Assembly: GCA_012839295.1 (NCBI GenBank)
Contig: DUNO01000002.1
Location: forward strand, 1 to 64,000
DNA: 64,000 nucleotides
Direction: 5' to 3'
DNA from: Clostridiales bacterium
GTDB lineage: Bacteria > Bacillota > Clostridia > Lachnospirales > Lachnospiraceae
The notes below the pieces were generated by a model. It was not told the origin of the DNA. It saw only the letters and a list, made by a program, of their open reading frames with translations, and searched no databases. The first letter of the stretch is position 1. Each line of letters starts with the position of its first letter. The position numbers and the translations under genes are program-made. Below, piece by piece: positions 1 to 64,000 of this stretch.

Positions 1-68
1 CAATCATGGGATGTTAAAGGCAAGCCCAGGTGGATACAGCTGCACTCAGATTCGCCTCACAACCTAAC
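1..68. repeat. Right half of palindromic repeat R1, cut by the window edge
   Basis: These bases match 51929-51996 closely. The core (tcatgggatgttaaaggcaa) is identical and differences are scattered through the outer arm. The full copy at 51861-51983 is a long imperfect palindrome, so this is probably the right arm of a second copy that starts left of the window. It lies downstream of the last permease gene of the sugar transporter. No ORF is inside it. Confidence 0.7.
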
Positions 69-208
69 CCTAATCTCCAAATCTCCACATCTGACACTCA
101 AATCCCACTACTAATATTGTACTATGCCAGCAAACTAATGCAATAGGTTTATTATAATGTCTTTTTGCATCAATTCCCTTAATCTCTTTGCGCCATATCC
201 CAGGTACC

Positions 209-1072
209 CTATCCCTTAACAGCCCCCATCGTCATACCCTTTACAAAATAATCCTGAAAGAACGGGTACACCAGCATGATCGGAATAATACCAATGGCTG
301 CCGCCGCCATCCTGACCGTTTCCGTAGGCATGTCGGCACCCCGCCCCAGCATTTTCAAATATTGTGCATTCATATTAATGGCATTGAGGATATTCTGGAT
401 TCCATACAGTTTCGAATTATCCAGGTAATACATACCGTTCTGCCAATCATTCCAGTACATAACGCCGCTTAATAACGCCAGGGTCGCGATCATTGGCTTG
501 GACAGCTTAATTACGATTTCAAAATAAATCTTAAATTCACTGCAGCCGTCAATCCGTGCCGCCTCAATAATTTCCTCCGGGATATTCTGGCGGAAGAAGT
601 TCTTCGTCATAAAAATATAAAAAGCATTCGTCATCAGGTTCGGAACCAGCAGGGCGAACAAGGTATCCTTGATATGGAAATACTGGGTATAATTAATATA
701 GGCCGCAACCAATCCTCCGTTGAACAGCATGGTGAACACAACCATGTAATTGAAGAATTTCAGGCCGGGCAGCCCCTCCTTGGACAGCATATACCCAATT
801 GACATTGTAATGACCAGGCAGAACAACACCCCTAGTACGCTTACAATAATAGTTATTGCATAGCCCCGGCCAAACAACTGCCACTGGCTCAGGAGATACC
901 TATAGGCATCCAGGGAGAACTCCTTCGGCCAGAAGGAATATCCGTAATTGACCGCATATTTTTCATCCGTAAATGAAGCTACGATCAAAAGCCAGAAGGG
1001 CACCACTGCAAGAATTGTAACAATAATTAAAACGATGTGTGACAGTGCCAGGAATTTTTTATGTCCGATCAT
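209..1072 (-). CDS. Carbohydrate ABC transporter permease, LplC/YtcP-like
   Basis: Membrane subunit of a carbohydrate importer, 287 aa, with about six hydrophobic segments beginning near residues 12-32. The cytoplasmic EAA loop that docks the ATPase is at residues 167-177 (PEEIIEAARIDG) and is well conserved, which places it in the MalG/LplC branch. It is the last gene of a minus-strand cluster (histidine kinase, response regulator, binding protein, permease, permease) and starts 12 bases after the partner permease, so they are co-transcribed. No ATPase gene is nearby. In Firmicutes such importers often borrow a shared MsmX-type ATPase, and that is inferred here. The substrate is not readable from sequence. 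Confidence 0.93.
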   Translation of the reverse strand: MIGHKKFLALSHIVLIIVTILAVVPFWLLIVASFTDEKYAVNYGYSFWPKEFSLDAYRYLLSQWQLFGRGYAITIIVSVLGVLFCLVITMSIGYMLSKEGLPGLKFFNYMVVFTMLFNGGLVAAYINYTQYFHIKDTLFALLVPNLMTNAFYIFMTKNFFRQNIPEEIIEAARIDGCSEFKIYFEIVIKLSKPMIATLALLSGVMYWNDWQNGMYYLDNSKLYGIQNILNAINMNAQYLKMLGRGADMPTETVRMAAAAIGIIPIMLVYPFFQDYFVKGMTMGAVKG

Positions 1073-1084
1073 AGGAACCTCCTT

Positions 1085-1996
1085 CTAGAATAATGCATCC
1101 TCTTTGCTGTATTTATTAACCACCCCATTAAATATCATAATCGTGATAAAGCAGACGATGGACTGGTAAAATGCCGCAGCGGAGGACAGGGCGATATTGC
1201 CGTTCTGGAGCAATGCCCGGTACACATAGGTATCGATGGTATTGGTTACGGAATAGAGCATGCCCTGGTTTCTTGGCACCTGGTAGAACAGGCCAAAATC
1301 AGAACGGAAGATATTGCCCATCCCCATGGTGACCAGCATTATGATCGTCGGCTTTAACAGGGGCACCGTAATTCCCTTGATCTGCTGCCATTTTGAGGCA
1401 CCGTCAAGCTCTGCTGCTTCATAGTAGGAATCCCCAAAGCCTACGATGCTGGCAAGAAAAATGATGGTTCCGTACCCGATATTCCTCCATTCATTTACGA
1501 AGGTCAGGATCCAGGGCCAGTAGGTCTTCGTCATATAAAATTTAATCTCCTGCATCCCCAAGGATCTTAACAGATGGTTGATGATACCGGTCTTTTCCCC
1601 AAGGAAGACATAGGCCAGGTAGGAAACCACAACCATTGACATCAGATAGGGCAGCAGGATTGCTGTCTGGTATATTTTTTTAGAAACCTTTTTACGCACC
1701 TCGTTTAAGAAAATCGCCAGTGCAATCCCAAGGATTGTATTCAATAAAATAAAGAGCAAATTATATCCAATCGTGTTTCTGGTAATGATCCACGCATCTT
1801 TCGTCTTAAATAAATATTCAAAATTCTTAAACCCGACAAAAGGGCTGTCCCAGATGCCAAGCTTATAATTGTAATTCTTAAAGGCTATCAGCAAGCCGTA
1901 CAACGGCATATAATTATTAATCAGCAAATACAGGATTCCCGGCATTCCCAGTATGTAAATGGGGATCCACTTTTTCAGCTGCTTTGTTTTCTTCAT
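1085..1996 (-). CDS. Carbohydrate ABC transporter permease, LplB-like
   Basis: Second permease subunit, 303 aa, MalF/LplB branch, with six predicted membrane segments and an EAA loop (YYEAAELDGASKW) in the C-terminal third. An upstream in-frame GTG or ATG would extend it by 34 residues, but the protein family begins at MKKTKQLKKW, so ATG 1996 is chosen. The site before that ATG is not a classical AGGAGG but a GAAAGGCACGGGTAC leader, also found before argR and xseB in this window. It pairs with the LplC-like gene 12 bases downstream and with the lipoprotein upstream, from which it is separated by a GC-rich hairpin that may lower permease expression relative to the binding protein. Confidence 0.92.
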   Translation of the reverse strand: MKKTKQLKKWIPIYILGMPGILYLLINNYMPLYGLLIAFKNYNYKLGIWDSPFVGFKNFEYLFKTKDAWIITRNTIGYNLLFILLNTILGIALAIFLNEVRKKVSKKIYQTAILLPYLMSMVVVSYLAYVFLGEKTGIINHLLRSLGMQEIKFYMTKTYWPWILTFVNEWRNIGYGTIIFLASIVGFGDSYYEAAELDGASKWQQIKGITVPLLKPTIIMLVTMGMGNIFRSDFGLFYQVPRNQGMLYSVTNTIDTYVYRALLQNGNIALSSAAAFYQSIVCFITIMIFNGVVNKYSKEDALF

Positions 1997-2070
1997 ACTT
2001 GTACCCGTGCCTTTCAATTTTGGTGGCCTTCCCAAAAACCGGACAGACCTGGATAAGCGGGTTGGAAAAG

Positions 2071-2096
2071 GGAGGGGGCGTTGCAACACCCCCTCC
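2071..2096 (-). terminator. GC-rich hairpin between binding-protein and permease genes
   Basis: An 8-bp perfect stem, ggaggggg at 2071-2078 with ccccctcc at 2089-2096, with a 10-base loop. On the minus strand it is followed only by CCTTTTCC, so it is probably a partial terminator or an RNA-stabilising hairpin. This arrangement is common after binding-protein genes that must outnumber their permeases. Confidence 0.6.
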
Positions 2097-2136
2097 ACTC
2101 CGCTGCGTATTTGCCAGCTTTAAGACCGGCAGATAC

Positions 2137-3696
2137 TTATTTCGCTGCCAACCAGGCATCCAACTGGCTCTGGTTCTCTTTAATAATCTCGTCAATTCCC
2201 GCATCCTTTAAGGCCTGAATGAAGCCTGGAACCGCTTCCTCCGGATTCACATTTCCTGTGGTCAGGGTAGCTTTGTATTCATTCACGACATTTTGGACTG
2301 CCGTAAGCTGTGTTGTTACATTTGCTGTATCAAAGGTATAACCAAGACAGTTTGACTTTGTTGCCCCTGCTAATCCGTAATTATCAATCGTTGCAAAGAA
2401 CTCATCCGTATTCGGTGTACGCTGGAACACTTTCTTCGTATCACCGAACCACTGGATCATATCTCCGGCGTAACCGACCGTGGAGCTGTTGGTACCCTCA
2501 GGGTATGTAATAATATTCTGGGTTCCCTCCAGTTTCACATAATGCTTTCCTTCAATACCATAGTTTATCAGGTTTGCCAGGTCTGTGTTTGTAAACAGAA
2601 GGTCAAGGAACTGAATCACCTTCTCCGGTTTTTCACAATTGCTCGCAACACCCCAGGCCTGGGTATTGGTATAGCCTGTTGTTAATAACGCATCCCTAAT
2701 GACTGCCTTTGCAAGGTTTTTTCCAGTTAGATTCGACCAATATGCCAAATTCGATCCAATACCAATACTGCTAGTGGCACCAAAGCTCTGGCCATTAGTT
2801 ATGGAGTCAATCGTGGTATATCCATTGGTCAATGAATCTGGAACACAGTATCCATTCTGCATCCAATCATAATGATCCTTACACATATCATAGAATTCCT
2901 GTGATTCATACCAGTTCGTAATGGTTGTATTGTTTGCCGGATCCACAACAACACCATAGCTTAGGGAGTTATTGTCACCAAGAGCGTCAAAGTTCGCTCC
3001 AAACTCTGTAATGGAAGCTCCTCCCCCATCCCCTAAAGAAATCCCATACGGAGACATACCACTGGCTTTTATCTGTTCAAATATCTTATTCCAATCCTCA
3101 ATTGACGATATGGTATCCGGAACAGTAATATTATACTGGTCCGCCAAATCTTTATCATATATAAAAGCCGCTTCTTGTCCTGGATATAAAATACATGGAT
3201 AGGAATATACCCTGCCATTGATTGTGCCTGCGGACAACAAATCCCCTGCAAGCTCCTTTAAGGCCGGGGTTAAGTAATCCGTGATGTCAGTTAACAGGCC
3301 TTCCCCTGCCAGAGTGCCCGGAGTTGACAACAGGCCTGCATTTACCAGGTCAAGCTTCTCATTCGCTGCAACAGCAAGGCTTAGCTTCGTACCCTGCTCG
3401 GGAATCGGCACAGGCTTCAGCTTAATGCTGCAATTGATTGCCGGTAAGGTAATCTCATTGATCGCCGCCTCTACCTCCGCAAGGTCTGCATAATCCTGAT
3501 AGATATTTACTACCTCTACCGCTATTTCATAGGGCTCCTCACCGCTTGTTCCAGGTTCTGCCCCCTTGGTTACCTCAGCTTTGCTCCCCCCACCTGTTTC
3601 CTTCGGCTTGCCCGAGGAGCATCCTGCCAGCAAAGCAACCGCAAAGATAAGTATCATTGCCACTGGCAAATACTTTTTAAACTGTTTCATTTTCAT
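2137..3696 (-). CDS. Carbohydrate ABC transporter substrate-binding lipoprotein (LplA-like, DUF3502 C-terminus)
   Basis: Extracellular solute receptor of the importer, 519 aa. The N-terminus is a lipoprotein signal: a basic start, a hydrophobic stretch and a lipobox ending LLAGC near residue 26, followed by a Gly/Ser/Glu/Thr linker. The body is a family 1 solute-binding fold. The last 70 residues (GYTFDTANV, then DAGIDEIIKENQSQLDAW) match the DUF3502 tail of LplA-type binding proteins. Two ATGs, 3696 and 3690, both fit the AGGAGG at 3701-3706. The upstream region carries a TGnTATAAT -10 and two direct repeats that could be the site of the adjacent YesN-type regulator. The substrate is probably an oligosaccharide or polysaccharide fragment; this is inferred from family and regulator type. 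Confidence 0.93.
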   Translation of the reverse strand: MKMKQFKKYLPVAMILIFAVALLAGCSSGKPKETGGGSKAEVTKGAEPGTSGEEPYEIAVEVVNIYQDYADLAEVEAAINEITLPAINCSIKLKPVPIPEQGTKLSLAVAANEKLDLVNAGLLSTPGTLAGEGLLTDITDYLTPALKELAGDLLSAGTINGRVYSYPCILYPGQEAAFIYDKDLADQYNITVPDTISSIEDWNKIFEQIKASGMSPYGISLGDGGGASITEFGANFDALGDNNSLSYGVVVDPANNTTITNWYESQEFYDMCKDHYDWMQNGYCVPDSLTNGYTTIDSITNGQSFGATSSIGIGSNLAYWSNLTGKNLAKAVIRDALLTTGYTNTQAWGVASNCEKPEKVIQFLDLLFTNTDLANLINYGIEGKHYVKLEGTQNIITYPEGTNSSTVGYAGDMIQWFGDTKKVFQRTPNTDEFFATIDNYGLAGATKSNCLGYTFDTANVTTQLTAVQNVVNEYKATLTTGNVNPEEAVPGFIQALKDAGIDEIIKENQSQLDAWLAAK

Positions 3697-3750
3697 AAAC
3701 CCTCCTAGTGTTTTGTTGATGTTTACAATAATAGCAAAAAGTATTCCTCC

Positions 3751-3794
3751 ATTATAGCAAAATAATTACCTGTGGTTGGACTAAAATGACCTGT
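3751..3794 (-). promoter_or_regulatory. Activator-type promoter of the sugar-binding lipoprotein gene
   Basis: On the minus strand an extended -10, TGCTATAAT (TATAAT complement at 3751-3756), lacks a good -35. The -35 position is instead overlapped by one of two ACAGGT(A/C)ATT direct repeats, whose ACCTGT complements are at 3768-3773 and 3789-3794. They are exactly 21 bases apart, two helical turns, as expected for two AraC-type HTH contacts. The YesN-like regulator encoded next door is the obvious candidate; this is inferred. Confidence 0.5.
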
Positions 3795-3822
3795 TGTTTT
3801 GTTACTTTTTATTAAAATAAGC

Positions 3823-4605
3823 CTACTGCTTGCTGCTCCTGTATTCCGTCGGTGACATACCGCACTCCTTCTTAAAAACCCTTGTAAAGTAAGCATAATC
3901 CGAATACCCTACCATGAACGCAACATCCTTGATGGGTATCCTGGTATCCTTTAAAATATGGGTGGCCGTCTCCATCCTGGCCTGGGTGATATAGTCGACA
4001 ATGCTGAGTCCGGTTTTATTTTTAAAGGCCCTCATTAAATACTGGGGATTAAAATTAAGCTCCCTGGCGATATCAGGAACCGTAAAGGAGTCCACCATAT
4101 GATCCCGGATGTATTTTTTCACCTTCTGCTCCACGTCCTGGTCACAGATCTCGTTTTCCCTTTCCCTGATCTGGTAATCCGTAAGCCTTCCCCAATTCAC
4201 AGCCTCGATATCCTTATCCCCGGAGGAAAGGGCCTCCAGCTTTTTCACCAGCATTGCGATAATCCGGGATAGTTCGGAATAATCAATGGGCTTTAAGACA
4301 TAGTCATAGCATTTTAGCTGGATCGCTTTTCTCATATAATCAAATTCAGGATGGCAGGTCACAAAGATACAGTTAATCTCATATTTGCTGTCCCTGATCC
4401 AGTCTAACAGGTTCAGCCCGGAGCCTCCGGGCATCTCGATATCGCAGATCAGGATATCAATCTTATGCTGCTTGATGATGGCAATTGCGGATTCCATATT
4501 CAGTGCCTTATAAACCTGGCGGATACCGCATTTGATCCATTCAATATTTGTTTCTACCGCATCAACGCTCCTTGGCTCGTCATCGACAATCAATGCATTA
4601 TACAT
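3823..4605 (-). CDS. Response regulator, YesN-type (receiver plus AraC HTH)
   Basis: Cytoplasmic transcription regulator, 260 aa. The receiver domain covers residues 1-120, with acidic residues D8-D9 and the phosphoacceptor D55 in ILICDIEMPGGSG, and the conserved K in YVLKPIDYSE. An AraC-type double HTH fills residues 155-260 (DIARELNFNPQYLMRAFKNK, then VAFMVGYSDYAYFTRVFKKE). Start ATG 4605 is preceded by GGAGGAAAC, so the 10-residue upstream extension is rejected. It lies 51 bases downstream of the histidine kinase and upstream of the transporter genes. The usual role of YesMN pairs is to sense extracellular sugar and activate the neighbouring importer. Confidence 0.94.
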   Translation of the reverse strand: MYNALIVDDEPRSVDAVETNIEWIKCGIRQVYKALNMESAIAIIKQHKIDILICDIEMPGGSGLNLLDWIRDSKYEINCIFVTCHPEFDYMRKAIQLKCYDYVLKPIDYSELSRIIAMLVKKLEALSSGDKDIEAVNWGRLTDYQIRERENEICDQDVEQKVKKYIRDHMVDSFTVPDIARELNFNPQYLMRAFKNKTGLSIVDYITQARMETATHILKDTRIPIKDVAFMVGYSDYAYFTRVFKKECGMSPTEYRSSKQ

Positions 4606-4656
4606 GTTTCCTCCATTTCCGGTGTATACCTCCAAACACTGTAAGTGCTGCTGCTT

Positions 4657-6354
4657 TTATCCATGCAAGGGCAGGCTGATCTCCACTACGGCTCCACCCG
4701 TCGGCGCATTGCTGACCTTGATTTCCACCCTTTCCTGGTACAGGATGTCCATCCGCTCGATTGCATTCTGGATACCAATCCCCAGGTTATCCTGGTAGAC
4801 CCTTGTCCCTACGAACCTTTGTATGCTCCCTAAGGTCTCCTCCCGGAAGCCATTCCCAGTATCTGTGATGGAGAGCTTCAACCTTCCCTCCAATTCACGG
4901 GCAAGCACAAAGATAAACAGCTTCTCCTCATTTTTAATTGCATATTTAATACAGTTCTCCACAAAGGTCTGGACAATCAGGGGAGGAATCGCCACACCGC
5001 CCACCTGGCTTTCCCATTCCACCACATAATCCAGGCGGTCGAGATACCGCTCCTTCTGGATCTGCAGATAGGTCTCCACATGTTGGAAGTCCTTTTCCAG
5101 CAGCACAAAATCCACCTGGAGATTCACGATGTAGCGGAAGTATTTTGTCAGGTACAACACCATCTTCTTTGCCAGGTCAAACTCACTTGGATCATAGGTA
5201 TAGATTAAATTCAATGCATTCAGGATAAAGTGGGGCCTGATCTGCTGGCTGATGTATTTCAGCTTTGTCCTCTGCTCCCGTATCTTTGTTTTAAACAGGC
5301 TGATCTCCAGCTCATTCAGCTCATCCATCATCTGGTTGAATCGCTCCATCAGCCTGGTATACTCATTGTCTTCCCGGATGTCCTCCACCGGGATCCGGTA
5401 ATCCCGTTCCCCATTACCGATCATCTTCATCGCATCATCGAGTACCTTCAGCGGCCTGGCTATCTTCCTCTGCAGCCAATAAAGCAGCACCGGAACCATC
5501 AGAACAGACAGGATTACGATGACGAAAATGATCCTATTAAACATTGGAAAGCTGCCCAGCCTGGAGGCATTGGGCATCAGCAGCCCAAAATAAAAGTCCC
5601 CGCTTCTCGCCGTCAGGCGGTAATTCGTATACCTCTTTCCCGATACCTCCACATTCTTCTTTTGGATGCCCTGATCCTCCATATAAGAATTTATCCCCGG
5701 ATCACCTAAGGTATTCGCATTGGCAGAATCCATGATATAGACCGTGCCCAGCAGATTACCGTTATCCAGTCCCAGCTTTTTGTACAGGCTCTTAACCGGA
5801 ATCCAGCAGCCTCCGCAGAAGCTTCCGTATTTCTTTGTATATAATAAATAATAAGCCCCCGATATCTTTACGATGCTCATATGGCTATAGCGCAAATCCC
5901 GGCTTTGCAGCTGCTTTTTCACATACTTGTGGACTGCCATCTCGCCACCCGCATTATTCCCCCGGAATAGCAGCAGCTCCATATTTTCATAGTAGGCAAA
6001 GACGCCTTTTACATCCCCATAGCCGCTGGCCAGGCTGCTAAGCCAGTTGGTGGTCTGGGCTTCATAGCGGAAATATTTTGATTTCGGCGTATTTCTATCA
6101 TAATCATGCATATAGAAATAGCTGTCGCTTGTAGTAACATATTGGATAAAATCGCTATCAATCTGGGATACCAGGTTGTCCAGCTGGCTCAATGCAATCT
6201 GCAGGGAATTCAAATTCCCCTGGGTCAGCTTCTCCTCCATATTCTGGTAGCTTATGATGCTGGATATGATCGTAATGACAGTAATCGTCACCATGACGAT
6301 CAAGGGCAATATGATCACCTCATGAATGATTGAGCGAAACCTTTTCCTTTGCAT
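4657..6354 (-). CDS. Sensor histidine kinase, YesM-type
   Basis: Membrane sensor, 565 aa. One membrane segment is near residues 15-38, a roughly 240-residue extracellular dCache-like region follows, and a second membrane segment is near 275-300. Next come a HAMP region, the His_kinase block with phosphoacceptor H375 in QQIRPHFILNALN, and a HATPase domain with the N-box FVENCIKYAIKN and the DTGNGF G1 motif. This is the YesM/LytS class in which the histidine sits in a QxRPHFxxNxLN motif. It starts the transporter cluster and is co-oriented with the YesN-like regulator. The ligand is unknown but is probably the sugar taken up by the adjacent importer. Confidence 0.94.
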   Translation of the reverse strand: MQRKRFRSIIHEVIILPLIVMVTITVITIISSIISYQNMEEKLTQGNLNSLQIALSQLDNLVSQIDSDFIQYVTTSDSYFYMHDYDRNTPKSKYFRYEAQTTNWLSSLASGYGDVKGVFAYYENMELLLFRGNNAGGEMAVHKYVKKQLQSRDLRYSHMSIVKISGAYYLLYTKKYGSFCGGCWIPVKSLYKKLGLDNGNLLGTVYIMDSANANTLGDPGINSYMEDQGIQKKNVEVSGKRYTNYRLTARSGDFYFGLLMPNASRLGSFPMFNRIIFVIVILSVLMVPVLLYWLQRKIARPLKVLDDAMKMIGNGERDYRIPVEDIREDNEYTRLMERFNQMMDELNELEISLFKTKIREQRTKLKYISQQIRPHFILNALNLIYTYDPSEFDLAKKMVLYLTKYFRYIVNLQVDFVLLEKDFQHVETYLQIQKERYLDRLDYVVEWESQVGGVAIPPLIVQTFVENCIKYAIKNEEKLFIFVLARELEGRLKLSITDTGNGFREETLGSIQRFVGTRVYQDNLGIGIQNAIERMDILYQERVEIKVSNAPTGGAVVEISLPLHG

Positions 6355-6549
6355 AAACCTCTCCGTTTCTTTGCCGCAGGGATCAAAGCATTATGGAAAA
6401 ATGTCCCATGGGGCGGCAAATCTATCCCAAACCCATCCCTATTTTATCATAATTATAAAGGCCTGGGCATATGAAATGTCATCCTAATAATTATCATAAA
6501 TAGCCTTATTTCCTACCATTTTTTTAACCTTTCCTTTTACACAGAAAAA

Positions 6550-6582
6550 CAGAACAATTTTCTTAGGCTGAAAATTGTTCTG
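6550..6582 (-). terminator. Rho-independent terminator after the FAD oxidoreductase gene
   Basis: A 13-bp perfect stem: cagaacaattttc at 6550-6562 pairs with gaaaattgttctg at 6570-6582, loop of 7. On the minus strand it is followed by TTTTTCTG. The same CAGA(A/G)CAA stem theme recurs in the terminator at 8232-8272. The region 6355-6549 upstream of the kinase gene shows nothing else that can be named. Confidence 0.85.
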
Positions 6583-6636
6583 TTCCATAACTATATTAAT
6601 TTATCCCCAAAACTTACCTGACAGATATTATTTCGG

Positions 6637-8082
6637 CTATTCCCCTACATACTCAGCCGCACTCATGCCTGCGATACGTCCTGTATTTACCGCAAAGCCC
6701 ATGGAATTACCGGGCAGCAGGAACATATAGCTGTCATCATAAATGTTGCAGGCATCCGTACCTGCACAATAGAGTCCTGGAATCGGATCAAATTCTTCCG
6801 TGACCGCCTCGCAGTTCTCATTGATCTTCACGCCTCCGACAGTACCATACCCGCCGGCGCGCACCTTGGCACAATAGAAGGGAGCCTTCTTAATCTGCCG
6901 TAAATATTTCTTATCCTTAAAGAATTCTTCATCCACGCTATCGCAGTAGTCATTGTACTCATCCACAGTTTCAACCAACTGGCCGGCCGAAATCCCTGCC
7001 TGCTCCGCCAGCTCCTCAATGGTATCCGCTACAAAGAAATCCTTGGAGCCATTATCCTGGGCAATCTTGATCCCTTCATAGAAATCGGATACATCCGGAT
7101 TCGTGCGGACCAGGCTCACATTGTCTACGCCATTACGGATATAATATTTCAGGATGGAGGTATCCACAATGCTAAAGCATATCCTGTCCTTCTGATGGGA
7201 AACCACATTGGCCAGGTAGGTAGCATTCTGCATCTGATCTTCATTCATTACCCGCTTGCCAAACTTATTTACCAAGAGGTTTGGTTGGGAGAATACATTG
7301 GATACACCCTGGGGAAGCTCGTCACAGCCCTCAATATTGGCTGCCATCTCAATCCTCACCTGGGTCTTACCCGCACCGGCTTCCCAGGCCATCTTCATGC
7401 CATCTCCCATCAGTCCGGGAATTGCAAAGTTAAACATATCCTCTCCCTGGGTAAAGCCTGTCTCCTGCCTGATCAACTCCTTATTGGCACCGGCACCTCC
7501 AGTACAGATAATAGCAGCCTGACAGGAAACCATAATTTCTTCGCCGTCCTTGCCCATAGCCGTAACACCTGCAACCTTGCCATTCTCCATTACAATCTTC
7601 TTCGCCGGAGTTTCCATCAAGAAGGTCACTCCCAGCTCCAATGCTTTTGTATACAGGGCTTTATTCATAAAGGAAGCCGCCCTCGGTCCGATTGCCCTGT
7701 CCGTCTTAACGATATGCCAGGTAGCCTCGGATTTCGGGAAATAACGGAAGGCTCCTTCAAATTCCACACCCATATCCTCCAGCCATTCGATGGTCTCGGC
7801 CGACTGGGCAAAATAACGTTTTACCAGCCTTGCATCCACCTGGTAGTGGGTGTATTCCATAAACATATTGAAGGCCTTTTCCACAGAGATGTCAATCATC
7901 TGTCTCTTCTGGTGTTTCGTACCGATTCCCAGAGGACCCATTCCCATATTGGCAGCCCCTCCTACAGTTGCAGCCTTTTCCAGCACGAGAACCTTGGCAC
8001 CATCCTCCGCCGCCTGGACCGCGGCAGCTAAACCGGAGGGTCCTGCAGCTATAACTACAATCTGGGCTTCATAATTTTTCAT
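6637..8082 (-). CDS. FAD-dependent oxidoreductase, fumarate reductase/KstD flavoprotein family
   Basis: Cytoplasmic flavoprotein of 481 aa with the FAD_binding_2 fold. The N-terminal Rossmann motif is at residues 12-17 (AAGPSG, first Gly replaced by Ala), followed by the family segment VLEKAATVGGAANMG. The C-terminal FAD segment is AGTDACNIYDDSYMF...GNSMGFAVNTGRIAG. It is a free-standing subunit without heme, FMN-binding or signal regions, as in soluble fumarate, urocanate or ketosteroid reductases. The start at ATG 8082 (MKNYEAQIVVI) has GGTGGAG upstream, and the 16-residue extension is unlikely. It is transcribed alone, with terminators on both sides. The substrate cannot be assigned. Confidence 0.85.
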   Translation of the reverse strand: MKNYEAQIVVIAAGPSGLAAAVQAAEDGAKVLVLEKAATVGGAANMGMGPLGIGTKHQKRQMIDISVEKAFNMFMEYTHYQVDARLVKRYFAQSAETIEWLEDMGVEFEGAFRYFPKSEATWHIVKTDRAIGPRAASFMNKALYTKALELGVTFLMETPAKKIVMENGKVAGVTAMGKDGEEIMVSCQAAIICTGGAGANKELIRQETGFTQGEDMFNFAIPGLMGDGMKMAWEAGAGKTQVRIEMAANIEGCDELPQGVSNVFSQPNLLVNKFGKRVMNEDQMQNATYLANVVSHQKDRICFSIVDTSILKYYIRNGVDNVSLVRTNPDVSDFYEGIKIAQDNGSKDFFVADTIEELAEQAGISAGQLVETVDEYNDYCDSVDEEFFKDKKYLRQIKKAPFYCAKVRAGGYGTVGGVKINENCEAVTEEFDPIPGLYCAGTDACNIYDDSYMFLLPGNSMGFAVNTGRIAGMSAAEYVGE

Positions 8083-8231
8083 TGATTTTCTCCACCTTTC
8101 TGACTTTAGTTCCATTGTTTTGCTTATCATTTATAATCTTATCATTTTCCAAAGCCCATAACACTCTAATTCTTACTGTAATTGAGGGTGTTTTCTTGTC
8201 TTAATTTTTATGCCTGCCCGCTGCAACAGAA

Positions 8232-8272
8232 AAAACAGAGCAATTTTCTTATGCGAAATCTTGCTCTGTTTT
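8232..8272 (-). terminator. Rho-independent terminator after the AraC-GH39 gene
   Basis: A 12-bp stem: aaaacagagcaa at 8232-8243 pairs with ttgctctgtttt at 8261-8272. On the minus strand the 3' arm runs into TTTTTTCTG. It ends the unit of the regulator gene that stops at 8306. Confidence 0.85.
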
Positions 8273-8305
8273 ATAGGTCCATCTTTGGATCCATAGGATA
8301 GTGCG

Positions 8306-10729
8306 CTAGTTATACAGATAACTAATATGGATATATTTGATCTCCTGTCCCTTGATTGGTATCTCAAAGTTCAGCTTCCGGTCCCTGGCCTCACATTCCT
8401 GGATCTGGATATAGGGGGTGCAGATCCTCTTTAAATATTCTACCTCCTGCTTGTTCAGATGGTCACTGAGGCCCATCTTCCTCCATTCCTCCTGGACACT
8501 GCCGTTATCCTGGCTGATGGCATAGGTCTTGATCTTGTACCTGCCATTCTTTATATTTGTCAACTGGTAATTCAGCTGTACCATCCCGTTGTCCTCAAAC
8601 AGCCGGTACATCCGCTCCAGCTCCACCTCATCCTCAGGCTTCAGATAGTATTTATAATTCAAATGACGGTAATTATGGCAGGCGATATAATAGCTGTTAT
8701 GGGCATTTGTGGTTACAATGCTGTTCTCATCAATATTTATCAGATATTTCCCCATGTAGTTCAGGAAATAATAAGCGTAGTAGGCAGGCTTCTTGATGCC
8801 GTCCTTGCTCAGGAGCCCGCAGCCCCCATACAGGATCGGGGAGCTGTCAAAATATTCTGCAAAAATATCCGAGCCCACCCAGTAGCCCAGGATATCCGCC
8901 GTGTTCATGCATTCTATAACGTTTTTAAGAATAAAAGCACCCTTAAAGCAGCTGTCATTTAGGACATTCCGGTTCGATATGGTGGAGCTCCATTCGGAAA
9001 CATGGATTTCGGCCTCCTTTAATCTGGAATCGGCAATGACCGCCGACGCCATATCCAGCTGGTTTTTCAGGAAATTCCGGTCGCTGGATATCTTTGCATA
9101 GGCGATCCCGTCCTCATCCCCCTTAATATATGGATAGCAGTACAGCGAAAGAAAATCGGGCAGATGCTTTTGCCTGCCCCAGGTATCGACCAGCCTGGTT
9201 AAATTCCCTTGTTCATACTGGATCCCTATGCCTCCGCCGCCAACCTTACAGTTCGGCGCAATCCTCTTAATGGTTTCGTACAGCACATGAAAGATCTCCA
9301 GAAAATTATCATCCTGGGAGCCCTTCTCTATGTCTTCACCGCTCCACTGTTCAAAATACCATTTCTCAACCTCTTCCAGCCCATAGCGGTTCACCAGGTG
9401 GGCAGCAAAGTTGTTGACAAAACGCTTAAAGCTGTGCAGGCTCTGGAATGAGATCTCCCGTTCCTCCTTCACGATGGTTTTCATCAGGGTGCTATGGAGG
9501 CTTTTTGGCTTATAGCCCATCTCAATATAGGGACGTATCCCATTCTCCACGAGAAAATCCAGTACCTTGTCAAGCTTTTCGAAATTATATTTTCCTTCCT
9601 CACTATTTTCATTAATCAATAATTCGGCGCCAAAAATATCCCAGAAGCGCACGTACTGAAAGCCGATCTCCTCCTTCAGGATGAGGATATGCTCCTGCAT
9701 ATCCGAGCGCAGCAGGTCTCCTGCCCTTCCCACATTAATCATCCTGTTCCAGTACCTGGGATATTCCGTAAACCTTGTCACATCCAGGATCGTATACTCA
9801 TTGTCCTTGGAAATGTCAAGGGGAGCCGTCACCATATTATGCTCCAGATAAGCGCTTACCCGCTCATCAATCTTTTTCATCAGGTATTCCTTTTCCTGCT
9901 CACCCTCCATGTTCATGGTGGAGCGCATCTTCTGCCTATATTCGGAAGGCCTGGCGTTATAGGTTCTTTTGAACAATTCATTGAAGGCCGCCGTATTGGC
10001 AAAGCCGTTGTCAAGGGCGATCCCCATAATGGACTTGTCCGTATACAGCATATCGTCAATGGCATGGTACAGGCGGATGTTATTGATATAATCCACGAAA
10101 TTCATGCCCATATTCCGCTTAATATACTTTGACAGATAGGGCACCGACAGGTAAAGCTGCTCCGCCAGTTCATTTAAGCTTAATCTCTTATCATAATTCG
10201 CATTAATGTAATTTATTATTTCCGCCATACGGTCCCCGTCCGGGTTCTTATCATTCAGGAACCGTTTATCATCCCCCCGTACCAGAAAATGCTCCACCAG
10301 GATCTGGAGCATTTTATAATATAAGCCGTTTAAGACAAGGAAGCCAAGCCCCTTCTTTTCGTGGTATTGGTTGAAAATCTGCTTCATCACAATGCGGAGC
10401 TCGTCATATGCTGCATTTTTGTTCATAATGGAATTGCACCAGAACAGAATCTGGTTCGTGCCCAGTATCTCACTTAATTTGCGGAAATCTATCTGAAAAT
10501 ATCCAAGCAGGACATCCTCCGCCGAATGGTAGGAATGCTTTTTATTGGCATTTACCACCAGGATATCCTCAGGAGCTGCCTCATATTCGCTGTCCCCGAT
10601 GGTAATCCTTATATTACCCTCCAGTACATATAAAAGCTCAATGCTCTGGTGGAAATGTGCCGGTTCATTTTTCGCGATCTGGAATTCAAAGTTCATGATA
10701 CTCTTTTCATCTAGGATACTTTTGCGCAT
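8306..10729 (-). CDS. AraC-family regulator fused to a GH39-like (beta-xylosidase) domain
   Basis: Predicted cytoplasmic one-component regulator, 807 aa, without signal peptide. Residues 1-150 form a cupin-like AraC sensor (HFHQSIELLYVLEGNI). Residues 170-270 carry the double HTH (LSLNELAEQLYLSVPYLSKY, then ALDNGFANTAAFNELFKRTY). Residues from about 310 are a TIM-barrel domain like GH39 xylosidases (VRFWDIFGAELL, then KWYFEQW). At the family acid/base site (normally W-N-E-P) it reads W462-S463-G464, so the catalytic Glu is missing, while E579 in HVSEWS matches the nucleophile. It is therefore more likely a sugar-binding sensor than an enzyme. ATG 10729 has AGGAGGAGC just upstream. A 15-bp tandem repeat lies directly upstream of the gene. 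Confidence 0.85.
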   Translation of the reverse strand: MRKSILDEKSIMNFEFQIAKNEPAHFHQSIELLYVLEGNIRITIGDSEYEAAPEDILVVNANKKHSYHSAEDVLLGYFQIDFRKLSEILGTNQILFWCNSIMNKNAAYDELRIVMKQIFNQYHEKKGLGFLVLNGLYYKMLQILVEHFLVRGDDKRFLNDKNPDGDRMAEIINYINANYDKRLSLNELAEQLYLSVPYLSKYIKRNMGMNFVDYINNIRLYHAIDDMLYTDKSIMGIALDNGFANTAAFNELFKRTYNARPSEYRQKMRSTMNMEGEQEKEYLMKKIDERVSAYLEHNMVTAPLDISKDNEYTILDVTRFTEYPRYWNRMINVGRAGDLLRSDMQEHILILKEEIGFQYVRFWDIFGAELLINENSEEGKYNFEKLDKVLDFLVENGIRPYIEMGYKPKSLHSTLMKTIVKEEREISFQSLHSFKRFVNNFAAHLVNRYGLEEVEKWYFEQWSGEDIEKGSQDDNFLEIFHVLYETIKRIAPNCKVGGGGIGIQYEQGNLTRLVDTWGRQKHLPDFLSLYCYPYIKGDEDGIAYAKISSDRNFLKNQLDMASAVIADSRLKEAEIHVSEWSSTISNRNVLNDSCFKGAFILKNVIECMNTADILGYWVGSDIFAEYFDSSPILYGGCGLLSKDGIKKPAYYAYYFLNYMGKYLINIDENSIVTTNAHNSYYIACHNYRHLNYKYYLKPEDEVELERMYRLFEDNGMVQLNYQLTNIKNGRYKIKTYAISQDNGSVQEEWRKMGLSDHLNKQEVEYLKRICTPYIQIQECEARDRKLNFEIPIKGQEIKYIHISYLYN

Positions 10730-10753
10730 TCAGCTCCTCCTGGAATTTCTATT

Positions 10754-10830
10754 GGCATTTATTGCATCAGCCTTTATTGCATTAGCCTTTATTACGTTGG
10801 GCCTTATCGCGTTGGCCTTTATATTATATT
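10754..10830. repeat. Five degenerate 15-bp tandem repeats
   Basis: Units close to gcctttattgcgttg follow one another from 10754, with boundaries near 10770, 10785, 10800 and 10815. They fill the gap between the MATE stop (10836) and the start of the AraC-GH39 gene (10729), so on the minus strand they lie in its promoter or leader. An operator array or a slippage product are both possible. Confidence 0.65.
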
Positions 10831-10835
10831 AACCT

Positions 10836-12161
10836 TTATAGGGCGGGCATACTCCGGTACTTCTCTTTTTTGAACCTGACCGCAAAGCAGACCGAGCGGA
10901 AGAGCCAGTCAATCGTCATGGCAATCCACACACCAAACACTCCCAGATTAAAATAGATTGCTAACACATAGCTGAAGGCAATCCGCCATACCCACATCGA
11001 AACCAGCGAAATCCACATGGTGAATTTCACGTCATAGGTGGCACGGAGAGCGCTGGGAAGGGTAAAGGACAAGGGCCAAATCAGGGACGACAGGATGGCA
11101 TGGTAAATCATAAGCTGCCTTGTCAGGGCCGAGGTCTCATCCGACAGCCCATATAGCTTTAGGATCAGAGGAAGTAACAATACAATTAATATATTTAATA
11201 CCACCACGAAGCTATAGGCATACTTGATCAGCCGTTTCGTATAAAACTTGATCCCGTCAAAATCGCCGGCACCCATGCACTGCCCTACCACGGTGATAAG
11301 GGCAAGGGCTATGGCGGAGCCGGGAAGCACGCCAAAGCTCCCGAGGGTACCCGCAACTGCATTTGCAGTAATTGCTGAGGTCCCAAGTCCTGCTATGATT
11401 CCCTGTACAAGAATTTTACCGATTTGGAATACACTGTTTTCCAGCCCATTGGGAATCCCGATGTGCAGGATTTTCTTAATTATTGCCATATCTGGGCGAA
11501 ATGCCCTGATCCTGCCAATATGTATCGGAAGCTTCGCATTCCTGATCAGAAGAAACAGGGTTATGGCTGCAAAGGTTCTGGATATCAGGGTAGAGATCGC
11601 TGCCCCAGCTACGCCAAGACCCATCCCGAAGATAAAAATAGCATTTAACACTATGTGGATAATATTCATGATGACAGAAATCTTCATCGATATTTTTGAA
11701 TTGCCCATGGTCCGAAACAACGCGGCGCAGGAATTATACACGGCAAGCATCGGGTAGGACATCGCCGAGTAAAGGAAATATACTCTTGCATTGTCCATAA
11801 CCTCAGCCGTAACATCACCATAAAGCAGCACTAAGGCACCTTTTCCGAACACCAGCGCCAGCACCATGACTATGGCAGACAATATTAATACGGCTGCAAT
11901 TAACTGTTCTCCGGCGCTGCAAGCCGACCGTTCCTCCTTCTTCCCCAGCAGATGGGCTGCAACTACGGAGCCGCCGGTAGACATAGCGCCAAACAAGCCG
12001 ATGAGCAGTATGTTGATGCTATCGACCAAGGATACCCCGGATACAGCCGCCTCTCCCACATTGGCAACCATTATACTGTCTACCAGGCCCACGGTAACCG
12101 CGAGCACCTGTTCTATAATTAACGGTATTATTAATTTCATTAGATCCTTTTTAGAAAACAT
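10836..12161 (-). CDS. MATE family efflux transporter
   Basis: Integral membrane exporter of 441 aa with about 12 hydrophobic segments arranged as two MatE halves. The N-terminal half begins IIPLIIEQVLAVTVGLVDS, and the second half begins near residue 235 (GIPNGLENSVFQIGKI). Family members use a sodium or proton gradient to expel cationic drugs or metabolites across the cell membrane. A weak GGAGA site precedes ATG 12161. It lies between the AraC-GH39 regulator and the DUF975 gene, all on the minus strand, but terminator-like hairpins separate it from the DUF975 gene. The substrate cannot be predicted. Confidence 0.93.
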   Translation of the reverse strand: MFSKKDLMKLIIPLIIEQVLAVTVGLVDSIMVANVGEAAVSGVSLVDSINILLIGLFGAMSTGGSVVAAHLLGKKEERSACSAGEQLIAAVLILSAIVMVLALVFGKGALVLLYGDVTAEVMDNARVYFLYSAMSYPMLAVYNSCAALFRTMGNSKISMKISVIMNIIHIVLNAIFIFGMGLGVAGAAISTLISRTFAAITLFLLIRNAKLPIHIGRIRAFRPDMAIIKKILHIGIPNGLENSVFQIGKILVQGIIAGLGTSAITANAVAGTLGSFGVLPGSAIALALITVVGQCMGAGDFDGIKFYTKRLIKYAYSFVVVLNILIVLLLPLILKLYGLSDETSALTRQLMIYHAILSSLIWPLSFTLPSALRATYDVKFTMWISLVSMWVWRIAFSYVLAIYFNLGVFGVWIAMTIDWLFRSVCFAVRFKKEKYRSMPAL

Positions 12162-12185
12162 GCCATCTCTCCTGCCCTAAGAACA

Positions 12186-12211
12186 TGAGGCTATCACACA
12201 TGACAGCCTCA
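12186..12211 (-). terminator. Second hairpin downstream of the DUF975 gene
   Basis: tgaggct at 12186-12192 pairs with agcctca at 12205-12211, with a 12-base loop and little T-tract. It lies between the DUF975 and MATE genes and may reinforce the hairpin at 12252-12268. Confidence 0.45.
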
Positions 12212-12251
12212 CATAATATCATATGAATTTAATAGATCAACGGTCTTATAA

Positions 12252-12268
12252 TAGTGGTATAACCACTA
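12252..12268 (-). terminator. Hairpin at the DUF975 stop codon
   Basis: tagtggt at 12252-12258 pairs with accacta at 12262-12268 across a 3-base loop, immediately after the gene's stop. On the minus strand it is followed by TTATAAG, so termination would be weak. Confidence 0.5.
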
Positions 12269-12269
12269 A

Positions 12270-13283
12270 TTACAGATTGGTTGGATTATTGGGATCAACC
12301 GGATCTGTTGGATTTCCCGTATTTTCCTGTTCCGGCTGTTCATTTGCATTTTGCATGAAACCGGATGGATTTTGCTGATACTCATTTGGATGATATCCGT
12401 TTTGTTGGTATCCGTTTTGTTGGTATCCGTTTTGCTGGTATCCGTTTTGCTGATATCCATTAGACTGATATTGATTATACTGTTGATTATATTGATCTTG
12501 ATTATATTGATCTTGATTATATTCATGTTGGTTATATTGATATTGGTTATATTGGCCTTGATTATATTGACCATTCTGCCCGAATTGTCCATTCGGTGCA
12601 CTGAATTTACCGGATACATCATAAAAGAAAGCAACCTCTGCCATAGCCATATAAGGGGATAGCCATAAAAAACCTATTCCACAAGTAAATATGCAAAGGA
12701 TAACCCAGCCGATAAAGCTGATCTGAAGGCAAAACAATCTCCATTTATTCCCCCTCATCATTTCCTTTGAGCAGGTAATTGCCTCAGTCGCCGTCATACC
12801 CGGATTCTCTTCCAGAATATAGGGCGCCATGGCATAGCTATAGACCGCAATAATACCGGGGATGATAAGCAGCAACGTCCACAGGAATGTAAAAATGGTC
12901 ATCAAGAGCCTCAATAAAAATGCCCTTCCAAACATATTAAATTTTGAGAAGATATCCGTAAACCCCGCATTCCTTCTATCAAGCAGATTTCTATTAAACC
13001 TTATATAGCCCAGTTGTATTGCTGAACCAAAGATAAAGACAACAACTCCATATACAAAAATAAGGCTAGCGAATCCAACAAGGAATCCCAAAAATACTCT
13101 GCCATATTCCGTTGAAGCAAGATCGGAATACCCCCTGCTCGACTGATAACCCGAAGAACCAGAGCTGGAACCACCACTTCCCCCACCCAACAGGCCGGCA
13201 ACCAGTCCGGTAATAATCGCCAATCCCCAGTTGTTACTCAGTGCTTCTCTCGCTATTCTCCGAAAATCACTTGCATAATACAT
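12270..13283 (-). CDS. DUF975 family membrane protein with Gln/Asn/Tyr-rich repeat tail
   Basis: 337 aa. Residues 1-230 resemble DUF975 membrane proteins: an N-terminal SDFRRIAREAL segment, a Gly/Ser-rich loop, four to five hydrophobic segments, and the family motif EENPGMTATEAITCSKEMMRGNKW. From about residue 232 the protein becomes a low-complexity tail built from YNQ(Y/D)Q units and then NGYQQ units, ending in a Pro/Thr/Asn-rich stretch. The tail has no hydrophobic segments and should lie outside the membrane; which side is unknown. GGGAGG precedes ATG 13283, and a 61-bp repeat R2 lies just upstream. The function of DUF975 is not established. The DNA of the tail is itself repetitive and prone to length change. 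Confidence 0.85.
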   Translation of the reverse strand: MYYASDFRRIAREALSNNWGLAIITGLVAGLLGGGSGGSSSGSSGYQSSRGYSDLASTEYGRVFLGFLVGFASLIFVYGVVVFIFGSAIQLGYIRFNRNLLDRRNAGFTDIFSKFNMFGRAFLLRLLMTIFTFLWTLLLIIPGIIAVYSYAMAPYILEENPGMTATEAITCSKEMMRGNKWRLFCLQISFIGWVILCIFTCGIGFLWLSPYMAMAEVAFFYDVSGKFSAPNGQFGQNGQYNQGQYNQYQYNQHEYNQDQYNQDQYNQQYNQYQSNGYQQNGYQQNGYQQNGYQQNGYHPNEYQQNPSGFMQNANEQPEQENTGNPTDPVDPNNPTNL

Positions 13284-13310
13284 ACTTTATCCTCCCTATT
13301 ATAATAATTA

Positions 13311-13380
13311 TGCGCGCTAACGATCCTTTGACCATCAGGTCACTCAATGCCGGATGTGAAATGCTCTTCATTTCACACTA
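13311..13380. repeat. Repeat R2 copy, 61-bp unit, upstream of the DUF975 gene
   Basis: This stretch matches the 61-bp tandem unit at 27734-27862, including ctaacgatc, gaccatcaggtcactcaatg, cggatgtg and the closing tttcacacta. The spacing between equivalent points (13311 and 13372) is again 61 bases. It begins 28 bases upstream of the DUF975 start codon. The rest of 13381-13700 is AT-rich and shows nothing recognisable. Confidence 0.75.
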
Positions 13381-13710
13381 TGATCTGCATCAATCTATCG
13401 ATTATATAGTATGCGAGAGATATTGAATCATACCATTAATCACGGACTCATATTAAGTATAGCAAATCATAAACCATCAGTCAAATTTTATCAGCATTTG
13501 CTGGTTTTCGCATTAAATTTGTATTAAATCTGCATTATATTCTGCAATATTTCTTTAATGCAAATATATTTAGGATAAAGAACACCCGGATAAACAAGAA
13601 GTGCAGGCAGCTCCAACGCCAACTTACTCCCCTTTAACAGGCCAGCATAAAAACTTTGCTAAATCCCATCATATTCCCGGCCTGCTCGTATGTCAATCCA
13701 AAATGATAAA

Positions 13711-13746
13711 GGGAACGGGTGCGTTCCAAGCTACGCACCCGTTCCC
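13711..13746 (-). terminator. Strong hairpin terminator after the glucan synthase genes
   Basis: A 14-bp perfect stem: gggaacgggtgcgt at 13711-13724 pairs with acgcacccgttccc at 13733-13746, loop of 8. On the minus strand it is followed by TTTATCATTTT. It closes the two-gene unit that ends at 13820. Confidence 0.8.
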
Positions 13747-13749
13747 AAT

Positions 13750-13828
13750 TATATCTTCATATAACGTATATCTTCATACAATATACCTTCATACAATATA
13801 TCTCATACAATGTATTTCTCTATACAAT
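13750..13828. repeat. Five degenerate ~15-bp tandem repeats at the 3' end of the GH94 gene
   Basis: Units close to tatatcttcatacaa repeat from 13750, with clear copies at 13768-13782 and 13783-13797. They run between the terminator and the gene end and cover the last codons (stop at 13820-13822). Confidence 0.65.
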
Positions 13829-16231
13829 TACCACATGTTCCTTCTTATCGTCAACCAAGGGAACCCGGTTTCCTTCTATCCTTTCACCATCCACAGTAAT
13901 GCCACCCACCGCCATAATTCCCTTGCTCCGGCTTTCTACCTTGATGACATAACGCGCTTCACCGAACCGGTATTCCATGGTATACTCCCCAAAGCCCTCC
14001 GGGGTGGCCGGATCAATGACCAGCTGGTTTCCTTCCTTTCTAAGACCCAGGAACCACTGGAGCAGTCCCTGGTACATCCAGCCTGCGGAGCCGGTATACC
14101 AGCTCCAGCCCCCTCTTCCTGTATAGGGGGGACTTAAGGAAATATCTGCAATCATTACATAGGGTTCCTTTTCATAACGCAGGGCATCCTTACGGTTTGC
14201 CGTGATGTGAATGGGATTTAGCATGGAAAACAGCTTATGGGCCATATGATACTCCCCAAGCATGGTGGTTGCAATTGCAAGCCATACTGCGGCGTGGGTA
14301 TACTGTCCTCCGTTTTCACGGATTCCCGGAATATAATTCTTAATATAGCCGGGACTTCTCGGGGTCTTATCAAAGGGCGGAGCCAGCAGCAGTGATATGG
14401 ATTCCTCTTCCCGAATCAAATAGCGCCACGCGGACTGCATCGCCTGCAGGGCTCTGTCCTTCCTGCCCCCTCCCGATATGACGCTCCAGGATTGGCTGAT
14501 GGAATCGATCTTGCATTCATCGCTTTCCTTCGAGCCTATCTTGGCTCCCTCATCATAATAAGCCCGCAAATACCATTCTCCATCCCAGGCATGCTCCTCT
14601 ATGCTTGCTAAGAGCGCTTCCCTTCTTTCCTCCAGCTCCCCGGCATACTCGGCCTCTCCCTGCTTATGGCACAGGGGAATAAAGTCTCCCAGCACCTTAT
14701 AGAAAAACCATGCCAGCCATACACTTTCACCTTTACCGTCCTTGCCAACCTCATTCATTCCGTCATTCCAGTCACCACCGCCCATGAGCGGCAGTCCATG
14801 CTCCCCATGCCGTGTAATCTGGATCGTCTTCTTGCAGTGCTCATATACACTCTCCGACAGCTCTGAAACCTCGGGCGTGAACATGACCTCATGCTGGTGT
14901 GCTTCCAGGACGGCTCCCTTAATATATGGCACCTTTTCATTCAGGATGCTTTCATCTCCCGTGCTTTTTATATAGGCTGCCACCGCATAGGGCAGCCACA
15001 GCAGGTCGTCCGTAATCCTAGTCCTTACCCCGACTCCCGTGGGAGGATGCCACCAATGCTGTACATCCCCCTCTTCAAACTGCCGGCTGCAGGCGATGAG
15101 GATCTGCCTCCGGAGAGCCTCCGGATCCGTAAAGATCAGTGACAGGGTATCCTGTAGCTGATCCCTGTATCCATAGGCACCGCCGCACTGGTAAAATGCG
15201 GTTCTCGCGTTAATCCTGCAGGAGATTGTCTGGTACAGGAGCCATCCGTTTACCATAATGTCGATGGCGGGATCCGGGGTTTTTACCTTCACTGTCCCCA
15301 GGATCTTTTCCCAATAATCCTGCAGGCGCTTATATTCCAGGCTAACCTTTTCCGCTTCCTTATATTTATACCTGATTCTGCGTATTTCGTTCGTGTCATT
15401 GCTATAGCCCAGGCCAAAGATGACCTGCTTGCTTTCCTTTGGTGCTACCGCTATGGACACCTGTATGACCCCGCAGGGGTCGTAGCATACGCCCGTATGG
15501 CAGGAAAGCTTAGTATCCGCGCCCTCCGGGTCCTGATAATTCCCATGAACCCCAAAAAATTCATGACGGTCCCCCGAGTACCCGATTATCATCTCATTGG
15601 AAAAGAGGAAAGCCCTGTACTTCTGGAACTGGGAGGTATAAATATTTTTTGCGCTTAAAATTTCATGTTCATTATCGTAATCCGTCAGGATATAAGGAGC
15701 TGTATGCTCCTTCCCGGTACCCAGGACCCATTCCGCAAAGTAGCTCAGGCGGAAATATTTCACATGCTCCGTCTGGTTTGTCAGATCCAGCTGCCAAAGC
15801 TTCACCGGTTCATCAATGGGAACAAATACGGTCAACGAAGATAGGACGCCTTCCTCCTCATGCAGGAATTTGGAGTAACCAAATCCATGCCTGACCAAAT
15901 ATTTGCCCCTATCCGTGTTTCCCAGGGAGACGGGTGTCATCAGCCCGCCCGTGACCTCATCCAGGATATAGATTGCCTCCGAGGCCTTGTCACTGACCGG
16001 GTCATTAGACCAGGGCGTTATCTTATTCTCCCTGCTGTTAAAGGCCCAGGTAAACCCAGCCCCGGTCTCCGAGATCTGAAAGCCGAAATTCTGGTTTGCC
16101 GCCACATTGATCCAGGGGGCAGGAGGCCTGTTCTCTCCCTCCAGGAGAATCTCATACTCCTTCCCGTCATTGATAAAGCCTCCAAATCCATTAAAAAATT
16201 CATAGGAACCCGGTATCATCATATTATCCAA
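13820..16231 (-). CDS. C-terminal (GH94) half of a split cyclic beta-1,2-glucan synthase
   Basis: 803 aa, GH94 (glycosyltransferase 36) family, no signal peptide. It begins exactly with the segment that in full-length NdvB/ChvB enzymes opens the C-terminal region: FFNGFGGFINDGKEYEI, then PAPWINVAANQNFGFQ and NSRENKITPWSNDPVSD. The GH94 acid motif D487-W488-N489-D490 (GGGDWNDGMN) is intact. In full-length synthases this domain trims linear beta-1,2-glucan by phosphorolysis and sets ring size. The start is TTG 16231 because GAGGAGG lies 7 bases before it; the first ATG (16222) is too far. The start is 20 bases after the stop of the N-terminal half, so the two are translated from one message. 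A free-standing 1,2-beta-oligoglucan phosphorylase is the alternative. Confidence 0.85.
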   Translation of the reverse strand: MDNMMIPGSYEFFNGFGGFINDGKEYEILLEGENRPPAPWINVAANQNFGFQISETGAGFTWAFNSRENKITPWSNDPVSDKASEAIYILDEVTGGLMTPVSLGNTDRGKYLVRHGFGYSKFLHEEEGVLSSLTVFVPIDEPVKLWQLDLTNQTEHVKYFRLSYFAEWVLGTGKEHTAPYILTDYDNEHEILSAKNIYTSQFQKYRAFLFSNEMIIGYSGDRHEFFGVHGNYQDPEGADTKLSCHTGVCYDPCGVIQVSIAVAPKESKQVIFGLGYSNDTNEIRRIRYKYKEAEKVSLEYKRLQDYWEKILGTVKVKTPDPAIDIMVNGWLLYQTISCRINARTAFYQCGGAYGYRDQLQDTLSLIFTDPEALRRQILIACSRQFEEGDVQHWWHPPTGVGVRTRITDDLLWLPYAVAAYIKSTGDESILNEKVPYIKGAVLEAHQHEVMFTPEVSELSESVYEHCKKTIQITRHGEHGLPLMGGGDWNDGMNEVGKDGKGESVWLAWFFYKVLGDFIPLCHKQGEAEYAGELEERREALLASIEEHAWDGEWYLRAYYDEGAKIGSKESDECKIDSISQSWSVISGGGRKDRALQAMQSAWRYLIREEESISLLLAPPFDKTPRSPGYIKNYIPGIRENGGQYTHAAVWLAIATTMLGEYHMAHKLFSMLNPIHITANRKDALRYEKEPYVMIADISLSPPYTGRGGWSWYTGSAGWMYQGLLQWFLGLRKEGNQLVIDPATPEGFGEYTMEYRFGEARYVIKVESRSKGIMAVGGITVDGERIEGNRVPLVDDKKEHVVIV

Positions 16232-16251
16232 CTATATTCCTCCTCTCAGGC

Positions 16252-19200
16252 CTATTCCTCCGTCAGCTCCTCTATATTTTCCCTTACAGTCCTGAAATAA
16301 ACCCCTGTTTTATCTGAAAACACAACCCTTGCCACCGTGTAAAGCAGATCTATCTCGGCAGGGATCATCTGGTAGGTGTATATCAGAAAAAAGCTTGGCT
16401 TACTATTTTCCTGATCGTGGATACGCATGGAGCTGGTCATATCATTAATGAAATCAGCCACCTCCTGAAGGTATCCATGCTTTGCCTCAATTAAAATGAC
16501 CAGATCTACCATAACCCGGTTTAACCTCAGATATTCATAGGCCTTTAAGACATCCCTGATAATACCCTCCTCTTCCACGGACTTAACCCTAAGCAGTAAG
16601 ATCGGGTTATCCCCCGAAATGCCGAATCTCCATAGGAAGCTCTGGTTTTTGAAGTTTCTCCGGATTCTTTCCTCCGGCCCCCGGTAGGCGGCGGAAGGAT
16701 AAAAGATCGGGCTGATCAGATCCTGGAAGGCATTCATCTGGGAGCGGGTCATTTCCAGGTATTTCAGCTCTATATCCTTTTGGAGCCGGAATTTCTCCAT
16801 AATATCGTCAATACGGTAGCAGACATTCAGCTCCTCACTGAGCCTGATGGCCTCTTCCCTGCTTTCACATACTCCGGTAACGAAGGATACACATACCGTT
16901 TCTCCTGCGGCGACCGCAAGCTTTACCCTAAGGCTCATGATCGGGTCATTGCAAAAGCCGGAACGGCCTGAGAAGGTAATGCTTTTCATAACGGACTCCG
17001 GGTTTGCGAGGGTGTAATTTCTCCCTATGAATTTCTTTCTGTCATTTTCATATTCCACCTGTACCGGAAGCTTTGTCCCGGTCCTTACCATATGGATCAC
17101 ATATGGCTGCCCGTCTTTTTTGCTTCTTCTTTTCGCAAGGAAAATCCCATGCTCCTCCAGATATTCACTTTCCAGGAACAATTTATTAAAGGCCGGATGG
17201 CTGAGTTCCGCAAGATGGGTATCCCCCACAATTTCAAGATAGCTGGTAATCTCAAATTTCCTCTCAGCGCTTGTATGGTTTGTCAGGGATACCTTCCTGA
17301 TTTCAACGGAATGGTCCGGATCTAAGCTGACCAGGGTCTGGGTCGAGATATTCCCATCTTTTCTGATAAATTCTGCCTGATGGGGCGCAAAAATCACCTG
17401 GTATTCATCCGGCTGCACCCTGGTCGGGTGGTAGGAGCTGCTCCATACCTTGCCGGAGGTCTGGTCTTTAATATAAATATAGTGGCCCGTATCCGCATAG
17501 ATGTCCGGCCTCCACCGGTACAGCATAAGGTCATCGTATTTCGAAAAGCCATCCCCATCAGAGGTGATCATCAGGGAGTACCGGTTATTTGACAAAATAT
17601 TTGCCACCGGAATGCTGGGAGCCACGTCACCCACATACCGTTTGCTATAGCCCTCCTCCCGAAACAGCGGCTTCCCGATCTTGATGGTATAGCCACGTTT
17701 TGCCAGTGAGATCAAATTGGACTGGCGTTTTTCCTCCAGCAGCACCTGGGCAGCCATAACCATGATTTCGGAATGGAACCGTTCCCTCATGACGCCGCGG
17801 TGGAGGTAATTATTAATAGCCACCAAAATCATGCCCTGATGGTGGGCCATATAGGATCTGACGATGCAATAGGGCGTCATCTCCGTAGAGCTTGGCAGGT
17901 TAAAATCCACCGCCTCAAAGAAGCCGTAATCACCATAGGCTCCCATATCCTTCAGGCGGGCCAGGTTTGAGATACATTCCTCCCAGGCATACTCCAGTGC
18001 TAACATCGTTGCATAGGGTGTCACTACCAGAGGGTTTTTACGGACCGGCTGCAGCCTGATCTTCGGTACCCCAAAGGCCTTGTATTGATAATTCGAATTT
18101 AAGTCGAAGCGGTAATACTGGGATTCTGAAATCCCCCATGGTATCCCAGCCTCCTTCGCATATTTCATCTGCTGCAATACCGCAGCCTGGAAGGTTTCCG
18201 AAAATACGGAGCCTTCATAGTTCTTCATGACCAGCCCGGGCATCAGGTATTCGAACATCGTACCGCTCCAGGAGACAAAGCAGGGGATCCCTTTTACTAT
18301 TGTGTAAGGCCTTCCCAGCTTATACCAGTGCTTTAAGGGCACCTCTCCTTTGGCAATGGCCAGGAAGCTGGTCAGGGCTGATTCTGACGCCATAAGGTCA
18401 TAGCAGCCCGCGTCCAGTGTCTGGGAACCCACATGGTAACCGATATGGAACAGCAGCCTCTTATGGTCAAATAAGAACCCAAAATCCGCATTATCCAGTA
18501 AATTCTCTATCCTATTGCAGATTGTCCTGATCCGGTTAACCAGGCTGACAGCGTATTTATTCTCCTGCTCCGCCAGGCTCCGTAAGGTGGGGCAGGAAGC
18601 CAGCTTCATTTCCTTAAGCTTAAGGGCTGTGCTTTCATTCACCATATTTTCAATGTTACCCTGCAGCTCGAAGATCCAGTAATGGTCCTCCTCCGGCCTT
18701 AAGGGATGGTTATTAATTTCCTCCCAGATCTCCTTGATTTCCTCCACGAATTCTCCGATCACCAGATTGCCGTCAATTTGGAGGAAGGTTGCCAGGGGAT
18801 ACCTGCTTTTTATTATGGTATTATTTAATTCCCTTATCATCAGCTCCGTTAAGACCGGCTGGTCCAGCTGATCCAGGAGGCCGTTCTTTAGCGCAACCAT
18901 ATGCCCGAGGAAATTGCCGCTGTCCACGGTTGAAATATAGGCAGGGTTTAGGATCTCCAGTGTCCTTATTTCATACCAGTTATATAGGTGCCCTCTCCAC
19001 TTTGGCAGCTTTTGCACCGTATCCATCAGATGCTCAATACGGTCCACTGTGGAGCTGATGGTCTCATAACCAAAATCCCTTGCGGAAAGGATCGAAAGGA
19101 ACTGGAGCCCAATATTTGTTGGTGAGGTTTTATCACTCACCTTTACGGATTGCTGTATGCGGTAATCCTGCCCCAGCTGGCAATTGTCCGGGCACAGGTA

Positions 19201-22200
19201 ATTGTTATCCTTTCCTGAAAAGTCCTTAAAAAACTGCCAGGTCCTCCTTGCCGCATCCTGCAGCAGCTTCTGGCTTTCCTCCCTCTCCTTTTCCGATACC
19301 TTTCCGCCTGGCTGGCTGATACTGTAGGCCAGGTAAAAGGAGATTATCCACAGGAAAGCAACAATGGTGTAAAGAAGTACCACACCCAGGGTCCGCCTGT
19401 CCCTGCACACTAAAACCAATAAAGCAAGTGCCGGCAGGAAGGATATCCACATCGTAAGGAAATATCCCTTCAGGGTGTTGATAATGGAGGAATCGACTGC
19501 TTCTGCCGTGTTCCACCGGAGCAGATTCTTCTTACTGACCAGCAGGCGGTACAGGGTGCGCAGCATTGCATCCGTAGCGATATAAGCCCGGTAAGGGGTG
19601 ATGGCAAACTCTAAAAATGCCCTCTCAAACAGCACGCCCAATTCCTTTAGGAAGCCCTTATAAACCAGTGCCAGCTTAGGACGGAGCATCTTCTGGGTTA
19701 TTACTGCAACCAAGAGCACAAGGATCTGGAATATATCCGAGAAAAATACCAACGGGAGCCAAAGGTAATAAGCACCCGGGAACCAGAGCAGATTAAGCAG
19801 GATTACCAGTACCTTGCTAAGCGGCACAAAGCTGCGCCTAAGGTTATCAAATATCTTCCACCTTGCCAGGGCGCACAGGCTCCTGTCACCGAGCCTCTTT
19901 CCTGTAAAAATCCAGGGTAAGAGCTGCCAGTCCCCCCGGATCCAGCGGTGCTCCCTTTTTGCAAAGGAAATCACGCTGCTTGGGAAGGTATCCATAATCT
20001 TTGCCGTACTGGAAAATGCGGTTCTGGCATAGCAGCTTTCCAATAAATCATGGCTTAGCACTGAATTTTCCGGTATTGTATTATTTAACAGCTTATGGAA
20101 GGCCTTCACATCATAGATACCCTTACCTATATAGATTCCTTCATTAAAGATATCCTGGTAAATATCAGAAATCACGGCACCGTAATGCGCCAGTCCCGAT
20201 TGCCCGCCAAAGAGCTCTGCAAACCGGCTTCCCTGCTTATCCACGATATGGTTGCGGACAGAGGGCTGTATGATAACATAGCCTTCCTTGACCTTGCGGT
20301 TTTCTTCGTCCAGGACAGGCTGGTTTAAGGGATGGTCAATTAAGCCGACTAATTTTGCTGCATTGTCCCTGAGCAGGTTCGTATCCGCATCCAGGGTGAT
20401 TACATAACGGAAGGTACCAAGTATTTCCTCGTCGCACAATATGGTGGAAAAAGTGGTGGAATCCTGGGGCACACCATTTAACAGGTTATTAAATTCCTCC
20501 AGCTTGCCTCTTTTTCTCTCCCAGCCCATATAGCAGTTTTCAGATTTATTAAACCTCCGGTACCGGAAGAAGAGGGAGAACCTCTGGTGCTCGCAGGGAT
20601 AAAGTTCATTCAACTCCTTCATCCTCTGAATCAGGGCAGCAGTGATTTCCTCATCCTTTGGCAGGAAGGGCTCCAAGGCATCCTCGTAATCCACCAGCAG
20701 GGCAAAGAACAGGTTTGGCTGCTGGTTTGCCAAATAATGCTTCTGCAGCCTCTTCATATATTCAAGTCCCTGCTTTTTCGAGGAAATGATAACAGGCATT
20801 ACAATAAAGGTCCGGGCGGAATCCGGGATACATTTAAGATAATCCAGGGAAGGAATTTTCTTTACCGCAATCCTCCTTGTAAAAATAAAGTTGGTAAGCT
20901 CCATTGCTATGCTTAAAGTTAATGGCACTCCGACCAACAGGACTACTAAATTATAAAGGGCGCTGCCAGCTGCCGACCTGCGGTCCAGAATATAAGCAAC
21001 CAGCATGCAGATAAGCCCAAGTATCCCAAATAATGACGTAAAATAAAGAAACCCCTTGCCGTTCTTACGCTTCCCGATGGACTCCGGCTCCGATTTATTT
21101 AAAACCTTTGCTTTTAATAAGGGATATCCGCTCCCCAGAAGATAAGAACCCACATGATGGGACTGGTGTAGCTCCTCGTTCCCCTTGACGGCCAGCTCCA
21201 GACAATCGGAGGCAATCTTCTCCTCGCCTATCCGGTACTTTAGGGACAGCTTAACAACCACCTCCCGGTACATTCCCCTGGCCTCCGGATCCATTTTTGC
21301 ATAGATGCCTGCCGGATCACTGGAAAGGATCTTCTCAAGGTAGGAATACTGTTCGAAAAATTTCTCCTCATCCACCTCATTTATGTCCCTGAGGCTGACG
21401 ATGAGGGCCCGGATATTTGTTTCTAAAAAGGACTCGATCTTTCCTTCTTCCATGAAAATGGCCGAAGCCTTCAGCTGTCTTCCCTTTGTTCCGAAATGAT
21501 ATTCAATATACCTCTGTATTGACAAATCATTGACTGACATGTTTTTCAACAGGTAAATCACATGGGAATGGAAGGAATAGTCAGCTGCCAGTCCCGGATC
21601 CAGCTTTGTCAGTAAGGGCGTAATATCTCCCCGGTAATCGCTGTGGGCTTTATCCATTCTTTCCCGCACAAACCGGTCAGCCTTTGATTTCACGTCAATC
21701 ACATGGATGATTTCCTCGGACATTTCAATGATATTTTCCAGGAGGCAAAAGCCGAGCATCTCCGGCAATACCCAGATCTCCTTATCCGTTAAGGGTATGA
21801 TCTTCTGGTATGCATCCAGCATTACCTGGATATTTTCTTCCCCGAGATGTCCCTGGGACAGCGCGACCATCTTTTTTGCAACCACATAAATTCTTGGGAA
21901 GACCCTGTATTCTTTTGTTTTTAGGATTGGCAGCACTTCATAGCTGTTGCCGGAGGTCCGGACCTTTTTTATCTCACGGTACATCATCTGGAAATTGTCA
22001 AATAACCACCGGGCGGCAGGTATCAAAGAAATGATGTCCGTTGAAAGCTCCGAGATCGTGTTACGGATTTTATTTAATTTCTTATAAGCGACCTGATTAT
22101 AATCATCTAGGACAAAGCTGTACCTGAACAGGCTTACCTCCCTATGGTTCTCTGCCAGCTGTGTCATCTGGCTCTCCCACACCGCAGGCCCATACTTCAT

Positions 22201-22356
22201 ATCCTCTCCGGCGGGAGGCTCCTGAAAGCGCACCCTCTTACCGATATGGTTAAATCTCAGGTACAACAAAGCCAGTATAAAAATAATCAGTGCAATTAAG
22301 ATAAGTAATACAATTATCCGAAACGGTGAATTTATATAGAAATTAATCCCATCCAT
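16252..22356 (-). CDS. ndvB: N-terminal (GT84, glycoamylase, GH94-like) part of a split cyclic beta-1,2-glucan synthase
   Basis: Large membrane enzyme, 2034 aa. After one N-terminal membrane segment there is a long cytoplasmic region, membrane segments near residue 430-490, then a GT84 transferase domain with VITLDADTNLL, GIYIGKGIYDVKAF, LSHDLLES and HRWIRGDWQL. More membrane segments follow near 800-960, then a glycoamylase-type domain (SWSGTMFEYLMPGL, GIPWGISESQY) and a GH94-like supersandwich (SPTR-equivalent SSSYHPTRVQPDEYQVIF). Canonical Cgs/NdvB proteins are about 2800-2870 aa; this one stops short and the missing C-terminus is the next gene (2034 + 803 aa). ATG 22356 follows AGGAGG at 22371-22376; the upstream GTG at 22401 would place that site inside the gene. 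The product is probably cyclic beta-1,2-glucan made from UDP-glucose. Confidence 0.88.
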   Translation of the reverse strand: MDGINFYINSPFRIIVLLILIALIIFILALLYLRFNHIGKRVRFQEPPAGEDMKYGPAVWESQMTQLAENHREVSLFRYSFVLDDYNQVAYKKLNKIRNTISELSTDIISLIPAARWLFDNFQMMYREIKKVRTSGNSYEVLPILKTKEYRVFPRIYVVAKKMVALSQGHLGEENIQVMLDAYQKIIPLTDKEIWVLPEMLGFCLLENIIEMSEEIIHVIDVKSKADRFVRERMDKAHSDYRGDITPLLTKLDPGLAADYSFHSHVIYLLKNMSVNDLSIQRYIEYHFGTKGRQLKASAIFMEEGKIESFLETNIRALIVSLRDINEVDEEKFFEQYSYLEKILSSDPAGIYAKMDPEARGMYREVVVKLSLKYRIGEEKIASDCLELAVKGNEELHQSHHVGSYLLGSGYPLLKAKVLNKSEPESIGKRKNGKGFLYFTSLFGILGLICMLVAYILDRRSAAGSALYNLVVLLVGVPLTLSIAMELTNFIFTRRIAVKKIPSLDYLKCIPDSARTFIVMPVIISSKKQGLEYMKRLQKHYLANQQPNLFFALLVDYEDALEPFLPKDEEITAALIQRMKELNELYPCEHQRFSLFFRYRRFNKSENCYMGWERKRGKLEEFNNLLNGVPQDSTTFSTILCDEEILGTFRYVITLDADTNLLRDNAAKLVGLIDHPLNQPVLDEENRKVKEGYVIIQPSVRNHIVDKQGSRFAELFGGQSGLAHYGAVISDIYQDIFNEGIYIGKGIYDVKAFHKLLNNTIPENSVLSHDLLESCYARTAFSSTAKIMDTFPSSVISFAKREHRWIRGDWQLLPWIFTGKRLGDRSLCALARWKIFDNLRRSFVPLSKVLVILLNLLWFPGAYYLWLPLVFFSDIFQILVLLVAVITQKMLRPKLALVYKGFLKELGVLFERAFLEFAITPYRAYIATDAMLRTLYRLLVSKKNLLRWNTAEAVDSSIINTLKGYFLTMWISFLPALALLVLVCRDRRTLGVVLLYTIVAFLWIISFYLAYSISQPGGKVSEKEREESQKLLQDAARRTWQFFKDFSGKDNNYLCPDNCQLGQDYRIQQSVKVSDKTSPTNIGLQFLSILSARDFGYETISSTVDRIEHLMDTVQKLPKWRGHLYNWYEIRTLEILNPAYISTVDSGNFLGHMVALKNGLLDQLDQPVLTELMIRELNNTIIKSRYPLATFLQIDGNLVIGEFVEEIKEIWEEINNHPLRPEEDHYWIFELQGNIENMVNESTALKLKEMKLASCPTLRSLAEQENKYAVSLVNRIRTICNRIENLLDNADFGFLFDHKRLLFHIGYHVGSQTLDAGCYDLMASESALTSFLAIAKGEVPLKHWYKLGRPYTIVKGIPCFVSWSGTMFEYLMPGLVMKNYEGSVFSETFQAAVLQQMKYAKEAGIPWGISESQYYRFDLNSNYQYKAFGVPKIRLQPVRKNPLVVTPYATMLALEYAWEECISNLARLKDMGAYGDYGFFEAVDFNLPSSTEMTPYCIVRSYMAHHQGMILVAINNYLHRGVMRERFHSEIMVMAAQVLLEEKRQSNLISLAKRGYTIKIGKPLFREEGYSKRYVGDVAPSIPVANILSNNRYSLMITSDGDGFSKYDDLMLYRWRPDIYADTGHYIYIKDQTSGKVWSSSYHPTRVQPDEYQVIFAPHQAEFIRKDGNISTQTLVSLDPDHSVEIRKVSLTNHTSAERKFEITSYLEIVGDTHLAELSHPAFNKLFLESEYLEEHGIFLAKRRSKKDGQPYVIHMVRTGTKLPVQVEYENDRKKFIGRNYTLANPESVMKSITFSGRSGFCNDPIMSLRVKLAVAAGETVCVSFVTGVCESREEAIRLSEELNVCYRIDDIMEKFRLQKDIELKYLEMTRSQMNAFQDLISPIFYPSAAYRGPEERIRRNFKNQSFLWRFGISGDNPILLLRVKSVEEEGIIRDVLKAYEYLRLNRVMVDLVILIEAKHGYLQEVADFINDMTSSMRIHDQENSKPSFFLIYTYQMIPAEIDLLYTVARVVFSDKTGVYFRTVRENIEELTEE

Positions 22357-22422
22357 CACAGAAACAATTATCCTCCTTATAAATAGGGTGCTCCCTGGCA
22401 CTCTATGATTTAGTCGATTTGG

Positions 22423-22436
22423 CTATCTATAGATAG
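22423..22436. promoter_or_regulatory. 14-bp perfect palindrome in the divergent promoter region
   Basis: CTATCTATAGATAG at 22423-22436 lies between the divergent glucan synthase gene (start 22356, -) and the subtilase gene (start 22564, +). It could be an operator for either. No convincing -35/-10 pair was identified. Confidence 0.35.
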
Positions 22437-22563
22437 TGTGCCTATTTTTTCGTAAAAAAAACAGCGCAAGATATATTGTTCCATTTTTATCGTAAGTTAT
22501 TATATTTTCATATCAAGCCGTCATATATTTATAATAATACAAATCGAATCGGAGTAATTATAC

Positions 22564-24270
22564 ATGGATCAGGAATGTAGTAACCGAATCATAAGTGAAG
22601 ATTATGCCGACTTTCTTATTCAATCCGGTAGTAGTTTAAATAATATCAGGAATGAATTAGATGTTTGTTATGTCCCAATAAATGATCAATACGTTGTTAT
22701 CTATACTCCGATTACGGGTCTTCCAGATAGATTCATTCATTTAGTCGGATATTCTTCTTATCCAAAATGCTTTGGACTGACTGACATTGCAAGTCTCCAG
22801 CAATCCGGAATTAACCGGGTCCGTAACGTCCCAACCCTGAACCTTCTGGGGGAAGGGGTATTAATCGGGCTGATTGACACAGGGATTGAATATACCCACG
22901 AAGCCTTTAAGAATGCGGATGGAACCTCACGCATCCTATCCATATGGGACCAGACCATACAGAATGAAGCCGCCAGACCCGCCGGCTTTTATTACGGCAC
23001 GGAGTATACGCAGGAACAGATTAACGAGGCTCTGCGTGCACCCGACCCATTATCCGTCGTACCCAGTACGGATACTAACGGGCACGGCACGGCTCTTGCA
23101 GGCATCGCGGCGGGAAATGTAAACGAAGCAAATAATTTTGCCGGTGTTGCCCCCGCTACGGAGCTGGTAGTGGTTAAATTAAAAGAAGCCAAACGAGTTA
23201 CAAGGGAATTTTGGAAAATCCCAGAAGGACCTGTATGCTTTCAGCAAAATGATATCCTATTCGGGCTTAGGTACCTCTTTGAGAAGGCTGCCGAGGTCCG
23301 AAGGCCCATATCCATTATTATCGGAGTTGGAACCTCCCAAGGCTCCCATGATGACAGAGGAATCCTATCCAGCTATTTATCCAATGTCGCCAGCCAAACC
23401 GGAGTATGCATTTCAGTTTCTGCCGGAAATGAAGGCAGCAGCATGCACCATTACCACGGAGAAATCGAGCAGGGCAGCAACTATGATACCATGGAGCTGA
23501 ACGTAGGCCCGGATGAATCCGGTTTTACCATGGAAATCTGGGGAAAGGCGCCCAATACCTTTTCCATTGACATATCATCCCCCTCCGGCGAATATATTGC
23601 AAGGATTCCGGCCCGGCTAAATGAGAACCAGGTAATCCGCTTTATCTTCGAACGGACCGTCATAAATATTGATTACCAGATTATTGAGGCTGAAACCGGG
23701 GACCAATTGATTTTACTGCGCTTTACTGATCCTGCGGAGGGGATCTGGCGCTTCCGCGTCTATTTAAGCGGTGATTTATCCGCCGATTTCCATGCCTGGT
23801 TACCAATTACACCCTTTATCAGCCCCGGCACTTACTTTATCCGCCCCGACCCTTATACTACACTAACCTCACCCGGAAATACCACCGTGCCCATTGTTGC
23901 AACGGCTTATAATTATACAAATGAAACCCTATATGTGGATGCCAGCAGGGGCTTTACAAGGGACAATAATATTGCCCCCACACTCGCCGCTCCCGGGGTA
24001 AACCTGATTGCACCTGCACTAAATAATACCTACGCCCCCGTCACCGGAACCAGCATTGCCGCAGCACACACAGCCGGGGTTGGAGCCATGCTGCTGGAGT
24101 GGGGTGTTGTCAGGAACCGTTATAACCAGATGGATACCATTGATATTAGGAACATATTGATCCGCGGAACCGTAAAAAATCCAAATTTCACCTACCCAAA
24201 CCGTGAGTGGGGCTTTGGCATTTTAAATTTGTTCAATTCCTTTACCAGCTTAAGTGGAGAGAATGTATAA
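22564..24270 (+). CDS. S8 family serine peptidase (subtilase, Csp-like)
   Basis: 568 aa with no signal peptide. The subtilisin triad is complete: D105 in GLIDTGIEYTH, H174 in TNGHGTALAGIAAG and S497 in GTSIAAAHTAGVGAML. The usual Pro after the Ser motif (GTSMAAP) is replaced (AAAH). The oxyanion Asn lies in VSAGNEGSSMHHYHGE. A jelly-roll-like insert (residues ~300-440) separates the His and Ser blocks, as in CspB/CspC germination proteases and related Lachnospiraceae subtilases. About 95 N-terminal residues precede the catalytic domain and could be a short prodomain. CGGAG lies about 10 bases before ATG 22564. A periplasmic-binding-like protein follows 50 bases downstream. Germination or envelope processing are guesses from family only. 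Confidence 0.88.
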   Translation: MDQECSNRIISEDYADFLIQSGSSLNNIRNELDVCYVPINDQYVVIYTPITGLPDRFIHLVGYSSYPKCFGLTDIASLQQSGINRVRNVPTLNLLGEGVLIGLIDTGIEYTHEAFKNADGTSRILSIWDQTIQNEAARPAGFYYGTEYTQEQINEALRAPDPLSVVPSTDTNGHGTALAGIAAGNVNEANNFAGVAPATELVVVKLKEAKRVTREFWKIPEGPVCFQQNDILFGLRYLFEKAAEVRRPISIIIGVGTSQGSHDDRGILSSYLSNVASQTGVCISVSAGNEGSSMHHYHGEIEQGSNYDTMELNVGPDESGFTMEIWGKAPNTFSIDISSPSGEYIARIPARLNENQVIRFIFERTVINIDYQIIEAETGDQLILLRFTDPAEGIWRFRVYLSGDLSADFHAWLPITPFISPGTYFIRPDPYTTLTSPGNTTVPIVATAYNYTNETLYVDASRGFTRDNNIAPTLAAPGVNLIAPALNNTYAPVTGTSIAAAHTAGVGAMLLEWGVVRNRYNQMDTIDIRNILIRGTVKNPNFTYPNREWGFGILNLFNSFTSLSGENV

Positions 24271-24320
24271 ACAGAAAACAGCATCATCTATTATCTATCA
24301 TGAAGAAACAGAGGTAGCCT

Positions 24321-25217
24321 ATGAAATTTTGCCAGATGCCCCAACAAAACCAATATACCTTCGGCTGGTCTGTGTATAATAGTAACCGTGAATTCTTCCA
24401 TACTATGCAGGAAGGTGTCTTTGCCGCCGCTGCGGAGCTTGGAATCACTATCCTTCCCCATAACCAAAACGGAGAAACGGAGGAAATGATAAACGGAAGC
24501 CTCAACCTGCTCTCCCAGGGAATTAATGCCCTGATCATATCACCTGTGAACCCGCAGGCCATGGGTGTCATCGCCGATATGGCCAACCAGGAAAATATCC
24601 CAATCGTGGTTGTGGACGTCGGAACCGGCGGGGTCGACGTGGCCGCTTTTATTATCTCAGATAACTATGGCGGTGGCATCCTGGCCGGCGAATATGCCCT
24701 TACGCTGCTTCAAGAATATGCCATAGCAAGCCATAACGTTGTCATCATTAAAGTGGAACCCACCTCCACCTTCGCCCGGCAGCGGGGCAATGCCTTTAGG
24801 AGTGTCCTGACAGATGCCGGTTACCAGGTTGTGGCTGAGGCCGACGGTAATTCAGATACGATGCAGGCCTATGAGCTTATGAAAGGCTTCTTAGCCGCCT
24901 ACCAGGGGAACCTGGCCATCGCCTTCTGTGAAAATGACCTGATGGCCCTTGGTGCGGCGCAGGCGGTTCTTGAAGCAGGCAAGAGGGGGCAGATATTAAT
25001 CCTTGGCTTTGACGGGATACCCTCCGCCATAGAAGCAATTAAGCAAGGCTTGATGCAGGGGACAATTGCACAGCAACCCTTTGAAATGGGGAGGCTTGGT
25101 GTGCAATCCGCCGACACTGTCCTAAAGGGCGGAGAGATTATTTTTGATGATGTGAAGCTAAAAGAGCTGTATGTGCCTGTCTATTTAATCGACCAATACG
25201 GGCACGCCTGGAAATAA
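24321..25217 (+). CDS. RbsB-like sugar-binding protein without export signal
   Basis: 298 aa with the two-lobed periplasmic-binding-protein type 1 fold (Peripla_BP_4): GWSVYNSNREFFHTMQEGV near the N-terminus, then GINALIISPVNPQAM, IPIVVVDVG, the FARQRGNAFRSVL hinge region and ILILGFDGIPSAIEAI. Unlike export-competent homologues it begins MKFCQMPQQNQ with no hydrophobic signal or lipobox, and no in-frame extension exists (the ATG at 24300 hits TAG within six codons). No permease or ATPase gene is adjacent. It is therefore probably a cytoplasmic ligand-binding protein, or one whose signal was lost. It is co-directional with the subtilase upstream and is followed by a hairpin at 25223-25271. Confidence 0.8.
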   Translation: MKFCQMPQQNQYTFGWSVYNSNREFFHTMQEGVFAAAAELGITILPHNQNGETEEMINGSLNLLSQGINALIISPVNPQAMGVIADMANQENIPIVVVDVGTGGVDVAAFIISDNYGGGILAGEYALTLLQEYAIASHNVVIIKVEPTSTFARQRGNAFRSVLTDAGYQVVAEADGNSDTMQAYELMKGFLAAYQGNLAIAFCENDLMALGAAQAVLEAGKRGQILILGFDGIPSAIEAIKQGLMQGTIAQQPFEMGRLGVQSADTVLKGGEIIFDDVKLKELYVPVYLIDQYGHAWK

Positions 25218-25222
25218 AGCAA

Positions 25223-25271
25223 AATGGGCCTTTGGGCCATCCCTTTTTTAGGATTGGCCAAAAGACCCATT
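25223..25271. terminator. Bidirectional terminator between convergent genes
   Basis: aatgggcctttgggccatcc (25223-25242) pairs imperfectly with ggattggccaaaagacccatt (25251-25271), about 17 pairs with a short loop. It lies between the RbsB-like gene (+, ends 25217) and the flotillin gene (-, ends 25302). TTCTTAATT follows on the plus side. Confidence 0.75.
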
Positions 25272-25301
25272 CTTAATTGCCGTAGCTTATATTGCTGTAG
25301 C

Positions 25302-26912
25302 TTATTCTTCCGTTACTTCCTTAGGAGAAACAATCTGCTTTCCGCCTATAATACCTTCTCCGACGCCACTAACATTAATATTTTTCGTTGTTTTAGCTTC
25401 CAGGCTGTCTGACATGATGATATTCTTCATATCAATTCCTACGGAGCTTTGAACCGTATCGAATACCTTTGCCATTACAACCGGAACATTGTCAACTACA
25501 TTATCAACTCCGCCACCATAGATCTTAATATCGGAAATCTGGCTAAGGGGTTCAGCAATTGCTTTTGCAAGCTCAGGTAATTTTTCAATCAATTTATCAG
25601 CCATGGCTGCATTGGTATACTTCTTGTATGCCTCGGCCTTCTTCTCCATTGCTTCCGCTTCCGCAAGACCCTTTGCCTTGATTGCTTCTGCCTCTGCCAG
25701 ACCAATTGCGCTAATGGCCTTGGCCTTTGCCTCACCGTTAATGGACTGGGCATCCGCCTCTGCCTTTGCCCTTAGGCTAATTGCTTCAGCCTCCGCATTT
25801 GCTTCTGCTTTTTTTGCTTCCGCCCTTGCTTCTGCTTCTGCAATCTTAGTGTATTTCTCCGCGTCTGCTGCTGCCCTTTTTTGCTCGCGTTCCGCATTAG
25901 CCGGTTCTACTACCTTGGTCTTCAATTCTTCCCTGGTTTTCTCCGCACGGCGCTGCTCCAACTCAGTCTGCTTTTGCTCCCTTGCGATTTCAACCTGGAG
26001 CTGGGCTTCCTGGAGTTCCTTCTGCTTTTGCTGCTTCAAAATATCGGCTTCCATCTGTGCCGCAATAATGTCTTTGTTCGTAATGCTCTTCTGGATCTCA
26101 TATGCCGCATCCGCTTTTGCCTTTGCAGATTCCTGTTCGGTCCTGTATTCGGATTCACGAACCTCCTTGGCCTTGATTGCCGCACTCACTTCCGTCTCTG
26201 CTTCCAGTCTGGCTTTTTCGCCTTCCTTCGTTGCTTCGGACTTCTTAATGGATTCTTCCTTCAAAGCCATGGCCTGTGCAATCTCAGCATCCTTTTTCTT
26301 CTCTGCGATCTGCTTTGCACCAAGAGCCCTGATATAACCATTCGTATCATTTACATCCTTAATAGAGAAGTCCTTTAATTCCAGGCCCATCTCACCGATC
26401 TTGGTACCAACCACCTCCTGCACTTTGGCAGAAAAGGCCTCCCTGTCGTTATAGATCTGTTCCACTGTCATGGACGCCACGATTTCACGCAATTTACCTT
26501 CCAGGATTAAGGTAACCTGATCTGCAATCGATCTTTGGATCTGCATCTCGTTCGCACCGGTAAACTGCTCAATTGCTGCGTAAATGCTCTCATGGGTATT
26601 CCGGACCTTAATCACGGCAGTTCCCACAACGTCAATCGGAACACCCTGTGAGGACATGGTCTGGGATGTATTGATATTTAACTGGATGTTACCTAAGGAT
26701 ATTATATCCGTTCTTTCCAAAACCGGTATTACGATTCCACCACCGCCGGTGATTACTCTCTTTCTCATACCGGTAACAACCATCGCCCTGTCCTGGGGCA
26801 CCTTCTTCCACATGCGCAAAATGACGGTTAGTATTGCTACACCTACCACTACTGCAAGCACCGTAACAAAAATCGGTAAAAAATCTACTCCTATTCCTGC
26901 TGCACCATTCAT
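25302..26912 (-). CDS. floT: Flotillin-like SPFH scaffold protein (YuaG/FloT type)
   Basis: 536 aa. A single membrane segment (residues ~10-34) is followed by an SPFH/PHB domain (VPQDRAMVVTGMRKRVITGG, then SMTVEQIYNDREAFSAKV). A long Ala/Glu/Lys-rich coiled coil spans about residues 195-430 (AEAEAISLRAKAEADAQS type repeats), and the C-terminal region ends near VSPKEVTEE. This is the full flotillin layout. Flotillins organise membrane microdomains and affect fluidity, secretion and signalling. An NfeD-family gene lies 29 bases upstream in the same direction, matching the Bacillus yuaF-floT operon in which the NfeD protein is the partner. The Ala-rich coiled coil causes long spurious antisense ORFs. 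Confidence 0.94.
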   Translation of the reverse strand: MNGAAGIGVDFLPIFVTVLAVVVGVAILTVILRMWKKVPQDRAMVVTGMRKRVITGGGGIVIPVLERTDIISLGNIQLNINTSQTMSSQGVPIDVVGTAVIKVRNTHESIYAAIEQFTGANEMQIQRSIADQVTLILEGKLREIVASMTVEQIYNDREAFSAKVQEVVGTKIGEMGLELKDFSIKDVNDTNGYIRALGAKQIAEKKKDAEIAQAMALKEESIKKSEATKEGEKARLEAETEVSAAIKAKEVRESEYRTEQESAKAKADAAYEIQKSITNKDIIAAQMEADILKQQKQKELQEAQLQVEIAREQKQTELEQRRAEKTREELKTKVVEPANAEREQKRAAADAEKYTKIAEAEARAEAKKAEANAEAEAISLRAKAEADAQSINGEAKAKAISAIGLAEAEAIKAKGLAEAEAMEKKAEAYKKYTNAAMADKLIEKLPELAKAIAEPLSQISDIKIYGGGVDNVVDNVPVVMAKVFDTVQSSVGIDMKNIIMSDSLEAKTTKNINVSGVGEGIIGGKQIVSPKEVTEE

Positions 26913-26941
26913 GTCAAATCCTCCTTAATTTAATTCCCTTT

Positions 26942-27643
26942 TTATTCATATTTATTTTTTGGTTCAACAATAAATATCCCGTTCTTTATCTCTATTACCT
27001 TGACAGTCCTTCCTGCCGGCAGCCGCAGCTCTTCATCTGCACATTTTGCCGGATAGCTCACCCTTATATTCTTGAGGGTAACAAAGCTTACAGTCCCTAA
27101 TTGCCCCGGCAGTATTGTATCCACCACTGTTCCGTCATAAAGCAGTAATTCCTTCTCGTCCACCCCCGTATTATCCACCTGTATCCTTTTTAAGGTTTTA
27201 ATCAGGCTCTGGACAATGACCGCCGCTATATAACCAAACACAATTGCAGCGATAAAGGTGATGATACTTCCGGTACCCTTATAGGTCAGGATGCTTCCTA
27301 TTGCCCCGAACACAACGACCAAAGCGGAGAGAGCCATGGAGGAAGTTGGCAATAATCCTATCGCAATCATATCGCCTATACCCTGTCCCGGGTCACCGTC
27401 TGTTCCTATGGCCATACCAGGATCCAGGTCGGACTGGAACACGGGATCAATATCCGTATCGATTCCTGTGTCAAGACCTGCGTCAAGGCCTGCATCAATG
27501 CCTGCGTCAATGCTTACATCCGCCGAAACATCAAAATCTGCTCCGGCATCCGCATCCGCCCCGTTTCCAAGGAACCCAAAGGCGAAGCTTATTAACGGAA
27601 GAACCGCGCCCCCTGCAAGAAAGCATAGATAAACTGTCAACAT
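26942..27643 (-). CDS. NfeD-like membrane protein, YuaF-type flotillin partner
   Basis: 233 aa. A first membrane segment (MLTVYLCFLAGGAVLPLISF) is followed by an Asp-rich loop of about 60 residues with alternating D-A/I/L-D units, three membrane segments (residues ~95-155) and a C-terminal NfeD OB-fold (DGTVVDTILPGQLGTVSF, then RLPAGRTVKVIEI). Start ATG 27643 has GGGGG about 8 bases upstream; the 16-residue longer form is unlikely. NfeD proteins are encoded next to SPFH proteins and bind or stabilise them. The acidic loop is unusual and might bind cations. It is co-transcribed with the flotillin gene. Tandem R2 repeats lie in the upstream region. Confidence 0.85.
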   Translation of the reverse strand: MLTVYLCFLAGGAVLPLISFAFGFLGNGADADAGADFDVSADVSIDAGIDAGLDAGLDTGIDTDIDPVFQSDLDPGMAIGTDGDPGQGIGDMIAIGLLPTSSMALSALVVVFGAIGSILTYKGTGSIITFIAAIVFGYIAAVIVQSLIKTLKRIQVDNTGVDEKELLLYDGTVVDTILPGQLGTVSFVTLKNIRVSYPAKCADEELRLPAGRTVKVIEIKNGIFIVEPKNKYE

Positions 27644-27733
27644 ACTATCGACCCCCTTTACCATCGTCAGTTCTTTCCGGCTTTCAGCCAATAATAACTG
27701 ACTTTCTTATAATCTGATTGACTATATATACAA

Positions 27734-27865
27734 TTCACACTAACAAACATTTGACCGTTAGGCCACTCAATGTCGGATGTGGAATATTCTGTATTTCACA
27801 CTAACGATCATTTGACCGTTAGGTCACTCAATGTCGGATGTGGAATGATCTTCATTTCACACTAA
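27734..27865. repeat. Tandem repeat R2: two 61-bp units upstream of the nfeD-like gene
   Basis: Two units begin at 27734 and 27795 (ttcacactaac...), and a partial third start is at 27856 (ttcacacta), a period of exactly 61 bases. Each unit holds a small tgacc-gtta-ggtca stem (tggcc in one arm of the first) and a conserved ctcaatgtcggatgtggaat block. Related copies lie at 13311-13380 and, in part, 44323-44352. The remaining bases of 27692-28063 hold only the hairpin at 27993-28020. Confidence 0.85.
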
Positions 27866-27992
27866 TTACAGTATATATTTTCCTCAGCCTTTTTTCAACA
27901 CCTTTACAGCGTTTTAAACCATTCTTAATCTATTCTTAATTATTTGGTTACTCCCTGGGACTGATGCAGAGTATACATGAGGATAGATTTAA

Positions 27993-28020
27993 AGCTGTTG
28001 CAAAACAATTTACAACAGCT
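27993..28020. terminator. Hairpin downstream of the DUF3877 gene
   Basis: agctgttg at 27993-28000 pairs with caacagct at 28013-28020, with a 12-base loop. On the minus strand it is followed by TTTAAATC and would end the gene that stops at 28064. The plus-strand side is followed by CTTTTCT. Confidence 0.6.
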
Positions 28021-28063
28021 CTTTTCTAATTATTTATGAAATTTATTTATTATTTATGCGGAT

Positions 28064-28618
28064 TTATTTGTCAAATTCGAAGTCAGCGTAATCTTCCTTT
28101 GTAAACCTGTGATATGTGGCGTGACAGCCCTCGAATTTAATACAGTAACGGTAGGCATCCGGCTTCCCATCCTCAAAATAAACCAGGTAATCGAATTCCT
28201 CCCCGGGCATCTCCTCACATACCACCTTGCTTGAATAATGCCGGAATACCCCAAGGAGATCCTCCAGGGAACAGTCATGCTGCCTTATCTTATCAATAAA
28301 CTCTGTTAAAAAGTCCCTGTCCTGAACCTCCCTGAACACAAAGTCCACCCCTCCCGGCGGTACAAGGATGCAGAACCGGCTATCCTTATGTGTATGCCCC
28401 ACTCCTCCTAACCTTGGCTCCACATACTTACAAAACTGGTCTAATACAGTTTGTAAACCGGCTGTAGACAGTTTTGTACCTAATATCCGGTTAATTGATT
28501 CTGCCGGATAATATAGCCGGATGGTTTCGCTCCGGTATCCCAGCTTGATCTGCTGTTCTACAATTATGTCAACCATATTCTTTTCTAATGCCTGAAACTT
28601 TGGCTGCTGCAATTGCAT
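28064..28618 (-). CDS. DUF3877 family protein
   Basis: 184 aa, soluble, acidic near the end (DYADFEFDK). It begins with an alpha-helical stretch (FQALEKNMVDIIVEQQIKLGY), then SIRLYYP-like ETIRLYYPAESIN, LGGVGHTHKDSRFCILVPPGGVDFV and a C-terminal YCIKFEGCHATYHRFTKEDY block with two Cys and two His. This resembles the DUF3877 family of unknown function found in Lachnospiraceae; the assignment is from memory of the motif. It is expressed as a single gene with its own hairpin downstream. No enzyme motif can be seen. Confidence 0.65.
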   Translation of the reverse strand: MQLQQPKFQALEKNMVDIIVEQQIKLGYRSETIRLYYPAESINRILGTKLSTAGLQTVLDQFCKYVEPRLGGVGHTHKDSRFCILVPPGGVDFVFREVQDRDFLTEFIDKIRQHDCSLEDLLGVFRHYSSKVVCEEMPGEEFDYLVYFEDGKPDAYRYCIKFEGCHATYHRFTKEDYADFEFDK

Positions 28619-28734
28619 AACTAACCTCCGATTATTGCCGCTTTGAACAGGTAGATATAGCGGCCGCCTAAAAATGCCTTCAAGAATGCCTTCAAGAATG
28701 CTTGCTTTTAAAAATAATTACTTTCCAGAATGCT

Positions 28735-29556
28735 TTATAATATAGTTCCTTGATTATTTATTTGATTGTTGCTTTGGTTATTTATTTGTTCCATCCTATA
28801 GTCCCTATAAATCACAAATATCAGGGAAAAAATAAACAAGGACAGAATACCTGAAAAAATAATCAGGCCAATATATCCGGGTGTAATAATGATCCCTTGT
28901 GATATTGAATCATAACAAATGATCTGATAAAAAATGATGGGAAGATATATTATAAGTAACATTACTACCAGCTTCCAATAGTTCTTAACCCCTGCTTTTG
29001 CACCATTCTTTATACCCTGGAATATATTTACATCATCAATAAAAATTGATGGGACGCATAGCAGAACAAAGGGAATTACCAAAATTGTAACAAACAGGGT
29101 AAAGATCGTAATAAACAGGGTCAGAGATTGTGTTCCATTCCCGCCCATTACCTGTACCATTGCGAAGGGTATTGTAATCATAGATATAATAATTCCAAAA
29201 GCAAAGGATGCCGCTATCAAAAGAAGGAGCAGCAATAAGGTCCTGACAAAGAACTGCTTCAGTCCGGGCAAAAAAGACCTGGCAGATGTTTTCCCTTTCA
29301 AAGCGGCCTCTGAGAGCATATAACTAAATCCAGGTATAAATAAGATATATAATAACAACATCAAGCCACAAGCTAACAACATCTTCGCCATCATCATCAT
29401 ATAAACAGCAAAATTAATATTTCCATTCTCCATAAACTGGTTTATATTGCTTGGAAAAAGCAAAAATAGTATCAACAATAGAAGCAGCTGGGTGATACAA
29501 TAAAAACCAATGATAACAGGATTATCTTTAAGTAAATCAAATGCCTTCTTAACCAA
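28735..29556 (-). CDS. Multi-pass membrane protein of unknown function
   Basis: 273 aa with six hydrophobic segments (near residues 12-33, 55-75, 107-130, 150-175, 200-220 and 228-250) and a polar Asn/Gln-rich tail (NNQSNNQINNQ). The layout resembles DUF4013 or glycerophosphodiesterase membrane-domain proteins (a G-x-x-x-G-x-K-N-Y-W-K pattern in KNGAKAGVKNYWKLV), but it is not firmly assigned. The start is TTG 29556 because GGAGGGG lies 6-7 bases upstream; the GTG at 29592 has no such site. Two short repeats of aatgccttcaag lie just downstream, at about 28672-28700. No partner gene is obvious. Confidence 0.6.
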   Translation of the reverse strand: MVKKAFDLLKDNPVIIGFYCITQLLLLLILFLLFPSNINQFMENGNINFAVYMMMMAKMLLACGLMLLLYILFIPGFSYMLSEAALKGKTSARSFLPGLKQFFVRTLLLLLLLIAASFAFGIIISMITIPFAMVQVMGGNGTQSLTLFITIFTLFVTILVIPFVLLCVPSIFIDDVNIFQGIKNGAKAGVKNYWKLVVMLLIIYLPIIFYQIICYDSISQGIIITPGYIGLIIFSGILSLFIFSLIFVIYRDYRMEQINNQSNNQINNQGTIL

Positions 29557-29685
29557 TTTAAGTCCCCTCCATTTATAAAATACTAGTTCCACCCTTTATT
29601 ATATTACATAAGACGGAAAATTACTATAGACAGATTACCGCTTCCTAAATTTATACGGTATAATGAGCTATAGAAAACTGAAATA

Positions 29686-29724
29686 GAAAAAGCTGTTACA
29701 CTTTCACAGGGTAACGGCTTTTTC
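29686..29724. terminator. Terminator after the GNAT-like gene
   Basis: gaaaaagctgttac (29686-29699) pairs with gtaacggctttttc (29711-29724), with one mismatch and an 11-base loop. Oligo-T lies on both sides, so it could work in both directions. It lies 15 bases beyond the stop of the gene at 29739. Confidence 0.8.
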
Positions 29725-29738
29725 ATTATACTTTCAAC

Positions 29739-30287
29739 CTATTTCTTGGTATAGGACCAATAATCTGACCGAAGAATCTCATAAACCTTTTCATCATAAT
29801 AATTATTGTCCATCAGCTTTACATTTTCCCTGAATACACCAACAATACGGCCGCCAACCTGATGGACCATCTCATCATACTGCTTTTCTACCGGATTGCC
29901 AATAATAACTGAGAAGGTTAATTTTCTTAGATTATATTTCAAAAAAATATCATTCATTGCTTTTCTGACATCGAAACCAAATACAACTTTGTTTTCCGTG
30001 AAATTTATGATTGATAAATCAGATGCGGCGTCATTTAACCGGTTGATGCGGTATCCAATCAGACCAATGATCTGCATGTTTTTATCCAGGGATACAAATT
30101 GATGTTCATTCTTATTGCACTCTTCCACTTTATATTTATCTACCCAGCCTCTGGCATGGTAAAATTTATATTTATCATCGTACCAGGTATCGATAAACAT
30201 ATCTACTAGCTGTTCCCTATATTTAATAGCAGGCACTAAGATACCGATCCCCCCCCTTCCATAAGCAGCACGTTCATCAGCTTTCAA
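29739..30287 (-). CDS. GNAT family N-acetyltransferase-like protein
   Basis: 182 aa, soluble. The pattern of an N-terminal helix pair (REQLVDMFIDTWYDDKYK), central strands (HQFVSLDKNMQIIGLIGYRIN) and a late segment (DIFLKYNLRKLTFSVIIGNPVEKQYDEMVHQVGGRIVGVF) resembles RimJ/RimL-type GNAT enzymes, where the asparagine and hydrophobic GGRIVG part bind acetyl-CoA. The start is uncertain: ATG 30287 overlaps the upstream hydrolase gene by 11 bases, and a GGGGGGG run at ~30249 may instead serve a later start. It is probably co-transcribed with the hydrolase. The substrate is unknown. Confidence 0.6.
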   Translation of the reverse strand: MKADERAAYGRGGIGILVPAIKYREQLVDMFIDTWYDDKYKFYHARGWVDKYKVEECNKNEHQFVSLDKNMQIIGLIGYRINRLNDAASDLSIINFTENKVVFGFDVRKAMNDIFLKYNLRKLTFSVIIGNPVEKQYDEMVHQVGGRIVGVFRENVKLMDNNYYDEKVYEILRSDYWSYTKK

Positions 30288-31089
30288 TGAATTTTACCAG
30301 TGCCTCGTTAAACTCATCCTTCTGGTCATAGAAGGACGCATGGCCGGAAAACTCAAAGGGCATAAGCTTGGAATTTCGGATCATCCGGCGCTGTACCTCC
30401 CCTAACTGGAAAGGTACCACCTGATCATGGATGCCGTGAATGATTAATGTAGGTACACGGATCGCTTCTAAATCTGCAAATAACACTTCCCTGAGCCAAG
30501 TCTCTGCTATCGCGGCAGTTGCCCATCCCGCTGCCTGTAATCCCAGTTGGAAGAACCAGTCCGAGAAGGCACAGGTAATATACTGGAAGAAAAACATATC
30601 CCCAAAACCGCGGAGCATTTGGGGCCGATCCTTATAGGTATTGGCAATAATCTGTTCCACCGCCTCTTTCTCCAGCCCATAAGGAAAATTAGGGCGCTTA
30701 ATCAGGCTCGGCGCAGCTGCAGCACAGAGCACAAGCCTGCATACCCCGTAGCCTTTATGGCGCCCCATATACCTTGCTGCAATTGCACCTCCGGTGGAAT
30801 GGCCTACCAAAGTAAAGTCATACAAATCCAAGGCCTCCACTACACATCTCACATCGTCTGCCAGGGTATCATAATCATAGCCGCAAAATGGCTTATCCGA
30901 ATTACCAAAGCCTCTCATATCGATACCGACACACCGGTAACCCAATTTGGGCAGCTGGTCAAACTGATATTCAAATAAATTATGGCTTCCAGGCCAGCCA
31001 TGAAGAAATACAATCGTCCCTTTCCCCTCCGGATTTAAATCTTCCACATATATATTTACATTATCTTGTGCGGTAACATAGTAACCCAT
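30277..31089 (-). CDS. Alpha/beta hydrolase
   Basis: 270 aa with the alpha/beta hydrolase fold. The oxyanion region is HGWPGS, the nucleophile elbow is GHSTGG with catalytic Ser, the acid is Asp in IHGIHDQVVP, and the His is in FSGHASFYDQ. This set and the RGFGNSDKP segment match the non-haem chloroperoxidase/esterase group. ATG 31089 (MGYYVTAQDNVNIYVED) follows GGGAG at a good distance; the 62-residue upstream extension is non-homologous and rejected. No export signal is present, so it should act in the cytoplasm. Its stop overlaps the GNAT-like gene downstream. The substrate is unknown. Confidence 0.88.
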   Translation of the reverse strand: MGYYVTAQDNVNIYVEDLNPEGKGTIVFLHGWPGSHNLFEYQFDQLPKLGYRCVGIDMRGFGNSDKPFCGYDYDTLADDVRCVVEALDLYDFTLVGHSTGGAIAARYMGRHKGYGVCRLVLCAAAAPSLIKRPNFPYGLEKEAVEQIIANTYKDRPQMLRGFGDMFFFQYITCAFSDWFFQLGLQAAGWATAAIAETWLREVLFADLEAIRVPTLIIHGIHDQVVPFQLGEVQRRMIRNSKLMPFEFSGHASFYDQKDEFNEALVKFIES

Positions 31090-31308
31090 GCCAATTCTCC
31101 CTATGGGATATATTATAATTATTATATTCATTATGGGATCAAATGCCACTGACGTGATAAAACCATGGAATTTACGGAAAGCTCCGATGGGGCGGCAGGC
31201 TGTTTCACTTGTACTAAAAAATCCCCCCGTGCACGTATGCCAAGCTGCTGTGTACAGGAGGATCCTTATATCCATTTTTATTAAAACCCGTCTGGACCAT
31301 ATGCCAAT

Positions 31309-32181
31309 TTAACGGGCCATGATTTCATATCCATTCTCCGTAATCAAAACAGTTACCTCCCATTGCGCCGAGTCTTTACCGTCCTTGGTAGTTACCGTCC
31401 ATCCGTTCTCTTTATTTAAGACAACTCCTGCTTTCCCCATATTGACCATTGGTTCAATTGTAAATACCAGCCCCGGGACCAGCAGCATTTCCGTTCCTTT
31501 CTTTGATACATAGCTGACAAAGGGCTCTTCGTGAAATTCGTTCCCTATGCCGTGTCCACCGATTTCCTTAACAACGGAATATCCGTTAGAACGGACGAAA
31601 TCATCTATCGCCTGGCCTATGTCCCCCAGGAAGTTCCAGGCTCTCGCCTGCTCCAGCCCGACATCTATTGCCTTTCGTGCCACATCAACCAATCTCTTCC
31701 GCTCATCACTTACAGCTCCGATACAATACATTCTCGAGGAATCCGAAAAATAACCCTTAAATAATGTTGATACATCAACATTAACAATATCCCCTTCTTT
31801 TAAAATAACATCCTCCGCCGGTATTCCATGGCATACCTCGTTGTTTACCGAGGTACACACGCTTTTTGGAAACCCTTCATAACCAAGTGTTGCCGAAACC
31901 CCACCAAGCTCCCTTGTCCTATCCGATACCAGCCTGTCAATGTCCCCCGTACTCATTCCTGCATTGATATGCTCTGCTACATAATCCAGTACGGCAGTGT
32001 TAACCTTCCCGCTTTCCCGGATTCCATCAATCTGTGCAGATGATTTGATAAGCCTTCTGTCCGGCACAATGCAGCCATTTTGTTGGTACAGCTTAATTCT
32101 TTCATCCATATTAAAGTGGCACATTTTATATTTCTTTCCACTTTTGCACCAGCATGGATCATTTCTTTCTAATTTTAGCAT
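31309..32181 (-). CDS. map: Type I methionine aminopeptidase with N-terminal SEC-C zinc motif
   Basis: 290 aa. Residues 6-24 are a SEC-C metal motif (NDPCWCKSGKKYKMCH), then the MetAP domain. All metal ligands are present: the two Asp in VNVDVSTLF and GYFSDSSRM, His in GGHGIG, Glu in FTIEPMV and Glu in QWEVTVL, with the substrate His in NEFHEEP. It removes the initiator Met from nascent proteins in the cytoplasm. The SEC-C extension is a known variant in Firmicutes and probably helps ribosome or metal binding. This gene stands away from the ribosomal-protein operon where the primary map usually lies, so it may be a second, accessory copy. Confidence 0.93.
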   Translation of the reverse strand: MLKLERNDPCWCKSGKKYKMCHFNMDERIKLYQQNGCIVPDRRLIKSSAQIDGIRESGKVNTAVLDYVAEHINAGMSTGDIDRLVSDRTRELGGVSATLGYEGFPKSVCTSVNNEVCHGIPAEDVILKEGDIVNVDVSTLFKGYFSDSSRMYCIGAVSDERKRLVDVARKAIDVGLEQARAWNFLGDIGQAIDDFVRSNGYSVVKEIGGHGIGNEFHEEPFVSYVSKKGTEMLLVPGLVFTIEPMVNMGKAGVVLNKENGWTVTTKDGKDSAQWEVTVLITENGYEIMAR

Positions 32182-32204
32182 CCTAACAGCCCCTGATATA
32201 AATA

Positions 32205-32573
32205 CTAAGGAGTAGTATGGGAAATTACAGATTTGTCAAACCTTGAAAACTGTGGTGATGCCTTACGGAATTGACTTGGGTTATAACCAAATCTTTTATA
32301 AAATGCCCTTGAAAAAGCTTCATTTGAAGAAAATCCGTATTTTACGGCAATATCAATAATCTTAAGCTTTGTTTCCCTCAGGTCTATGGCCGCCAGCGTC
32401 AGCTTACGCCCCATAACGTATTCCTTGAAGGATATCCCCACCACTTCATGAAATTTGGCAGAGCAATAAAAGGATGAGTATCCGACATAATCAGACATCC
32501 CCTCCAGGGTTGGTTCATTTTTCAGGTTAGCTTCCACCCAGTCTATCATGTTTTCAATTGTTTTAGCAGACAA
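32205..32573 (-). CDS. Short AraC-type HTH regulator
   Basis: 122 aa consisting of little more than an AraC double HTH: LEGMSDYVGYSSFYCSAKFH and IIDIAVKYGFSSNEAFSRAFYKRFGYNPSQFRK. In related regulators this domain is N-terminal to a GyrI-like effector-binding domain of about 150 aa, which is absent here; the ORF ends 20-25 residues after the HTH. It is either a natural minimal regulator or a truncated one. The start is TTG 32573, 8 bases after AAGGAG; the ATG at 32669 lacks a good site. It sits downstream of the ABC-transporter operon and may be read through from it. Confidence 0.75.
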   Translation of the reverse strand: MSAKTIENMIDWVEANLKNEPTLEGMSDYVGYSSFYCSAKFHEVVGISFKEYVMGRKLTLAAIDLRETKLKIIDIAVKYGFSSNEAFSRAFYKRFGYNPSQFRKASPQFSRFDKSVISHTTP

Positions 32574-32702
32574 ATCATTCACTCCTTGCAATACTATTTT
32601 AACAAAGTTAAAGGGATAATTCCTGATAGAAGTTGTGAAGTTCATTACTTTTCCAAACATAGTATCCAAAATAATCCGGAATCAGGCTGTGGATATCGGG
32701 AA

Positions 32703-32912
32703 TCACATCCCCTCCGGGAATTCGAATATCTCCTCGATCGGCGCTTTAACTGCCCTTGAGATATCGACAGCCAGCTTCAGGGAAGGGTTGTATTTTGCAG
32801 ATTCAAGCCGGATGATGGTCTCCCGTCTGACCCCGGTCTTGGCTGCCAGCTCCTCCTGTGTAAGCCCAGCAAGCTGACGGTACTTTTTTAGATTGCTAAT
32901 GTACTGTTCCAT
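32703..32912 (-). CDS. Small XRE (Cro/CI-type) HTH regulator
   Basis: 69 aa, almost entirely an HTH_3 domain: LKKYRQLAGLTQEELAAKTGV, RRETIIRLESAKYNPSLKLA, ISRAVKAPIEEIFEF. This is the YgzD-type family of one-domain regulators encoded next to small membrane proteins and ABC transporters. GGAGAGGG precedes ATG 32912. It is 12 bases downstream of the DUF3796-like gene and closes the operon that starts at 35150. It is a good candidate to bind the inverted repeat at 35165-35207 and repress the operon; this is inferred. Confidence 0.88.
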   Translation of the reverse strand: MEQYISNLKKYRQLAGLTQEELAAKTGVRRETIIRLESAKYNPSLKLAVDISRAVKAPIEEIFEFPEGM

Positions 32913-32924
32913 CCCTCTCCTCCA

Positions 32925-33299
32925 TCAATGCTTTTCATAGTACCAGAATGCAATGGCATAGGTAATGAAGGTCGCAGCCCAACCGGCAGCTGCAATAATA
33001 ACTGCGCCAGTAAGCCGGATCCATTCCATTGTCAGCCCAAAACCAATGGCAAAAAGTGCAATAACCGGAACAAACAAGGCCGCTGCTTTTGCCTTTAACC
33101 GGTTTTCCTCGTAGCGTTCATCGGGCATTTCAGCTGCCAGCTTTGCCGTGAAATAGGCGCTGAAAAATGCAAAAAAGCTGAACAAAAACAAGCTGTTAGG
33201 GCTGTGGTCGATAAAATATCCGAATCCCAGGAATCCCATAAAGCCCATCAGCCATACATAGCGTTGATATTTTCTCGGTGTTTTTCTACTTTTAAACAT
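32925..33299 (-). CDS. Small multi-pass membrane protein, DUF3796-like
   Basis: 124 aa with an N-terminal basic stretch (KSRKTPRKYQRYVW) and about four membrane segments (GFMGFLGFGYFID, then SLFLFSFFAFFSAYFTAKLA, AALFVPVIALFAIGFGL and AVIIAAAGWAATFITYAIAF). The start ATG 33299 is 8 bases after AGGAGG; TTG 33305 is too close to that site. Such proteins commonly accompany one-domain XRE regulators in Firmicutes operons. The function is unknown. It lies between the ABC permease and the XRE gene. Confidence 0.7.
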   Translation of the reverse strand: MFKSRKTPRKYQRYVWLMGFMGFLGFGYFIDHSPNSLFLFSFFAFFSAYFTAKLAAEMPDERYEENRLKAKAAALFVPVIALFAIGFGLTMEWIRLTGAVIIAAAGWAATFITYAIAFWYYEKH

Positions 33300-33322
33300 T
33301 GACAAATCCTCCTAGCCTAGAA

Positions 33323-34315
33323 TCAAAGAGCTTTACTGAAAGAAAGCGCGGCGGCCAGGATAACGAGTATTCCAGCTACAGCATATTTGCGCGGGTGATG
33401 CCATAGGTCGCTTTCCACCTTCCAGTCCAGCAAGGGAAAACGCAATTCCAGCAGGACGGTTAAGAATGCGCCAATTACCGAAAAACAGCCAGCCGTAATA
33501 AACATATCGGCTGGAATGCTGCCCACGGACAACCGCCAGGATGTAAGGTACAATCCGCAGCCGGTAAGGTTGACAGCCGTGACAAATACCGTATAAGGGA
33601 GCAAGACGGTCCGCAGTTGTCCTGGCAGGGAGCAAACCCTCCGATACAGTCTCCTGTCACTTGACAGCAGTACCCCAAGGGGGGTATTAAGGCAGGACAG
33701 GGCAAACCCAAGGGGCATGGCTGCTACAAAGCCAGATTTACCTATCATTGGGGCAAGGGCACACCCAAATGCCCACAAAACTACTGTGTTGGCGAGATAA
33801 GTCTTGTTGCCCAGCAGGTACCGGAGCAGGTATAGGCAAAAGTTGTGCCGGCTATGGTTGATCAGGCGGTATGCCGCAACCTTTCTTTCAGTACGGAAGG
33901 AAAGTGCATAAGTAACGCCGCCGCTTACTACAAAGCAAATAGAAAAAATGGCGATTCCCAGGCCTGACCATCCGCTTATAGCCAGGTACGTAATCAGCAG
34001 AAGCCCTGCCTTTGTAAACAAGGTATGTGCTGCTACCGTAATGAAAAATGCAGCGTGAAAGAGAACAGGACGTTCCGGCAGCATCAGCTGTCCCCGGATA
34101 CTGTCAATGGTATCCTCGGACTGCAGAACCACAGCAAACGCCGTCACTGTCACAAACACGGAAGTTAATGCCAAAACCGACGGGGCAATGCTTATATGGA
34201 TTTTTGCAGAATATAGGGCAAAAAAGACCACGCCCCACACAAAAACACTTTTCGGAACACGTTCATACCCCGCTCCGAAGAACTTTTTTAGGTTAGCCTT
34301 AAGTATCCTGCTCAT
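33323..34315 (-). CDS. ABC transporter permease-like membrane protein
   Basis: 330 aa with about eight hydrophobic segments (first at residues ~24-60, last at ~310-327). There is no ATPase or peptidase motif. It overlaps the preceding ATP-binding gene by 17 bases, the usual sign of a paired ABC-2-type exporter. A cytoplasmic basic segment (SFRTERKVAAYRLINHSRHN) lies in the middle. The protein is not similar enough to a named exporter to say what it carries; a role in peptide or lipid export, or in resistance, is typical for such operons. Confidence 0.75.
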   Translation of the reverse strand: MSRILKANLKKFFGAGYERVPKSVFVWGVVFFALYSAKIHISIAPSVLALTSVFVTVTAFAVVLQSEDTIDSIRGQLMLPERPVLFHAAFFITVAAHTLFTKAGLLLITYLAISGWSGLGIAIFSICFVVSGGVTYALSFRTERKVAAYRLINHSRHNFCLYLLRYLLGNKTYLANTVVLWAFGCALAPMIGKSGFVAAMPLGFALSCLNTPLGVLLSSDRRLYRRVCSLPGQLRTVLLPYTVFVTAVNLTGCGLYLTSWRLSVGSIPADMFITAGCFSVIGAFLTVLLELRFPLLDWKVESDLWHHPRKYAVAGILVILAAALSFSKAL

Positions 34316-34976
34316 TAAGAACCTCCCGTATCACCGCTGCGTCTATCTGTCCCTTTGGGAACTCACGGCTTATTGTGCCTTCTTCCAGCACTAGCACACG
34401 GTCGGAGGTCAGGCAGATGCTCTCCAGAACATGTGAAGAGAACAGAACCGTTCCGAGTATCCGGTATTTGTTTATCTGGTCATAGAGGTATTCCGTGCTC
34501 TGGAAGTCAAGTCCATTCACCGGCTCGTCGAGGAGAAGCAAGGGCAGACCGAGGGCAAATCCTGTAATTAAGTATACTTTCCTCCGGTTACCGGTGGACA
34601 AATCCCTGATCAGCACCCTCCGGTAATCCCCAAAGCCAAAGCCCCTTACCAGCTCCTCTACCCTCTCCATATCCGGGGTCTTGCCATAGGCAGCAAAGAC
34701 ATGAGGAAGGTATTCATTAAAGGTGTAATACTGGAAGGAACTATCCTCGGCAAAGACAGTATACCGGTGCAATTTGAATCCACGGTCAGTAAAGCTGATA
34801 CCTCCGCTGAAATCCTTGTGGACACCTGAAACTGTATTGATGAGGGTGGTCTTTCCGGCACCATTCAAACCGATTAGTCCCACTACCTCATGCTCCGCAA
34901 GTGAAAGTGATAAGCCATCAATCACAGGATCTCCTTTGCGGTACCATATCCTTAAACCACTAAACTCAAGTAACAT
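34299..34976 (-). CDS. ABC transporter ATP-binding protein
   Basis: 225 aa nucleotide-binding subunit. Walker A is GLNGAGKTT at about residues 36-44. The signature is degenerate (LSTGNRRKV in place of LSGGQ). Walker B is PLLLLDEPVNGLD and the switch His is in VLFSSHVLES. This layout belongs to the CcmA-like two-gene exporters. TAGGAGGATCATGAT precedes the ATG at 34976. It overlaps the permease gene downstream by 17 bases and follows a 53-aa membrane peptide gene by 12 bases. It should sit on the inner face of the membrane and power the permease. Confidence 0.93.
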   Translation of the reverse strand: MLLEFSGLRIWYRKGDPVIDGLSLSLAEHEVVGLIGLNGAGKTTLINTVSGVHKDFSGGISFTDRGFKLHRYTVFAEDSSFQYYTFNEYLPHVFAAYGKTPDMERVEELVRGFGFGDYRRVLIRDLSTGNRRKVYLITGFALGLPLLLLDEPVNGLDFQSTEYLYDQINKYRILGTVLFSSHVLESICLTSDRVLVLEEGTISREFPKGQIDAAVIREVLNEQDT

Positions 34977-34988
34977 ATCATGATCCTC

Positions 34989-35150
34989 CTACCTCGTTCC
35001 ATCCCTGCCGATTTTAAACCCGGAATAAAGGAATGCTGCTCCAATCAGCAGAAAAAAGCTTCCTCTCGATGAATCCCCATTTATGAACAAAACAAGGCTT
35101 ATTACAACCCACACTGCACCAAGAATCAGACGGGTAACCTTATGTCTCAT
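34989..35150 (-). CDS. 53-aa small membrane peptide, first gene of the ABC operon
   Basis: A 53-codon ORF (MRHKVTRLILGAVWVVISLV...FKIGRDGTR) with two hydrophobic segments, residues ~8-22 and ~32-44, separated by a short polar loop (NGDSSRGS), and basic ends. GGAGG lies 8 bases before ATG 35150, and the gene follows a near-consensus promoter and precedes the ATPase gene by 12 bases. It is probably a real small protein that modulates the transporter, but no homologue can be named by eye. Confidence 0.75.
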   Translation of the reverse strand: MRHKVTRLILGAVWVVISLVLFINGDSSRGSFFLLIGAAFLYSGFKIGRDGTR

Positions 35151-35164
35151 AAAAAGCACCTCCA

Positions 35165-35223
35165 ATAGTGATATATTTGTCTCTTAATGTTATAAATATA
35201 TCACTATACAAATTGTTTGTCAA
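35165..35223 (-). promoter_or_regulatory. Promoter with overlapping 13-bp inverted-repeat operator
   Basis: On the minus strand: -35 TTGACA (complement at 35218-35223), a 17-base spacer, then -10 TATATT (35195-35200). A perfect inverted repeat, atagtgatatatt at 35165-35177 with aatatatcactat at 35195-35207, covers the -10 and the expected start of transcription. Binding there should block the operon. The operon's own XRE protein is the likeliest ligand. Confidence 0.7.
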
Positions 35224-35310
35224 GAAGAAGGTATCCACAAAAAGGCCTTATGCATAGCAACTCCCAGGAGCCAGGATACTATAATTTAGGTAAACTAATG
35301 GATAAAAATA

Positions 35311-35332
35311 TAGAGCCTCGTAAAAGGCTCTA
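35311..35332 (-). terminator. Terminator after the heptad-repeat gene
   Basis: tagagcct (35311-35318) pairs with aggctcta (35325-35332), with a 6-base loop. On the minus strand it is followed by TATTTTTATC. Confidence 0.75.
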
Positions 35333-35393
35333 GAATAAGTTTTTTATTTACTTTTATACACTGTCGGGGATTGACGGCTTGTTAAAGGCATTT

Positions 35394-35789
35394 TCATTTA
35401 ACACCCATTAGCTTGTTAATGTCTTTACTATGGGATATGGCAACACGCTTTAAATTATCTACATCAAAAATCAGGGTATTTATCTTTTCTTGCCCTTCTT
35501 TTACATTATCTGTAATTAATCCATGTTGTTCCATAAGCAGCAAAACATTTTTGTCGGTGACATTCTCAAGATGCAATTCAATTCTTGTTGTCCTTTCGTC
35601 AATGTCATTAATAGTTTTCTTGACGTCAGACATATCACTTTTTAATTCTGTTACATCACTTTTTAATTCTGTTACATCACTTTTTAATTCTGTTACATCA
35701 CTTTTTAATTCTGTTACATCATTTTTTAATTCTGTTACACCATTTTTTAATTCTGTTAACATCTGCAAAATTAATTCTTCATTGTTCAT
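35394..35789 (-). CDS. Coiled-coil protein with six heptad repeats
   Basis: 131 aa, soluble. Residues ~11-52 consist of heptads (LTELKNG, VTELKND, then four VTELKSD) that should form a parallel coiled coil. A second helical part (DDIDERTTRIELHLENV-like) and a C-terminal helix follow. The repeat is also visible at DNA level as near-identical 21-bp units. ATG 35789 has GGAGGGG six bases upstream. Similar small coiled-coil proteins are common in Lachnospiraceae and have no known function. It is transcribed alone. Confidence 0.75.
   Translation of the reverse strand: MNNEELILQMLTELKNGVTELKNDVTELKSDVTELKSDVTELKSDVTELKSDMSDVKKTINDIDERTTRIELHLENVTDKNVLLLMEQHGLITDNVKEGQEKINTLIFDVDNLKRVAISHSKDINKLMGVK
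35640..35755. repeat. 21-bp in-frame tandem repeats (VTELKSD heptads)
   Basis: The 21-base unit tttttaattctgttacatca (plus strand) is repeated with almost no change for about five to six units. Each unit encodes one heptad of the coiled-coil gene on the minus strand. Slippage would add or remove whole heptads without a frameshift. Confidence 0.8.
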
Positions 35790-35871
35790 ACCGTTCCCCT
35801 CCATAAAGATATTATACTTTATGCCAACAATTATTACAATGCCAGACAGTCAAAAATTGCAACTATTTCAT

Positions 35872-36600
35872 CTACTCGTCCCAATTGTGCCAAACCTGTT
35901 GCACATCGTCATCCTCATCAAGCAAGTCAAGGATTTTGTTCATGGATTTAATATCCTGTTCACTGGACAAGGCCGTCCAGGTCTGGGGGATCATCGTCAC
36001 TTCAGCCTGAGCCATGGGGATCTTAGCTTTTTCAAGCTCTTCCCTTACTGCTGAGAAATCATCGGGAGCAGTTAAAACCTCAAAGCTATCCTCTTCCTCG
36101 GAGAAATCCTCTGCTCCTGCCTCCAATGCCAGCATCATTAAATCGTCAGCCTTCATATCACATTCTTCTTTATCGATGATAATCTGGCCTTTCCGGTCAA
36201 ACATATAGGATACGCAGCCGATAGCGCCTACGTTGCCATTCCCCTTGGTGAAGGCATTGCGCACATTACCTGCTGTCCTGTTCTTGTTATCCGTAAGAGC
36301 CTCCACAATGATTGCAATACCGCTGGGGCCATAGCCCTCATAGGTTACCGTCTCATAATTAACTGCATTCGCATCACCGGCAGCCTTCTTAATGCTTCTG
36401 TCAATCGTATCATTAGGCATATTGTTAGACTTTGCCTTGGCGATGATATCCTTCAGGCGGCTGTTCGCGTTCGGGTCTGCTCCGCCCTCCTTTACGGCTA
36501 CAGCGATCTCACGGCCAAGCTTTGTAAATATCTTGCCCTTAACTGCATCATTCTTTTCTTTTTTATGTTTTATGTTCGCAAATTTGGAATGTCCTGACAT
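35872..36600 (-). CDS. YebC/PmpR family protein
   Basis: 242 aa, the usual length of the family. It starts with the signature [18 protein letters not shown] and continues with [44 protein letters not shown] and [11 protein letters not shown], all typical. The acidic C-terminus is usual. Members act as DNA-binding regulators or as translation factors that relieve ribosome stalling at proline-rich sequences; which applies here is unknown. GGAGG precedes ATG 36600. It is transcribed alone. Confidence 0.96.
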
Positions 36601-36871
36601 ACTTCATCCTCCTTATGGACCGCATATTTTTTGCGGATTTCTTCTCATCTAATACTTTATTATGCTTCAATATAATCACAAAATCTAAGGATACTTTGCG
36701 CTTTCCCAGGGTTATCTTTCAGCATATGCAATGGAAAATGCGCTTTTCTTACGCAAATAATCGGAGGCATGCTAGGTACCACGCCTCCGGCTTACGCCTT
36801 AAATATTTTATCACCGAAACCGCTGTTCGGCAAGTGGAAAGTGTGAAGAGAGTTACCTGTAATTATCCAGG

Positions 36872-37327
36872 TCATTCCGCATTGATTAATTTGCTGAGCT
36901 TCTCCATCACCTGAATGGTTTCATCAACAGAACGGATTGCGCACATTACCGTATCATCGCCGGCAATACAGCCCACGATACTGCTGAACTGGAGGGAATC
37001 GAGTGCCGCCGCAACAGCCATTGCCATACCGGGAACTGTCTTCACTACCATAATATTCTGGGCCATATCCATTGACACAAAGCCATCCTTTAATACACGG
37101 GTATATTTTTCACTCATTCCCGGCTCCGTCTTCTGAAGCACGATATATTTCTGTCTTCCGCCGTCCACGGCTACCTTTGTAAGCTTTAGCTCCCGGATAT
37201 CCCTTGAAACGGTGGCCTGGGTAACGTTATAACCATCCTTCATAAGTCGGTCTGCTAATTCTTCCTGAGTTTCAATGTCATATTTATTAATTAGTTCTAT
37301 AATCTTGCTCTGTCTGCTTATTTTCAT
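36872..37327 (-). CDS. argR: Arginine repressor ArgR
   Basis: 151 aa. The N-terminal winged HTH (KIIELINKYDIETQEELADRL, ATVSRDIRELKLTKV) and the C-terminal arginine-binding oligomerisation domain (GCIAGDDTVMCAIRS with the GDDT motif) are both complete. It represses arginine biosynthesis and activates catabolism when arginine binds. ATG 37327 fits the family N-terminus; the leader before it is GAAAGGCACGGGTATA rather than a consensus site. It is the last gene here of the argR-nadK-tlyA-dxs-ispA-xse-nusB run. The recN gene that often follows argR in clostridia is absent from this spot. Confidence 0.95.
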   Translation of the reverse strand: MKISRQSKIIELINKYDIETQEELADRLMKDGYNVTQATVSRDIRELKLTKVAVDGGRQKYIVLQKTEPGMSEKYTRVLKDGFVSMDMAQNIMVVKTVPGMAMAVAAALDSLQFSSIVGCIAGDDTVMCAIRSVDETIQVMEKLSKLINAE

Positions 37328-37330
37328 ATT

Positions 37331-37346
37331 TATACCCGTGCCTTTC
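37331..37346 (-). promoter_or_regulatory. Unusual leader motif GAAAGGCACGGGTATA before argR
   Basis: The minus strand reads GAAAGGCACGGGTATA followed by AATATG. The same motif with one or two changes precedes the LplB-like gene (2001-2015) and xseB (42556-42571), each time ending 3-6 bases before the start codon. It replaces AGGAGG. Just upstream is a CCTATTCACTTTTTGAATAGG hairpin. Confidence 0.55.
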
Positions 37347-37390
37347 ACTTTTTGATGACCTATTCAAAAAGTGAATAGGCCTTAATTTCA

Positions 37391-38260
37391 TCAATCTCCA
37401 TTATTGCCTAACTTAGACCGTAAAATCTCATAAATTCCAGTACGGTTAAGCTTGATTAATTTTGTATTATATTTTGCTTTTTTGATAACTACGGAGTCGT
37501 CGGTTCCCAGATCGATTACCTGCTTTCCGTCAAAGTTCGCTATTGCCTCTGCCTCCTGGGTCTTCTTGCTCTTACCCACAACCACCTTGATGGTGTCTTC
37601 GGCTGATACCACAACACTCCTCGGGCTTAGGGAATGGGGGCAGATCGGAGTTATTACCATAACACTGGCCTGGGGCATGATGATGGGGCCTCCCGCAGAT
37701 AGATTATATGCAGTTGAGCCGGTGGGCGTAGAGATAATCACTCCATCACCAAGAAAATTATCTACCAACTCATCATTTACATAAATTCCAAGATTAATGA
37801 TCCTGGAAAAGCCTTTTCTGGTTATCACTACGTCATTCAGGGCATAGCCAGGCTTTTTCGCCTGCAGACTACCCTGCCCATTACCACAAAGAACGTCTCC
37901 CTCCATCATGATACGGTTCTCTATCCTGTAATCATCACGAAACAGGCGGTCCAATGCCTCCAGTGCATTCTGTTCTTCAATTTCCGCCAGGAAGCCCAGG
38001 GTTCCTAAATTCACGCCAAGAATTGGGATATCATGGGTCATTAAATCATTTGCCGCTTGGATAATAGTCCCGTCACCTCCGAGAACTATGGCACATTCAA
38101 TGGCCTCCGGAACTATAACCGCATCACCCTCATCCTTTACGGAAGATACGCTGGAAAGAGTTGCAGCTTTACCGGCCTTTTCAATATAAGCAACAATCCT
38201 TTTCGTAACAAGAAAGTCAGTATCCTTCTCCCTATTTGTAATAATTAAAAACCTGTCCAT
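37391..38260 (-). CDS. nadK: NAD kinase
   Basis: 289 aa. It has the GGDGT nucleotide motif (IVLGGDGTIIQAAND) and the second family motif PTGSTAYNLSAGGPI, followed by the conserved TPICPHSLSPRSVV. It phosphorylates NAD to NADP with ATP or polyphosphate in the cytoplasm. The start ATG 38260 (MDRFLIITNREKD) fits the family; ATG 38281 is the alternative. It lies between argR and tlyA, the normal clostridial order. Confidence 0.95.
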   Translation of the reverse strand: MDRFLIITNREKDTDFLVTKRIVAYIEKAGKAATLSSVSSVKDEGDAVIVPEAIECAIVLGGDGTIIQAANDLMTHDIPILGVNLGTLGFLAEIEEQNALEALDRLFRDDYRIENRIMMEGDVLCGNGQGSLQAKKPGYALNDVVITRKGFSRIINLGIYVNDELVDNFLGDGVIISTPTGSTAYNLSAGGPIIMPQASVMVITPICPHSLSPRSVVVSAEDTIKVVVGKSKKTQEAEAIANFDGKQVIDLGTDDSVVIKKAKYNTKLIKLNRTGIYEILRSKLGNNGD

Positions 38261-38458
38261 TTTGATTGCTACTCTCCTCATCTACAGCCATCATAGATAT
38301 ACAAAAAATTCTAACATAGAATTCCATTAATTTCAAGCAAAGGGCTATCTTATTTCTTAATTTTTCATAAATATTCAGCATAATTATACCGTATTTAAAT
38401 ATTTTTAGCCTGAAATCGGCCGTCTTTCTGAAAAAGCCCCTGTTTCCTGCTGGAAAGC

Positions 38459-39292
38459 CTATGCCTCTGCCAGCGTACCATGGGCTTCTTCTACAGTCCT
38501 TACAATCTTCTGGGCCGTAACCGGTATCCCTTCCTGATGCATATCCCTGTCATCACTGTGTATTTTCTTCCGAAGATATAATAAATATTCAATATTTCCC
38601 TCAGGCCCCTTGATTGGGGAGAAGCTTAAATCCAGACAGTCAAAGCCTATGGAGGCCGCGTATTCACATACCCTCTGGATTACCTCCACATGAACCTTCT
38701 GCTCACGGACAACCCCCTTCTTGCCAACCTTATCCCTGCCGGCTTCAAACTGGGGTTTAATGAGCGCCACCACTTCGCCCCCGGCTGCCAATAAATCCCG
38801 CACCGGCTGCAGCACCTTGGTTAAGGAAATGAAGGAGACATCAATGGATGCAAAGGCCACCTCATCCTCAATCTGGTCTGGGGTCAGGTAGCGTATGTTC
38901 GTCTTTTCCATGGAAATGACCCGTTCATCCTGGCGGAGCTTCCAGGCAAGCTGGTTTGTTCCTACATCCACCGAATATACCTTAAGGGCACCGTTTTGAA
39001 GCATGCAATCCGTAAACCCTCCCGTTGAGGAGCCCACATCCATGCAGAGCTTGCCATCCAGGCTGATCCCATAGACCCCAATTGCCTTCTCAAGCTTTAA
39101 ACCGCCACGGCTGACATATTTCAGCGGATTTCCCTTAACCTCTATGGTTACCTCTCCGGCAAAGGTACTTCCTGCCTTATCCTCGCGCTGCCCGTCCACA
39201 AATACATTTCCCGACATTATGATCGCTTTTGCTTTTTCCCGCGACTCTGCGAGATTCCTGTTAACTAATAATACATCCAATCGTTCTTTCAT
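38459..39292 (-). CDS. tlyA: TlyA family rRNA 2'-O-methyltransferase (hemolysin A-like)
   Basis: 277 aa. An N-terminal S4 RNA-binding domain (RLDVLLVNRNLAESREKAKAI) is followed by an FtsJ-like Rossmann methyltransferase domain with SAM motif CMDVGSSTGGFTDCML. The catalytic-type K-D-K-E residues fall in the GTNQLAWKL, SIDVSFISL and ALIKPQFEAGRD segments. TlyA methylates cytidines in 16S and 23S rRNA. ATG 39292 has GAGG six bases upstream. It sits between dxs and nadK as usual. A roughly 50-bp repeat (R4) lies just upstream. Confidence 0.93.
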   Translation of the reverse strand: MKERLDVLLVNRNLAESREKAKAIIMSGNVFVDGQREDKAGSTFAGEVTIEVKGNPLKYVSRGGLKLEKAIGVYGISLDGKLCMDVGSSTGGFTDCMLQNGALKVYSVDVGTNQLAWKLRQDERVISMEKTNIRYLTPDQIEDEVAFASIDVSFISLTKVLQPVRDLLAAGGEVVALIKPQFEAGRDKVGKKGVVREQKVHVEVIQRVCEYAASIGFDCLDLSFSPIKGPEGNIEYLLYLRKKIHSDDRDMHQEGIPVTAQKIVRTVEEAHGTLAEA

Positions 39293-39308
39293 TCTATTCC
39301 TCATTCTT

Positions 39309-39451
39309 ATGCCATGCCTGCCATATAGTACAAAGCCCCATAAAATAATGGCATGAGGCCGGTCTTTACATGACTAAATCCTATAATTCCTTTCACCTTA
39401 TGTCCATGCTTCCATATAGCACAAAGCCTCATGAAATAATGGCATGGATCC
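39309..39451. repeat. Direct repeat R4, two ~52-bp copies between dxs and tlyA
   Basis: 39309-39360 and 39400-39451 are alignable over about 52 bases (ccatatag(t/c)acaaagcc(c/t)cat(a/g)aaataatggcatg), 91 bases apart. Each copy contains a gccat/tccat...atggc pair able to form a stem. They fill most of the gap between the dxs stop and the tlyA start. Confidence 0.7.
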
Positions 39452-39460
39452 GACCCCCAA

Positions 39461-41323
39461 CTATAGCTCCGCCTTAATCCTGTTTAAGACGCCCTCCGCA
39501 TCCAAATGAAACCTTTTATGGAGCTCTCCTACACTGCCGTGCTCAATATAAGCTCCCGGCACTGATATATTTACCAGCCTGATATCCTGCTTACGGGTTT
39601 CAAATAAATAATCTGCTACCTTTTGTCCATAGCCGCCGTTCCGTACATTTTCTTCCAGGGTTACCATCAGGTTATGGCTGCCCGATAATTTTTCAAGAAT
39701 GTCCTTATCAATCGGGGAAATGAAGCGCACATTCACAAGGGTCACCCTTTCCCCTTCCTTTAATAACGCCGCTGCCACTTCCTCGCCAATTTTAACCATG
39801 CTTCCCACTGCCAGGATGGCGACCTTTGCACCTTCATGGAGCAGCTCGCTTTTTCCATATTCCAATGGCGCCCGGTACTCCTCCAGCCCCAGATAGGCAT
39901 CCCCTTTCGGATAACGGATTGCCACAGGGCTGTTCAGCTTTAGCGCGTATTGCAGCATGTCCTCCAATTCATACCGGTTCTTCGGTGCGAGGACCGTTAA
40001 GTTAGGTATATGGGAAAGAAAGGATACATCAAAGGTTCCCTGGTGGGTCTTTCCGTCCCTTCCCGTGATGCCTGCCCTGTCTATGGCAAATACCACCGGA
40101 AGGTTGTTAATACAGACATCATGTATAATCTGGTCATAGGCTCTCTGCAAAAAGGTAGAATAAATGGCCACTACCGGCTTAAAGCCTCCCATGGCCAAGC
40201 CGGCGGCAAAGGTAACCGCATGCTGTTCTGCTATTCCCACATCAAAGAAGCGGTCAGGAAACTGCTTCTTAAAGTCATAAAGCCCTGTCCCATAAGGCAT
40301 CGCTGCCGTAATTGCCAATATCTTTTCATCCTCTGCCGCAAGGCGCAGCATCGCATCTGAGAACACCTTCGTATAGGAGATTTCCTTTTCCTTGCAGGTT
40401 GGCCGTCCGCTGGTAATATCAAAGGGCTCCACTCCATGGTAATGGGCCGGATACCGTTCTGCCGGCCGGTATCCCTTCCCCTTCTTGGTCAGCACATGCA
40501 CCACCACCGCTTTTTTCGATCTGGCGGCTGCCTCAAAGGCTTCCAGCATCTGCCATACATTATGCCCGTCAATAGGTCCGATATAGGTAAGCCCCATATC
40601 TTCAAAGAACATGCTGGGAAGCATGAAGTATTTTACAGCATCCTTGGACCGCTTTAGCATGTCCACCAGACCTTTTCCGCCCGGCACGCTGCCGAGGATA
40701 TTTTCCATGCTTTCCTTAAATCCCGTATAGCGGTTGCTTGTCCTAAGCCTTGCCAGGTAATTTGCTAATCCACCCACATTTTCAGAGATGGACATATTAT
40801 TATCGTTGAGTACAATAATAAAATTTGTTTTTAGCCTTCCGGCATTGTTAATGGCTTCAAAGGCCATCCCTCCCGTAAGGGCTCCATCCCCGAGCACTGC
40901 CACTACCTTATTGCTTTTACCGCTTAAATCCCTTGCCTTTACTAATCCCAGGGCTGCGGAAATGGCTGTCGAGCTATGTCCCGTATCAAAGGAATCGCAG
41001 CAGCTCTCCTCCATCTTGGGAAAGCCGCTCAAGCCGTCCAGCTGGCGCAAGGTGGGAAAAAGCTCCTTCCTCCCGGTCAGCAGCTTATGGGTATATGCCT
41101 GATGCCCCACATCCCAGACTAATTTATCCTGGGGAAAGCTAAGGAACCTGTGGAGAGCCATTGTAAGCTCCACTACTCCCAGGTTAGATGCAAGATGCCC
41201 CCCGGTTTTACTGATATTTTGTATTAAAAATTCACGGATTTCTTCTGCCAGTTTATTATAATCCTGGATCTGTATTTTTTTTATATCATTTGCTTCCTTA
41301 ATTTCATCCAATAATTCAGGCAA
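39461..41323 (-). CDS. dxs: 1-deoxy-D-xylulose-5-phosphate synthase
   Basis: 620 aa, full length. It condenses pyruvate and glyceraldehyde 3-phosphate using thiamine diphosphate, the first step of the MEP isoprenoid pathway. The conserved DVGHQAYTHKLLTGR, the ThDP motif GDGALTGGMAFEAINNAG and the later GIAEQHAVTFAAGLA and DRAGITGRDGKTHQG blocks are all present. The start is TTG 41323 with GAGGTGG six bases upstream; the GTG at 41338 has no room for a site. It is in the same direction as and downstream of the prenyl synthase gene, so two isoprenoid steps are encoded together. Confidence 0.96.
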   Translation of the reverse strand: MPELLDEIKEANDIKKIQIQDYNKLAEEIREFLIQNISKTGGHLASNLGVVELTMALHRFLSFPQDKLVWDVGHQAYTHKLLTGRKELFPTLRQLDGLSGFPKMEESCCDSFDTGHSSTAISAALGLVKARDLSGKSNKVVAVLGDGALTGGMAFEAINNAGRLKTNFIIVLNDNNMSISENVGGLANYLARLRTSNRYTGFKESMENILGSVPGGKGLVDMLKRSKDAVKYFMLPSMFFEDMGLTYIGPIDGHNVWQMLEAFEAAARSKKAVVVHVLTKKGKGYRPAERYPAHYHGVEPFDITSGRPTCKEKEISYTKVFSDAMLRLAAEDEKILAITAAMPYGTGLYDFKKQFPDRFFDVGIAEQHAVTFAAGLAMGGFKPVVAIYSTFLQRAYDQIIHDVCINNLPVVFAIDRAGITGRDGKTHQGTFDVSFLSHIPNLTVLAPKNRYELEDMLQYALKLNSPVAIRYPKGDAYLGLEEYRAPLEYGKSELLHEGAKVAILAVGSMVKIGEEVAAALLKEGERVTLVNVRFISPIDKDILEKLSGSHNLMVTLEENVRNGGYGQKVADYLFETRKQDIRLVNISVPGAYIEHGSVGELHKRFHLDAEGVLNRIKAEL

Positions 41324-41450
41324 AATAACCCACCTCACCTTCCTGTGTTATGCTGCCGGTGACCCTGCGGTAACCCAAAGTAATCCCAGTGCACTGTCCC
41401 ACCGGGCAGTACACTAGCTCAGGTGCTGCCGGCCATTCCATGGAATACAT

Positions 41451-42368
41451 TTAATACTCCCGGTTTACCAGCATCTTTATCAAATCCAATAAAAAATCAT
41501 TCCTTTTCCCTAAAGAGCCAAAGGTAGTAATGGCACGCTCCGATATCCCGCGTACCTCATTATTTGCAGCCTCCAGCCCCAGCAGTGTCACATAGGTTGC
41601 CTTCTCATTCTTCTCATCACTATGGACCGGCTTCCCCAATGTCTTAAGGGTGCCGGTCACATCCAGGATGTCATCCTTGATCTGGAAGGCAAGGCCGACA
41701 TCTCCTGCAATCTGTTCTATTTTAAGCACTTCTTCCTCTGTTGCTCCTGCAAGAATTGCACCAACCATCATGGAGGCCTCAATAAGTCCCCCCGTCTTTA
41801 GCTGGTACATATGATCAAGCCGCTCCCGGCCTACAGCCTTCCCGCAGCCCTCCATATCGATTACCTGCCCGCCGATCATCCCGTAGATACCGGCTTTTTT
41901 TCCGAGGACCTGTAAGGCTTTGGCAGCTTTTTGGTATAATCCGCTTTGCTCCCCGGCCTCCAGCCCGGTTATCCGGTCAAAGGCCTGAAAGGCTGTCTCA
42001 AAGGCATAGTTAAGAAGGCCGTCCCCGGCTAAAATCCCCATAGCCTCCCCATACACCACATGGGTGGTCTTCCTTCCCCTCCGGTACTCATCATTGTCCA
42101 TTGCCGGGAGGTCATCATGTACTAAGGAATAGGTATGGATCATCTCAATTGCTGCCATAAAAGGCTCAATGATTCCTTCCTCCCGGCCGCCAAACAGCTC
42201 ATAGGTCTCAGACATCAGCATTGGCCTGAGGCGCTTGCCGCCGGCCAGCAGGCTATAGTTCATTGCCGCCATGATGGTTCTTTGGTAACCCTCTTCCTGG
42301 GGAATATATTTTTTTAGTACCGCTTCAATTGCTGCAGCTTTTTGCTTGATTTGCTGGTCAAAGTTCAT
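41451..42368 (-). CDS. ispA: Polyprenyl synthetase (farnesyl/geranylgeranyl diphosphate synthase)
   Basis: 305 aa. Both Asp-rich motifs are present: SLVHDDLPAMDNDEYRRG (first) and FQIKDDILDVTG (second), with the GGKRLRPML substrate segment. It elongates allylic diphosphates with isopentenyl diphosphate to make the C15 or C20 precursor. ATG 42368 overlaps the xseB stop by 11 bases, giving translational coupling in the order xseA-xseB-ispA-dxs. The product length cannot be told from sequence. Confidence 0.95.
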   Translation of the reverse strand: MNFDQQIKQKAAAIEAVLKKYIPQEEGYQRTIMAAMNYSLLAGGKRLRPMLMSETYELFGGREEGIIEPFMAAIEMIHTYSLVHDDLPAMDNDEYRRGRKTTHVVYGEAMGILAGDGLLNYAFETAFQAFDRITGLEAGEQSGLYQKAAKALQVLGKKAGIYGMIGGQVIDMEGCGKAVGRERLDHMYQLKTGGLIEASMMVGAILAGATEEEVLKIEQIAGDVGLAFQIKDDILDVTGTLKTLGKPVHSDEKNEKATYVTLLGLEAANNEVRGISERAITTFGSLGKRNDFLLDLIKMLVNREY

Positions 42369-42552
42369 TGGCTTCTCCGCTTTCACTTAATATGATCAAT
42401 TCTTTCTCTACTTTATCAATGGAATCATTGCACGCCTTTAACAGCTTCATTCCCTCCTGATATAAGGTAAAGGAGTCCTCGAGGCTGATATCCGGCTTCT
42501 CCAGCTCTTCCATGATCTTATTTAATTTATCAAAGGATTCTTCTAATTTCAT
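42358..42552 (-). CDS. xseB: Exodeoxyribonuclease VII small subunit
   Basis: 64 aa, all helical, with the family pattern LEESFDKLNKIMEELEKPDISLEDSFTLYQEGMKLL. It binds the large subunit to form the nuclease that degrades single-stranded DNA. ATG 42552 fits the family; the seven-residue longer ORF is due to the leader motif GAAAGGCATGGGAATA, which lies where a ribosome-binding site would be expected. It is between xseA and ispA and overlaps ispA. Confidence 0.93.
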   Translation of the reverse strand: MKLEESFDKLNKIMEELEKPDISLEDSFTLYQEGMKLLKACNDSIDKVEKELIILSESGEANEL

Positions 42553-42603
42553 AATTATTCCCATGCCTTTCATTTTTCAAGGTTGAAAGTTTATTATTGC
42601 CGG

Positions 42604-43848
42604 CTATGTACGTCCAGGGGATTCCTCTTTGGGATGCTGGACATCCCGCTGCTTTGGATCCAATTCCTCCACCCTGGCTTTCATGTCGCCGTCCAGCAAG
42701 GATACTGTAAGCAGCTCTCCCTTATTTACATCCCGGATGCTCTGCACCGGCTTATTATCCTCCCTGGCGACGAGTGCATAGCCTTTACTAAGCTTTGATA
42801 ACGGTGACAAGCCATGCAGCCTTGCAATATATAGCTCCAAACGATGCCGTCTTTCCTGCAGCTTCTGGTTCATTTTTTGCTGCAGCTTTTGTTCCACTTC
42901 CATTAAATACTGCCTTTTTTGTTTGATCTGGTAGGAAGGGCTTGCATAGAACAGCCTCAGCTTATATTCCTTGCAGCGGTTTTGGTAAAGAGCCAGCTTC
43001 TGCCACAGCTCCTTAGTAAGCTTCCTCCTGTTATCACGGAGCAGGGACTGGAAGGCCTGGTAGTCATTTACCGCCAGCTCCGCTGCTGCTGATGGGGTTG
43101 GTGCCCGTAAATCAGAAACAAAATCTGCAATCGTGACATCCGTCTCATGTCCTACCGCCGAGATAACCGGGGTATTACATTGGTAGATCGCCCGTGCTAC
43201 AATCTCTTCATTAAAGGCCCATAGGTCTTCAATGGAGCCTCCGCCCCTGCCGACAATAATGGTATCCACACCCAGCCTGTCCAATGCCCGGATACCCTTA
43301 ACCACACTCTGGGCGGCACCCTCTCCCTGCACCTGTGCAGGATACAGGATCAGCTGTACATAGGGGTTCCTTCGTTTCGATATATTAATAATATCCTGGA
43401 TGGCAGCACCGGTAGCTGCTGTTACGATCCCCACCCTTTTAGGAAAGGACGGTACCGGCTTTTTATGGGCCGGATCAAAGAGCCCTTCTTCCTCCAGGCA
43501 CCTTTTTAGCCTCTCATATTTCTCATAGAGGATCCCCTGTCCATCCAGAACAATTTCGTTCGCATATAATTGATATTTTCCATCCCTCTCATAGACATTG
43601 ACACTGCCCAGGGCGATGACACTCTGGCCTTCCTCCAAACGGAATTTCAAGCCTCTCCTCTGGCCTGCAAACATAACACATGCCAATTGCCCCTGAGCAT
43701 CCTTTAGTGTAAAGTAAATATGCCCAGAGGTATGATATTTGCAGTTGGATACCTCACCCTTTACATAGACATGGTTTAGCATCCGGTCGCGCATAAATAA
43801 ATTTTTGATATATAGATTAATCTCTGTTACCGAATAAGCCTGTCCCAT
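42604..43848 (-). CDS. xseA: Exodeoxyribonuclease VII large subunit
   Basis: 414 aa. An N-terminal OB-fold (YVKGEVSNCKYHTSGHIYFTLKD as two short pieces), the catalytic exonuclease VII domain with GRGGGSIEDLWAFNEE, AVGHETDVTIADFVSDLRAPTPSAAAEL and the long C-terminal coiled coil are all present. It forms the catalytic part of exonuclease VII, which acts in DNA repair in the cytoplasm. GGAGG lies before ATG 43848. It is 24 bases after the nusB stop and followed by xseB, the usual order. Confidence 0.96.
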   Translation of the reverse strand: MGQAYSVTEINLYIKNLFMRDRMLNHVYVKGEVSNCKYHTSGHIYFTLKDAQGQLACVMFAGQRRGLKFRLEEGQSVIALGSVNVYERDGKYQLYANEIVLDGQGILYEKYERLKRCLEEEGLFDPAHKKPVPSFPKRVGIVTAATGAAIQDIINISKRRNPYVQLILYPAQVQGEGAAQSVVKGIRALDRLGVDTIIVGRGGGSIEDLWAFNEEIVARAIYQCNTPVISAVGHETDVTIADFVSDLRAPTPSAAAELAVNDYQAFQSLLRDNRRKLTKELWQKLALYQNRCKEYKLRLFYASPSYQIKQKRQYLMEVEQKLQQKMNQKLQERRHRLELYIARLHGLSPLSKLSKGYALVAREDNKPVQSIRDVNKGELLTVSLLDGDMKARVEELDPKQRDVQHPKEESPGRT

Positions 43849-43871
43849 ATTCCCTCCAAGCTGCTAACCTT

Positions 43872-44267
43872 TTATACCAGCTTCGCAAGCACTCCGTTGA
43901 TAAAGCCAGGGGACTCGTCCCCACCGAACTTCTTTGATAACTCAACGGCTTCATTGATTGCTACCTTCACGGGAATATCCTCATCAAAACGCATCTCATA
44001 TACCGCAAGCCGTAGGATCGTCAGATCCACCTTTCCCATACGGTTTAGCTTCCAACCGCTGGAGGCCTCGGATAGAATAGCATCTATGCTTTCTAAATTT
44101 TCCACAATTGCATTGAAACGCCCGGTCAGATAAGCATACTCCTCTACTGAGGGCTTATTGAGCTCCGATATATACAGCTCTACCTGCTCACTTAATTCGT
44201 TTACCCCATGAAAATCCTTTCGGAACAACATAAGGAAAACGTGTTCTCTCATCTCTCTTCTTGTCAC
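43872..44267 (-). CDS. nusB: Transcription antitermination factor NusB
   Basis: 131 aa, all helical: TRREMREHVFLMLFRKDFHG, a middle part with LTGRFNAIVENLESID, and the conserved ILRLAVYEMRFDEDIPVKVAINEAVELSKKFGGDESPGFINGVL. With NusE it binds boxA RNA and supports rRNA antitermination. The start is GTG 44267 (an AAGG-containing leader resembling the GAAAGGCACGGG motif lies upstream); the long N-terminal extension from 44318 is not family-like. A partial R2 repeat lies upstream. Confidence 0.93.
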   Translation of the reverse strand: MTRREMREHVFLMLFRKDFHGVNELSEQVELYISELNKPSVEEYAYLTGRFNAIVENLESIDAILSEASSGWKLNRMGKVDLTILRLAVYEMRFDEDIPVKVAINEAVELSKKFGGDESPGFINGVLAKLV

Positions 44268-44322
44268 GTACAAATAACCTTGCCCTTTCCGGTACCTGCA
44301 AGCTTTGCCCACAGGCACAATT

Positions 44323-44352
44323 CACTCTAACGAACATTTGGCCACTAGACCA
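44323..44352. repeat. Partial R2 repeat upstream of nusB
   Basis: attcactctaacgaacattt ggccactagaccac resembles the first half of the R2 unit (ttcacactaacgatcatttgacc...ggtcac), with about three-quarters of positions shared. The second half is absent. As with the other copies it lies upstream of a minus-strand gene. Confidence 0.45.
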
Positions 44353-44379
44353 CCCTCTATCCTTTTACACACGAATAAA

Positions 44380-44467
44380 CAAGGGACTTCTACAGATCCT
44401 TAACCGATTATTTCCTGAAAGCTTTGCTCCCATGAAATGGAAAGTGAAATCCTGCAAAAGGCCCTTG
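44380..44467 (-). terminator. Long-stem terminator after the Asp23 gene
   Basis: caagggacttctacagat (44380-44397) pairs with atcctgcaaaaggcccttg (44449-44467), about 14 pairs with a few mismatches and a long loop. On the minus strand it is followed by TTTATTC. It lies directly after the stop at 44479. Confidence 0.6.
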
Positions 44468-44478
44468 CTATACATAAT

Positions 44479-44868
44479 CTACGCTTCTTTTACGATGTTA
44501 ACTCCTGCGATACGGATATTAACCTCCTTGACCTGAAGACCGGTCATATTCTCTATCGCCAGCTTCACCTTTTCTTGCACTTGCTTTGCAGTTTCCGGAA
44601 TACCATACCCATAGTCCAGGGTAAGTGCCATATCGACGGAAACCGCATCCGGATTTACAAGAACCTTAACTCCTTTAGCCAAGTTTTTTCTTCCCGGTTT
44701 TTCCGTAAGTTCATTCGTCGTGTTACCTGATATTGCAGATACACCTTTTACTTCGGTTGCCGCCAGAGTTGCGATGGAGGCCACCACCTCATCCGCAATC
44801 TGAACCTCGCCGACCTTGCCATTCTCATGTATTTTATATGTGTTTCTATTTTCCGGTTCCTTGTTCAA
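44479..44868 (-). CDS. Asp23/Gls24 family envelope stress protein
   Basis: 129 aa. It shows the Asp23 pattern GKVGEVQIADEVVASIATLAATEVKGV, VLVNPDAVSVDMALTLDYGYGIPETAKQVQEKVKLAIENMTG and a final VNIRIAGVNIV, here quoted in parts. Family proteins are abundant, attach near the membrane through partners, and are linked to cell-wall stress. Placement upstream of nusB is normal for clostridia. It is separated from nusB by a terminator and a partial R2 repeat. Confidence 0.93.
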   Translation of the reverse strand: MNKEPENRNTYKIHENGKVGEVQIADEVVASIATLAATEVKGVSAISGNTTNELTEKPGRKNLAKGVKVLVNPDAVSVDMALTLDYGYGIPETAKQVQEKVKLAIENMTGLQVKEVNIRIAGVNIVKEA

Positions 44869-45019
44869 TTTGAATACCTCCTAAGTTCCTATCGTTATCC
44901 GGTATACCTTACTGATGTTTTCATTATATAGCATTATACCAAATTACGCAACTTTTGCAAATATAAATATATTTTGCGGGTTAAGCAGATTATTATACCA
45001 AATTTCTTATTTTAAACCT

Positions 45020-45823
45020 TTATTCTGATGCAACTACCGGATTGATACTGATTTTCCCAATAGCAACTCCGGTTCCCTCTTTTACGACATTTTCTATGAT
45101 CGCCAGCTCCTGGTCTGTCAAAGTTGTTGCATTCACAACTACCATTGCTTTATCATCCACTATGTATACCACCGCATCATCAAAGCCCTTTGCCCCTAAC
45201 AGGATTTCGGTTGCTTTTTCCTTCTCTGCTGCCTCTGTAAGCTTAATCATGCTCTCCTCCGCCTGTGCCTTCATTTTTTCCGAAACAGACTTGCTTTCGA
45301 TCATCTGCATCAGGTTTGCCCTGCTCTGGGCACGGGTCTGCTCACGCTCGATTTTTGAGGAAATAAAATAGCCTGCTTCAATGGATGCATTTGCAAGCAC
45401 TGCTTCTCCGGGAGTTCCGTCCTTGAGGTCAATTTCTCCGTTATCGGCCACATCATGGGAGGAAGCCAAAATGTCCTCATCCGAGAGATCATTTAATCCT
45501 AAGTCACCCGTATCATCTACATCGGTAGCTTCTTCCTCATTATCCGTGTCGTCCACATCCGTATCCTCAATTGTCCCATCGTCTGTATCATCCACTCCTG
45601 TATCTGTGGCTGTCCCTGTAGGGGAAACCTCCGTATTTGTCGCTACGTTAACCCCATCCACTTCTGTGTATTCGTCATAATTTTCCGAGCCCGGATCTAC
45701 GGTCAATAGAGTATCCGAATCTTTTCCGGCATCTTGGTTAGTGAAGCTTAGATAACCCGCGATTACGATCATAATGGCTAATGCGGTTATTATGACATGG
45801 TTTTTTTTGAATATATTCTTCAT
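45020..45823 (-). CDS. spoIIIAH: Stage III sporulation protein AH
   Basis: 267 aa. An N-terminal membrane segment (residues ~8-26) and a long Asp/Thr/Glu-rich linker with repeated VDDTD and DTG units are followed by the ring-forming domain (SIEAGYFISSKIEREQTRAQSR, then VGATGIAIGK-like end). In Bacillus this mother-cell protein pairs with forespore SpoIIQ to build the feeding-tube channel. It closes the spoIIIA operon. The acidic linker is longer than in Bacillus and its length may vary because it is repetitive. CAGGAGG precedes ATG 45823. Confidence 0.93.
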   Translation of the reverse strand: MKNIFKKNHVIITALAIMIVIAGYLSFTNQDAGKDSDTLLTVDPGSENYDEYTEVDGVNVATNTEVSPTGTATDTGVDDTDDGTIEDTDVDDTDNEEEATDVDDTGDLGLNDLSDEDILASSHDVADNGEIDLKDGTPGEAVLANASIEAGYFISSKIEREQTRAQSRANLMQMIESKSVSEKMKAQAEESMIKLTEAAEKEKATEILLGAKGFDDAVVYIVDDKAMVVVNATTLTDQELAIIENVVKEGTGVAIGKISINPVVASE

Positions 45824-45837
45824 TTTACGCCTCCTGA

Positions 45838-46461
45838 TTAATTATTAGCTTGATTCATCTTCATTACTTTAACTTTATGCGCCGGTATTCCAAATAATAC
45901 CTGCGCGGCCTCCATAATGTCCATTTTAATTTTTGCATCATCTCCGCCTTCGGCGATCACTAGGACGCCTTCCACTTCCGGTTCCAGTTCCTGTATTATG
46001 TAGGGCTGCGACTTCCCATTCTCGTTCGTAACCAGAACGGTACTCTCTTCCCGCGTTATATTATTATTTGTTCTGCTTCCACCCTCCCCGTCAACTTCGT
46101 TCACGCTTTCCTGTGTAGTTGGATCATCCTTTAATGGAACCTGTTCCGCCGAGGCTTTCAAAGTAATCATTACCTCTACATCACCAATGCCGGATACCTT
46201 CCCAAGGATTTTCTCCAGCCTTTTTTCCATTTCTGATATATAGGTATTCGAGCTATGGCTTGTCATATTACTATCTTTTTGTATAACCTTTGTGTCATTT
46301 TCTTTAGAATCACCATCGTCGGAACCTACCGAGCTAAAAATCCCGGGAACAGACAGTAGGATGATAAGAATTCCTGCCATAGCCAGCATGATTAGCCGGG
46401 GTACCCCTATGTCTTTTAAGGAAAACTTAAATTTCCCTCCATTTTTATCCTTCATTTCCAT
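45838..46461 (-). CDS. spoIIIAG: Stage III sporulation protein AG
   Basis: 207 aa with one membrane segment (residues ~20-38), a Ser/Asn-rich linker and the ring-building region (EKRLEKILGKVSGIGDVEVMITLKAS quoted in parts), ending AAQVLFGIPAHKVKVMKM. In Bacillus it forms a large ring in the mother-cell membrane around the forespore. It starts 6 bases after spoIIIAF's stop, and spoIIIAH follows 14 bases later, so the three are co-translated. Confidence 0.94.
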   Translation of the reverse strand: MEMKDKNGGKFKFSLKDIGVPRLIMLAMAGILIILLSVPGIFSSVGSDDGDSKENDTKVIQKDSNMTSHSSNTYISEMEKRLEKILGKVSGIGDVEVMITLKASAEQVPLKDDPTTQESVNEVDGEGGSRTNNNITREESTVLVTNENGKSQPYIIQELEPEVEGVLVIAEGGDDAKIKMDIMEAAQVLFGIPAHKVKVMKMNQANN

Positions 46462-46467
46462 ACCGAC

Positions 46468-47091
46468 TTATCCTCCCTGTATACTAATATTTATATTGCC
46501 TTGTTCCATATTATAGAAGTCCGCAAGCTCTTTTTTTATTGTAATTTCCAAGGGGGAAGGAGCTTGCTTTTCGGATGTTTTTTCTTCCTCTCCAATTGTT
46601 ATTTGCGCAATTTTTATTTCATCTATGTCAAGCCTGTTTTTATCCCCGGAATCCCCATCTCCAGCCGCAACCGCACGGATATCCATCCCTTCAACGCTTC
46701 CAAAATTCTCGCTTTCACTATCCATATTAAAGATAACATCAACGTAATCCACCGAAATATCCCTCTTCTGGAGCAATTCCTTCACCTGCTCCCTTATCCC
46801 GTCCTCATATTCGGCAAAGATTGCCTCCTGCTGTTCTCTTTCTACACCCTCAAGCTCTTTTTTAAACTCCGAGGTATCCACAGTAAAATTATTCGAGTTA
46901 AAAAAATAATCCAGGCTCTCATCCAGCTTTATTACCCTAAGAACCGGCGTTATCACAATCAGCACCAGGATCATGCCCGAGACAATGCTGATATACTTTT
47001 TATAGCTCTTGTTCCCAAGCAGGTTCATGACAATGGTATTCATAATCATATAAATTACAATATTACGAATCCAAGAATACAGCTCTTCCAT
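46468..47091 (-). CDS. spoIIIAF: Stage III sporulation protein AF
   Basis: 207 aa with two N-terminal membrane segments (RNIVIYMIMNTIVMNLL and VSGMILVLIVITPVL) and an extracytoplasmic domain carrying a long helix (KKELEGVEREQQEAIFAEYEDG). It is part of the mother-cell export apparatus needed for sigma-G activity in the forespore. ATG 47091 matches the family N-terminus (MEELYSWIRNIV); the upstream 40 residues are a shadow of spoIIIAE. It overlaps the spoIIIAE end closely. Confidence 0.93.
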   Translation of the reverse strand: MEELYSWIRNIVIYMIMNTIVMNLLGNKSYKKYISIVSGMILVLIVITPVLRVIKLDESLDYFFNSNNFTVDTSEFKKELEGVEREQQEAIFAEYEDGIREQVKELLQKRDISVDYVDVIFNMDSESENFGSVEGMDIRAVAAGDGDSGDKNRLDIDEIKIAQITIGEEEKTSEKQAPSPLEITIKKELADFYNMEQGNINISIQGG

Positions 47092-47093
47092 AT

Positions 47094-48263
47094 TCACCTC
47101 ACACTCCCCGTCGTAACCGCCACAATCGTAATTGCCAGCATAAACAATACCGCCCCCACAAACACAGTCTGCAGGAGCAACGCTGTTGCTTTGGCAGCAG
47201 CACTGATGCATTCAATAAACCGTTTATCCGAGACCGGCTGCAGGGCCGCACTGCTGACTTTATAGATAACGGTAACTACAGCCAGCTTTAAAAATGGCAC
47301 GGCACTGATTATAATAATTACCACCAGACCAGTTACCCCAATGGAGTTTTTCAGGATAACCCCCGCTCCCAGGATGGTCTCCGTCACACTGCCGAGGGCA
47401 TCCCCGATACCCGGGATTGCTTCCGAGGCCTTGTATAGCACCGAGCGCTTCACCTGGTCCACAACGGGGACAATCAGCCCCTTAATGGCACTAAAACCCA
47501 CTACTACTGCCAATAAGCTTTTTAGCAGCCAGCTGACGCCAAGGGCGATGAGATCCGCCAGCCTGGAAAGCATGTCCTCCTTGGACAGGTTATTTGCCAG
47601 CACAATTACAAGATAGAAATCAATCATAGGGATAACCAGCTTAATTAGAATAAAATCTACCAGCGTGATCAATCCCAGGGCAGCTTCATAAAAAACCATC
47701 GAGGTGGTTGCCCCTGAGGTAAAGGCTACCGTCATCAGATAGGTCGGTATGAGCGCCTTCATAAAATCAAGGATGGCTCCTATCGTATCCGACGCTACCC
47801 TGGATGCGACAATAAAGGAGCTGACCAGCAATCCGAACAAAAGCAGGTAGGTAACATAAAAGCCTGTTTCCGCCACCTGGTTATTTTTAAAGGCGGTAGA
47901 AAAATTAGTTAAAAGTGCTGCAATCAATGAGATGGTGACCAGGCTGGCAAAGGTATTTAGGTTGGCCTTAATTTCACCCTTCACCTGTCCAAAGAGCTCC
48001 GACCCGATGGAGGAAAGTGAAAAGGATTCCTCTCCCTGCAGCAGCTTTGATATGTAATCACTAAAATTAAAATCATTGCCGGTTCCAAGCACATTGTCAA
48101 TGACTGATTGGATTTCATCATAGTCCATATCATCGGAAAACCCCGGGGAGGCCTTTGCGGTTTTCGCATTTAGAAAGGCCAGGACCATAACAAGTATTAT
48201 AAAAATAAACTTAAGCCGATGTCCCTTTTTCTCCGGCTTGCTACGCCCCATACCCATCGGCAT
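47094..48263 (-). CDS. spoIIIAE: Stage III sporulation protein AE
   Basis: 389 aa. A signal peptide (residues ~15-37 with a cleavage-like AKASPG) is followed by an extracytoplasmic segment with LLQGEESFSLSS and about six to seven membrane segments. It is the polytopic component of the SpoIIIA channel. The start ATG 48263 overlaps the spoIIIAD stop as TGATG, so it is coupled to it; ATG 48257 is also possible given GGAGG at 48267-48272. Confidence 0.94.
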   Translation of the reverse strand: MPMGMGRSKPEKKGHRLKFIFIILVMVLAFLNAKTAKASPGFSDDMDYDEIQSVIDNVLGTGNDFNFSDYISKLLQGEESFSLSSIGSELFGQVKGEIKANLNTFASLVTISLIAALLTNFSTAFKNNQVAETGFYVTYLLLFGLLVSSFIVASRVASDTIGAILDFMKALIPTYLMTVAFTSGATTSMVFYEAALGLITLVDFILIKLVIPMIDFYLVIVLANNLSKEDMLSRLADLIALGVSWLLKSLLAVVVGFSAIKGLIVPVVDQVKRSVLYKASEAIPGIGDALGSVTETILGAGVILKNSIGVTGLVVIIIISAVPFLKLAVVTVIYKVSSAALQPVSDKRFIECISAAAKATALLLQTVFVGAVLFMLAITIVAVTTGSVR

Positions 48264-48646
48264 CAAACCTCCAAAAAGTTGTTGATGGTATCCAGTATGG
48301 CCAGCATGATCGGCATACTGATCGCCAGGATACTCAACTTGCCAACCAGTTCAATCTGCTCCCCGACCGCATTATACCCGGAATCCTTGCAGAGGGAGGA
48401 GGCTATCTCCGTGATATAGGTAATCCCGATAATCTTGACCAGGATTCCCGTATAGGCACGGTTCAGCTTTATATAGCCCTGCAGCTGGGTAATGGCATCC
48501 ATGATGATCTGCAGCTTTCCCAGTCCCCATAACAGGATCAGGATGCAGGCGGCAATACTGATATAGAGGGAATATTCATCCTTCCCTTTTTTAAACATAA
48601 TTGCAAGAACGACTGTCATTAATCCAATTACAGCTATTTTTACCAT
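48263..48646 (-). CDS. spoIIIAD: Stage III sporulation protein AD
   Basis: 127 aa with about four membrane segments (KIAVIGLMTVVLAIMF, YISIAACILILLWG, then SILAISMPIMLAILDTI). It is a paralogue of the smaller SpoIIIAC. It is a membrane component of the sporulation channel. ATG 48646 follows GAGG by six bases. It is separated from spoIIIAC by about 50 bases and overlaps spoIIIAE by one base. Confidence 0.94.
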   Translation of the reverse strand: MVKIAVIGLMTVVLAIMFKKGKDEYSLYISIAACILILLWGLGKLQIIMDAITQLQGYIKLNRAYTGILVKIIGITYITEIASSLCKDSGYNAVGEQIELVGKLSILAISMPIMLAILDTINNFLEV

Positions 48647-48699
48647 GTGAAACCTCATTCCTTAATGTATGTATATAAGCCCGGTACCGCCGCTTATTC

Positions 48700-48897
48700 C
48701 TACACAATATTAAATAACTTCTGAATTGTCGTGAACAAGTCCGAGATATGCGGCAACAGCCACAGAAGTACCAGAACCAGACCTGCCAGACTGGTCAGAA
48801 AGGCCAGATCATCCCTCCCCGATTGCTTTAAAATCTGGTTTAGTATCGACACCATGATACCAACCAATGCTATCCGTAATATAAAATAGATGTCCAT
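48700..48897 (-). CDS. spoIIIAC: Stage III sporulation protein AC
   Basis: 65 aa with two membrane segments: DIYFILRIALVGIMVSILNQIL and FLTSLAGLVLVLLWLLPHI, separated by a short polar stretch (KQSGRDDLA). This is the usual size and form. It belongs to the mother-cell channel complex. GGAGGGAAT lies before ATG 48897. Confidence 0.95.
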   Translation of the reverse strand: MDIYFILRIALVGIMVSILNQILKQSGRDDLAFLTSLAGLVLVLLWLLPHISDLFTTIQKLFNIV

Positions 48898-48931
48898 AGA
48901 TTCCCTCCACCGTATCGCATAAGCGAGTGTA

Positions 48932-49456
48932 CTAAGCCATGACGATCGTAATGAACACTCCCGCCATGATACCTAAGGTATTATAAAGATAAGCTCTTTC
49001 CTTCGCAGTTTTTGACAATACTGTTATATCCTCCTCTATCTGTGACAGATATAAATCGATGGTATTCAGCTGCATTTCCTTGTCAAGATAACCCAGGTTT
49101 TCTCCCAATTGTATCAGGTTTGACTTGTCCTTTTTCGTCAGTGCCGAGTTCAGCAGCTCCAGCTCCACCGCCTTCCTCCAGATGGCCGAGAAGGTTTCCC
49201 CCGATAATTCATTTAACCTGTTACTTACATACCGGAAAAACAGGTCAAACCTGCTGCTGTGCCGCCTGGTGATTGCATAAATAGCTTCCGGCAGAGGGGT
49301 ATTTGCATACCGGATATCCCCCCTCAGCAGACCGACCAGCTTCCGCAGCTCCTTTAAATCCTCGATTCTGCTCTTTAATTCTCCGCTGAAATAAAAACCT
49401 ACTGCACTTGAAGATCCGATCACCAGGATGCAGCCGATAATTTTCATAATGTTCAT
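48932..49456 (-). CDS. spoIIIAB: Stage III sporulation protein AB
   Basis: 174 aa. Membrane segments at both ends (MKIIGCILVIGSSSAVGFYFSG and YLYNTLGIMAGVFITIVMA) flank a helical body with ELRKLVGLLRGDIRYANTPLPEAI. This matches SpoIIIAB and its fold is like type II secretion F-proteins. It overlaps the spoIIIAA stop by four bases (ATGA), a classic coupling. It follows in the order AA-AB-AC-AD-AE-AF-AG-AH. Confidence 0.95.
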   Translation of the reverse strand: MNIMKIIGCILVIGSSSAVGFYFSGELKSRIEDLKELRKLVGLLRGDIRYANTPLPEAIYAITRRHSSRFDLFFRYVSNRLNELSGETFSAIWRKAVELELLNSALTKKDKSNLIQLGENLGYLDKEMQLNTIDLYLSQIEEDITVLSKTAKERAYLYNTLGIMAGVFITIVMA

Positions 49457-50427
49457 ACAGGATTGTCCTCCTTCCCTGCATACAGCCTTTTTCCATCCGC
49501 ATCATATATTTCATCCAAATGCCCGATCCCCTTCCGGTTGCTCAGGATAATATAACGCTCAAATAAGCGTTTCTTTACCAGCTCACCCAGGGTTGGCTTG
49601 TTCTGGATATCTTCAATTGAGCTGCCATGGACCGTGGCAATCAGTTTGCAGCCACAGCCAATAACATAATCTATGGCGTCCAATTCTTCTTTAGAACCTA
49701 TTTCATCTACGGCGATGACCCGCGGCGACATTGACCGGATCAGCATCAGCATTCCCTTTGCCTTCGGGCAGCAGTCCAGGACATCGGTCCGGATTCCCAG
49801 TTCATTTTGCGGCGTCCCCATATAGCAGGCCCCGATTTCAGAGCGTTCATCCACAACACCGACGCTCATCCCCTCAAGATATCCACTGCCGTTGGACAGC
49901 TGGCGTATAATATCCCTGAGAAGTGTTGTTTTTCCACATCTCGGAGGCGATATGATCAGGGTATGGTAAATCCCATCCACCTGCTTATGAACCAGATAAG
50001 GAATTACCGGGTCGGCACAGCCTTTTACCTGGTGCGCCAGGCGTATATTGATGAAGGAAATATGCTTCATCCCTTTGACGGCGTCCTCCTCCATGATTAC
50101 TTTTCCCGCCAGCCCAATCCGATGACCGCCGTTAATAGTTATAAAGCCTTGGCGGATTTCCTCCTCAAAGGCATAGAGTGAGTAATTGCTTATGTACTCC
50201 ATCGTCTCCCTGATCTCATTCTTGGTTACGATAACCGCTTTCTTAGGGTTGTCTACAATTACCGCGTCCTCTGTCACAAAGCATTCTCTATTTGCATATA
50301 CAATCAGGAGCGGGGCATTCATCCGAAGCCTGATTTCCTGAAGCAGCTCAAAATCAAGGATAAGTTTTCCAAGTATGGTACGAAGCTTAAGCGATAATAT
50401 TTTCAACAGCTCTTCTTTCGTGTTCAT
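49453..50427 (-). CDS. spoIIIAA: Stage III sporulation protein AA (ATPase)
   Basis: 324 aa. Walker A is SPPRCGKTTLLRDI, then a Walker B-like VIAVDEIGSKEELDAIDYV and conserved IATVHGSSIEDIQNKP. This secretion-ATPase-like protein powers the SpoIIIA channel. ATG 50427 has AGGAGG five bases upstream; the 25-residue longer form is rejected. It starts the operon. The region 50428-50620 contains a divergent promoter area with aroE on the other strand; no certain sigma-E site was recognised. Confidence 0.95.
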   Translation of the reverse strand: MNTKEELLKILSLKLRTILGKLILDFELLQEIRLRMNAPLLIVYANRECFVTEDAVIVDNPKKAVIVTKNEIRETMEYISNYSLYAFEEEIRQGFITINGGHRIGLAGKVIMEEDAVKGMKHISFINIRLAHQVKGCADPVIPYLVHKQVDGIYHTLIISPPRCGKTTLLRDIIRQLSNGSGYLEGMSVGVVDERSEIGACYMGTPQNELGIRTDVLDCCPKAKGMLMLIRSMSPRVIAVDEIGSKEELDAIDYVIGCGCKLIATVHGSSIEDIQNKPTLGELVKKRLFERYIILSNRKGIGHLDEIYDADGKRLYAGKEDNPV

Positions 50428-50632
50428 AAGCACCTCCTGGCGAAAAGCTTTCCACGTTCTATCATTACCCCCTGTGGGGAGTAATCTGGATAGCTTATCC
50501 ATTCTCTGTTAAAACAATATATTCCCTGGGTCCAAAAATATAACCTGCAAACAGAAAGGAATTGCAAAAATAAGTGGGATATATTATCCTGTTATAAATA
50601 AGAACACCCACGAGAACAGATTGGAGATTTCT

Positions 50633-51466
50633 ATGAGATACGGATTGATTGGAGAAAAATTAGGACACAGCTATTCTAAAATCATTCATGAAAAGCTGGC
50701 AGATTATACTTATGACCTGATCCCCCTGTCCAGGGAGGAGTTCGATCCCTTTATGGAGAAAAAAGATTTTACGGCCATCAACGTCACAATTCCCTACAAG
50801 CAGGCGGTAATCCCTTACCTGGATGAGCTTGACCCTCTGGCAAAGGAAATTGGTGCCGTTAATACGGTCGTGAACAGGAAGGGTCACTGCATTGGATATA
50901 ATACGGACTTTTATGGGTTTAAATATATGCTGCTCCACAACAACATCCAGATTCAGGGCAAGAAATGCCTGGTCCTTGGAAATGGCGGAACCTCCCGGAC
51001 GGTCCAGGCCGTACTAAAGCACCTGGGCGCCGCCTGGGTTCTGGTGGTCAGCCGCAGCGGTTCCAACGAAAATGGTGCCGGCAACCCAGTTACGGACAAC
51101 AGGGAAGCTGTACCCGGGCTCCAGGGCAGCGCGGAGAAAATCTCCTACGAGACCTGCTACGCCGGGCATACAGACGCAGCTATTATCGTAAATACGACAC
51201 CCCTTGGCATGTACCCGAACCTTGATGCCGCTCCCCTTGACCTCACAGGCTTTACAGAATGTGAAGCTGTGGTTGACGTAATCTTTAATCCCTTAAAAAC
51301 AAAAATAGCCCTCCAGGCACAAGCCCTGGGCATCAAGGCCGTGACAGGCCTTGAGATGCTTGTTGCCCAGGCAAAGCAGGCGATTGAATATTTTCTGGAT
51401 ACAAAACTGGATGACGGGCTAATAGAACAGGTGCATCAGGAGCTGCTTGAGACCCTTAAGAAATAG
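50633..51466 (+). CDS. aroE: Shikimate dehydrogenase
   Basis: 277 aa. The N-terminal substrate domain has GEKLGHSYSKIIHEKL, catalytic Lys in NVTIPYKQAV and Asp in GYNTDFYGF. The NADP Rossmann motif is LVLGNGGTSRTVQAVL, then VVSRSG. It reduces 3-dehydroshikimate to shikimate in aromatic amino acid synthesis. ATG 50633 has GGAG six bases upstream; TTG 50621 contains that site and is rejected. It is the only plus-strand gene in the region and is divergent from spoIIIA. aroQ and aroK are at 56.7-57.7 kb, so three shikimate genes are in the window. Confidence 0.96.
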   Translation: MRYGLIGEKLGHSYSKIIHEKLADYTYDLIPLSREEFDPFMEKKDFTAINVTIPYKQAVIPYLDELDPLAKEIGAVNTVVNRKGHCIGYNTDFYGFKYMLLHNNIQIQGKKCLVLGNGGTSRTVQAVLKHLGAAWVLVVSRSGSNENGAGNPVTDNREAVPGLQGSAEKISYETCYAGHTDAAIIVNTTPLGMYPNLDAAPLDLTGFTECEAVVDVIFNPLKTKIALQAQALGIKAVTGLEMLVAQAKQAIEYFLDTKLDDGLIEQVHQELLETLKK

Positions 51467-51511
51467 CTGTTAGAATATGAGATTCGTTCCAAATCTATAA
51501 TTTATAAAACT

Positions 51512-51551
51512 GGGGCTGCTGCACCAACATTTTAGCCGGTGCAGCAGCCCC
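51512..51551 (-). terminator. Strong terminator for the 27-aa peptide gene
   Basis: A 14-bp perfect stem: ggggctgctgcacc (51512-51525) pairs with ggtgcagcagcccc (51538-51551), loop of 12. On the minus strand the stem is followed by AGTTTTATAA, whereas the plus side has no T run. It therefore belongs mainly to the minus-strand unit whose stop codon is 8 bases upstream, although aroE may also use it. Confidence 0.85.
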
Positions 51552-51559
51552 AAAGGATC

Positions 51560-51643
51560 TTAGTAGCAAGAACTAATATTACAGTATTTTAATATCTGGC
51601 TGAATAAATCGCCGAAATTGCATGAATTAAATTTAAAACACAT
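51560..51643 (-). CDS. 27-aa cysteine-rich peptide (probable small gene)
   Basis: A 27-codon ORF, MCFKFNSCNFGDLFSQILKY then CNISSCY, with four Cys (residues 2, 8, 21, 26) and many aromatic and Asn/Ser residues. AAGGAGG lies 8 bases before ATG 51643. A promoter (TTACAT, 17 bases, TACAAT) lies about 50 bases upstream and a strong terminator follows 8 bases after the stop, so the transcript is only about 180 bases. There is no signal peptide and no identifiable modification gene next to it. It could be a signalling or modified peptide or a regulatory leader; the family is not recognised. Confidence 0.6.
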   Translation of the reverse strand: MCFKFNSCNFGDLFSQILKYCNISSCY

Positions 51644-51689
51644 AATGTTTACCTCCTTAAAAGTGCTTGTCTTTCTTAGGAACAACAAA

Positions 51690-51718
51690 ATTGTAACACA
51701 TTCGTAACAATTATGTAA
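51690..51718 (-). promoter_or_regulatory. Promoter of the 27-aa peptide gene with partial palindrome
   Basis: On the minus strand: -35 TTACAT (complement at 51713-51718), a 17-base spacer and -10 TACAAT (51690-51695). The core attgt..ac......gt..acaat across 51690-51711 is a partial palindrome and holds two GTTAC-type repeats, so a repressor could bind there. Confidence 0.5.
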
Positions 51719-51860
51719 TATTTAAGTAATGGAAAGCCAGTCATCATGTGGATGTACTGGAAAAGCAAGGAAATACAGGGTGTCATACCGGTAATTTACC
51801 CAGCATGACACCCCAGCTTATACTATGATTCGCCCTCAAAAGTCTTTCGATAACTAACGC

Positions 51861-51983
51861 GGTGAATATAAGTGCATATATATCCATATGGGTGCAGACC
51901 GGGCATCCCATGATTGCCTGTACTTGGCAATCATGGGATGTTAAAGGCAAGCCCAGATGGATATATATGCGCTCATATTCACC
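51861..51983. repeat. Complete palindromic repeat element R1
   Basis: A 123-bp imperfect palindrome. The outer arms ggtgaatataagtgcatata (51861-) and the mirror (to 51983, ...atattcacc) pair with a few mismatches, and the inner 15-bp perfect stem is catcccatgattgcc (51904-51918) with ggcaatcatgggatg (51926-51940), loop of 7. There is no ORF. A second copy starts at base 1 of the window. It resembles a MITE/REP-like mobile or structural element. A separate 9-bp stem (gggtgtcat/atgacaccc, 51778-51813) lies just before it. The rest of 51644-51860 and 51984-52031 shows nothing else beyond the peptide promoter. Confidence 0.75.
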
Positions 51984-52031
51984 TCACAGCCTAAATCTTA
52001 CCCACTTACCGCCCTAATCATACCATTACTC

Positions 52032-52370
52032 CTATTCCTCATCATGTAATTTTTCCATCCAAAGCTCCAGTAAAAGCTTCAAATCCTCGTTAAATTCACG
52101 GTCAGTCTGGGTTTCCTTTTTGGATATTTCCTCCAGCACAGAAAAAGAAAATGAAGCGGCCCCATATTGCTCCCAATCCGGGCGCATTCCAGGCTCAGGA
52201 CAGGAGTTGGTCGAGGTAAAGAATTCAAATTTATTCCTCTGTCCCAGGATATCCCTAGCGGATTTTAGCCATACCCTGCCACTTTCGTTACATTTAATAC
52301 AATAGACCCCGCCGACCACCGTTCTATTTTTATATTGCGTCTGTAATTCCTTTTTTGTTTGTCCTTCCAT
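52032..52370 (-). CDS. GIY-YIG nuclease-like small protein
   Basis: 112 aa. VVGGVYCIKCNESGRVWLKS resembles the GIY...YIG core with VYCI and GRVW, and DWEQYGAASFSFSVLEEI resembles the C-terminal helix of the GIY-YIG fold. The classical catalytic Tyr/Arg/Glu set is not complete, so activity is doubtful. It ends with an acidic helix (LKLLLELWMEKLHDEE). Similar small proteins are frequent in Lachnospiraceae. It lies 24 bases downstream of the XRE-desulfoferrodoxin gene and is probably co-transcribed with it. Confidence 0.65.
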   Translation of the reverse strand: MEGQTKKELQTQYKNRTVVGGVYCIKCNESGRVWLKSARDILGQRNKFEFFTSTNSCPEPGMRPDWEQYGAASFSFSVLEEISKKETQTDREFNEDLKLLLELWMEKLHDEE

Positions 52371-52394
52371 TCATAACACCTCTGAATTCTTTCT

Positions 52395-52994
52395 TTATAA
52401 CAGCCATAAGCCATGTTGGTTACAATAGTAATACAGGTCGCTGCCGTGCTTTGACAGCCTGCCCCCAAGAATTTTGGGCAGCCGCACCGCTGCAGCCTGC
52501 TCCGGATAAAGCTTGAGGAGGAGGACCTTATCATAAGTCACATATGCGACAAAGGATATAAAATGGGCTTTGCTCATCTCATGTGGAAATGTAATATAGT
52601 ATTCAACATCAGCTTCTTCTACCACCGCCGTATGCACTCCATCCGCAGGCTTTGCCACCAGCCTTGACAGCTTACGCCCACAGCAGGAAATATCTGCATC
52701 ACCTGTATTATATATGATATTTCCACAATCAGGGCAGACAAAGAACTTAATCCTCTTTAAGTTACCCGTCTCCGCAGCCTTTGGCTCCAGGTCACCTGAC
52801 AAAAGCTTATCAACATCCACTTGAAAGATATCGGAAAGCACTCCAAGAAAGGATATATCCGGATATCCCAACCCTCTTTCCCATTTTGATATTGTTTTAT
52901 CGCTGATATTCATCTGATCGGCAAGCTGCTTCTGGGTCATCCCCTTTTCTTTCCTGAGCCGGAACAGCAGCAGCCCCATTTTATTCGAATCCAA
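52395..52994 (-). CDS. XRE regulator fused to a desulfoferrodoxin/superoxide reductase-like domain
   Basis: 199 aa. Residues 8-62 are an XRE HTH (FRLRKEKGMTQKQLADQMNI, SDKTISKWERGLGYPDI). Residues 80-199 match desulfoferrodoxin: the rubredoxin-like centre I Cys87, Cys90, Cys104, Cys105 (CPDCGNII, then CCGRKL), and a centre II with His121, His138, His144, Cys191 and His194 (VHTAVVEEADVEYYI, PHEMSKAHFI, YCNQHGLW). The usual Glu-Lys before the first His is replaced by Gly-Val, so superoxide reduction may be weak. A redox- or superoxide-sensing regulator is inferred. The start TTG 52994 is 8 bases after GGAGG; it is followed by a GIY-YIG-like gene. Confidence 0.8.
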   Translation of the reverse strand: MDSNKMGLLLFRLRKEKGMTQKQLADQMNISDKTISKWERGLGYPDISFLGVLSDIFQVDVDKLLSGDLEPKAAETGNLKRIKFFVCPDCGNIIYNTGDADISCCGRKLSRLVAKPADGVHTAVVEEADVEYYITFPHEMSKAHFISFVAYVTYDKVLLLKLYPEQAAAVRLPKILGGRLSKHGSDLYYYCNQHGLWLL

Positions 52995-53072
52995 GCCTAT
53001 AGCCTCCATCCACAATATAATAAATGATCCATCTGTAAAATTCAATAAACGCTCCGTAGAGTGAAAGGATCA

Positions 53073-53600
53073 TTACCTGCCCTCAAATATCATCTTATTT
53101 TCAGCGTCATATCCTCTGATGGAATCAAAATAAGTGTCTTTCCCATCCTCCTTATCATAAATAAGTAAAAACATATCATCATAGAATTCTGTTTGGGTAA
53201 GAATTTTTCCATTCGTGAGCGTAACTTCTATCTTTTTAATATTTTTATCGTTAATAATACCGTAAGCTTTAAAAATAGAATTGGAGTAAAGCCAAGTGTA
53301 GCATAGGGCTTTCCCTTTCTCATTTTCAAAACCGATGGGCTGGCTTCCTGCTGCCCAAAAGAAAAGCAGCACCCTGTTAACCGTATTGCAGGATACCCAT
53401 TTATCATACTTTCCCAGGATAAACTTACTATTTTTATAATCCTCAATATGAACTACTTCGGAAGGACCATAATGGATGCCCCTCTCTGATTTTTTATGGG
53501 CCGCCAATGGTGTTAAGGAAAGCCCTAACCATGACGTAATAAAAAAGGATAAAATAGTGATAATAAAAATATTCCGGATTATTTTTTTAGTTCTGCTCAT
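53073..53600 (-). CDS. Membrane-anchored protein of unknown function in the PadR operon
   Basis: 175 aa. One N-terminal membrane segment (RNIFIITILSFFITSWLGLSL) is followed by an extracytoplasmic domain with KFILGKYDKWVSCNTVNRVLLFFWAAG and DKEDGKDTYFDSIRGYDAEN. It does not match a family I recognise. ATG 53600 overlaps the preceding HAAS-type gene by 14 bases and follows AGGTG, so it is the third gene of the padR operon. It could be a sensor or cargo of the pathway. Confidence 0.7.
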   Translation of the reverse strand: MSRTKKIIRNIFIITILSFFITSWLGLSLTPLAAHKKSERGIHYGPSEVVHIEDYKNSKFILGKYDKWVSCNTVNRVLLFFWAAGSQPIGFENEKGKALCYTWLYSNSIFKAYGIINDKNIKKIEVTLTNGKILTQTEFYDDMFLLIYDKEDGKDTYFDSIRGYDAENKMIFEGR

Positions 53601-54300
53601 CTGTTTCACCTGCTTCTAACGGAATTTCTATCCTGTATTTTCTATTATAGCTGTCATAGGATATAATCAGGGTATCTGCGTCCCTTGAAAAATCAGGGAT
53701 GGTCAACATTCCTTTTGTTATGATCCCTCCCTGTTGCTGGCCGGACATTGCCACATACTTATTCCCCTGGTCATCAAGTATTTCTCCGATATAGCCAAGG
53801 GACCATGATCCTCCCAATAATCCAGCATTATGATAGGTATAAAATATGCTCAGTTCCCCGCTTTCTTCCATGATAACCTTGGTAAAACGGATTATCCTGT
53901 CATCGATCCTGATTTGTTCCTTGATATCAATTTGATATAAGATATCGGCTTTGGGTGTCTCCTTTGATAAATCCTTCTGAAAAAACGATCCCATGGACAT
54001 GGCTATGACAAAGAGAAACAGCAGGATAAGCAATGCGGCTATTATACCCGTGATCCTCCAGATCCAGCCAAGAACCGGATTGTGCTGCTTATTAAGCTCT
54101 ATTCCAATTTCCCTTGCATCGCCCATATCCTGGACCGAGAGCTGCTCCGCTTCTTCCGGTTCAGAGCCTAGCTCCATATAATATTCTATTTTATCCGATA
54201 TGTGTCCCTCTAACTCCTTCCTGATATCATTTCTGTCAAAGGTGAATTTAACATAGGATAAAACTTCGTTTAGAAACACTTCACTCTTAGGAGAAAGCAT
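53587..54300 (-). CDS. HAAS-like domain membrane protein
   Basis: 237 aa. Residues ~1-75 form a HAAS-like helical domain (RNDIRKELEGHISDKIEYYM, then AEQLSVQDMGDAREIGIEL), with a membrane segment at ~85-110 and an extracytoplasmic domain with a DUF4179-like appearance. PadR regulators are often followed by genes of this kind, where the helical domain sits in the cytoplasm. ATG 54300 overlaps the PadR gene by 14 bases and the next gene overlaps its end. It probably belongs to an envelope-stress sensor or resistance pathway; no function is proven. Confidence 0.75.
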   Translation of the reverse strand: MLSPKSEVFLNEVLSYVKFTFDRNDIRKELEGHISDKIEYYMELGSEPEEAEQLSVQDMGDAREIGIELNKQHNPVLGWIWRITGIIAALLILLFLFVIAMSMGSFFQKDLSKETPKADILYQIDIKEQIRIDDRIIRFTKVIMEESGELSIFYTYHNAGLLGGSWSLGYIGEILDDQGNKYVAMSGQQQGGIITKGMLTIPDFSRDADTLIISYDSYNRKYRIEIPLEAGETDEQN

Positions 54301-54631
54301 GGATTCCACCACCAATCACTTTATTTACCGATAGGGAAAACCTCTCCCATTTCTCCTTTTCCTCCGCAAGCTGTTTCTTTCCATGATTGGTTATTTTATA
54401 ATATTTGCGTTCTTTTCCTGTATCACCCTTGGACAGATAGGATTTCACATATCCCTTATTCTCCAGCTTGTGCAGCACCGGGTACAGGGTTCCTTCCCTG
54501 AACTTAAACGTGTTATCCGACCTCTGCTCCAGCCTTCTGATTATTTCATATCCATATAAATCGGATTCCTCCAACAAGGATAATAACAATAAAACTGTAC
54601 TGCCCCCGATCAGGCCTTTATCAATTTCCAT
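54287..54631 (-). CDS. PadR family transcriptional regulator
   Basis: 114 aa. The winged HTH is typical: KGLIGGSTVLLLLSLLEESD, LYGYEIIRRLEQRSDNTFKF, REGTLYPVLHKLENKGYVKS and a C-terminal helix (KKQLAEEKEKWERFSLSVNKV). GGAGG lies 7 bases upstream of ATG 54631. It heads a three-gene operon with the HAAS-like and membrane-anchored proteins. The promoter just upstream is a consensus one with concentric palindromes, so autoregulation is likely. Confidence 0.94.
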   Translation of the reverse strand: MEIDKGLIGGSTVLLLLSLLEESDLYGYEIIRRLEQRSDNTFKFREGTLYPVLHKLENKGYVKSYLSKGDTGKERKYYKITNHGKKQLAEEKEKWERFSLSVNKVIGGGIHAFS

Positions 54632-54650
54632 TGGCTAACCTCCATAATTA

Positions 54651-54700
54651 TACCTCGACTTTCTATGTATAATTATACTTAGACCATCGAGGTATGTCAA
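54651..54700 (-). promoter_or_regulatory. Consensus promoter with concentric palindromes upstream of padR
   Basis: On the minus strand: TTGACA (complement at 54695-54700), 17 bases, TATAAT (54672-54677), a perfect sigma-A pair. Two palindromes share one centre (54672/54673): an inner 12-mer GTATAATTATAC (54667-54678) and outer arms tacctcga (54651-54658)/tcgaggta (54687-54694). The nested symmetry over the -10 and spacer fits a dimeric repressor such as PadR. Confidence 0.75.
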
Positions 54701-54733
54701 GAGGCTTTTATGCCTTTGCCCGGTATTGAAAAA

Positions 54734-54772
54734 GCGCAACCCACAGAAAACCTAATTCCCTGTGAATTGCGC
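54734..54772 (-). terminator. Terminator after efp
   Basis: gcgcaa (54734-54739) pairs with ttgcgc (54767-54772), extended by acag/ctgt inside, with a loop of 13. On the minus strand it is followed by TTTTTC. Confidence 0.85.
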
Positions 54773-54794
54773 CATATAAATTACTTGGATCCGA

Positions 54795-55352
54795 TTACAC
54801 TCTCTTCATGTAATCGCCACTTCTTGTATCGATCTGGATCTTATCACCCTGCTCAACGAACAGTGGAACATATACCGTAGCTCCTGTTTCAACAACTGCA
54901 GGCTTGGAAGCACCTGTTGCCGTATCACCCTTGAAGCCTGGCTCTGTGTCTGTAATAACAAGCTCTACGAACAACGGAGGCTCGATTGCGAATACCTGTC
55001 CGCCATGGGAAAGCATCTTAACCATATCATTTTCCTTAACAAACTTAAGGGAATCACCGATAGCATCCTCATTCATAGCGATCTGGTCATAGGTTTCAAC
55101 ATTCATGAAATGATATAACTCACCGTCAGAATACAAATATTGCATATCACTTCTTTCAATATGGGCCTGTGGGTATTTTTCAGTGGGACGGAAGGTCTTC
55201 TCAATAACCCCGCCATTCTTAATATTTCTTAATTTTGTTCTTACAAATGCTGCGCCTTTTCCAGGCTTTACATGCTGAAATTCAATAATCTGATATACGT
55301 TATTGTCAATTTCAACTGTCAGACCATTTCTGAAATCGCCTGCTGATACCAT
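54795..55352 (-). CDS. efp: Elongation factor P
   Basis: 185 aa, full length. It has KOW-like domain 1 ([40 protein letters not shown]) and the two OB-fold domains (SFK...[21 protein letters not shown]). The loop that carries the modified residue reads KPGKGAAF, with Lys at the tip. It rescues ribosomes stalled at polyproline. GGAGG precedes ATG 55352. It is preceded by pepP, aroQ, aroK and yqeG in the same direction. Confidence 0.97.
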
Positions 55353-55588
55353 ACTTAAAACTCCTCCTTAGATATTTATGTGACCACCCAGCCACAACGG
55401 TCCTGATGGACCGATGCACGTAAAGCTTCCAAAAACTATATGCTTTGATGCTGATTATATTCCATGGAATTTCCGGGACAACTGAATAGTTACAATTCGA
55501 CTACTCCTAAGTCTATAATAACCTGCAATTTTTTGCAATAGTTTTTTTAAGCCAAGCCTTAAAATTTTGCATATTTTTCGTTAAACTT

Positions 55589-56656
55589 TTACAATTCAAT
55601 CAATTTCTTATCTGAGAAAGTGAAATTTTCATGCCCATCTTCCGTCACAACGACTAAATCCTCGATTCTGACACCGCCAAAGCCCTTGATATAAATACCC
55701 GGCTCTATAGTCTCTGTCATTCCAGCCTCAATAATTCCTTCTTCTAACATTGACAATCTGGGATTCTCATGAATATGAAGTCCCACGCTGTGGCCTAAGC
55801 CATGTCCAAAGCAACCCTCATAGCCTGCACCGTAAATAATATCCCTGGCCACCTGATCGACCTCTTTGCCCTGATATCCCGCTTTGATAAAATCAAGGGC
55901 TGCCTGCTGTGCCGCGAGTACCGTATTATATACTTCCTTTTGTTTCTCGCTGGCCTTGCCAATTACAATGGTCCTGGTCATATCAGAGCAATAGCCTTCA
56001 TAGACACATCCAAAATCCATGGTCAGGAAATCGCCTGTTTCGATCTTTTTCCGGGACGGCACCGCATGGGGCATGGAGGAATTAACGCCGGAAGCAACAA
56101 TCGCTGAAAAGCTTAAGCCCTCCGCTCCCTTCAGCTTCAAAAGATATTCAATTCTTGCCGCCACCTCAAGCTCTGTCATCCCCGGCTTGATAAAGGTCAA
56201 TATTTCTGTAAATACATCATCTCCAATGGCTTCTGCCTTCTTAATACGCTCCAGCTCCCTTGGTGTCTTGATACGGCGCAGGTCCGTGATCTCGCTTCCC
56301 AGCGGAACAAGCTCCTTTACCTTTAATTTTTCCTTTAGCTTATGGTAATTGGCAAATATCATTTCTTCCGCTTCAAAGGCAAGCCGTTCCACCCCGTCCG
56401 TGCTTAAAACGTCATTGATTGCTTCCTCATAGCCGCCATTTCCTATGGTAATAACCTCATAACCTTCTGCTTCCAGCTCCGCCTGGATCGTATAGCGGAA
56501 GTCCGTAATCACAGCATGTCTTTTCTCCGATATATACACATAACCTGTAGCCCCTGCAAAGCCACTGACATAACGCATGTTATTTCCGTTGGAAATCAAT
56601 ACGGCAGAAGCCTGATGTTTTTTTAATATTTCCTGTACTCTCTTATAGTTGTCCAT
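55589..56656 (-). CDS. pepP: Xaa-Pro aminopeptidase (M24 family)
   Basis: 355 aa. An N-terminal creatinase-like domain (residues ~1-125, AVLISNGNNMRYVSGFAGAT) is followed by the pita-bread metallopeptidase domain with ligands Asp in LTMDFGCVYEGYCSDMTRT (two Asp), His in GHGLGHSVGLHIHENP, and Glu in TIEPGIYI and RIEDLVVVTEDG. It removes an N-terminal residue before proline. It lies between aroQ and efp, as in many clostridia. Both EF-P and this peptidase deal with proline-containing peptides. Confidence 0.95.
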   Translation of the reverse strand: MDNYKRVQEILKKHQASAVLISNGNNMRYVSGFAGATGYVYISEKRHAVITDFRYTIQAELEAEGYEVITIGNGGYEEAINDVLSTDGVERLAFEAEEMIFANYHKLKEKLKVKELVPLGSEITDLRRIKTPRELERIKKAEAIGDDVFTEILTFIKPGMTELEVAARIEYLLKLKGAEGLSFSAIVASGVNSSMPHAVPSRKKIETGDFLTMDFGCVYEGYCSDMTRTIVIGKASEKQKEVYNTVLAAQQAALDFIKAGYQGKEVDQVARDIIYGAGYEGCFGHGLGHSVGLHIHENPRLSMLEEGIIEAGMTETIEPGIYIKGFGGVRIEDLVVVTEDGHENFTFSDKKLIEL

Positions 56657-56691
56657 ATTTTACCTGACCTTCTTCTACAATTTATTTTTAT

Positions 56692-57153
56692 TTATTCTCC
56701 CGAAAAACCCATCGATTGGACCGGCTTCATACCCATAATTGCATCGATTGCCAGTAAGTATCCCTGGAGCCCAAGACCGGCAATCTGTCCGGTACACACA
56801 GGGGCAATGACCGAGGTATGCCTGAATTCTTCCCTTTGGTGGATGTTTGAAATATGTACCTCAATCTTAGGAGCCTCGATGGAGGCAAGGGCATCACGTA
56901 TGGCATAGCTGTAATGGGTATAAGCTCCCGGGTTGATCACAATGCCATCCACCTGGTCATAGTATGCCTTCTGGATACGGTCAATGATCTCACCCTCACA
57001 ATTGCTCTGATAGGTCTCAATCGTAATGTTTTCCTTCCTTGCCTTCTCCTCCAGGCTGCTTAACAAATAATCAAAATCCTGGGTTCCATAAATTCCTTTT
57101 TCACGTATTCCAAGAAAATTCAGGTTAGGTCCATTTATCACAAGTATTTTCAT
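56692..57153 (-). CDS. aroQ: 3-dehydroquinate dehydratase, type II
   Basis: 153 aa. The N-terminal ILVINGPNLNFLGIRE contains the catalytic Tyr loop (IYGTQDF). The Asn/His pair is present in VINPGAYTHYSYAIRDAL and EVHISNIHQREEFRHTSV with catalytic His. It dehydrates 3-dehydroquinate in the shikimate pathway. The start overlaps the aroK stop by four bases (ATGA). It is between aroK and pepP. Confidence 0.96.
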   Translation of the reverse strand: MKILVINGPNLNFLGIREKGIYGTQDFDYLLSSLEEKARKENITIETYQSNCEGEIIDRIQKAYYDQVDGIVINPGAYTHYSYAIRDALASIEAPKIEVHISNIHQREEFRHTSVIAPVCTGQIAGLGLQGYLLAIDAIMGMKPVQSMGFSGE

Positions 57154-57701
57154 GCCTGTCTCCTCTCTGCTCCTGTCGGAGCTTCTTTTACATCCTCATA
57201 TAGTTCCATAATGGAATTGGCTATTTCTTCTATGGTCCTGCCGTCGGTTACGACGGTGCCATGGGCCGTATTTTCATAAACCGGTAACCTCAGGCCCAGC
57301 ATATTTTCTACCTTTTCTTCCAGCCCGTCCCCTTGCAGCAAAGGCCTGGAAGCATCCCCCCGCAGGCGGTCCAGGGTAGTTTCCTTTGATGCTTTTAAGA
57401 AAACCACAAGCCCAAGCTCCCTGAGTAAGGCCCCATTCTCCTTCCTGAGCGGCATTCCCCCGCCGGTGGATAACACGGTATGCGTAAGAAGCGGTACCAA
57501 TTCCTTTAATAAGCCCGTCTCAAGGTCACGGAAATATTCTTCCCCGCAGGACGCAAATATATTATTGATGGTATCCCCGGCCTTCTTCTCGATCAGCTGG
57601 TCCGTATCCTGGAACTGATAGCTCAGCCGCTTCGCCAGGTATTCCCCAACACAGGTCTTTCCTGAGCCCATATACCCGACCAGTATGATATTGTGTTTCA
57701 T
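57150..57701 (-). CDS. aroK: Shikimate kinase
   Basis: 183 aa. P-loop VGYMGSGKTCVGEYLAKRL, shikimate-binding DTDQLIEKKAG with the DT-D and the Arg-containing YFRDLETGLL, GGG in VLSTGGGMPLR and the lid region (DASRPLLQGDGLE). It phosphorylates shikimate. The start overlaps the yqeG stop by 4 bases and the aroQ start overlaps its end, so the three are tightly coupled. Confidence 0.95.
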   Translation of the reverse strand: MKHNIILVGYMGSGKTCVGEYLAKRLSYQFQDTDQLIEKKAGDTINNIFASCGEEYFRDLETGLLKELVPLLTHTVLSTGGGMPLRKENGALLRELGLVVFLKASKETTLDRLRGDASRPLLQGDGLEEKVENMLGLRLPVYENTAHGTVVTDGRTIEEIANSIMELYEDVKEAPTGAERRQA

Positions 57702-58210
57702 TTGATCTTTCCTTTCGAACGTTCCTTCCGGTAATGGTATAATACGATCCGCTCTAATTTACGCTTGAGGATAATCTGTATCTCCTCCTTCGGATGGATC
57801 GGGTTTACCAGATAGGTCATCATGCCGATATTGTTTGCGCCGTAAATATCCGTAAAAAGCTGGTCACCCACGAAAACCGTATTATCAATTCTTGTTCCCA
57901 TGATTTTAACAGCCCTCAGGTAATTCTTTTTAAAAGGTTTATTTGCTTTATAGATATAATTCGTACCGATCTTTTCATTGAACCTGCTGACCCGCGCTTT
58001 ACTGTTATTTGATATGAGGCAGGTTTGGAAACCAAGCTTTTTCAGGCGCTCAAAAAGCTGGATCGCCCTCGGTGTCGCATCAGCACCATGCTCTACCAGG
58101 GTGTTGTCTATATCGAATAAAATCCCCCGGTATCCTTCCTGATATAATTTTTCATAGTTGATGACATAGGATGATTCTGCCAGTCTCTTAGGATAAAACC
58201 TACGAAGCAT
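57698..58210 (-). CDS. yqeG: YqeG family HAD phosphatase
   Basis: 170 aa. HAD motif I is GILFDIDNTLVEHG, motif II is ISNNSKARVSRF, Lys is in KPFKKNYLRAV and the acidic motif IV is VFVGDQLFTDIYGANN. The C-terminus is basic (RKLERIVLYHYRKERSK). It is a small IIIA-type HAD phosphatase related to mitochondrial PGP phosphatase GEP4. The usual Gram-positive yqeG neighbours (yqeH, aroE or nadD) are replaced here by aroK-aroQ-pepP-efp. Confidence 0.93.
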   Translation of the reverse strand: MLRRFYPKRLAESSYVINYEKLYQEGYRGILFDIDNTLVEHGADATPRAIQLFERLKKLGFQTCLISNNSKARVSRFNEKIGTNYIYKANKPFKKNYLRAVKIMGTRIDNTVFVGDQLFTDIYGANNIGMMTYLVNPIHPKEEIQIILKRKLERIVLYHYRKERSKGKIK

Positions 58211-58375
58211 GTGTATTCTCCATTCTTTTACTTACTGCTGCAAATAAATTATTACTATATATTATACCCTGCTTCCTGTTATATTACAAAGCAAATTCCA
58301 ATATTCAGGATGAATGGCCATAGACCGGCATCCGTCAGGATTCCCTTGGATACCTATCCGTCGTTCATCTACCGC

Positions 58376-58819
58376 TTATTCATCCTCACCGCTCAAATCC
58401 GATGTACAATGGGGGCATCTTGTTGCGCTGATGCTGATATCGGAGCGGCAATATGGGCAGGCCTTTGTAGTAGGAGCTGCCGCAGGCTCCGGCTTTTTCA
58501 GCTTGTTGATCCAGCGTACCATTAAAAAGACAACAAAAGCCATAATCAGAAAGTTTAATACCCCCGAGATGAAAAGGCCGTAATTGACTGTAGGCGCCCC
58601 TACGCTCTGGGCATCCTGCAAAGTTACATAATGCTTTCCATCCAATGAGATGAACCAGTTAGTAAAGTTAATCTGGCGGGTAAACAAGCCTAATATGGGC
58701 ATTATTATATCATTTACCAGGGAATTGACGATACTGCTGAATGCACCGCCGATGATGATACCTACTGCCAGATCAATCATATTTCCCCGTAACGCAAATT
58801 TCCTAAATTCCTTTAACAT
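58376..58819 (-). CDS. mscL: Large-conductance mechanosensitive channel with C-terminal zinc ribbon
   Basis: 147 aa. The N-terminal pore helix (RGNMIDLAVGIIIGGAFSSIVNSLVNDIIMP in two parts) and the second segment (LIMAFVVFLMVRWINKLKK) are standard MscL, which releases solutes during hypo-osmotic shock. After residue 110 there is an extra Pro/Ala linker and a zinc ribbon: Cys121, Cys124, Cys135, Cys138 in CPYCRS and CPHCTS. Ordinary MscL ends near residue 130. The ribbon is in the cytoplasm. GGAAGAGAGG precedes the ATG. The gene stands alone between yqeG and the R3 repeats. Confidence 0.93.
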   Translation of the reverse strand: MLKEFRKFALRGNMIDLAVGIIIGGAFSSIVNSLVNDIIMPILGLFTRQINFTNWFISLDGKHYVTLQDAQSVGAPTVNYGLFISGVLNFLIMAFVVFLMVRWINKLKKPEPAAAPTTKACPYCRSDISISATRCPHCTSDLSGEDE

Positions 58820-58848
58820 ATCCTCTCTTCCTCCTATGTGGACTAAAA

Positions 58849-59063
58849 ATAATATAAGTTATGAGAAGTTGTCCTTTAACTTCTCATAAAAGGCGCTGCA
58901 CTTACGCCGTGCATCTCGATTATTGAATCATGGTTTCGATTCAATAATATAAGTTATGAGAAGTTGTCTTTTAACTTCTCATAAAAGGCGCTGTTTTTGC
59001 GCCGTGCAAAGTGTGCCCCAAGGGGCGTACCGATTATCGGAACATGTATTTAGTTCCGATAAT
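58849..59063. repeat. Repeat R3: two tandem hairpin units
   Basis: Two near-identical units (hp1 starts at 58861 and 58956, period 95). Each has: hp1 atgagaagtt/aacttctcat (58861-58887; 58956-58982); hp2 ggcg/cgcc (58892-58908) or ggcgc/gcgcc (58987-59003); then an 11-bp hp3. hp3 differs in sequence but not in shape: attattgaatc/gattcaataat (58919-58948) and attatcggaac/gttccgataat (59033-59063). The second unit also holds a gcccc-aag-gggc stem. It lies between mscL and the GNAT gene, in a 468-base gap; 59064-59287 is AT-rich and otherwise unremarkable. Confidence 0.8.
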
Positions 59064-59287
59064 ATCTTCTATTCATTCATTATAATACTTTGATCAGAAT
59101 TCATAAAGTCTTTTGGGCAAAAATTATTTATTTCAACCGGCTCAAAATTTTTTATTACTAAAAAGATTACACTTCTACTGCTATGGCTTATCCCCTCTGC
59201 ATATTAATATTTGTCATAATACAGTTTCAACCGGTATATGTTCTAAAAGGATGCAATAACATATTTAGGGCATAGGAGAGATCGGGT

Positions 59288-59842
59288 ATGCAGCATAAGG
59301 GGACAAATACCATTGAAACAATCCGGCTGGTGCTTCGCCGGTTCCGCATCGAGGATGCAGGAGCCATGTACCGGAATTGGGCGGGAGATCCACAGGTATG
59401 TAAATACCTTTCCTGGGGACCGCATAGGGATGAGGCCGCCTCCCGAAGCAGGATCAGGGAATGGGTGAGCCGTTACGGGGAACAGAATTTCTATGTATGG
59501 GCAATTGAAATAAAGAATCAGGGGATGCCTGTGGGCTCCATCAGTGTAGAGATATCCAACGAACAGACCTCAACCTGTGAGATTGGCTACTGTATCGGAA
59601 GGGATTATTGGAACCGGGGCATTATGACAGAAGCGTTAAGGGCCATCATGCATTATCTATTTTTTGAGATAGGTTATGTGATGATTCAGGCAAAGCATGA
59701 TATACTTAATACAGCCTCTGGAAAGGTCATGCAAAAGGCGGGGATGAAATACGCAAGGCTTGAGACAAATGTGGGAACCAGAAGGGACGGCACCCAGTAT
59801 GACTGTGTTGTTTACCAGAAAAATATAGCTGACCAGGAATAA
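59288..59842 (+). CDS. GNAT family N-acetyltransferase, RimJ/RimL-like
   Basis: 184 aa. LRRFRIEDAGAMYRNWAGDP is the typical start of this group, then VWAIEIKNQGMPVGSISVEI, IGYCIGRDYWNRGIMTEALR (acetyl-CoA loop R/Q-x-x-G-x-G/A shape WNRGIMTEALRAI) and NTASGKVMQKAGM. It acetylates an unknown amino group, often an N-terminus of a protein or a small antibiotic. The end reads RRDGTQYDCVVYQKN. The start is ATG 59288, with a weak AGGAGAG site 12-17 bases upstream. A related C-terminal fragment is seen at 62930-63013. Confidence 0.9.
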   Translation: MQHKGTNTIETIRLVLRRFRIEDAGAMYRNWAGDPQVCKYLSWGPHRDEAASRSRIREWVSRYGEQNFYVWAIEIKNQGMPVGSISVEISNEQTSTCEIGYCIGRDYWNRGIMTEALRAIMHYLFFEIGYVMIQAKHDILNTASGKVMQKAGMKYARLETNVGTRRDGTQYDCVVYQKNIADQE

Positions 59843-59866
59843 ATGCAGCATCACTGGGCAGGAAAT

Positions 59867-60418
59867 CTAAAAACAGGTTTCCTGCCCAGTTTCTATGTAG
59901 CTAATTGGATACTGGGGATACTTCGCCTTCCATCCCTCTAAATCAACAAAAAGAAATTCATCAATAACATGACGGCATATTTCCCTTCTCATCCGATAAG
60001 AAAAAGGTAAATGAGTGAGCAACTTAGCAATTAATCTCTTCTTTAAAGCTTCGTCCATACCCAAGTTGGTTTCCATCAATAAAACATACTGTACCGGCTT
60101 ATCTGCTTGATTTTTATTACAGGCCCAAACCAGAAACATCGTTCCATAAAATTTTCTCGCCACCCTTTTCCAAAATGGTTCCTCTTCTATTTTTTTCTGA
60201 AACGCTTGTGGGTTGTCCGCATTTTTTATATTAGCATTTTTATATTCCAGGCATATCAATTTTCTTTCATCTTCCACCACAAAATCCACATCTGATAAAT
60301 ACTCTGAATACATGCTTGCCAGCGTATGTGGCTCAAACACGCTTAATGCCTTTGAAAAATCAAACTGCATTTTCCCATTTTCGTCTTGTAAAACTTTGTC
60401 ATGCTCCACTTTTTCCAT
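59867..60418 (-). CDS. Putative PD-(D/E)XK-type nuclease partner of the AAA ATPase
   Basis: 183 aa. The core LSDVDFVVEDERKLICLEYK has D43/D45 about 14 residues before E58-Y59-K60, the spacing and strand pattern of a PD-(D/E)XK site (D, then E-x-K), with a helix Glu (SEYLSD) before it. A following helix (AFQKKIEEEPFWKRVARKF) and a hydrophobic strand (MFLVWAC) complete the expected core. AAGGAG lies before ATG 60418, and the ATPase stops 11 bases upstream. The overall family is not recognised. A nuclease effector of a two-gene system is inferred. Confidence 0.6.
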   Translation of the reverse strand: MEKVEHDKVLQDENGKMQFDFSKALSVFEPHTLASMYSEYLSDVDFVVEDERKLICLEYKNANIKNADNPQAFQKKIEEEPFWKRVARKFYGTMFLVWACNKNQADKPVQYVLLMETNLGMDEALKKRLIAKLLTHLPFSYRMRREICRHVIDEFLFVDLEGWKAKYPQYPISYIETGQETCF

Positions 60419-60429
60419 TCGCTCCTTCT

Positions 60430-61542
60430 CTAATCAGCCATGTTCTTTTCCAAAGCCTCATCCAGTAAACGGTCATCTGCCATAACAATCTTATTTCCTT
60501 TTAACTCACTCAGGTAAAAGGCTGATTTTCCATAAACTTCGGTCACATCCTTGTTTTCTGTTTCAATTGGTTTATATTCTGATGCCACCTCTGCGGAGGC
60601 CCGATACAAATTGTGATACATCACCTGTGCTTCTTTTCTTCTTCGGATTTCAAAATATTTGGCAAGATTATAGCTGTGAGTTGCCACAAATATTTGTACC
60701 CCGGCCTCTTCTAATTGTAACAAAACATCCACCACAAGTGGAAACAGCTCTGGGTTCAGATTCGCTTCGGGTTCATCCCATAACAGAACAGTATCCTTTT
60801 CCAATAATCCATTCCGAATTAATTTCCACAACAATCCCAGTTTTCTTAGTCCTTCTGCTTCCAAAGAAAAATCTATCTTTCTTCCATCTAATTTCAACAC
60901 ATAAAAGGTATCATCCTCCATAATAATCGTTCCATCAATTACTTTGCTGATTTCTCTTAGAATATTTTCCATATAAGGCGGTATTTCCCTCGCTTCCGGC
61001 AAGGAAGCATTTACAATAATATCTACTTGAGTCCCGTCAAATGGCAGCTTATATTTCTGATTCAATGCCAGGAAGCCTTTTGAGTGAGATAGCATTTCTG
61101 TTGTTGGAATAAATACAGACTGTATATTCAATCCCAGCCACTGCTCATAATCAAAAATCCCTTTATGTGATAAGCTGTTAGTAAACGTATTCTTTCCATC
61201 AGATACTTCAAAATAAGAATAATCTTCTTTGCTTCCATTATTTTTCAGTAAATCAGAATCTGATAAATTATTAGAGAAAAACTTTATCAGTTTATCAGTT
61301 TTTCCAATATCAGTTTTTTGAATGGACCATTGGGTTGCTGCATAAATCATTTTTAATAAAGTAGTCTTTCCAACACCATTTTCTCCAATCAGCACATTAA
61401 TTCCATCTCCAAATTGTAATCTAAATGAATCATTAAGCACATCCCCTTCTTTAATATCATAGGTATTGCAATCCTCATTATTCTTCCGCCATTGTCTTTG
61501 AAATGCCATTACGTTTAAGACTTTAATTGATTTAATTGCCAT
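60430..61542 (-). CDS. AAA/ABC-type ATPase (OLD/RloA-like, no TOPRIM)
   Basis: 370 aa. Walker A is GENGVGKTT (residues 53-61), Walker B is VLLWDEPEANLNPE (D256, E257), and the switch His289 is in VATHSYNLAKYF. A degenerate signature SLEAEGLRKLGLL precedes Walker B. This is the AAA_21/AAA_15 group found with nucleases in phage-defence systems. The C-terminus has no TOPRIM nuclease, but a nuclease-like gene follows 11 bases later. ATG 61542 (MAIKSIKVLNVM) is preceded by GGAGG. A fragment of an XRE regulator gene ends 17 bases upstream. Confidence 0.85.
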   Translation of the reverse strand: MAIKSIKVLNVMAFQRQWRKNNEDCNTYDIKEGDVLNDSFRLQFGDGINVLIGENGVGKTTLLKMIYAATQWSIQKTDIGKTDKLIKFFSNNLSDSDLLKNNGSKEDYSYFEVSDGKNTFTNSLSHKGIFDYEQWLGLNIQSVFIPTTEMLSHSKGFLALNQKYKLPFDGTQVDIIVNASLPEAREIPPYMENILREISKVIDGTIIMEDDTFYVLKLDGRKIDFSLEAEGLRKLGLLWKLIRNGLLEKDTVLLWDEPEANLNPELFPLVVDVLLQLEEAGVQIFVATHSYNLAKYFEIRRRKEAQVMYHNLYRASAEVASEYKPIETENKDVTEVYGKSAFYLSELKGNKIVMADDRLLDEALEKNMAD

Positions 61543-61559
61543 TTTTATACCTCCATCTA

Positions 61560-61685
61560 TCATCTATCCATGATGTCATCCACCGTACACCTCATCGACC
61601 GGCAGACTTTTATAATAATATCCGCTGATATCACTTCATTGTGGACCAACTTCTCCCGTGTTCCAATTTCTTTTCTCCTTAATGC
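61560..61685 (-). pseudogene. Remnant of an XRE HTH regulator upstream of the ATPase
   Basis: The minus strand encodes 41 residues that read like the C-terminal half of a YozG-type XRE HTH: REKLVHNEVISADIIIKVCR and SMRCTVDDIMDR, ending at TGA (61560-61562). The frame is closed upstream by TAA directly before 61685 and has no start codon or N-terminal helices. It is probably a decayed regulator once encoded with the ATPase-nuclease pair. The rest of the 61543-61918 gap holds only the promoter region of the secreted-protein gene. Confidence 0.55.
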
Positions 61686-61815
61686 TTACGTACAACAATC
61701 TTTAGTTACATTTACCCATTATGTAAAAGTATACCACAAACCCCCTATACTTTAAAGCAAAAAACATCCTAAATCACAGTCAATTTATTTTTATTGTTGG
61801 GGAGTGAACAGTAAC

Positions 61816-61882
61816 TTTTATTGACCTTTTATTGACAAATGGAAAAATACCACTTGTAACTTTTTTCCTGTAATGTTATACT
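61816..61882 (+). promoter_or_regulatory. Promoter and 11-bp direct repeats before the secreted-protein gene
   Basis: TTTTATTGAC occurs twice, 61816-61825 and 61827-61836, a period of 11 bases. Then come a -35 TTGTAA (61854-61859), a 17-base spacer, and an extended -10 TGTTATACT (hexamer TATACT 61877-61882). The start ATG is 37 bases after the -10. The direct repeats suggest an activator or response-regulator site. Confidence 0.6.
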
Positions 61883-61918
61883 GTAATTGGAAGCTTAATA
61901 ATCGAAAGGCGGATTTAC

Positions 61919-62548
61919 ATGAAAAAACTTAGTAAACTGCTATTCAGTACAATTGTTGCTTCAATTATGGTCTTTATACCAACAATTTCCGTAAATGCTA
62001 AAATTGTTGAAACTGCTAATATTGGCGAAATTCAAAAAATTTTAGATACGGTCAATAAAGTTGTTGAAAAAGAATCAGCAAATATTAACTACTTTGAGAA
62101 TGGCACAAAATCTATAGATGTTTATGTAGATGGAAAAAAAGAAGGAACCGTTACTTTTGAAACAAAAAAGATTGATACTGGAAGTGTCCATCCCAATTGG
62201 GAAGGTGTAGTTACTGATGGTAATTGGGTTCATACTAGAACATACGATATAGGTGTAAGCGGATCCGCAACACTCCAAACCAATTATACTGTATCAGGAA
62301 TGGCAACTCGTATTACCCCAACTAGCACAACAGCTTATGCAACTCCTCCCGTTGGTTATAAACTAGACACTACTTCATCTTATTACTCTATAGTTAGTAG
62401 TGATATGTTTAATGCATATGGGAGTTACACTTACTCAATACCAGTTATAAATCTCCCTCTCACTTATAAGATAACTTGCGGTTTTTGGATATTTAGTCCA
62501 GATGCCGAAGGGAAAAACTTGGTAATATCAAGTGGTATTTCTTTATAA
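61919..62548 (+). CDS. Secreted protein of unknown function
   Basis: 209 aa with a clear Sec signal peptide (MKKLSKLLFSTIVASIMVFI then a cleavage-like SVNAK near residue 27). The mature part starts with a helix (IVETANIGEIQKILDTVNKV) and continues as a Thr/Ser/Tyr-rich, mostly beta region (VDGKKEGTVTFETKKI, SATLQTNYTVSGMATRITPT) ending in CGFWIF. No enzyme motif or family was recognised. A small membrane protein gene follows 34 bases later. Low GC and an own promoter suggest an acquired unit. A bacteriocin-like or antigen-like role is only a guess. Confidence 0.7.
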   Translation: MKKLSKLLFSTIVASIMVFIPTISVNAKIVETANIGEIQKILDTVNKVVEKESANINYFENGTKSIDVYVDGKKEGTVTFETKKIDTGSVHPNWEGVVTDGNWVHTRTYDIGVSGSATLQTNYTVSGMATRITPTSTTAYATPPVGYKLDTTSSYYSIVSSDMFNAYGSYTYSIPVINLPLTYKITCGFWIFSPDAEGKNLVISSGISL

Positions 62549-62582
62549 AATAAAACTCAATGATAGGAATGAGCTAGATTCG

Positions 62583-62849
62583 ATGAATATTGATAATTTA
62601 AAAACGGCAATGATAATATCTCTTCCATTTATAATCTGGGTTCTGCTTATTATTGCCACAGCAGTAATAATTTCCTTTACCTTATATAAATCTAAAAGAA
62701 TCAAACACAATACCTTTGGATTAATATTCAAAATATCATTAGCACTGTTAATACTTAGTGTTATTTGCGTTATCGGATATTATATGATATTTGATCCAGC
62801 GGCAGAAATCAACATACAAGTAATGAATTTAACTTCAAAACTTAATTAA
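62583..62849 (+). CDS. Small membrane protein paired with the secreted protein
   Basis: 88 aa with two membrane segments: IISLPFIIWVLLIIATAVII and IFKISLALLILSVICVIGYYMIF, separated by a basic loop (KSKRIKHNTF). The start ATG 62583 (MNIDNLKTAM) fits better than the upstream ATG at 62532, which overlaps the previous gene by 17 bases. The ribosome-binding site is weak. Immediately downstream is a 14-bp stem (62863-62897). An immunity or anchoring partner of the secreted protein is possible but unproven. Confidence 0.65.
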   Translation: MNIDNLKTAMIISLPFIIWVLLIIATAVIISFTLYKSKRIKHNTFGLIFKISLALLILSVICVIGYYMIFDPAAEINIQVMNLTSKLN

Positions 62850-62862
62850 GCTTCCTCTCATC

Positions 62863-62897
62863 GGGCAGCCGCAAAACTAATGATTTTGCGGCTGCCC
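62863..62897. terminator. Strong hairpin after the secreted/membrane gene pair
   Basis: gggcagccgcaaaa (62863-62876) pairs perfectly with ttttgcggctgccc (62884-62897), 14 bp with a 7-base loop. No T-tract is present, so it may work by structure or with another factor. Confidence 0.7.
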
Positions 62898-62929
62898 ACT
62901 TGATGCCCTGCATTTTCATTATTATATTA

Positions 62930-63013
62930 TTATGCCGAATCGATACTTTTCTGATAGACCACACAGTCATAGCGGATACCATCCCTTCCAATGCTGTACC
63001 GGGGGAAACTGTA
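62930..63013 (-). pseudogene. C-terminal remnant of a GNAT acetyltransferase
   Basis: The minus strand reads YSFPRYSIGRDGIRYDCVVY then QKSIDSA and a stop at 62930-62932. This matches the end of the GNAT gene at 59288-59842 (RRDGTQYDCVVYQKN) at most positions. A TAA lies directly upstream, so only the last ~27 codons remain. It is probably the leftover of an acetyltransferase copy. No other recognisable content was found in 63014-63150. Confidence 0.6.
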
Positions 63014-63158
63014 TTATGACAAATTTTCTATGGCCACACTAAGGTTTCTTTCCTTTGGGTTACGGAAATAGCCTCTTCATTTTTTCTATCATGCATCTGG
63101 GAACAGGAAAACAGCGTTCAGAGCAATACAATGAAGTTTCAGGCAGAACCCTGAAAAA

Positions 63159-63191
63159 GCAGGGGGAATCCGCCCCGCGGAGCCCCCCTGC
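63159..63191 (-). terminator. Terminator after pheT
   Basis: gcaggggg (from 63159) pairs with cccccctgc (to 63191), with a compact GC-rich loop region. On the minus strand the 3' arm is followed by TTTTTC (complement 63153-63158). Confidence 0.85.
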
Positions 63192-63202
63192 CTGATCATT
63201 TA

Positions 63203-64000
63203 TTATTTACGGATCACGATGCCCTTTGTCTCAAACAATGCCAGCAATTCATCCACCATCGCCTGGATCTCCTGTCCCTCCAGGGTTCTTTCCTTTGATA
63301 TGAACTCAAAGCGCACTGTCACGCTTTTCTTTCCGGGTAAAAGCTTCTCATCCTCGAAGATATCAACCAGGTGGAAGCCTTGGAGGTATTCGCACTTATA
63401 TTCCTTCACATAGCTGACGATATTTTCATAGCGGAGGGATTTATCTGCCAGTAAGCTCAGGTCAATTGTCACTCCCGGGTATTTACTGATCTCTGAATAA
63501 CGAAGCGGCTCCTTTGTAACCTTCTCTAACTGTCCAAGGTCAATTTCAGCAAAGGCGACATTCAATTTTTTGTCCAGCTTATTCTTGATCTTTGGGTTGA
63601 TCACAGAGAAGTATCCAAGCTCTTCCCCTGCCAGCCTGATGCGTGCACTATTTACCGGATGGACATAATTGTATTTTGCCAGCTCCTCCGAAACGGCGAA
63701 GGTAGGGCGGAGGTTCTTAATTGACAGCAGGAGCTGTTCTACGATCTCCTTACATTTGAAATAAATCTCTTTATCGCCCAGCTTCTTGCTGGCTACGGCA
63801 ATACCCAGCCTTTTACGCTCATCACACAGGCCGTCTTCCCTTAGCCCGTTAGCTACGCGGCCAATTTCAAACATGCCCATCTCCGGGTTGGAATCTACAT
63901 TCTTTGCTACAAACCCAAGCAAGCTTGGAATCATGGTAGAACGGATTGTATCATTCTCTGCCGTAATGGAATTGATAATGCGGATATTCGGCTCTGTAAT
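63203..64000 (-). CDS. pheT: Phenylalanine-tRNA ligase beta subunit, C-terminal part (partial)
   Basis: The frame is open to the window's right edge, so only about the last 265 residues are seen; translation begins inside the gene (ITEPNIRIINSITAEN upstream of the first ATG at 63934). It has the B5/core end (STMIPSLLGFVAKNVDSNPE, MFEIGRVANGL) and the C-terminal FDX-ACB anticodon-binding domain (YPGVTIDLSLLADKS, KSVTVRFEFISKERTL, VDELLALFETKGIVIRK). With PheS it charges tRNA-Phe. The upstream gene pheS should lie beyond 64000. Confidence 0.95.
   Translation of the reverse strand: MTEPNIRIINSITAENDTIRSTMIPSLLGFVAKNVDSNPEMGMFEIGRVANGLREDGLCDERKRLGIAVASKKLGDKEIYFKCKEIVEQLLLSIKNLRPTFAVSEELAKYNYVHPVNSARIRLAGEELGYFSVINPKIKNKLDKKLNVAFAEIDLGQLEKVTKEPLRYSEISKYPGVTIDLSLLADKSLRYENIVSYVKEYKCEYLQGFHLVDIFEDEKLLPGKKSVTVRFEFISKERTLEGQEIQAMVDELLALFETKGIVIRK

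Follow-up and report, generated by a model that had tools for sequence, protein, structure and literature searches.

An Intact Stand-Alone HEC-02 Pair of an ATPase and a Probable Nuclease in a Lachnospiraceae Genome, with Relatives in BREX and Type I RM-Like Operons

The Locus and Its Surroundings

Two intact genes lie on the minus strand at 59867–61563 of the window, meaning the whole 64,000-nucleotide stretch analyzed here (contig DUNO01000002.1 of a Clostridiales bacterium, family Lachnospiraceae). The upstream gene, A, encodes an ABC-type ATPase, and the downstream gene, B, encodes a protein of 183 amino acids (59867–60418, minus strand). A previous reading made from the letters alone (the sequence-only reading) had described an ATPase gene with a 183-amino-acid partner 11 bases on, and both open frames are found intact at that place and on that strand. 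The longest open frame of A spans 60430–61563 (minus strand, 377 amino acids). Its start is best placed at 61542, for a predicted product of 370 amino acids (60430–61542), because a GGAGG precedes that ATG by 7 nt and because this start aligns with the starts of the homologues L005–L007. The GGAGG (61550–61554, minus strand) is the likely ribosome-binding site of A, and an AAGGAG (60422–60427, minus strand) inside the 11-nt gap between the A stop and the B start is the likely site for B.

Upstream of A lies the C-terminal half of a small XRE-type regulator gene (61563–61685, minus strand). The truncated gene seen in the sequence-only reading is indeed there, as a frame of 41 codons after a stop, and by blastp it aligns with an intact XRE gene at a related locus, L035, whose product has 86 amino acids, an HTH_26 assignment and a link to BREX. 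The match covers 40 amino acids (residues 38–77) at 50%, with an E value of 4e-10 against 3,462 frames of the collected loci, filters and composition correction being off. NCBIfam gave no match to the remnant at 0.01. The likeness suggests that the window pair descends from an XRE–A–B unit of the L035 kind, but XRE regulators of such a kind are common, so it falls short of proof. Among 43 loci, a regulator like that of L035 is seen beside A only in L035 (blastp, 1e-8), and this type of regulator therefore looks optional; in L062 an annotated HTH regulator is found two genes upstream. Expression of the window pair is uncertain because the XRE gene is broken, and we infer that the copy still works without an intact regulator.

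The pair sits in an AT-richer stretch near a gene remnant, as had been noticed earlier: GC is 35.2% in A and 37.0% in B, against 44.7% for the window, and a decayed GNAT gene is close by. The flank on the B side carries an MscL gene and an intact GNAT gene, and the A side includes phenylalanyl-tRNA synthetase genes. A hairpin with 16-nt arms, 94% complementary, covers the B stop codon (59853–59890). It is terminator-like on the plus strand and faces the convergent GNAT gene, and the 81-nt minus-strand fold at the same place reaches −28 kcal/mol (z −3.9); it is perhaps a terminator shared by B and the GNAT gene. Rfam gave no match at the gathering score over 58700–63300.

Several other features surround the pair. 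Divergent from A is an AT-rich gene (61919–62548, plus strand) for a product of 209 amino acids with a start that looks by eye like a signal peptide; its only profile match is sub-threshold, to GH115_C (2.3e-4), and a short membrane-like frame comes next. Between that frame and the GNAT remnant lies an inverted repeat of 14 nt, perfectly matched around a 7-nt loop (62863–62897). The remnant itself (62942–63027, minus strand) comes from a second, inverted GNAT gene, with the 3' end (RDGIRYDCVVYQKSI) and the upstream region side by side, and it is complementary, at 77–80%, to segments in the region of the intact GNAT gene (59206–59253 and 59781–59826). An intact and a decayed GNAT copy frame the AT-rich stretch, which holds A, B and two small genes. 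Just past the start of the MscL gene, a 66-nt repeat occurs as two direct copies 95 nt apart and 92% identical (58848–59008).

Family Assignment and the ATPase Subunit

By its profile matches the pair is a member of HEC-02, a candidate defense kind listed in PADLOC. A matches the HEC-02A profile PDLC04213 at 1.4e-99 (residues 8–375 of the 377-amino-acid frame, profile positions 1–334 of 337), and B matches the HEC-02B profile PDLC04217 at 7.3e-54 (residues 7–175, profile positions 3–167 of 169). The defense-type module proposed in the sequence-only reading is upheld. Its further statement that the combination could not be matched to a named system does not hold, as both genes match HEC-02 profiles and such dyads have already been published. 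All 17 members of each homologue alignment, for A and for B, match their HEC-02 profile, a count that is partly circular since many members were recruited with one of these profiles. The HEC-02 gene order is found here, with A before B on one strand and an 11-nt gap. Embedding in another system, from which the HEC name comes, was not taken as defining HEC-02. Two further PADLOC profiles have names that look swapped: PDLC04146, called HEC-02B, matches the ATPase (17 of 17 A members), and PDLC04145, called HEC-02A, matches 2 of 17 B members.

A is also recognized by Pfam AAA_21 (8.8e-21). The motifs named in the sequence-only reading are present (370-amino-acid numbering): the Walker A motif GENGVGKT, the Walker B motif VLLWDEPEA, and H289. 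Their key residues G53, N55, G58, K59, T60, D256, E257 and H289 are invariant in 17 A homologues, and so are E230, G231 and K234 (E230-G231-K234). The best PADLOC match of A outside HEC is AriA of PARIS (4.5e-21), with AbiLi and GajA also among the next named kin. Among solved structures the nearest are PtuA, Rad50 and FtsE-type ABC ATPases, and there are weak matches to RecF, Rad50 and SMC ATPases. Pfam finds no Toprim domain in A, which ends at 370 amino acids. A is described here as an ABC/OLD-like ATPase subunit, the OLD label being adopted from the literature.

The ATPase clade of the window (alignment A4) had no relatives among viral contigs, and A itself matched two unannotated records, H6 and H7, in a phage collection. 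An ATPase search that re-found the contigs of L052–L060 gave five more matches, weak and short (L074–L078, E 1e-6 to 9e-5).

The Probable Nuclease Subunit

Pfam and NCBIfam give B no match up to E 1. Searches of solved structures likewise gave none up to E 5 for B alone or up to E 10 for a 17-member profile. Outside HEC-02B, PADLOC gives a weak match to PDC-S01 (0.0021, residues 39–80). Pfam searches with 17 B homologues return weak and scattered matches to DUF6661 (0.0018, 2 of 17), SfsA (0.14, 2 of 17) and NERD (0.054, 1 of 17). Neither Pfam nor NCBIfam recognizes a DNA-reading domain in B. Searches of viral contigs with the B of the window and with alignment A5 found no relatives, and B had no match in the phage collection.

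DUF4143, UPF0102 and Cas4 belong to the PD-(D/E)XK clan. When a profile built from 28 B proteins is aligned to those of DUF4143 and UPF0102, D45, E58 and K60 fall on the D...E-x-K motif of these two families. The hhalign P values for DUF4143 and UPF0102 are 3e-4 and 1.7e-4 with 28 proteins and 1.2e-3 and 5e-4 with 17, and for each family 0 of 100 column shuffles equaled the score. The alignments span 20–53 columns at the motif region with modest hhalign probabilities (19–49%), and the fold of B beyond that region is extrapolated from them. One Cas4 set aligned in the same register as the B motif, not significantly (P 0.15–0.36), and a second aligned away from the motif (P 0.12–0.18). The shuffle control covered a third family, Toprim_4, for which 77 of 100 shuffles scored as well as the B profile; with the match at chance level, a Toprim identity for the partner was rejected.

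Conservation points to the same residues. In 28 aligned B proteins, drawn from the 43 B loci, E58 and K60 are kept in all and D45 in 27, with E in the remaining one; E49 is kept in 24 and D43 in 15. The sequence-only reading had proposed D43/D45...E58-x-K60 as the nuclease motif: all of these residues are present, and the proposal stands for D45, E58 and K60, but D43, at 15 of 28, is not conserved. It had not listed K89, which is invariant in all 28. D45, E58 and K60 are likely to form the catalytic set, together with the invariant K89. B is most likely a PD-(D/E)XK nuclease, as had been suggested, and an assignment to a non-nuclease fold did not arise.

DUF4143 is itself common in the genome that carries the window, which has 13 matches to it, some of them fragments, compared with 0–4 in 12 relatives of the genus; one relative of the order has 12.

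Pairing and Spread

Loci were gathered by searches with B and by searches with A, which together gave 43 loci with B, 41 of them with A. The other two, L037 and L048, stand outside the counts for A because B lies at a contig end that leaves no room for it. In all 41 loci with A, the window included, a match to B follows directly downstream on the same strand, and in 37 of the 41 the spacing is −60 to +15 nt. B is also present in all 21 loci that came from A searches, in which it was not selected for (one of these, L061, was found by a B search as well). The sequence-only reading had named rarity of the pairing among homologues as a sign against a joint module, and adjacency throughout the surveyed neighborhoods does not bear this out. 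Four loci, L019–L022, were dropped; their HEC-02B matches were weak (E 1.4e-5 to 2.9e-4) and no A was found below 1e-15 in these loci of 2–3 kb. The B frame is shortened in L203 and L204, and the latter is without the ExK lysine. In L042 (6885–9247), an ISL3-type transposase gene interrupts A.

The pair is patchily distributed. With the window's own genome counted each time, A occurs in 1 of 34 genomes of the genus (1e-30) and 9 of 391 of the class (1e-25). The B profile finds 12 of 299 genomes of the family at 1e-3, of which four weak ones were dropped, and at 1e-6 it finds 9 of 392 genomes in the order and 4 of 398 in the phylum. A is found in 4 of 72,556 plasmid records at 1e-20 (L061–L064).

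Placement in Other Defense Operons

In 10 of 41 loci the pair is inside another defense operon or at its edge (7 BREX, 2 type I RM-like and 1 PglXI/HEC-01), a lower bound because BREX was sought in all loci and other systems only at selected neighbors. In the other 31 no further defense operon was seen within that same scope. The BREX calls draw on blastp of the 43 loci, the NCBIfam models for BrxC, PglX and PglZ, the Pfam models for BrxA and BrxB, pairwise checks and an annotated Methylomonas plasmid.

Within BREX, the pair occupies three different positions. It is found at the head in L035 (XRE–A–B–brxA–brxB–brxC–pglX), between brxC and pglX in L054, L058, L059, L060 and L061 (brxC–A–B–pglX), and between pglX and pglZ in L006 from Petralouisia muris (pglX–A–B–pglZ). 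The 7 BREX loci represent six distinct sequences, since L059 and L060 are identical at the pair. In L053 (1324–7469), the order HEC-01A–HEC-01B–PglXI–A–B places HEC-01 and HEC-02 on either side of one PglXI methyltransferase gene. A different arrangement occurs in L203 (6402–15910) and L209 (5959–15248), in which hsdM–hsdS–A–B is followed by a XerA-type recombinase gene and a partial hsdS, with hsdR at one end. These two are labeled type I RM-like because the hsdM, hsdS and hsdR matches fall below curated cut-offs and only the recombinase passes; in gene order, each looks like a phase-variable type I RM locus. A type I REase-like neighbor is found in L043, and Shango genes lie near the pair in L037. 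On the viral contig of L052 (7849–9364), a DUF6088 gene and then an AbiEii gene come after the pair.

The window pair stands alone, and embedding in another system was not seen at its locus. A search for PglZ in the window's own genome, which is 97.9% complete, found none at 1e-3, so guarding BREX cannot be the job of the pair here.

Trees of the Two Subunits

The trees of the two subunits disagree. In the A tree, the window, L005–L007, L034, L036, L046 and L047 form one clade (59–84% identity, support 99/100), which is far from L035, L038, L040, L045 and L202 (33–40% identity). With B, only the window and L005–L007 stay together (60–79% identity). The B proteins of L034, L036, L046 and L047 are 36–53% identical to those of L035, L038, L040, L045 and L202 and 26–36% identical to those of the window group. 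A B tree constrained to contain the A clade is rejected by the AU test, at p 0.0027 for 20 rows and at p 0.015 for the 14 that are left once six long or distant ones are removed, and L034, L036, L046 and L047 by themselves form no B clade either (p 0.034). The tested group was defined from the ATPase, after the B identities had also been seen. L051 was left out of both trees, and one test on the A tree, for a group that includes L043 (p 6e-8), was poorly chosen and has no bearing on exchange.

With the ATPase and nuclease trees in disagreement, B may have passed from one ATPase clade to another. The B trees are weakly resolved at most of their inner forks (10 of 17 open with 20 rows, 7 of 11 with 14), and the branch of the window group is 1.27 and 1.69 long in them. 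As an alternative to exchange, B may have changed very fast on this branch. The disagreement points to a subunit under arms-race change.

A broader picture can be drawn tentatively, as one possibility that we rate below even. HEC-02 could be a mix-and-match guard in which one ATPase sensor lineage works with two nuclease lineages through subunit exchange. The unit would move between stand-alone sites, the three BREX slots and the hsdS-recombinase slot, the ATPase would read a signal common to blocked methylation-based defenses, and the nuclease would be swapped to escape phage countermeasures. Both the conflict between the subunit trees and the slot between hsdS and a recombinase gene may be new.

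Proposed Mechanism and Alternatives

The reading that we favor, with reasonable though far from full confidence, is that the window carries a stand-alone module of the HEC-02, or "OLD-ABC ATPase + REase," kind, in which an ATPase-gated nuclease halts the infected cell on an infection signal. Family membership, strict pairing, conservation of the candidate catalytic set and a repeated presence in BREX and type I RM-like operons are documented in the sequences compared. From these we infer a course of events in which A would dimerize on ATP and hold B. The trigger would most likely be restriction or BREX enzymes blocked by phage anti-restriction proteins, or else some different mark of phage replication. 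By turning over ATP, A would then license B to cut nucleic acid, and this cutting would stop the infected cell, an abortive outcome. The pair is thus probably an abortive nuclease that backs up restriction or BREX. Its anatomy, with an ATPase sensor, a separate nuclease and a seat in methylation-based defenses, fits the picture of a guardian or backup. That the target of B might be RNA is suggested, by analogy, only by WonAB.

The same module might instead restrict phage DNA directly, with A loading on or scanning the phage DNA, B cleaving it and the cell surviving. PD-(D/E)XK enzymes are mostly DNases, the B profile matches are to DUF4143 and UPF0102, and the pair nests in DNA-modification systems, all of which speak for this course. 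We nevertheless consider it on the unlikely side, as B has no recognized DNA-reading domain, the window's own genome has the pair without PglZ, and the described relative WonAB stops translation and leaves genomic DNA intact, according to its report (PMC12137116). That relative also weighs on a toxin–antitoxin type of addiction pair, in which B would be a poison held by A for the upkeep of mobile DNA: the WonAB nuclease is described there as toxic only with active ATPase, whereas an antitoxin would have the reverse effect. The seat of the pair within BREX and RM-like operons likewise argues against addiction, which is left quite improbable even though the two genes form an operon downstream of an XRE remnant, the pair is found on four plasmid records (L061–L064) and AAA_21 is described as a "putative AbiEii toxin, Type IV TA system."

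That the window copy is a relic which no longer acts would be compatible with the other readings of ancestral function, and it is somewhat less improbable than addiction while still unlikely. The XRE remnant, the decayed inverted GNAT copy at 62942–63027, the low GC and the lack of PglZ in the genome would agree with decay, but both frames are full length, the catalytic set and the ribosome-binding sites are present, and the L035-type regulator looks optional, being seen beside A only in L035 among the 43 loci. Least probable is a DNA-repair or genome-upkeep pair of the RecF/Rad50 type with no part in defense; its mark is the set of weak A matches to RecF, Rad50 and SMC ATPases, and it goes poorly with very patchy presence, low GC, plasmid carriage and BREX/RM-like operon placement.

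In the literature searched, HEC-02 is so far a database name, and it represents a little-studied kind of phage defense. The window pair is compact, has both genes intact and stands alone; its candidate catalytic set is clear, and it has relatives in BREX and type I RM-like operons. The idea of a guardian of restriction is therefore directly testable with it.

Comparison with Known Systems

HEC-02 is a PADLOC-DB candidate, a "Hma-embedded candidate," reportedly from a 2024 preprint by Payne et al. Both window subunits match its profiles nearly end to end, with A first, and the window copy stands alone although the family name comes from embedding. An experimental report on HEC-02 was not found in the literature searched, supplements being outside that search. 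The expansion of HEC as "Hma-embedded candidates" is given in two papers (PMC12988326, PMC11411939).

Other ATPase–nuclease systems share parts of this build. PARIS has an ABC-type ATPase in common with the pair, and its AriA ranks first among the PADLOC matches of A outside HEC, but AriB is a Toprim nuclease, B is unlike Toprim and AriB is not among the PADLOC matches of B. In Septu the partner is the HNH protein PtuB, and B gives no PtuB or HNH match. The sequence-only reading had set the pair apart from PARIS and Septu, and this is sustained by a partner without Toprim/DUF4435 or HNH. OLD and Gabija have Toprim fused to the ATPase, whereas A has no Toprim match. PD-T4-4 and HEC-01 combine related ATPases with a small partner, as in the pair, but up to E 1 B matches neither PD-T4-4_B nor HEC-01B. 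PrrC with EcoPrrI shares the embedding of a nuclease gene in a type I RM locus; it is one protein with an anticodon nuclease and has no separate PD-(D/E)XK partner. PrrC and PARIS are named as RM guardians in a review (PMC12707154).

In its build, as read from the sequence, the pair is of the published "OLD-ABC ATPase + REase" kind, with an ABC ATPase lacking Toprim beside a small protein of probable PD-(D/E)XK type. The "OLD-ABC ATPase + novel REase" operon is said to go back to Krishnan in 2020, and the Anaerovibrio pair named for it is likened to the window pair by description, not by sequence. Dyads of an ABC ATPase and a PD-(D/E)XK protein are described in two papers (PMC12839542, PMC12137116). 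In the first of these, Rakesh and Krishnan report 594 taxa in which OLD-ABCs with HNH, PD-(D/E)XK or PIN partners are linked to BREX and related systems, and they propose that dyads within BREX serve as backup effectors against anti-restriction (PMC12839542).

WonAB, from a Vibrio prophage, resembles the pair as a two-gene operon below a putative regulator, with an ABC ATPase and a small PD-(D/E)xK partner; a difference lies in the C-terminal extensions of WonA, which are described as holding WonB (PMC12137116). A published WonAB primer matched no viral contig. Both genes, the ATPase residues and the nuclease lysine are all required, WonB is toxic only with active WonA, and translation stops without degradation of genomic DNA (Adams et al., PMC12137116). 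The same source calls WonAB close to the "OLD-ABC ATPase + novel REase" operon and finds it in 0.96% of genomes. WonAB is the closest tested kin of the HEC-02 pair, a likeness drawn from its description and not from sequence comparison.
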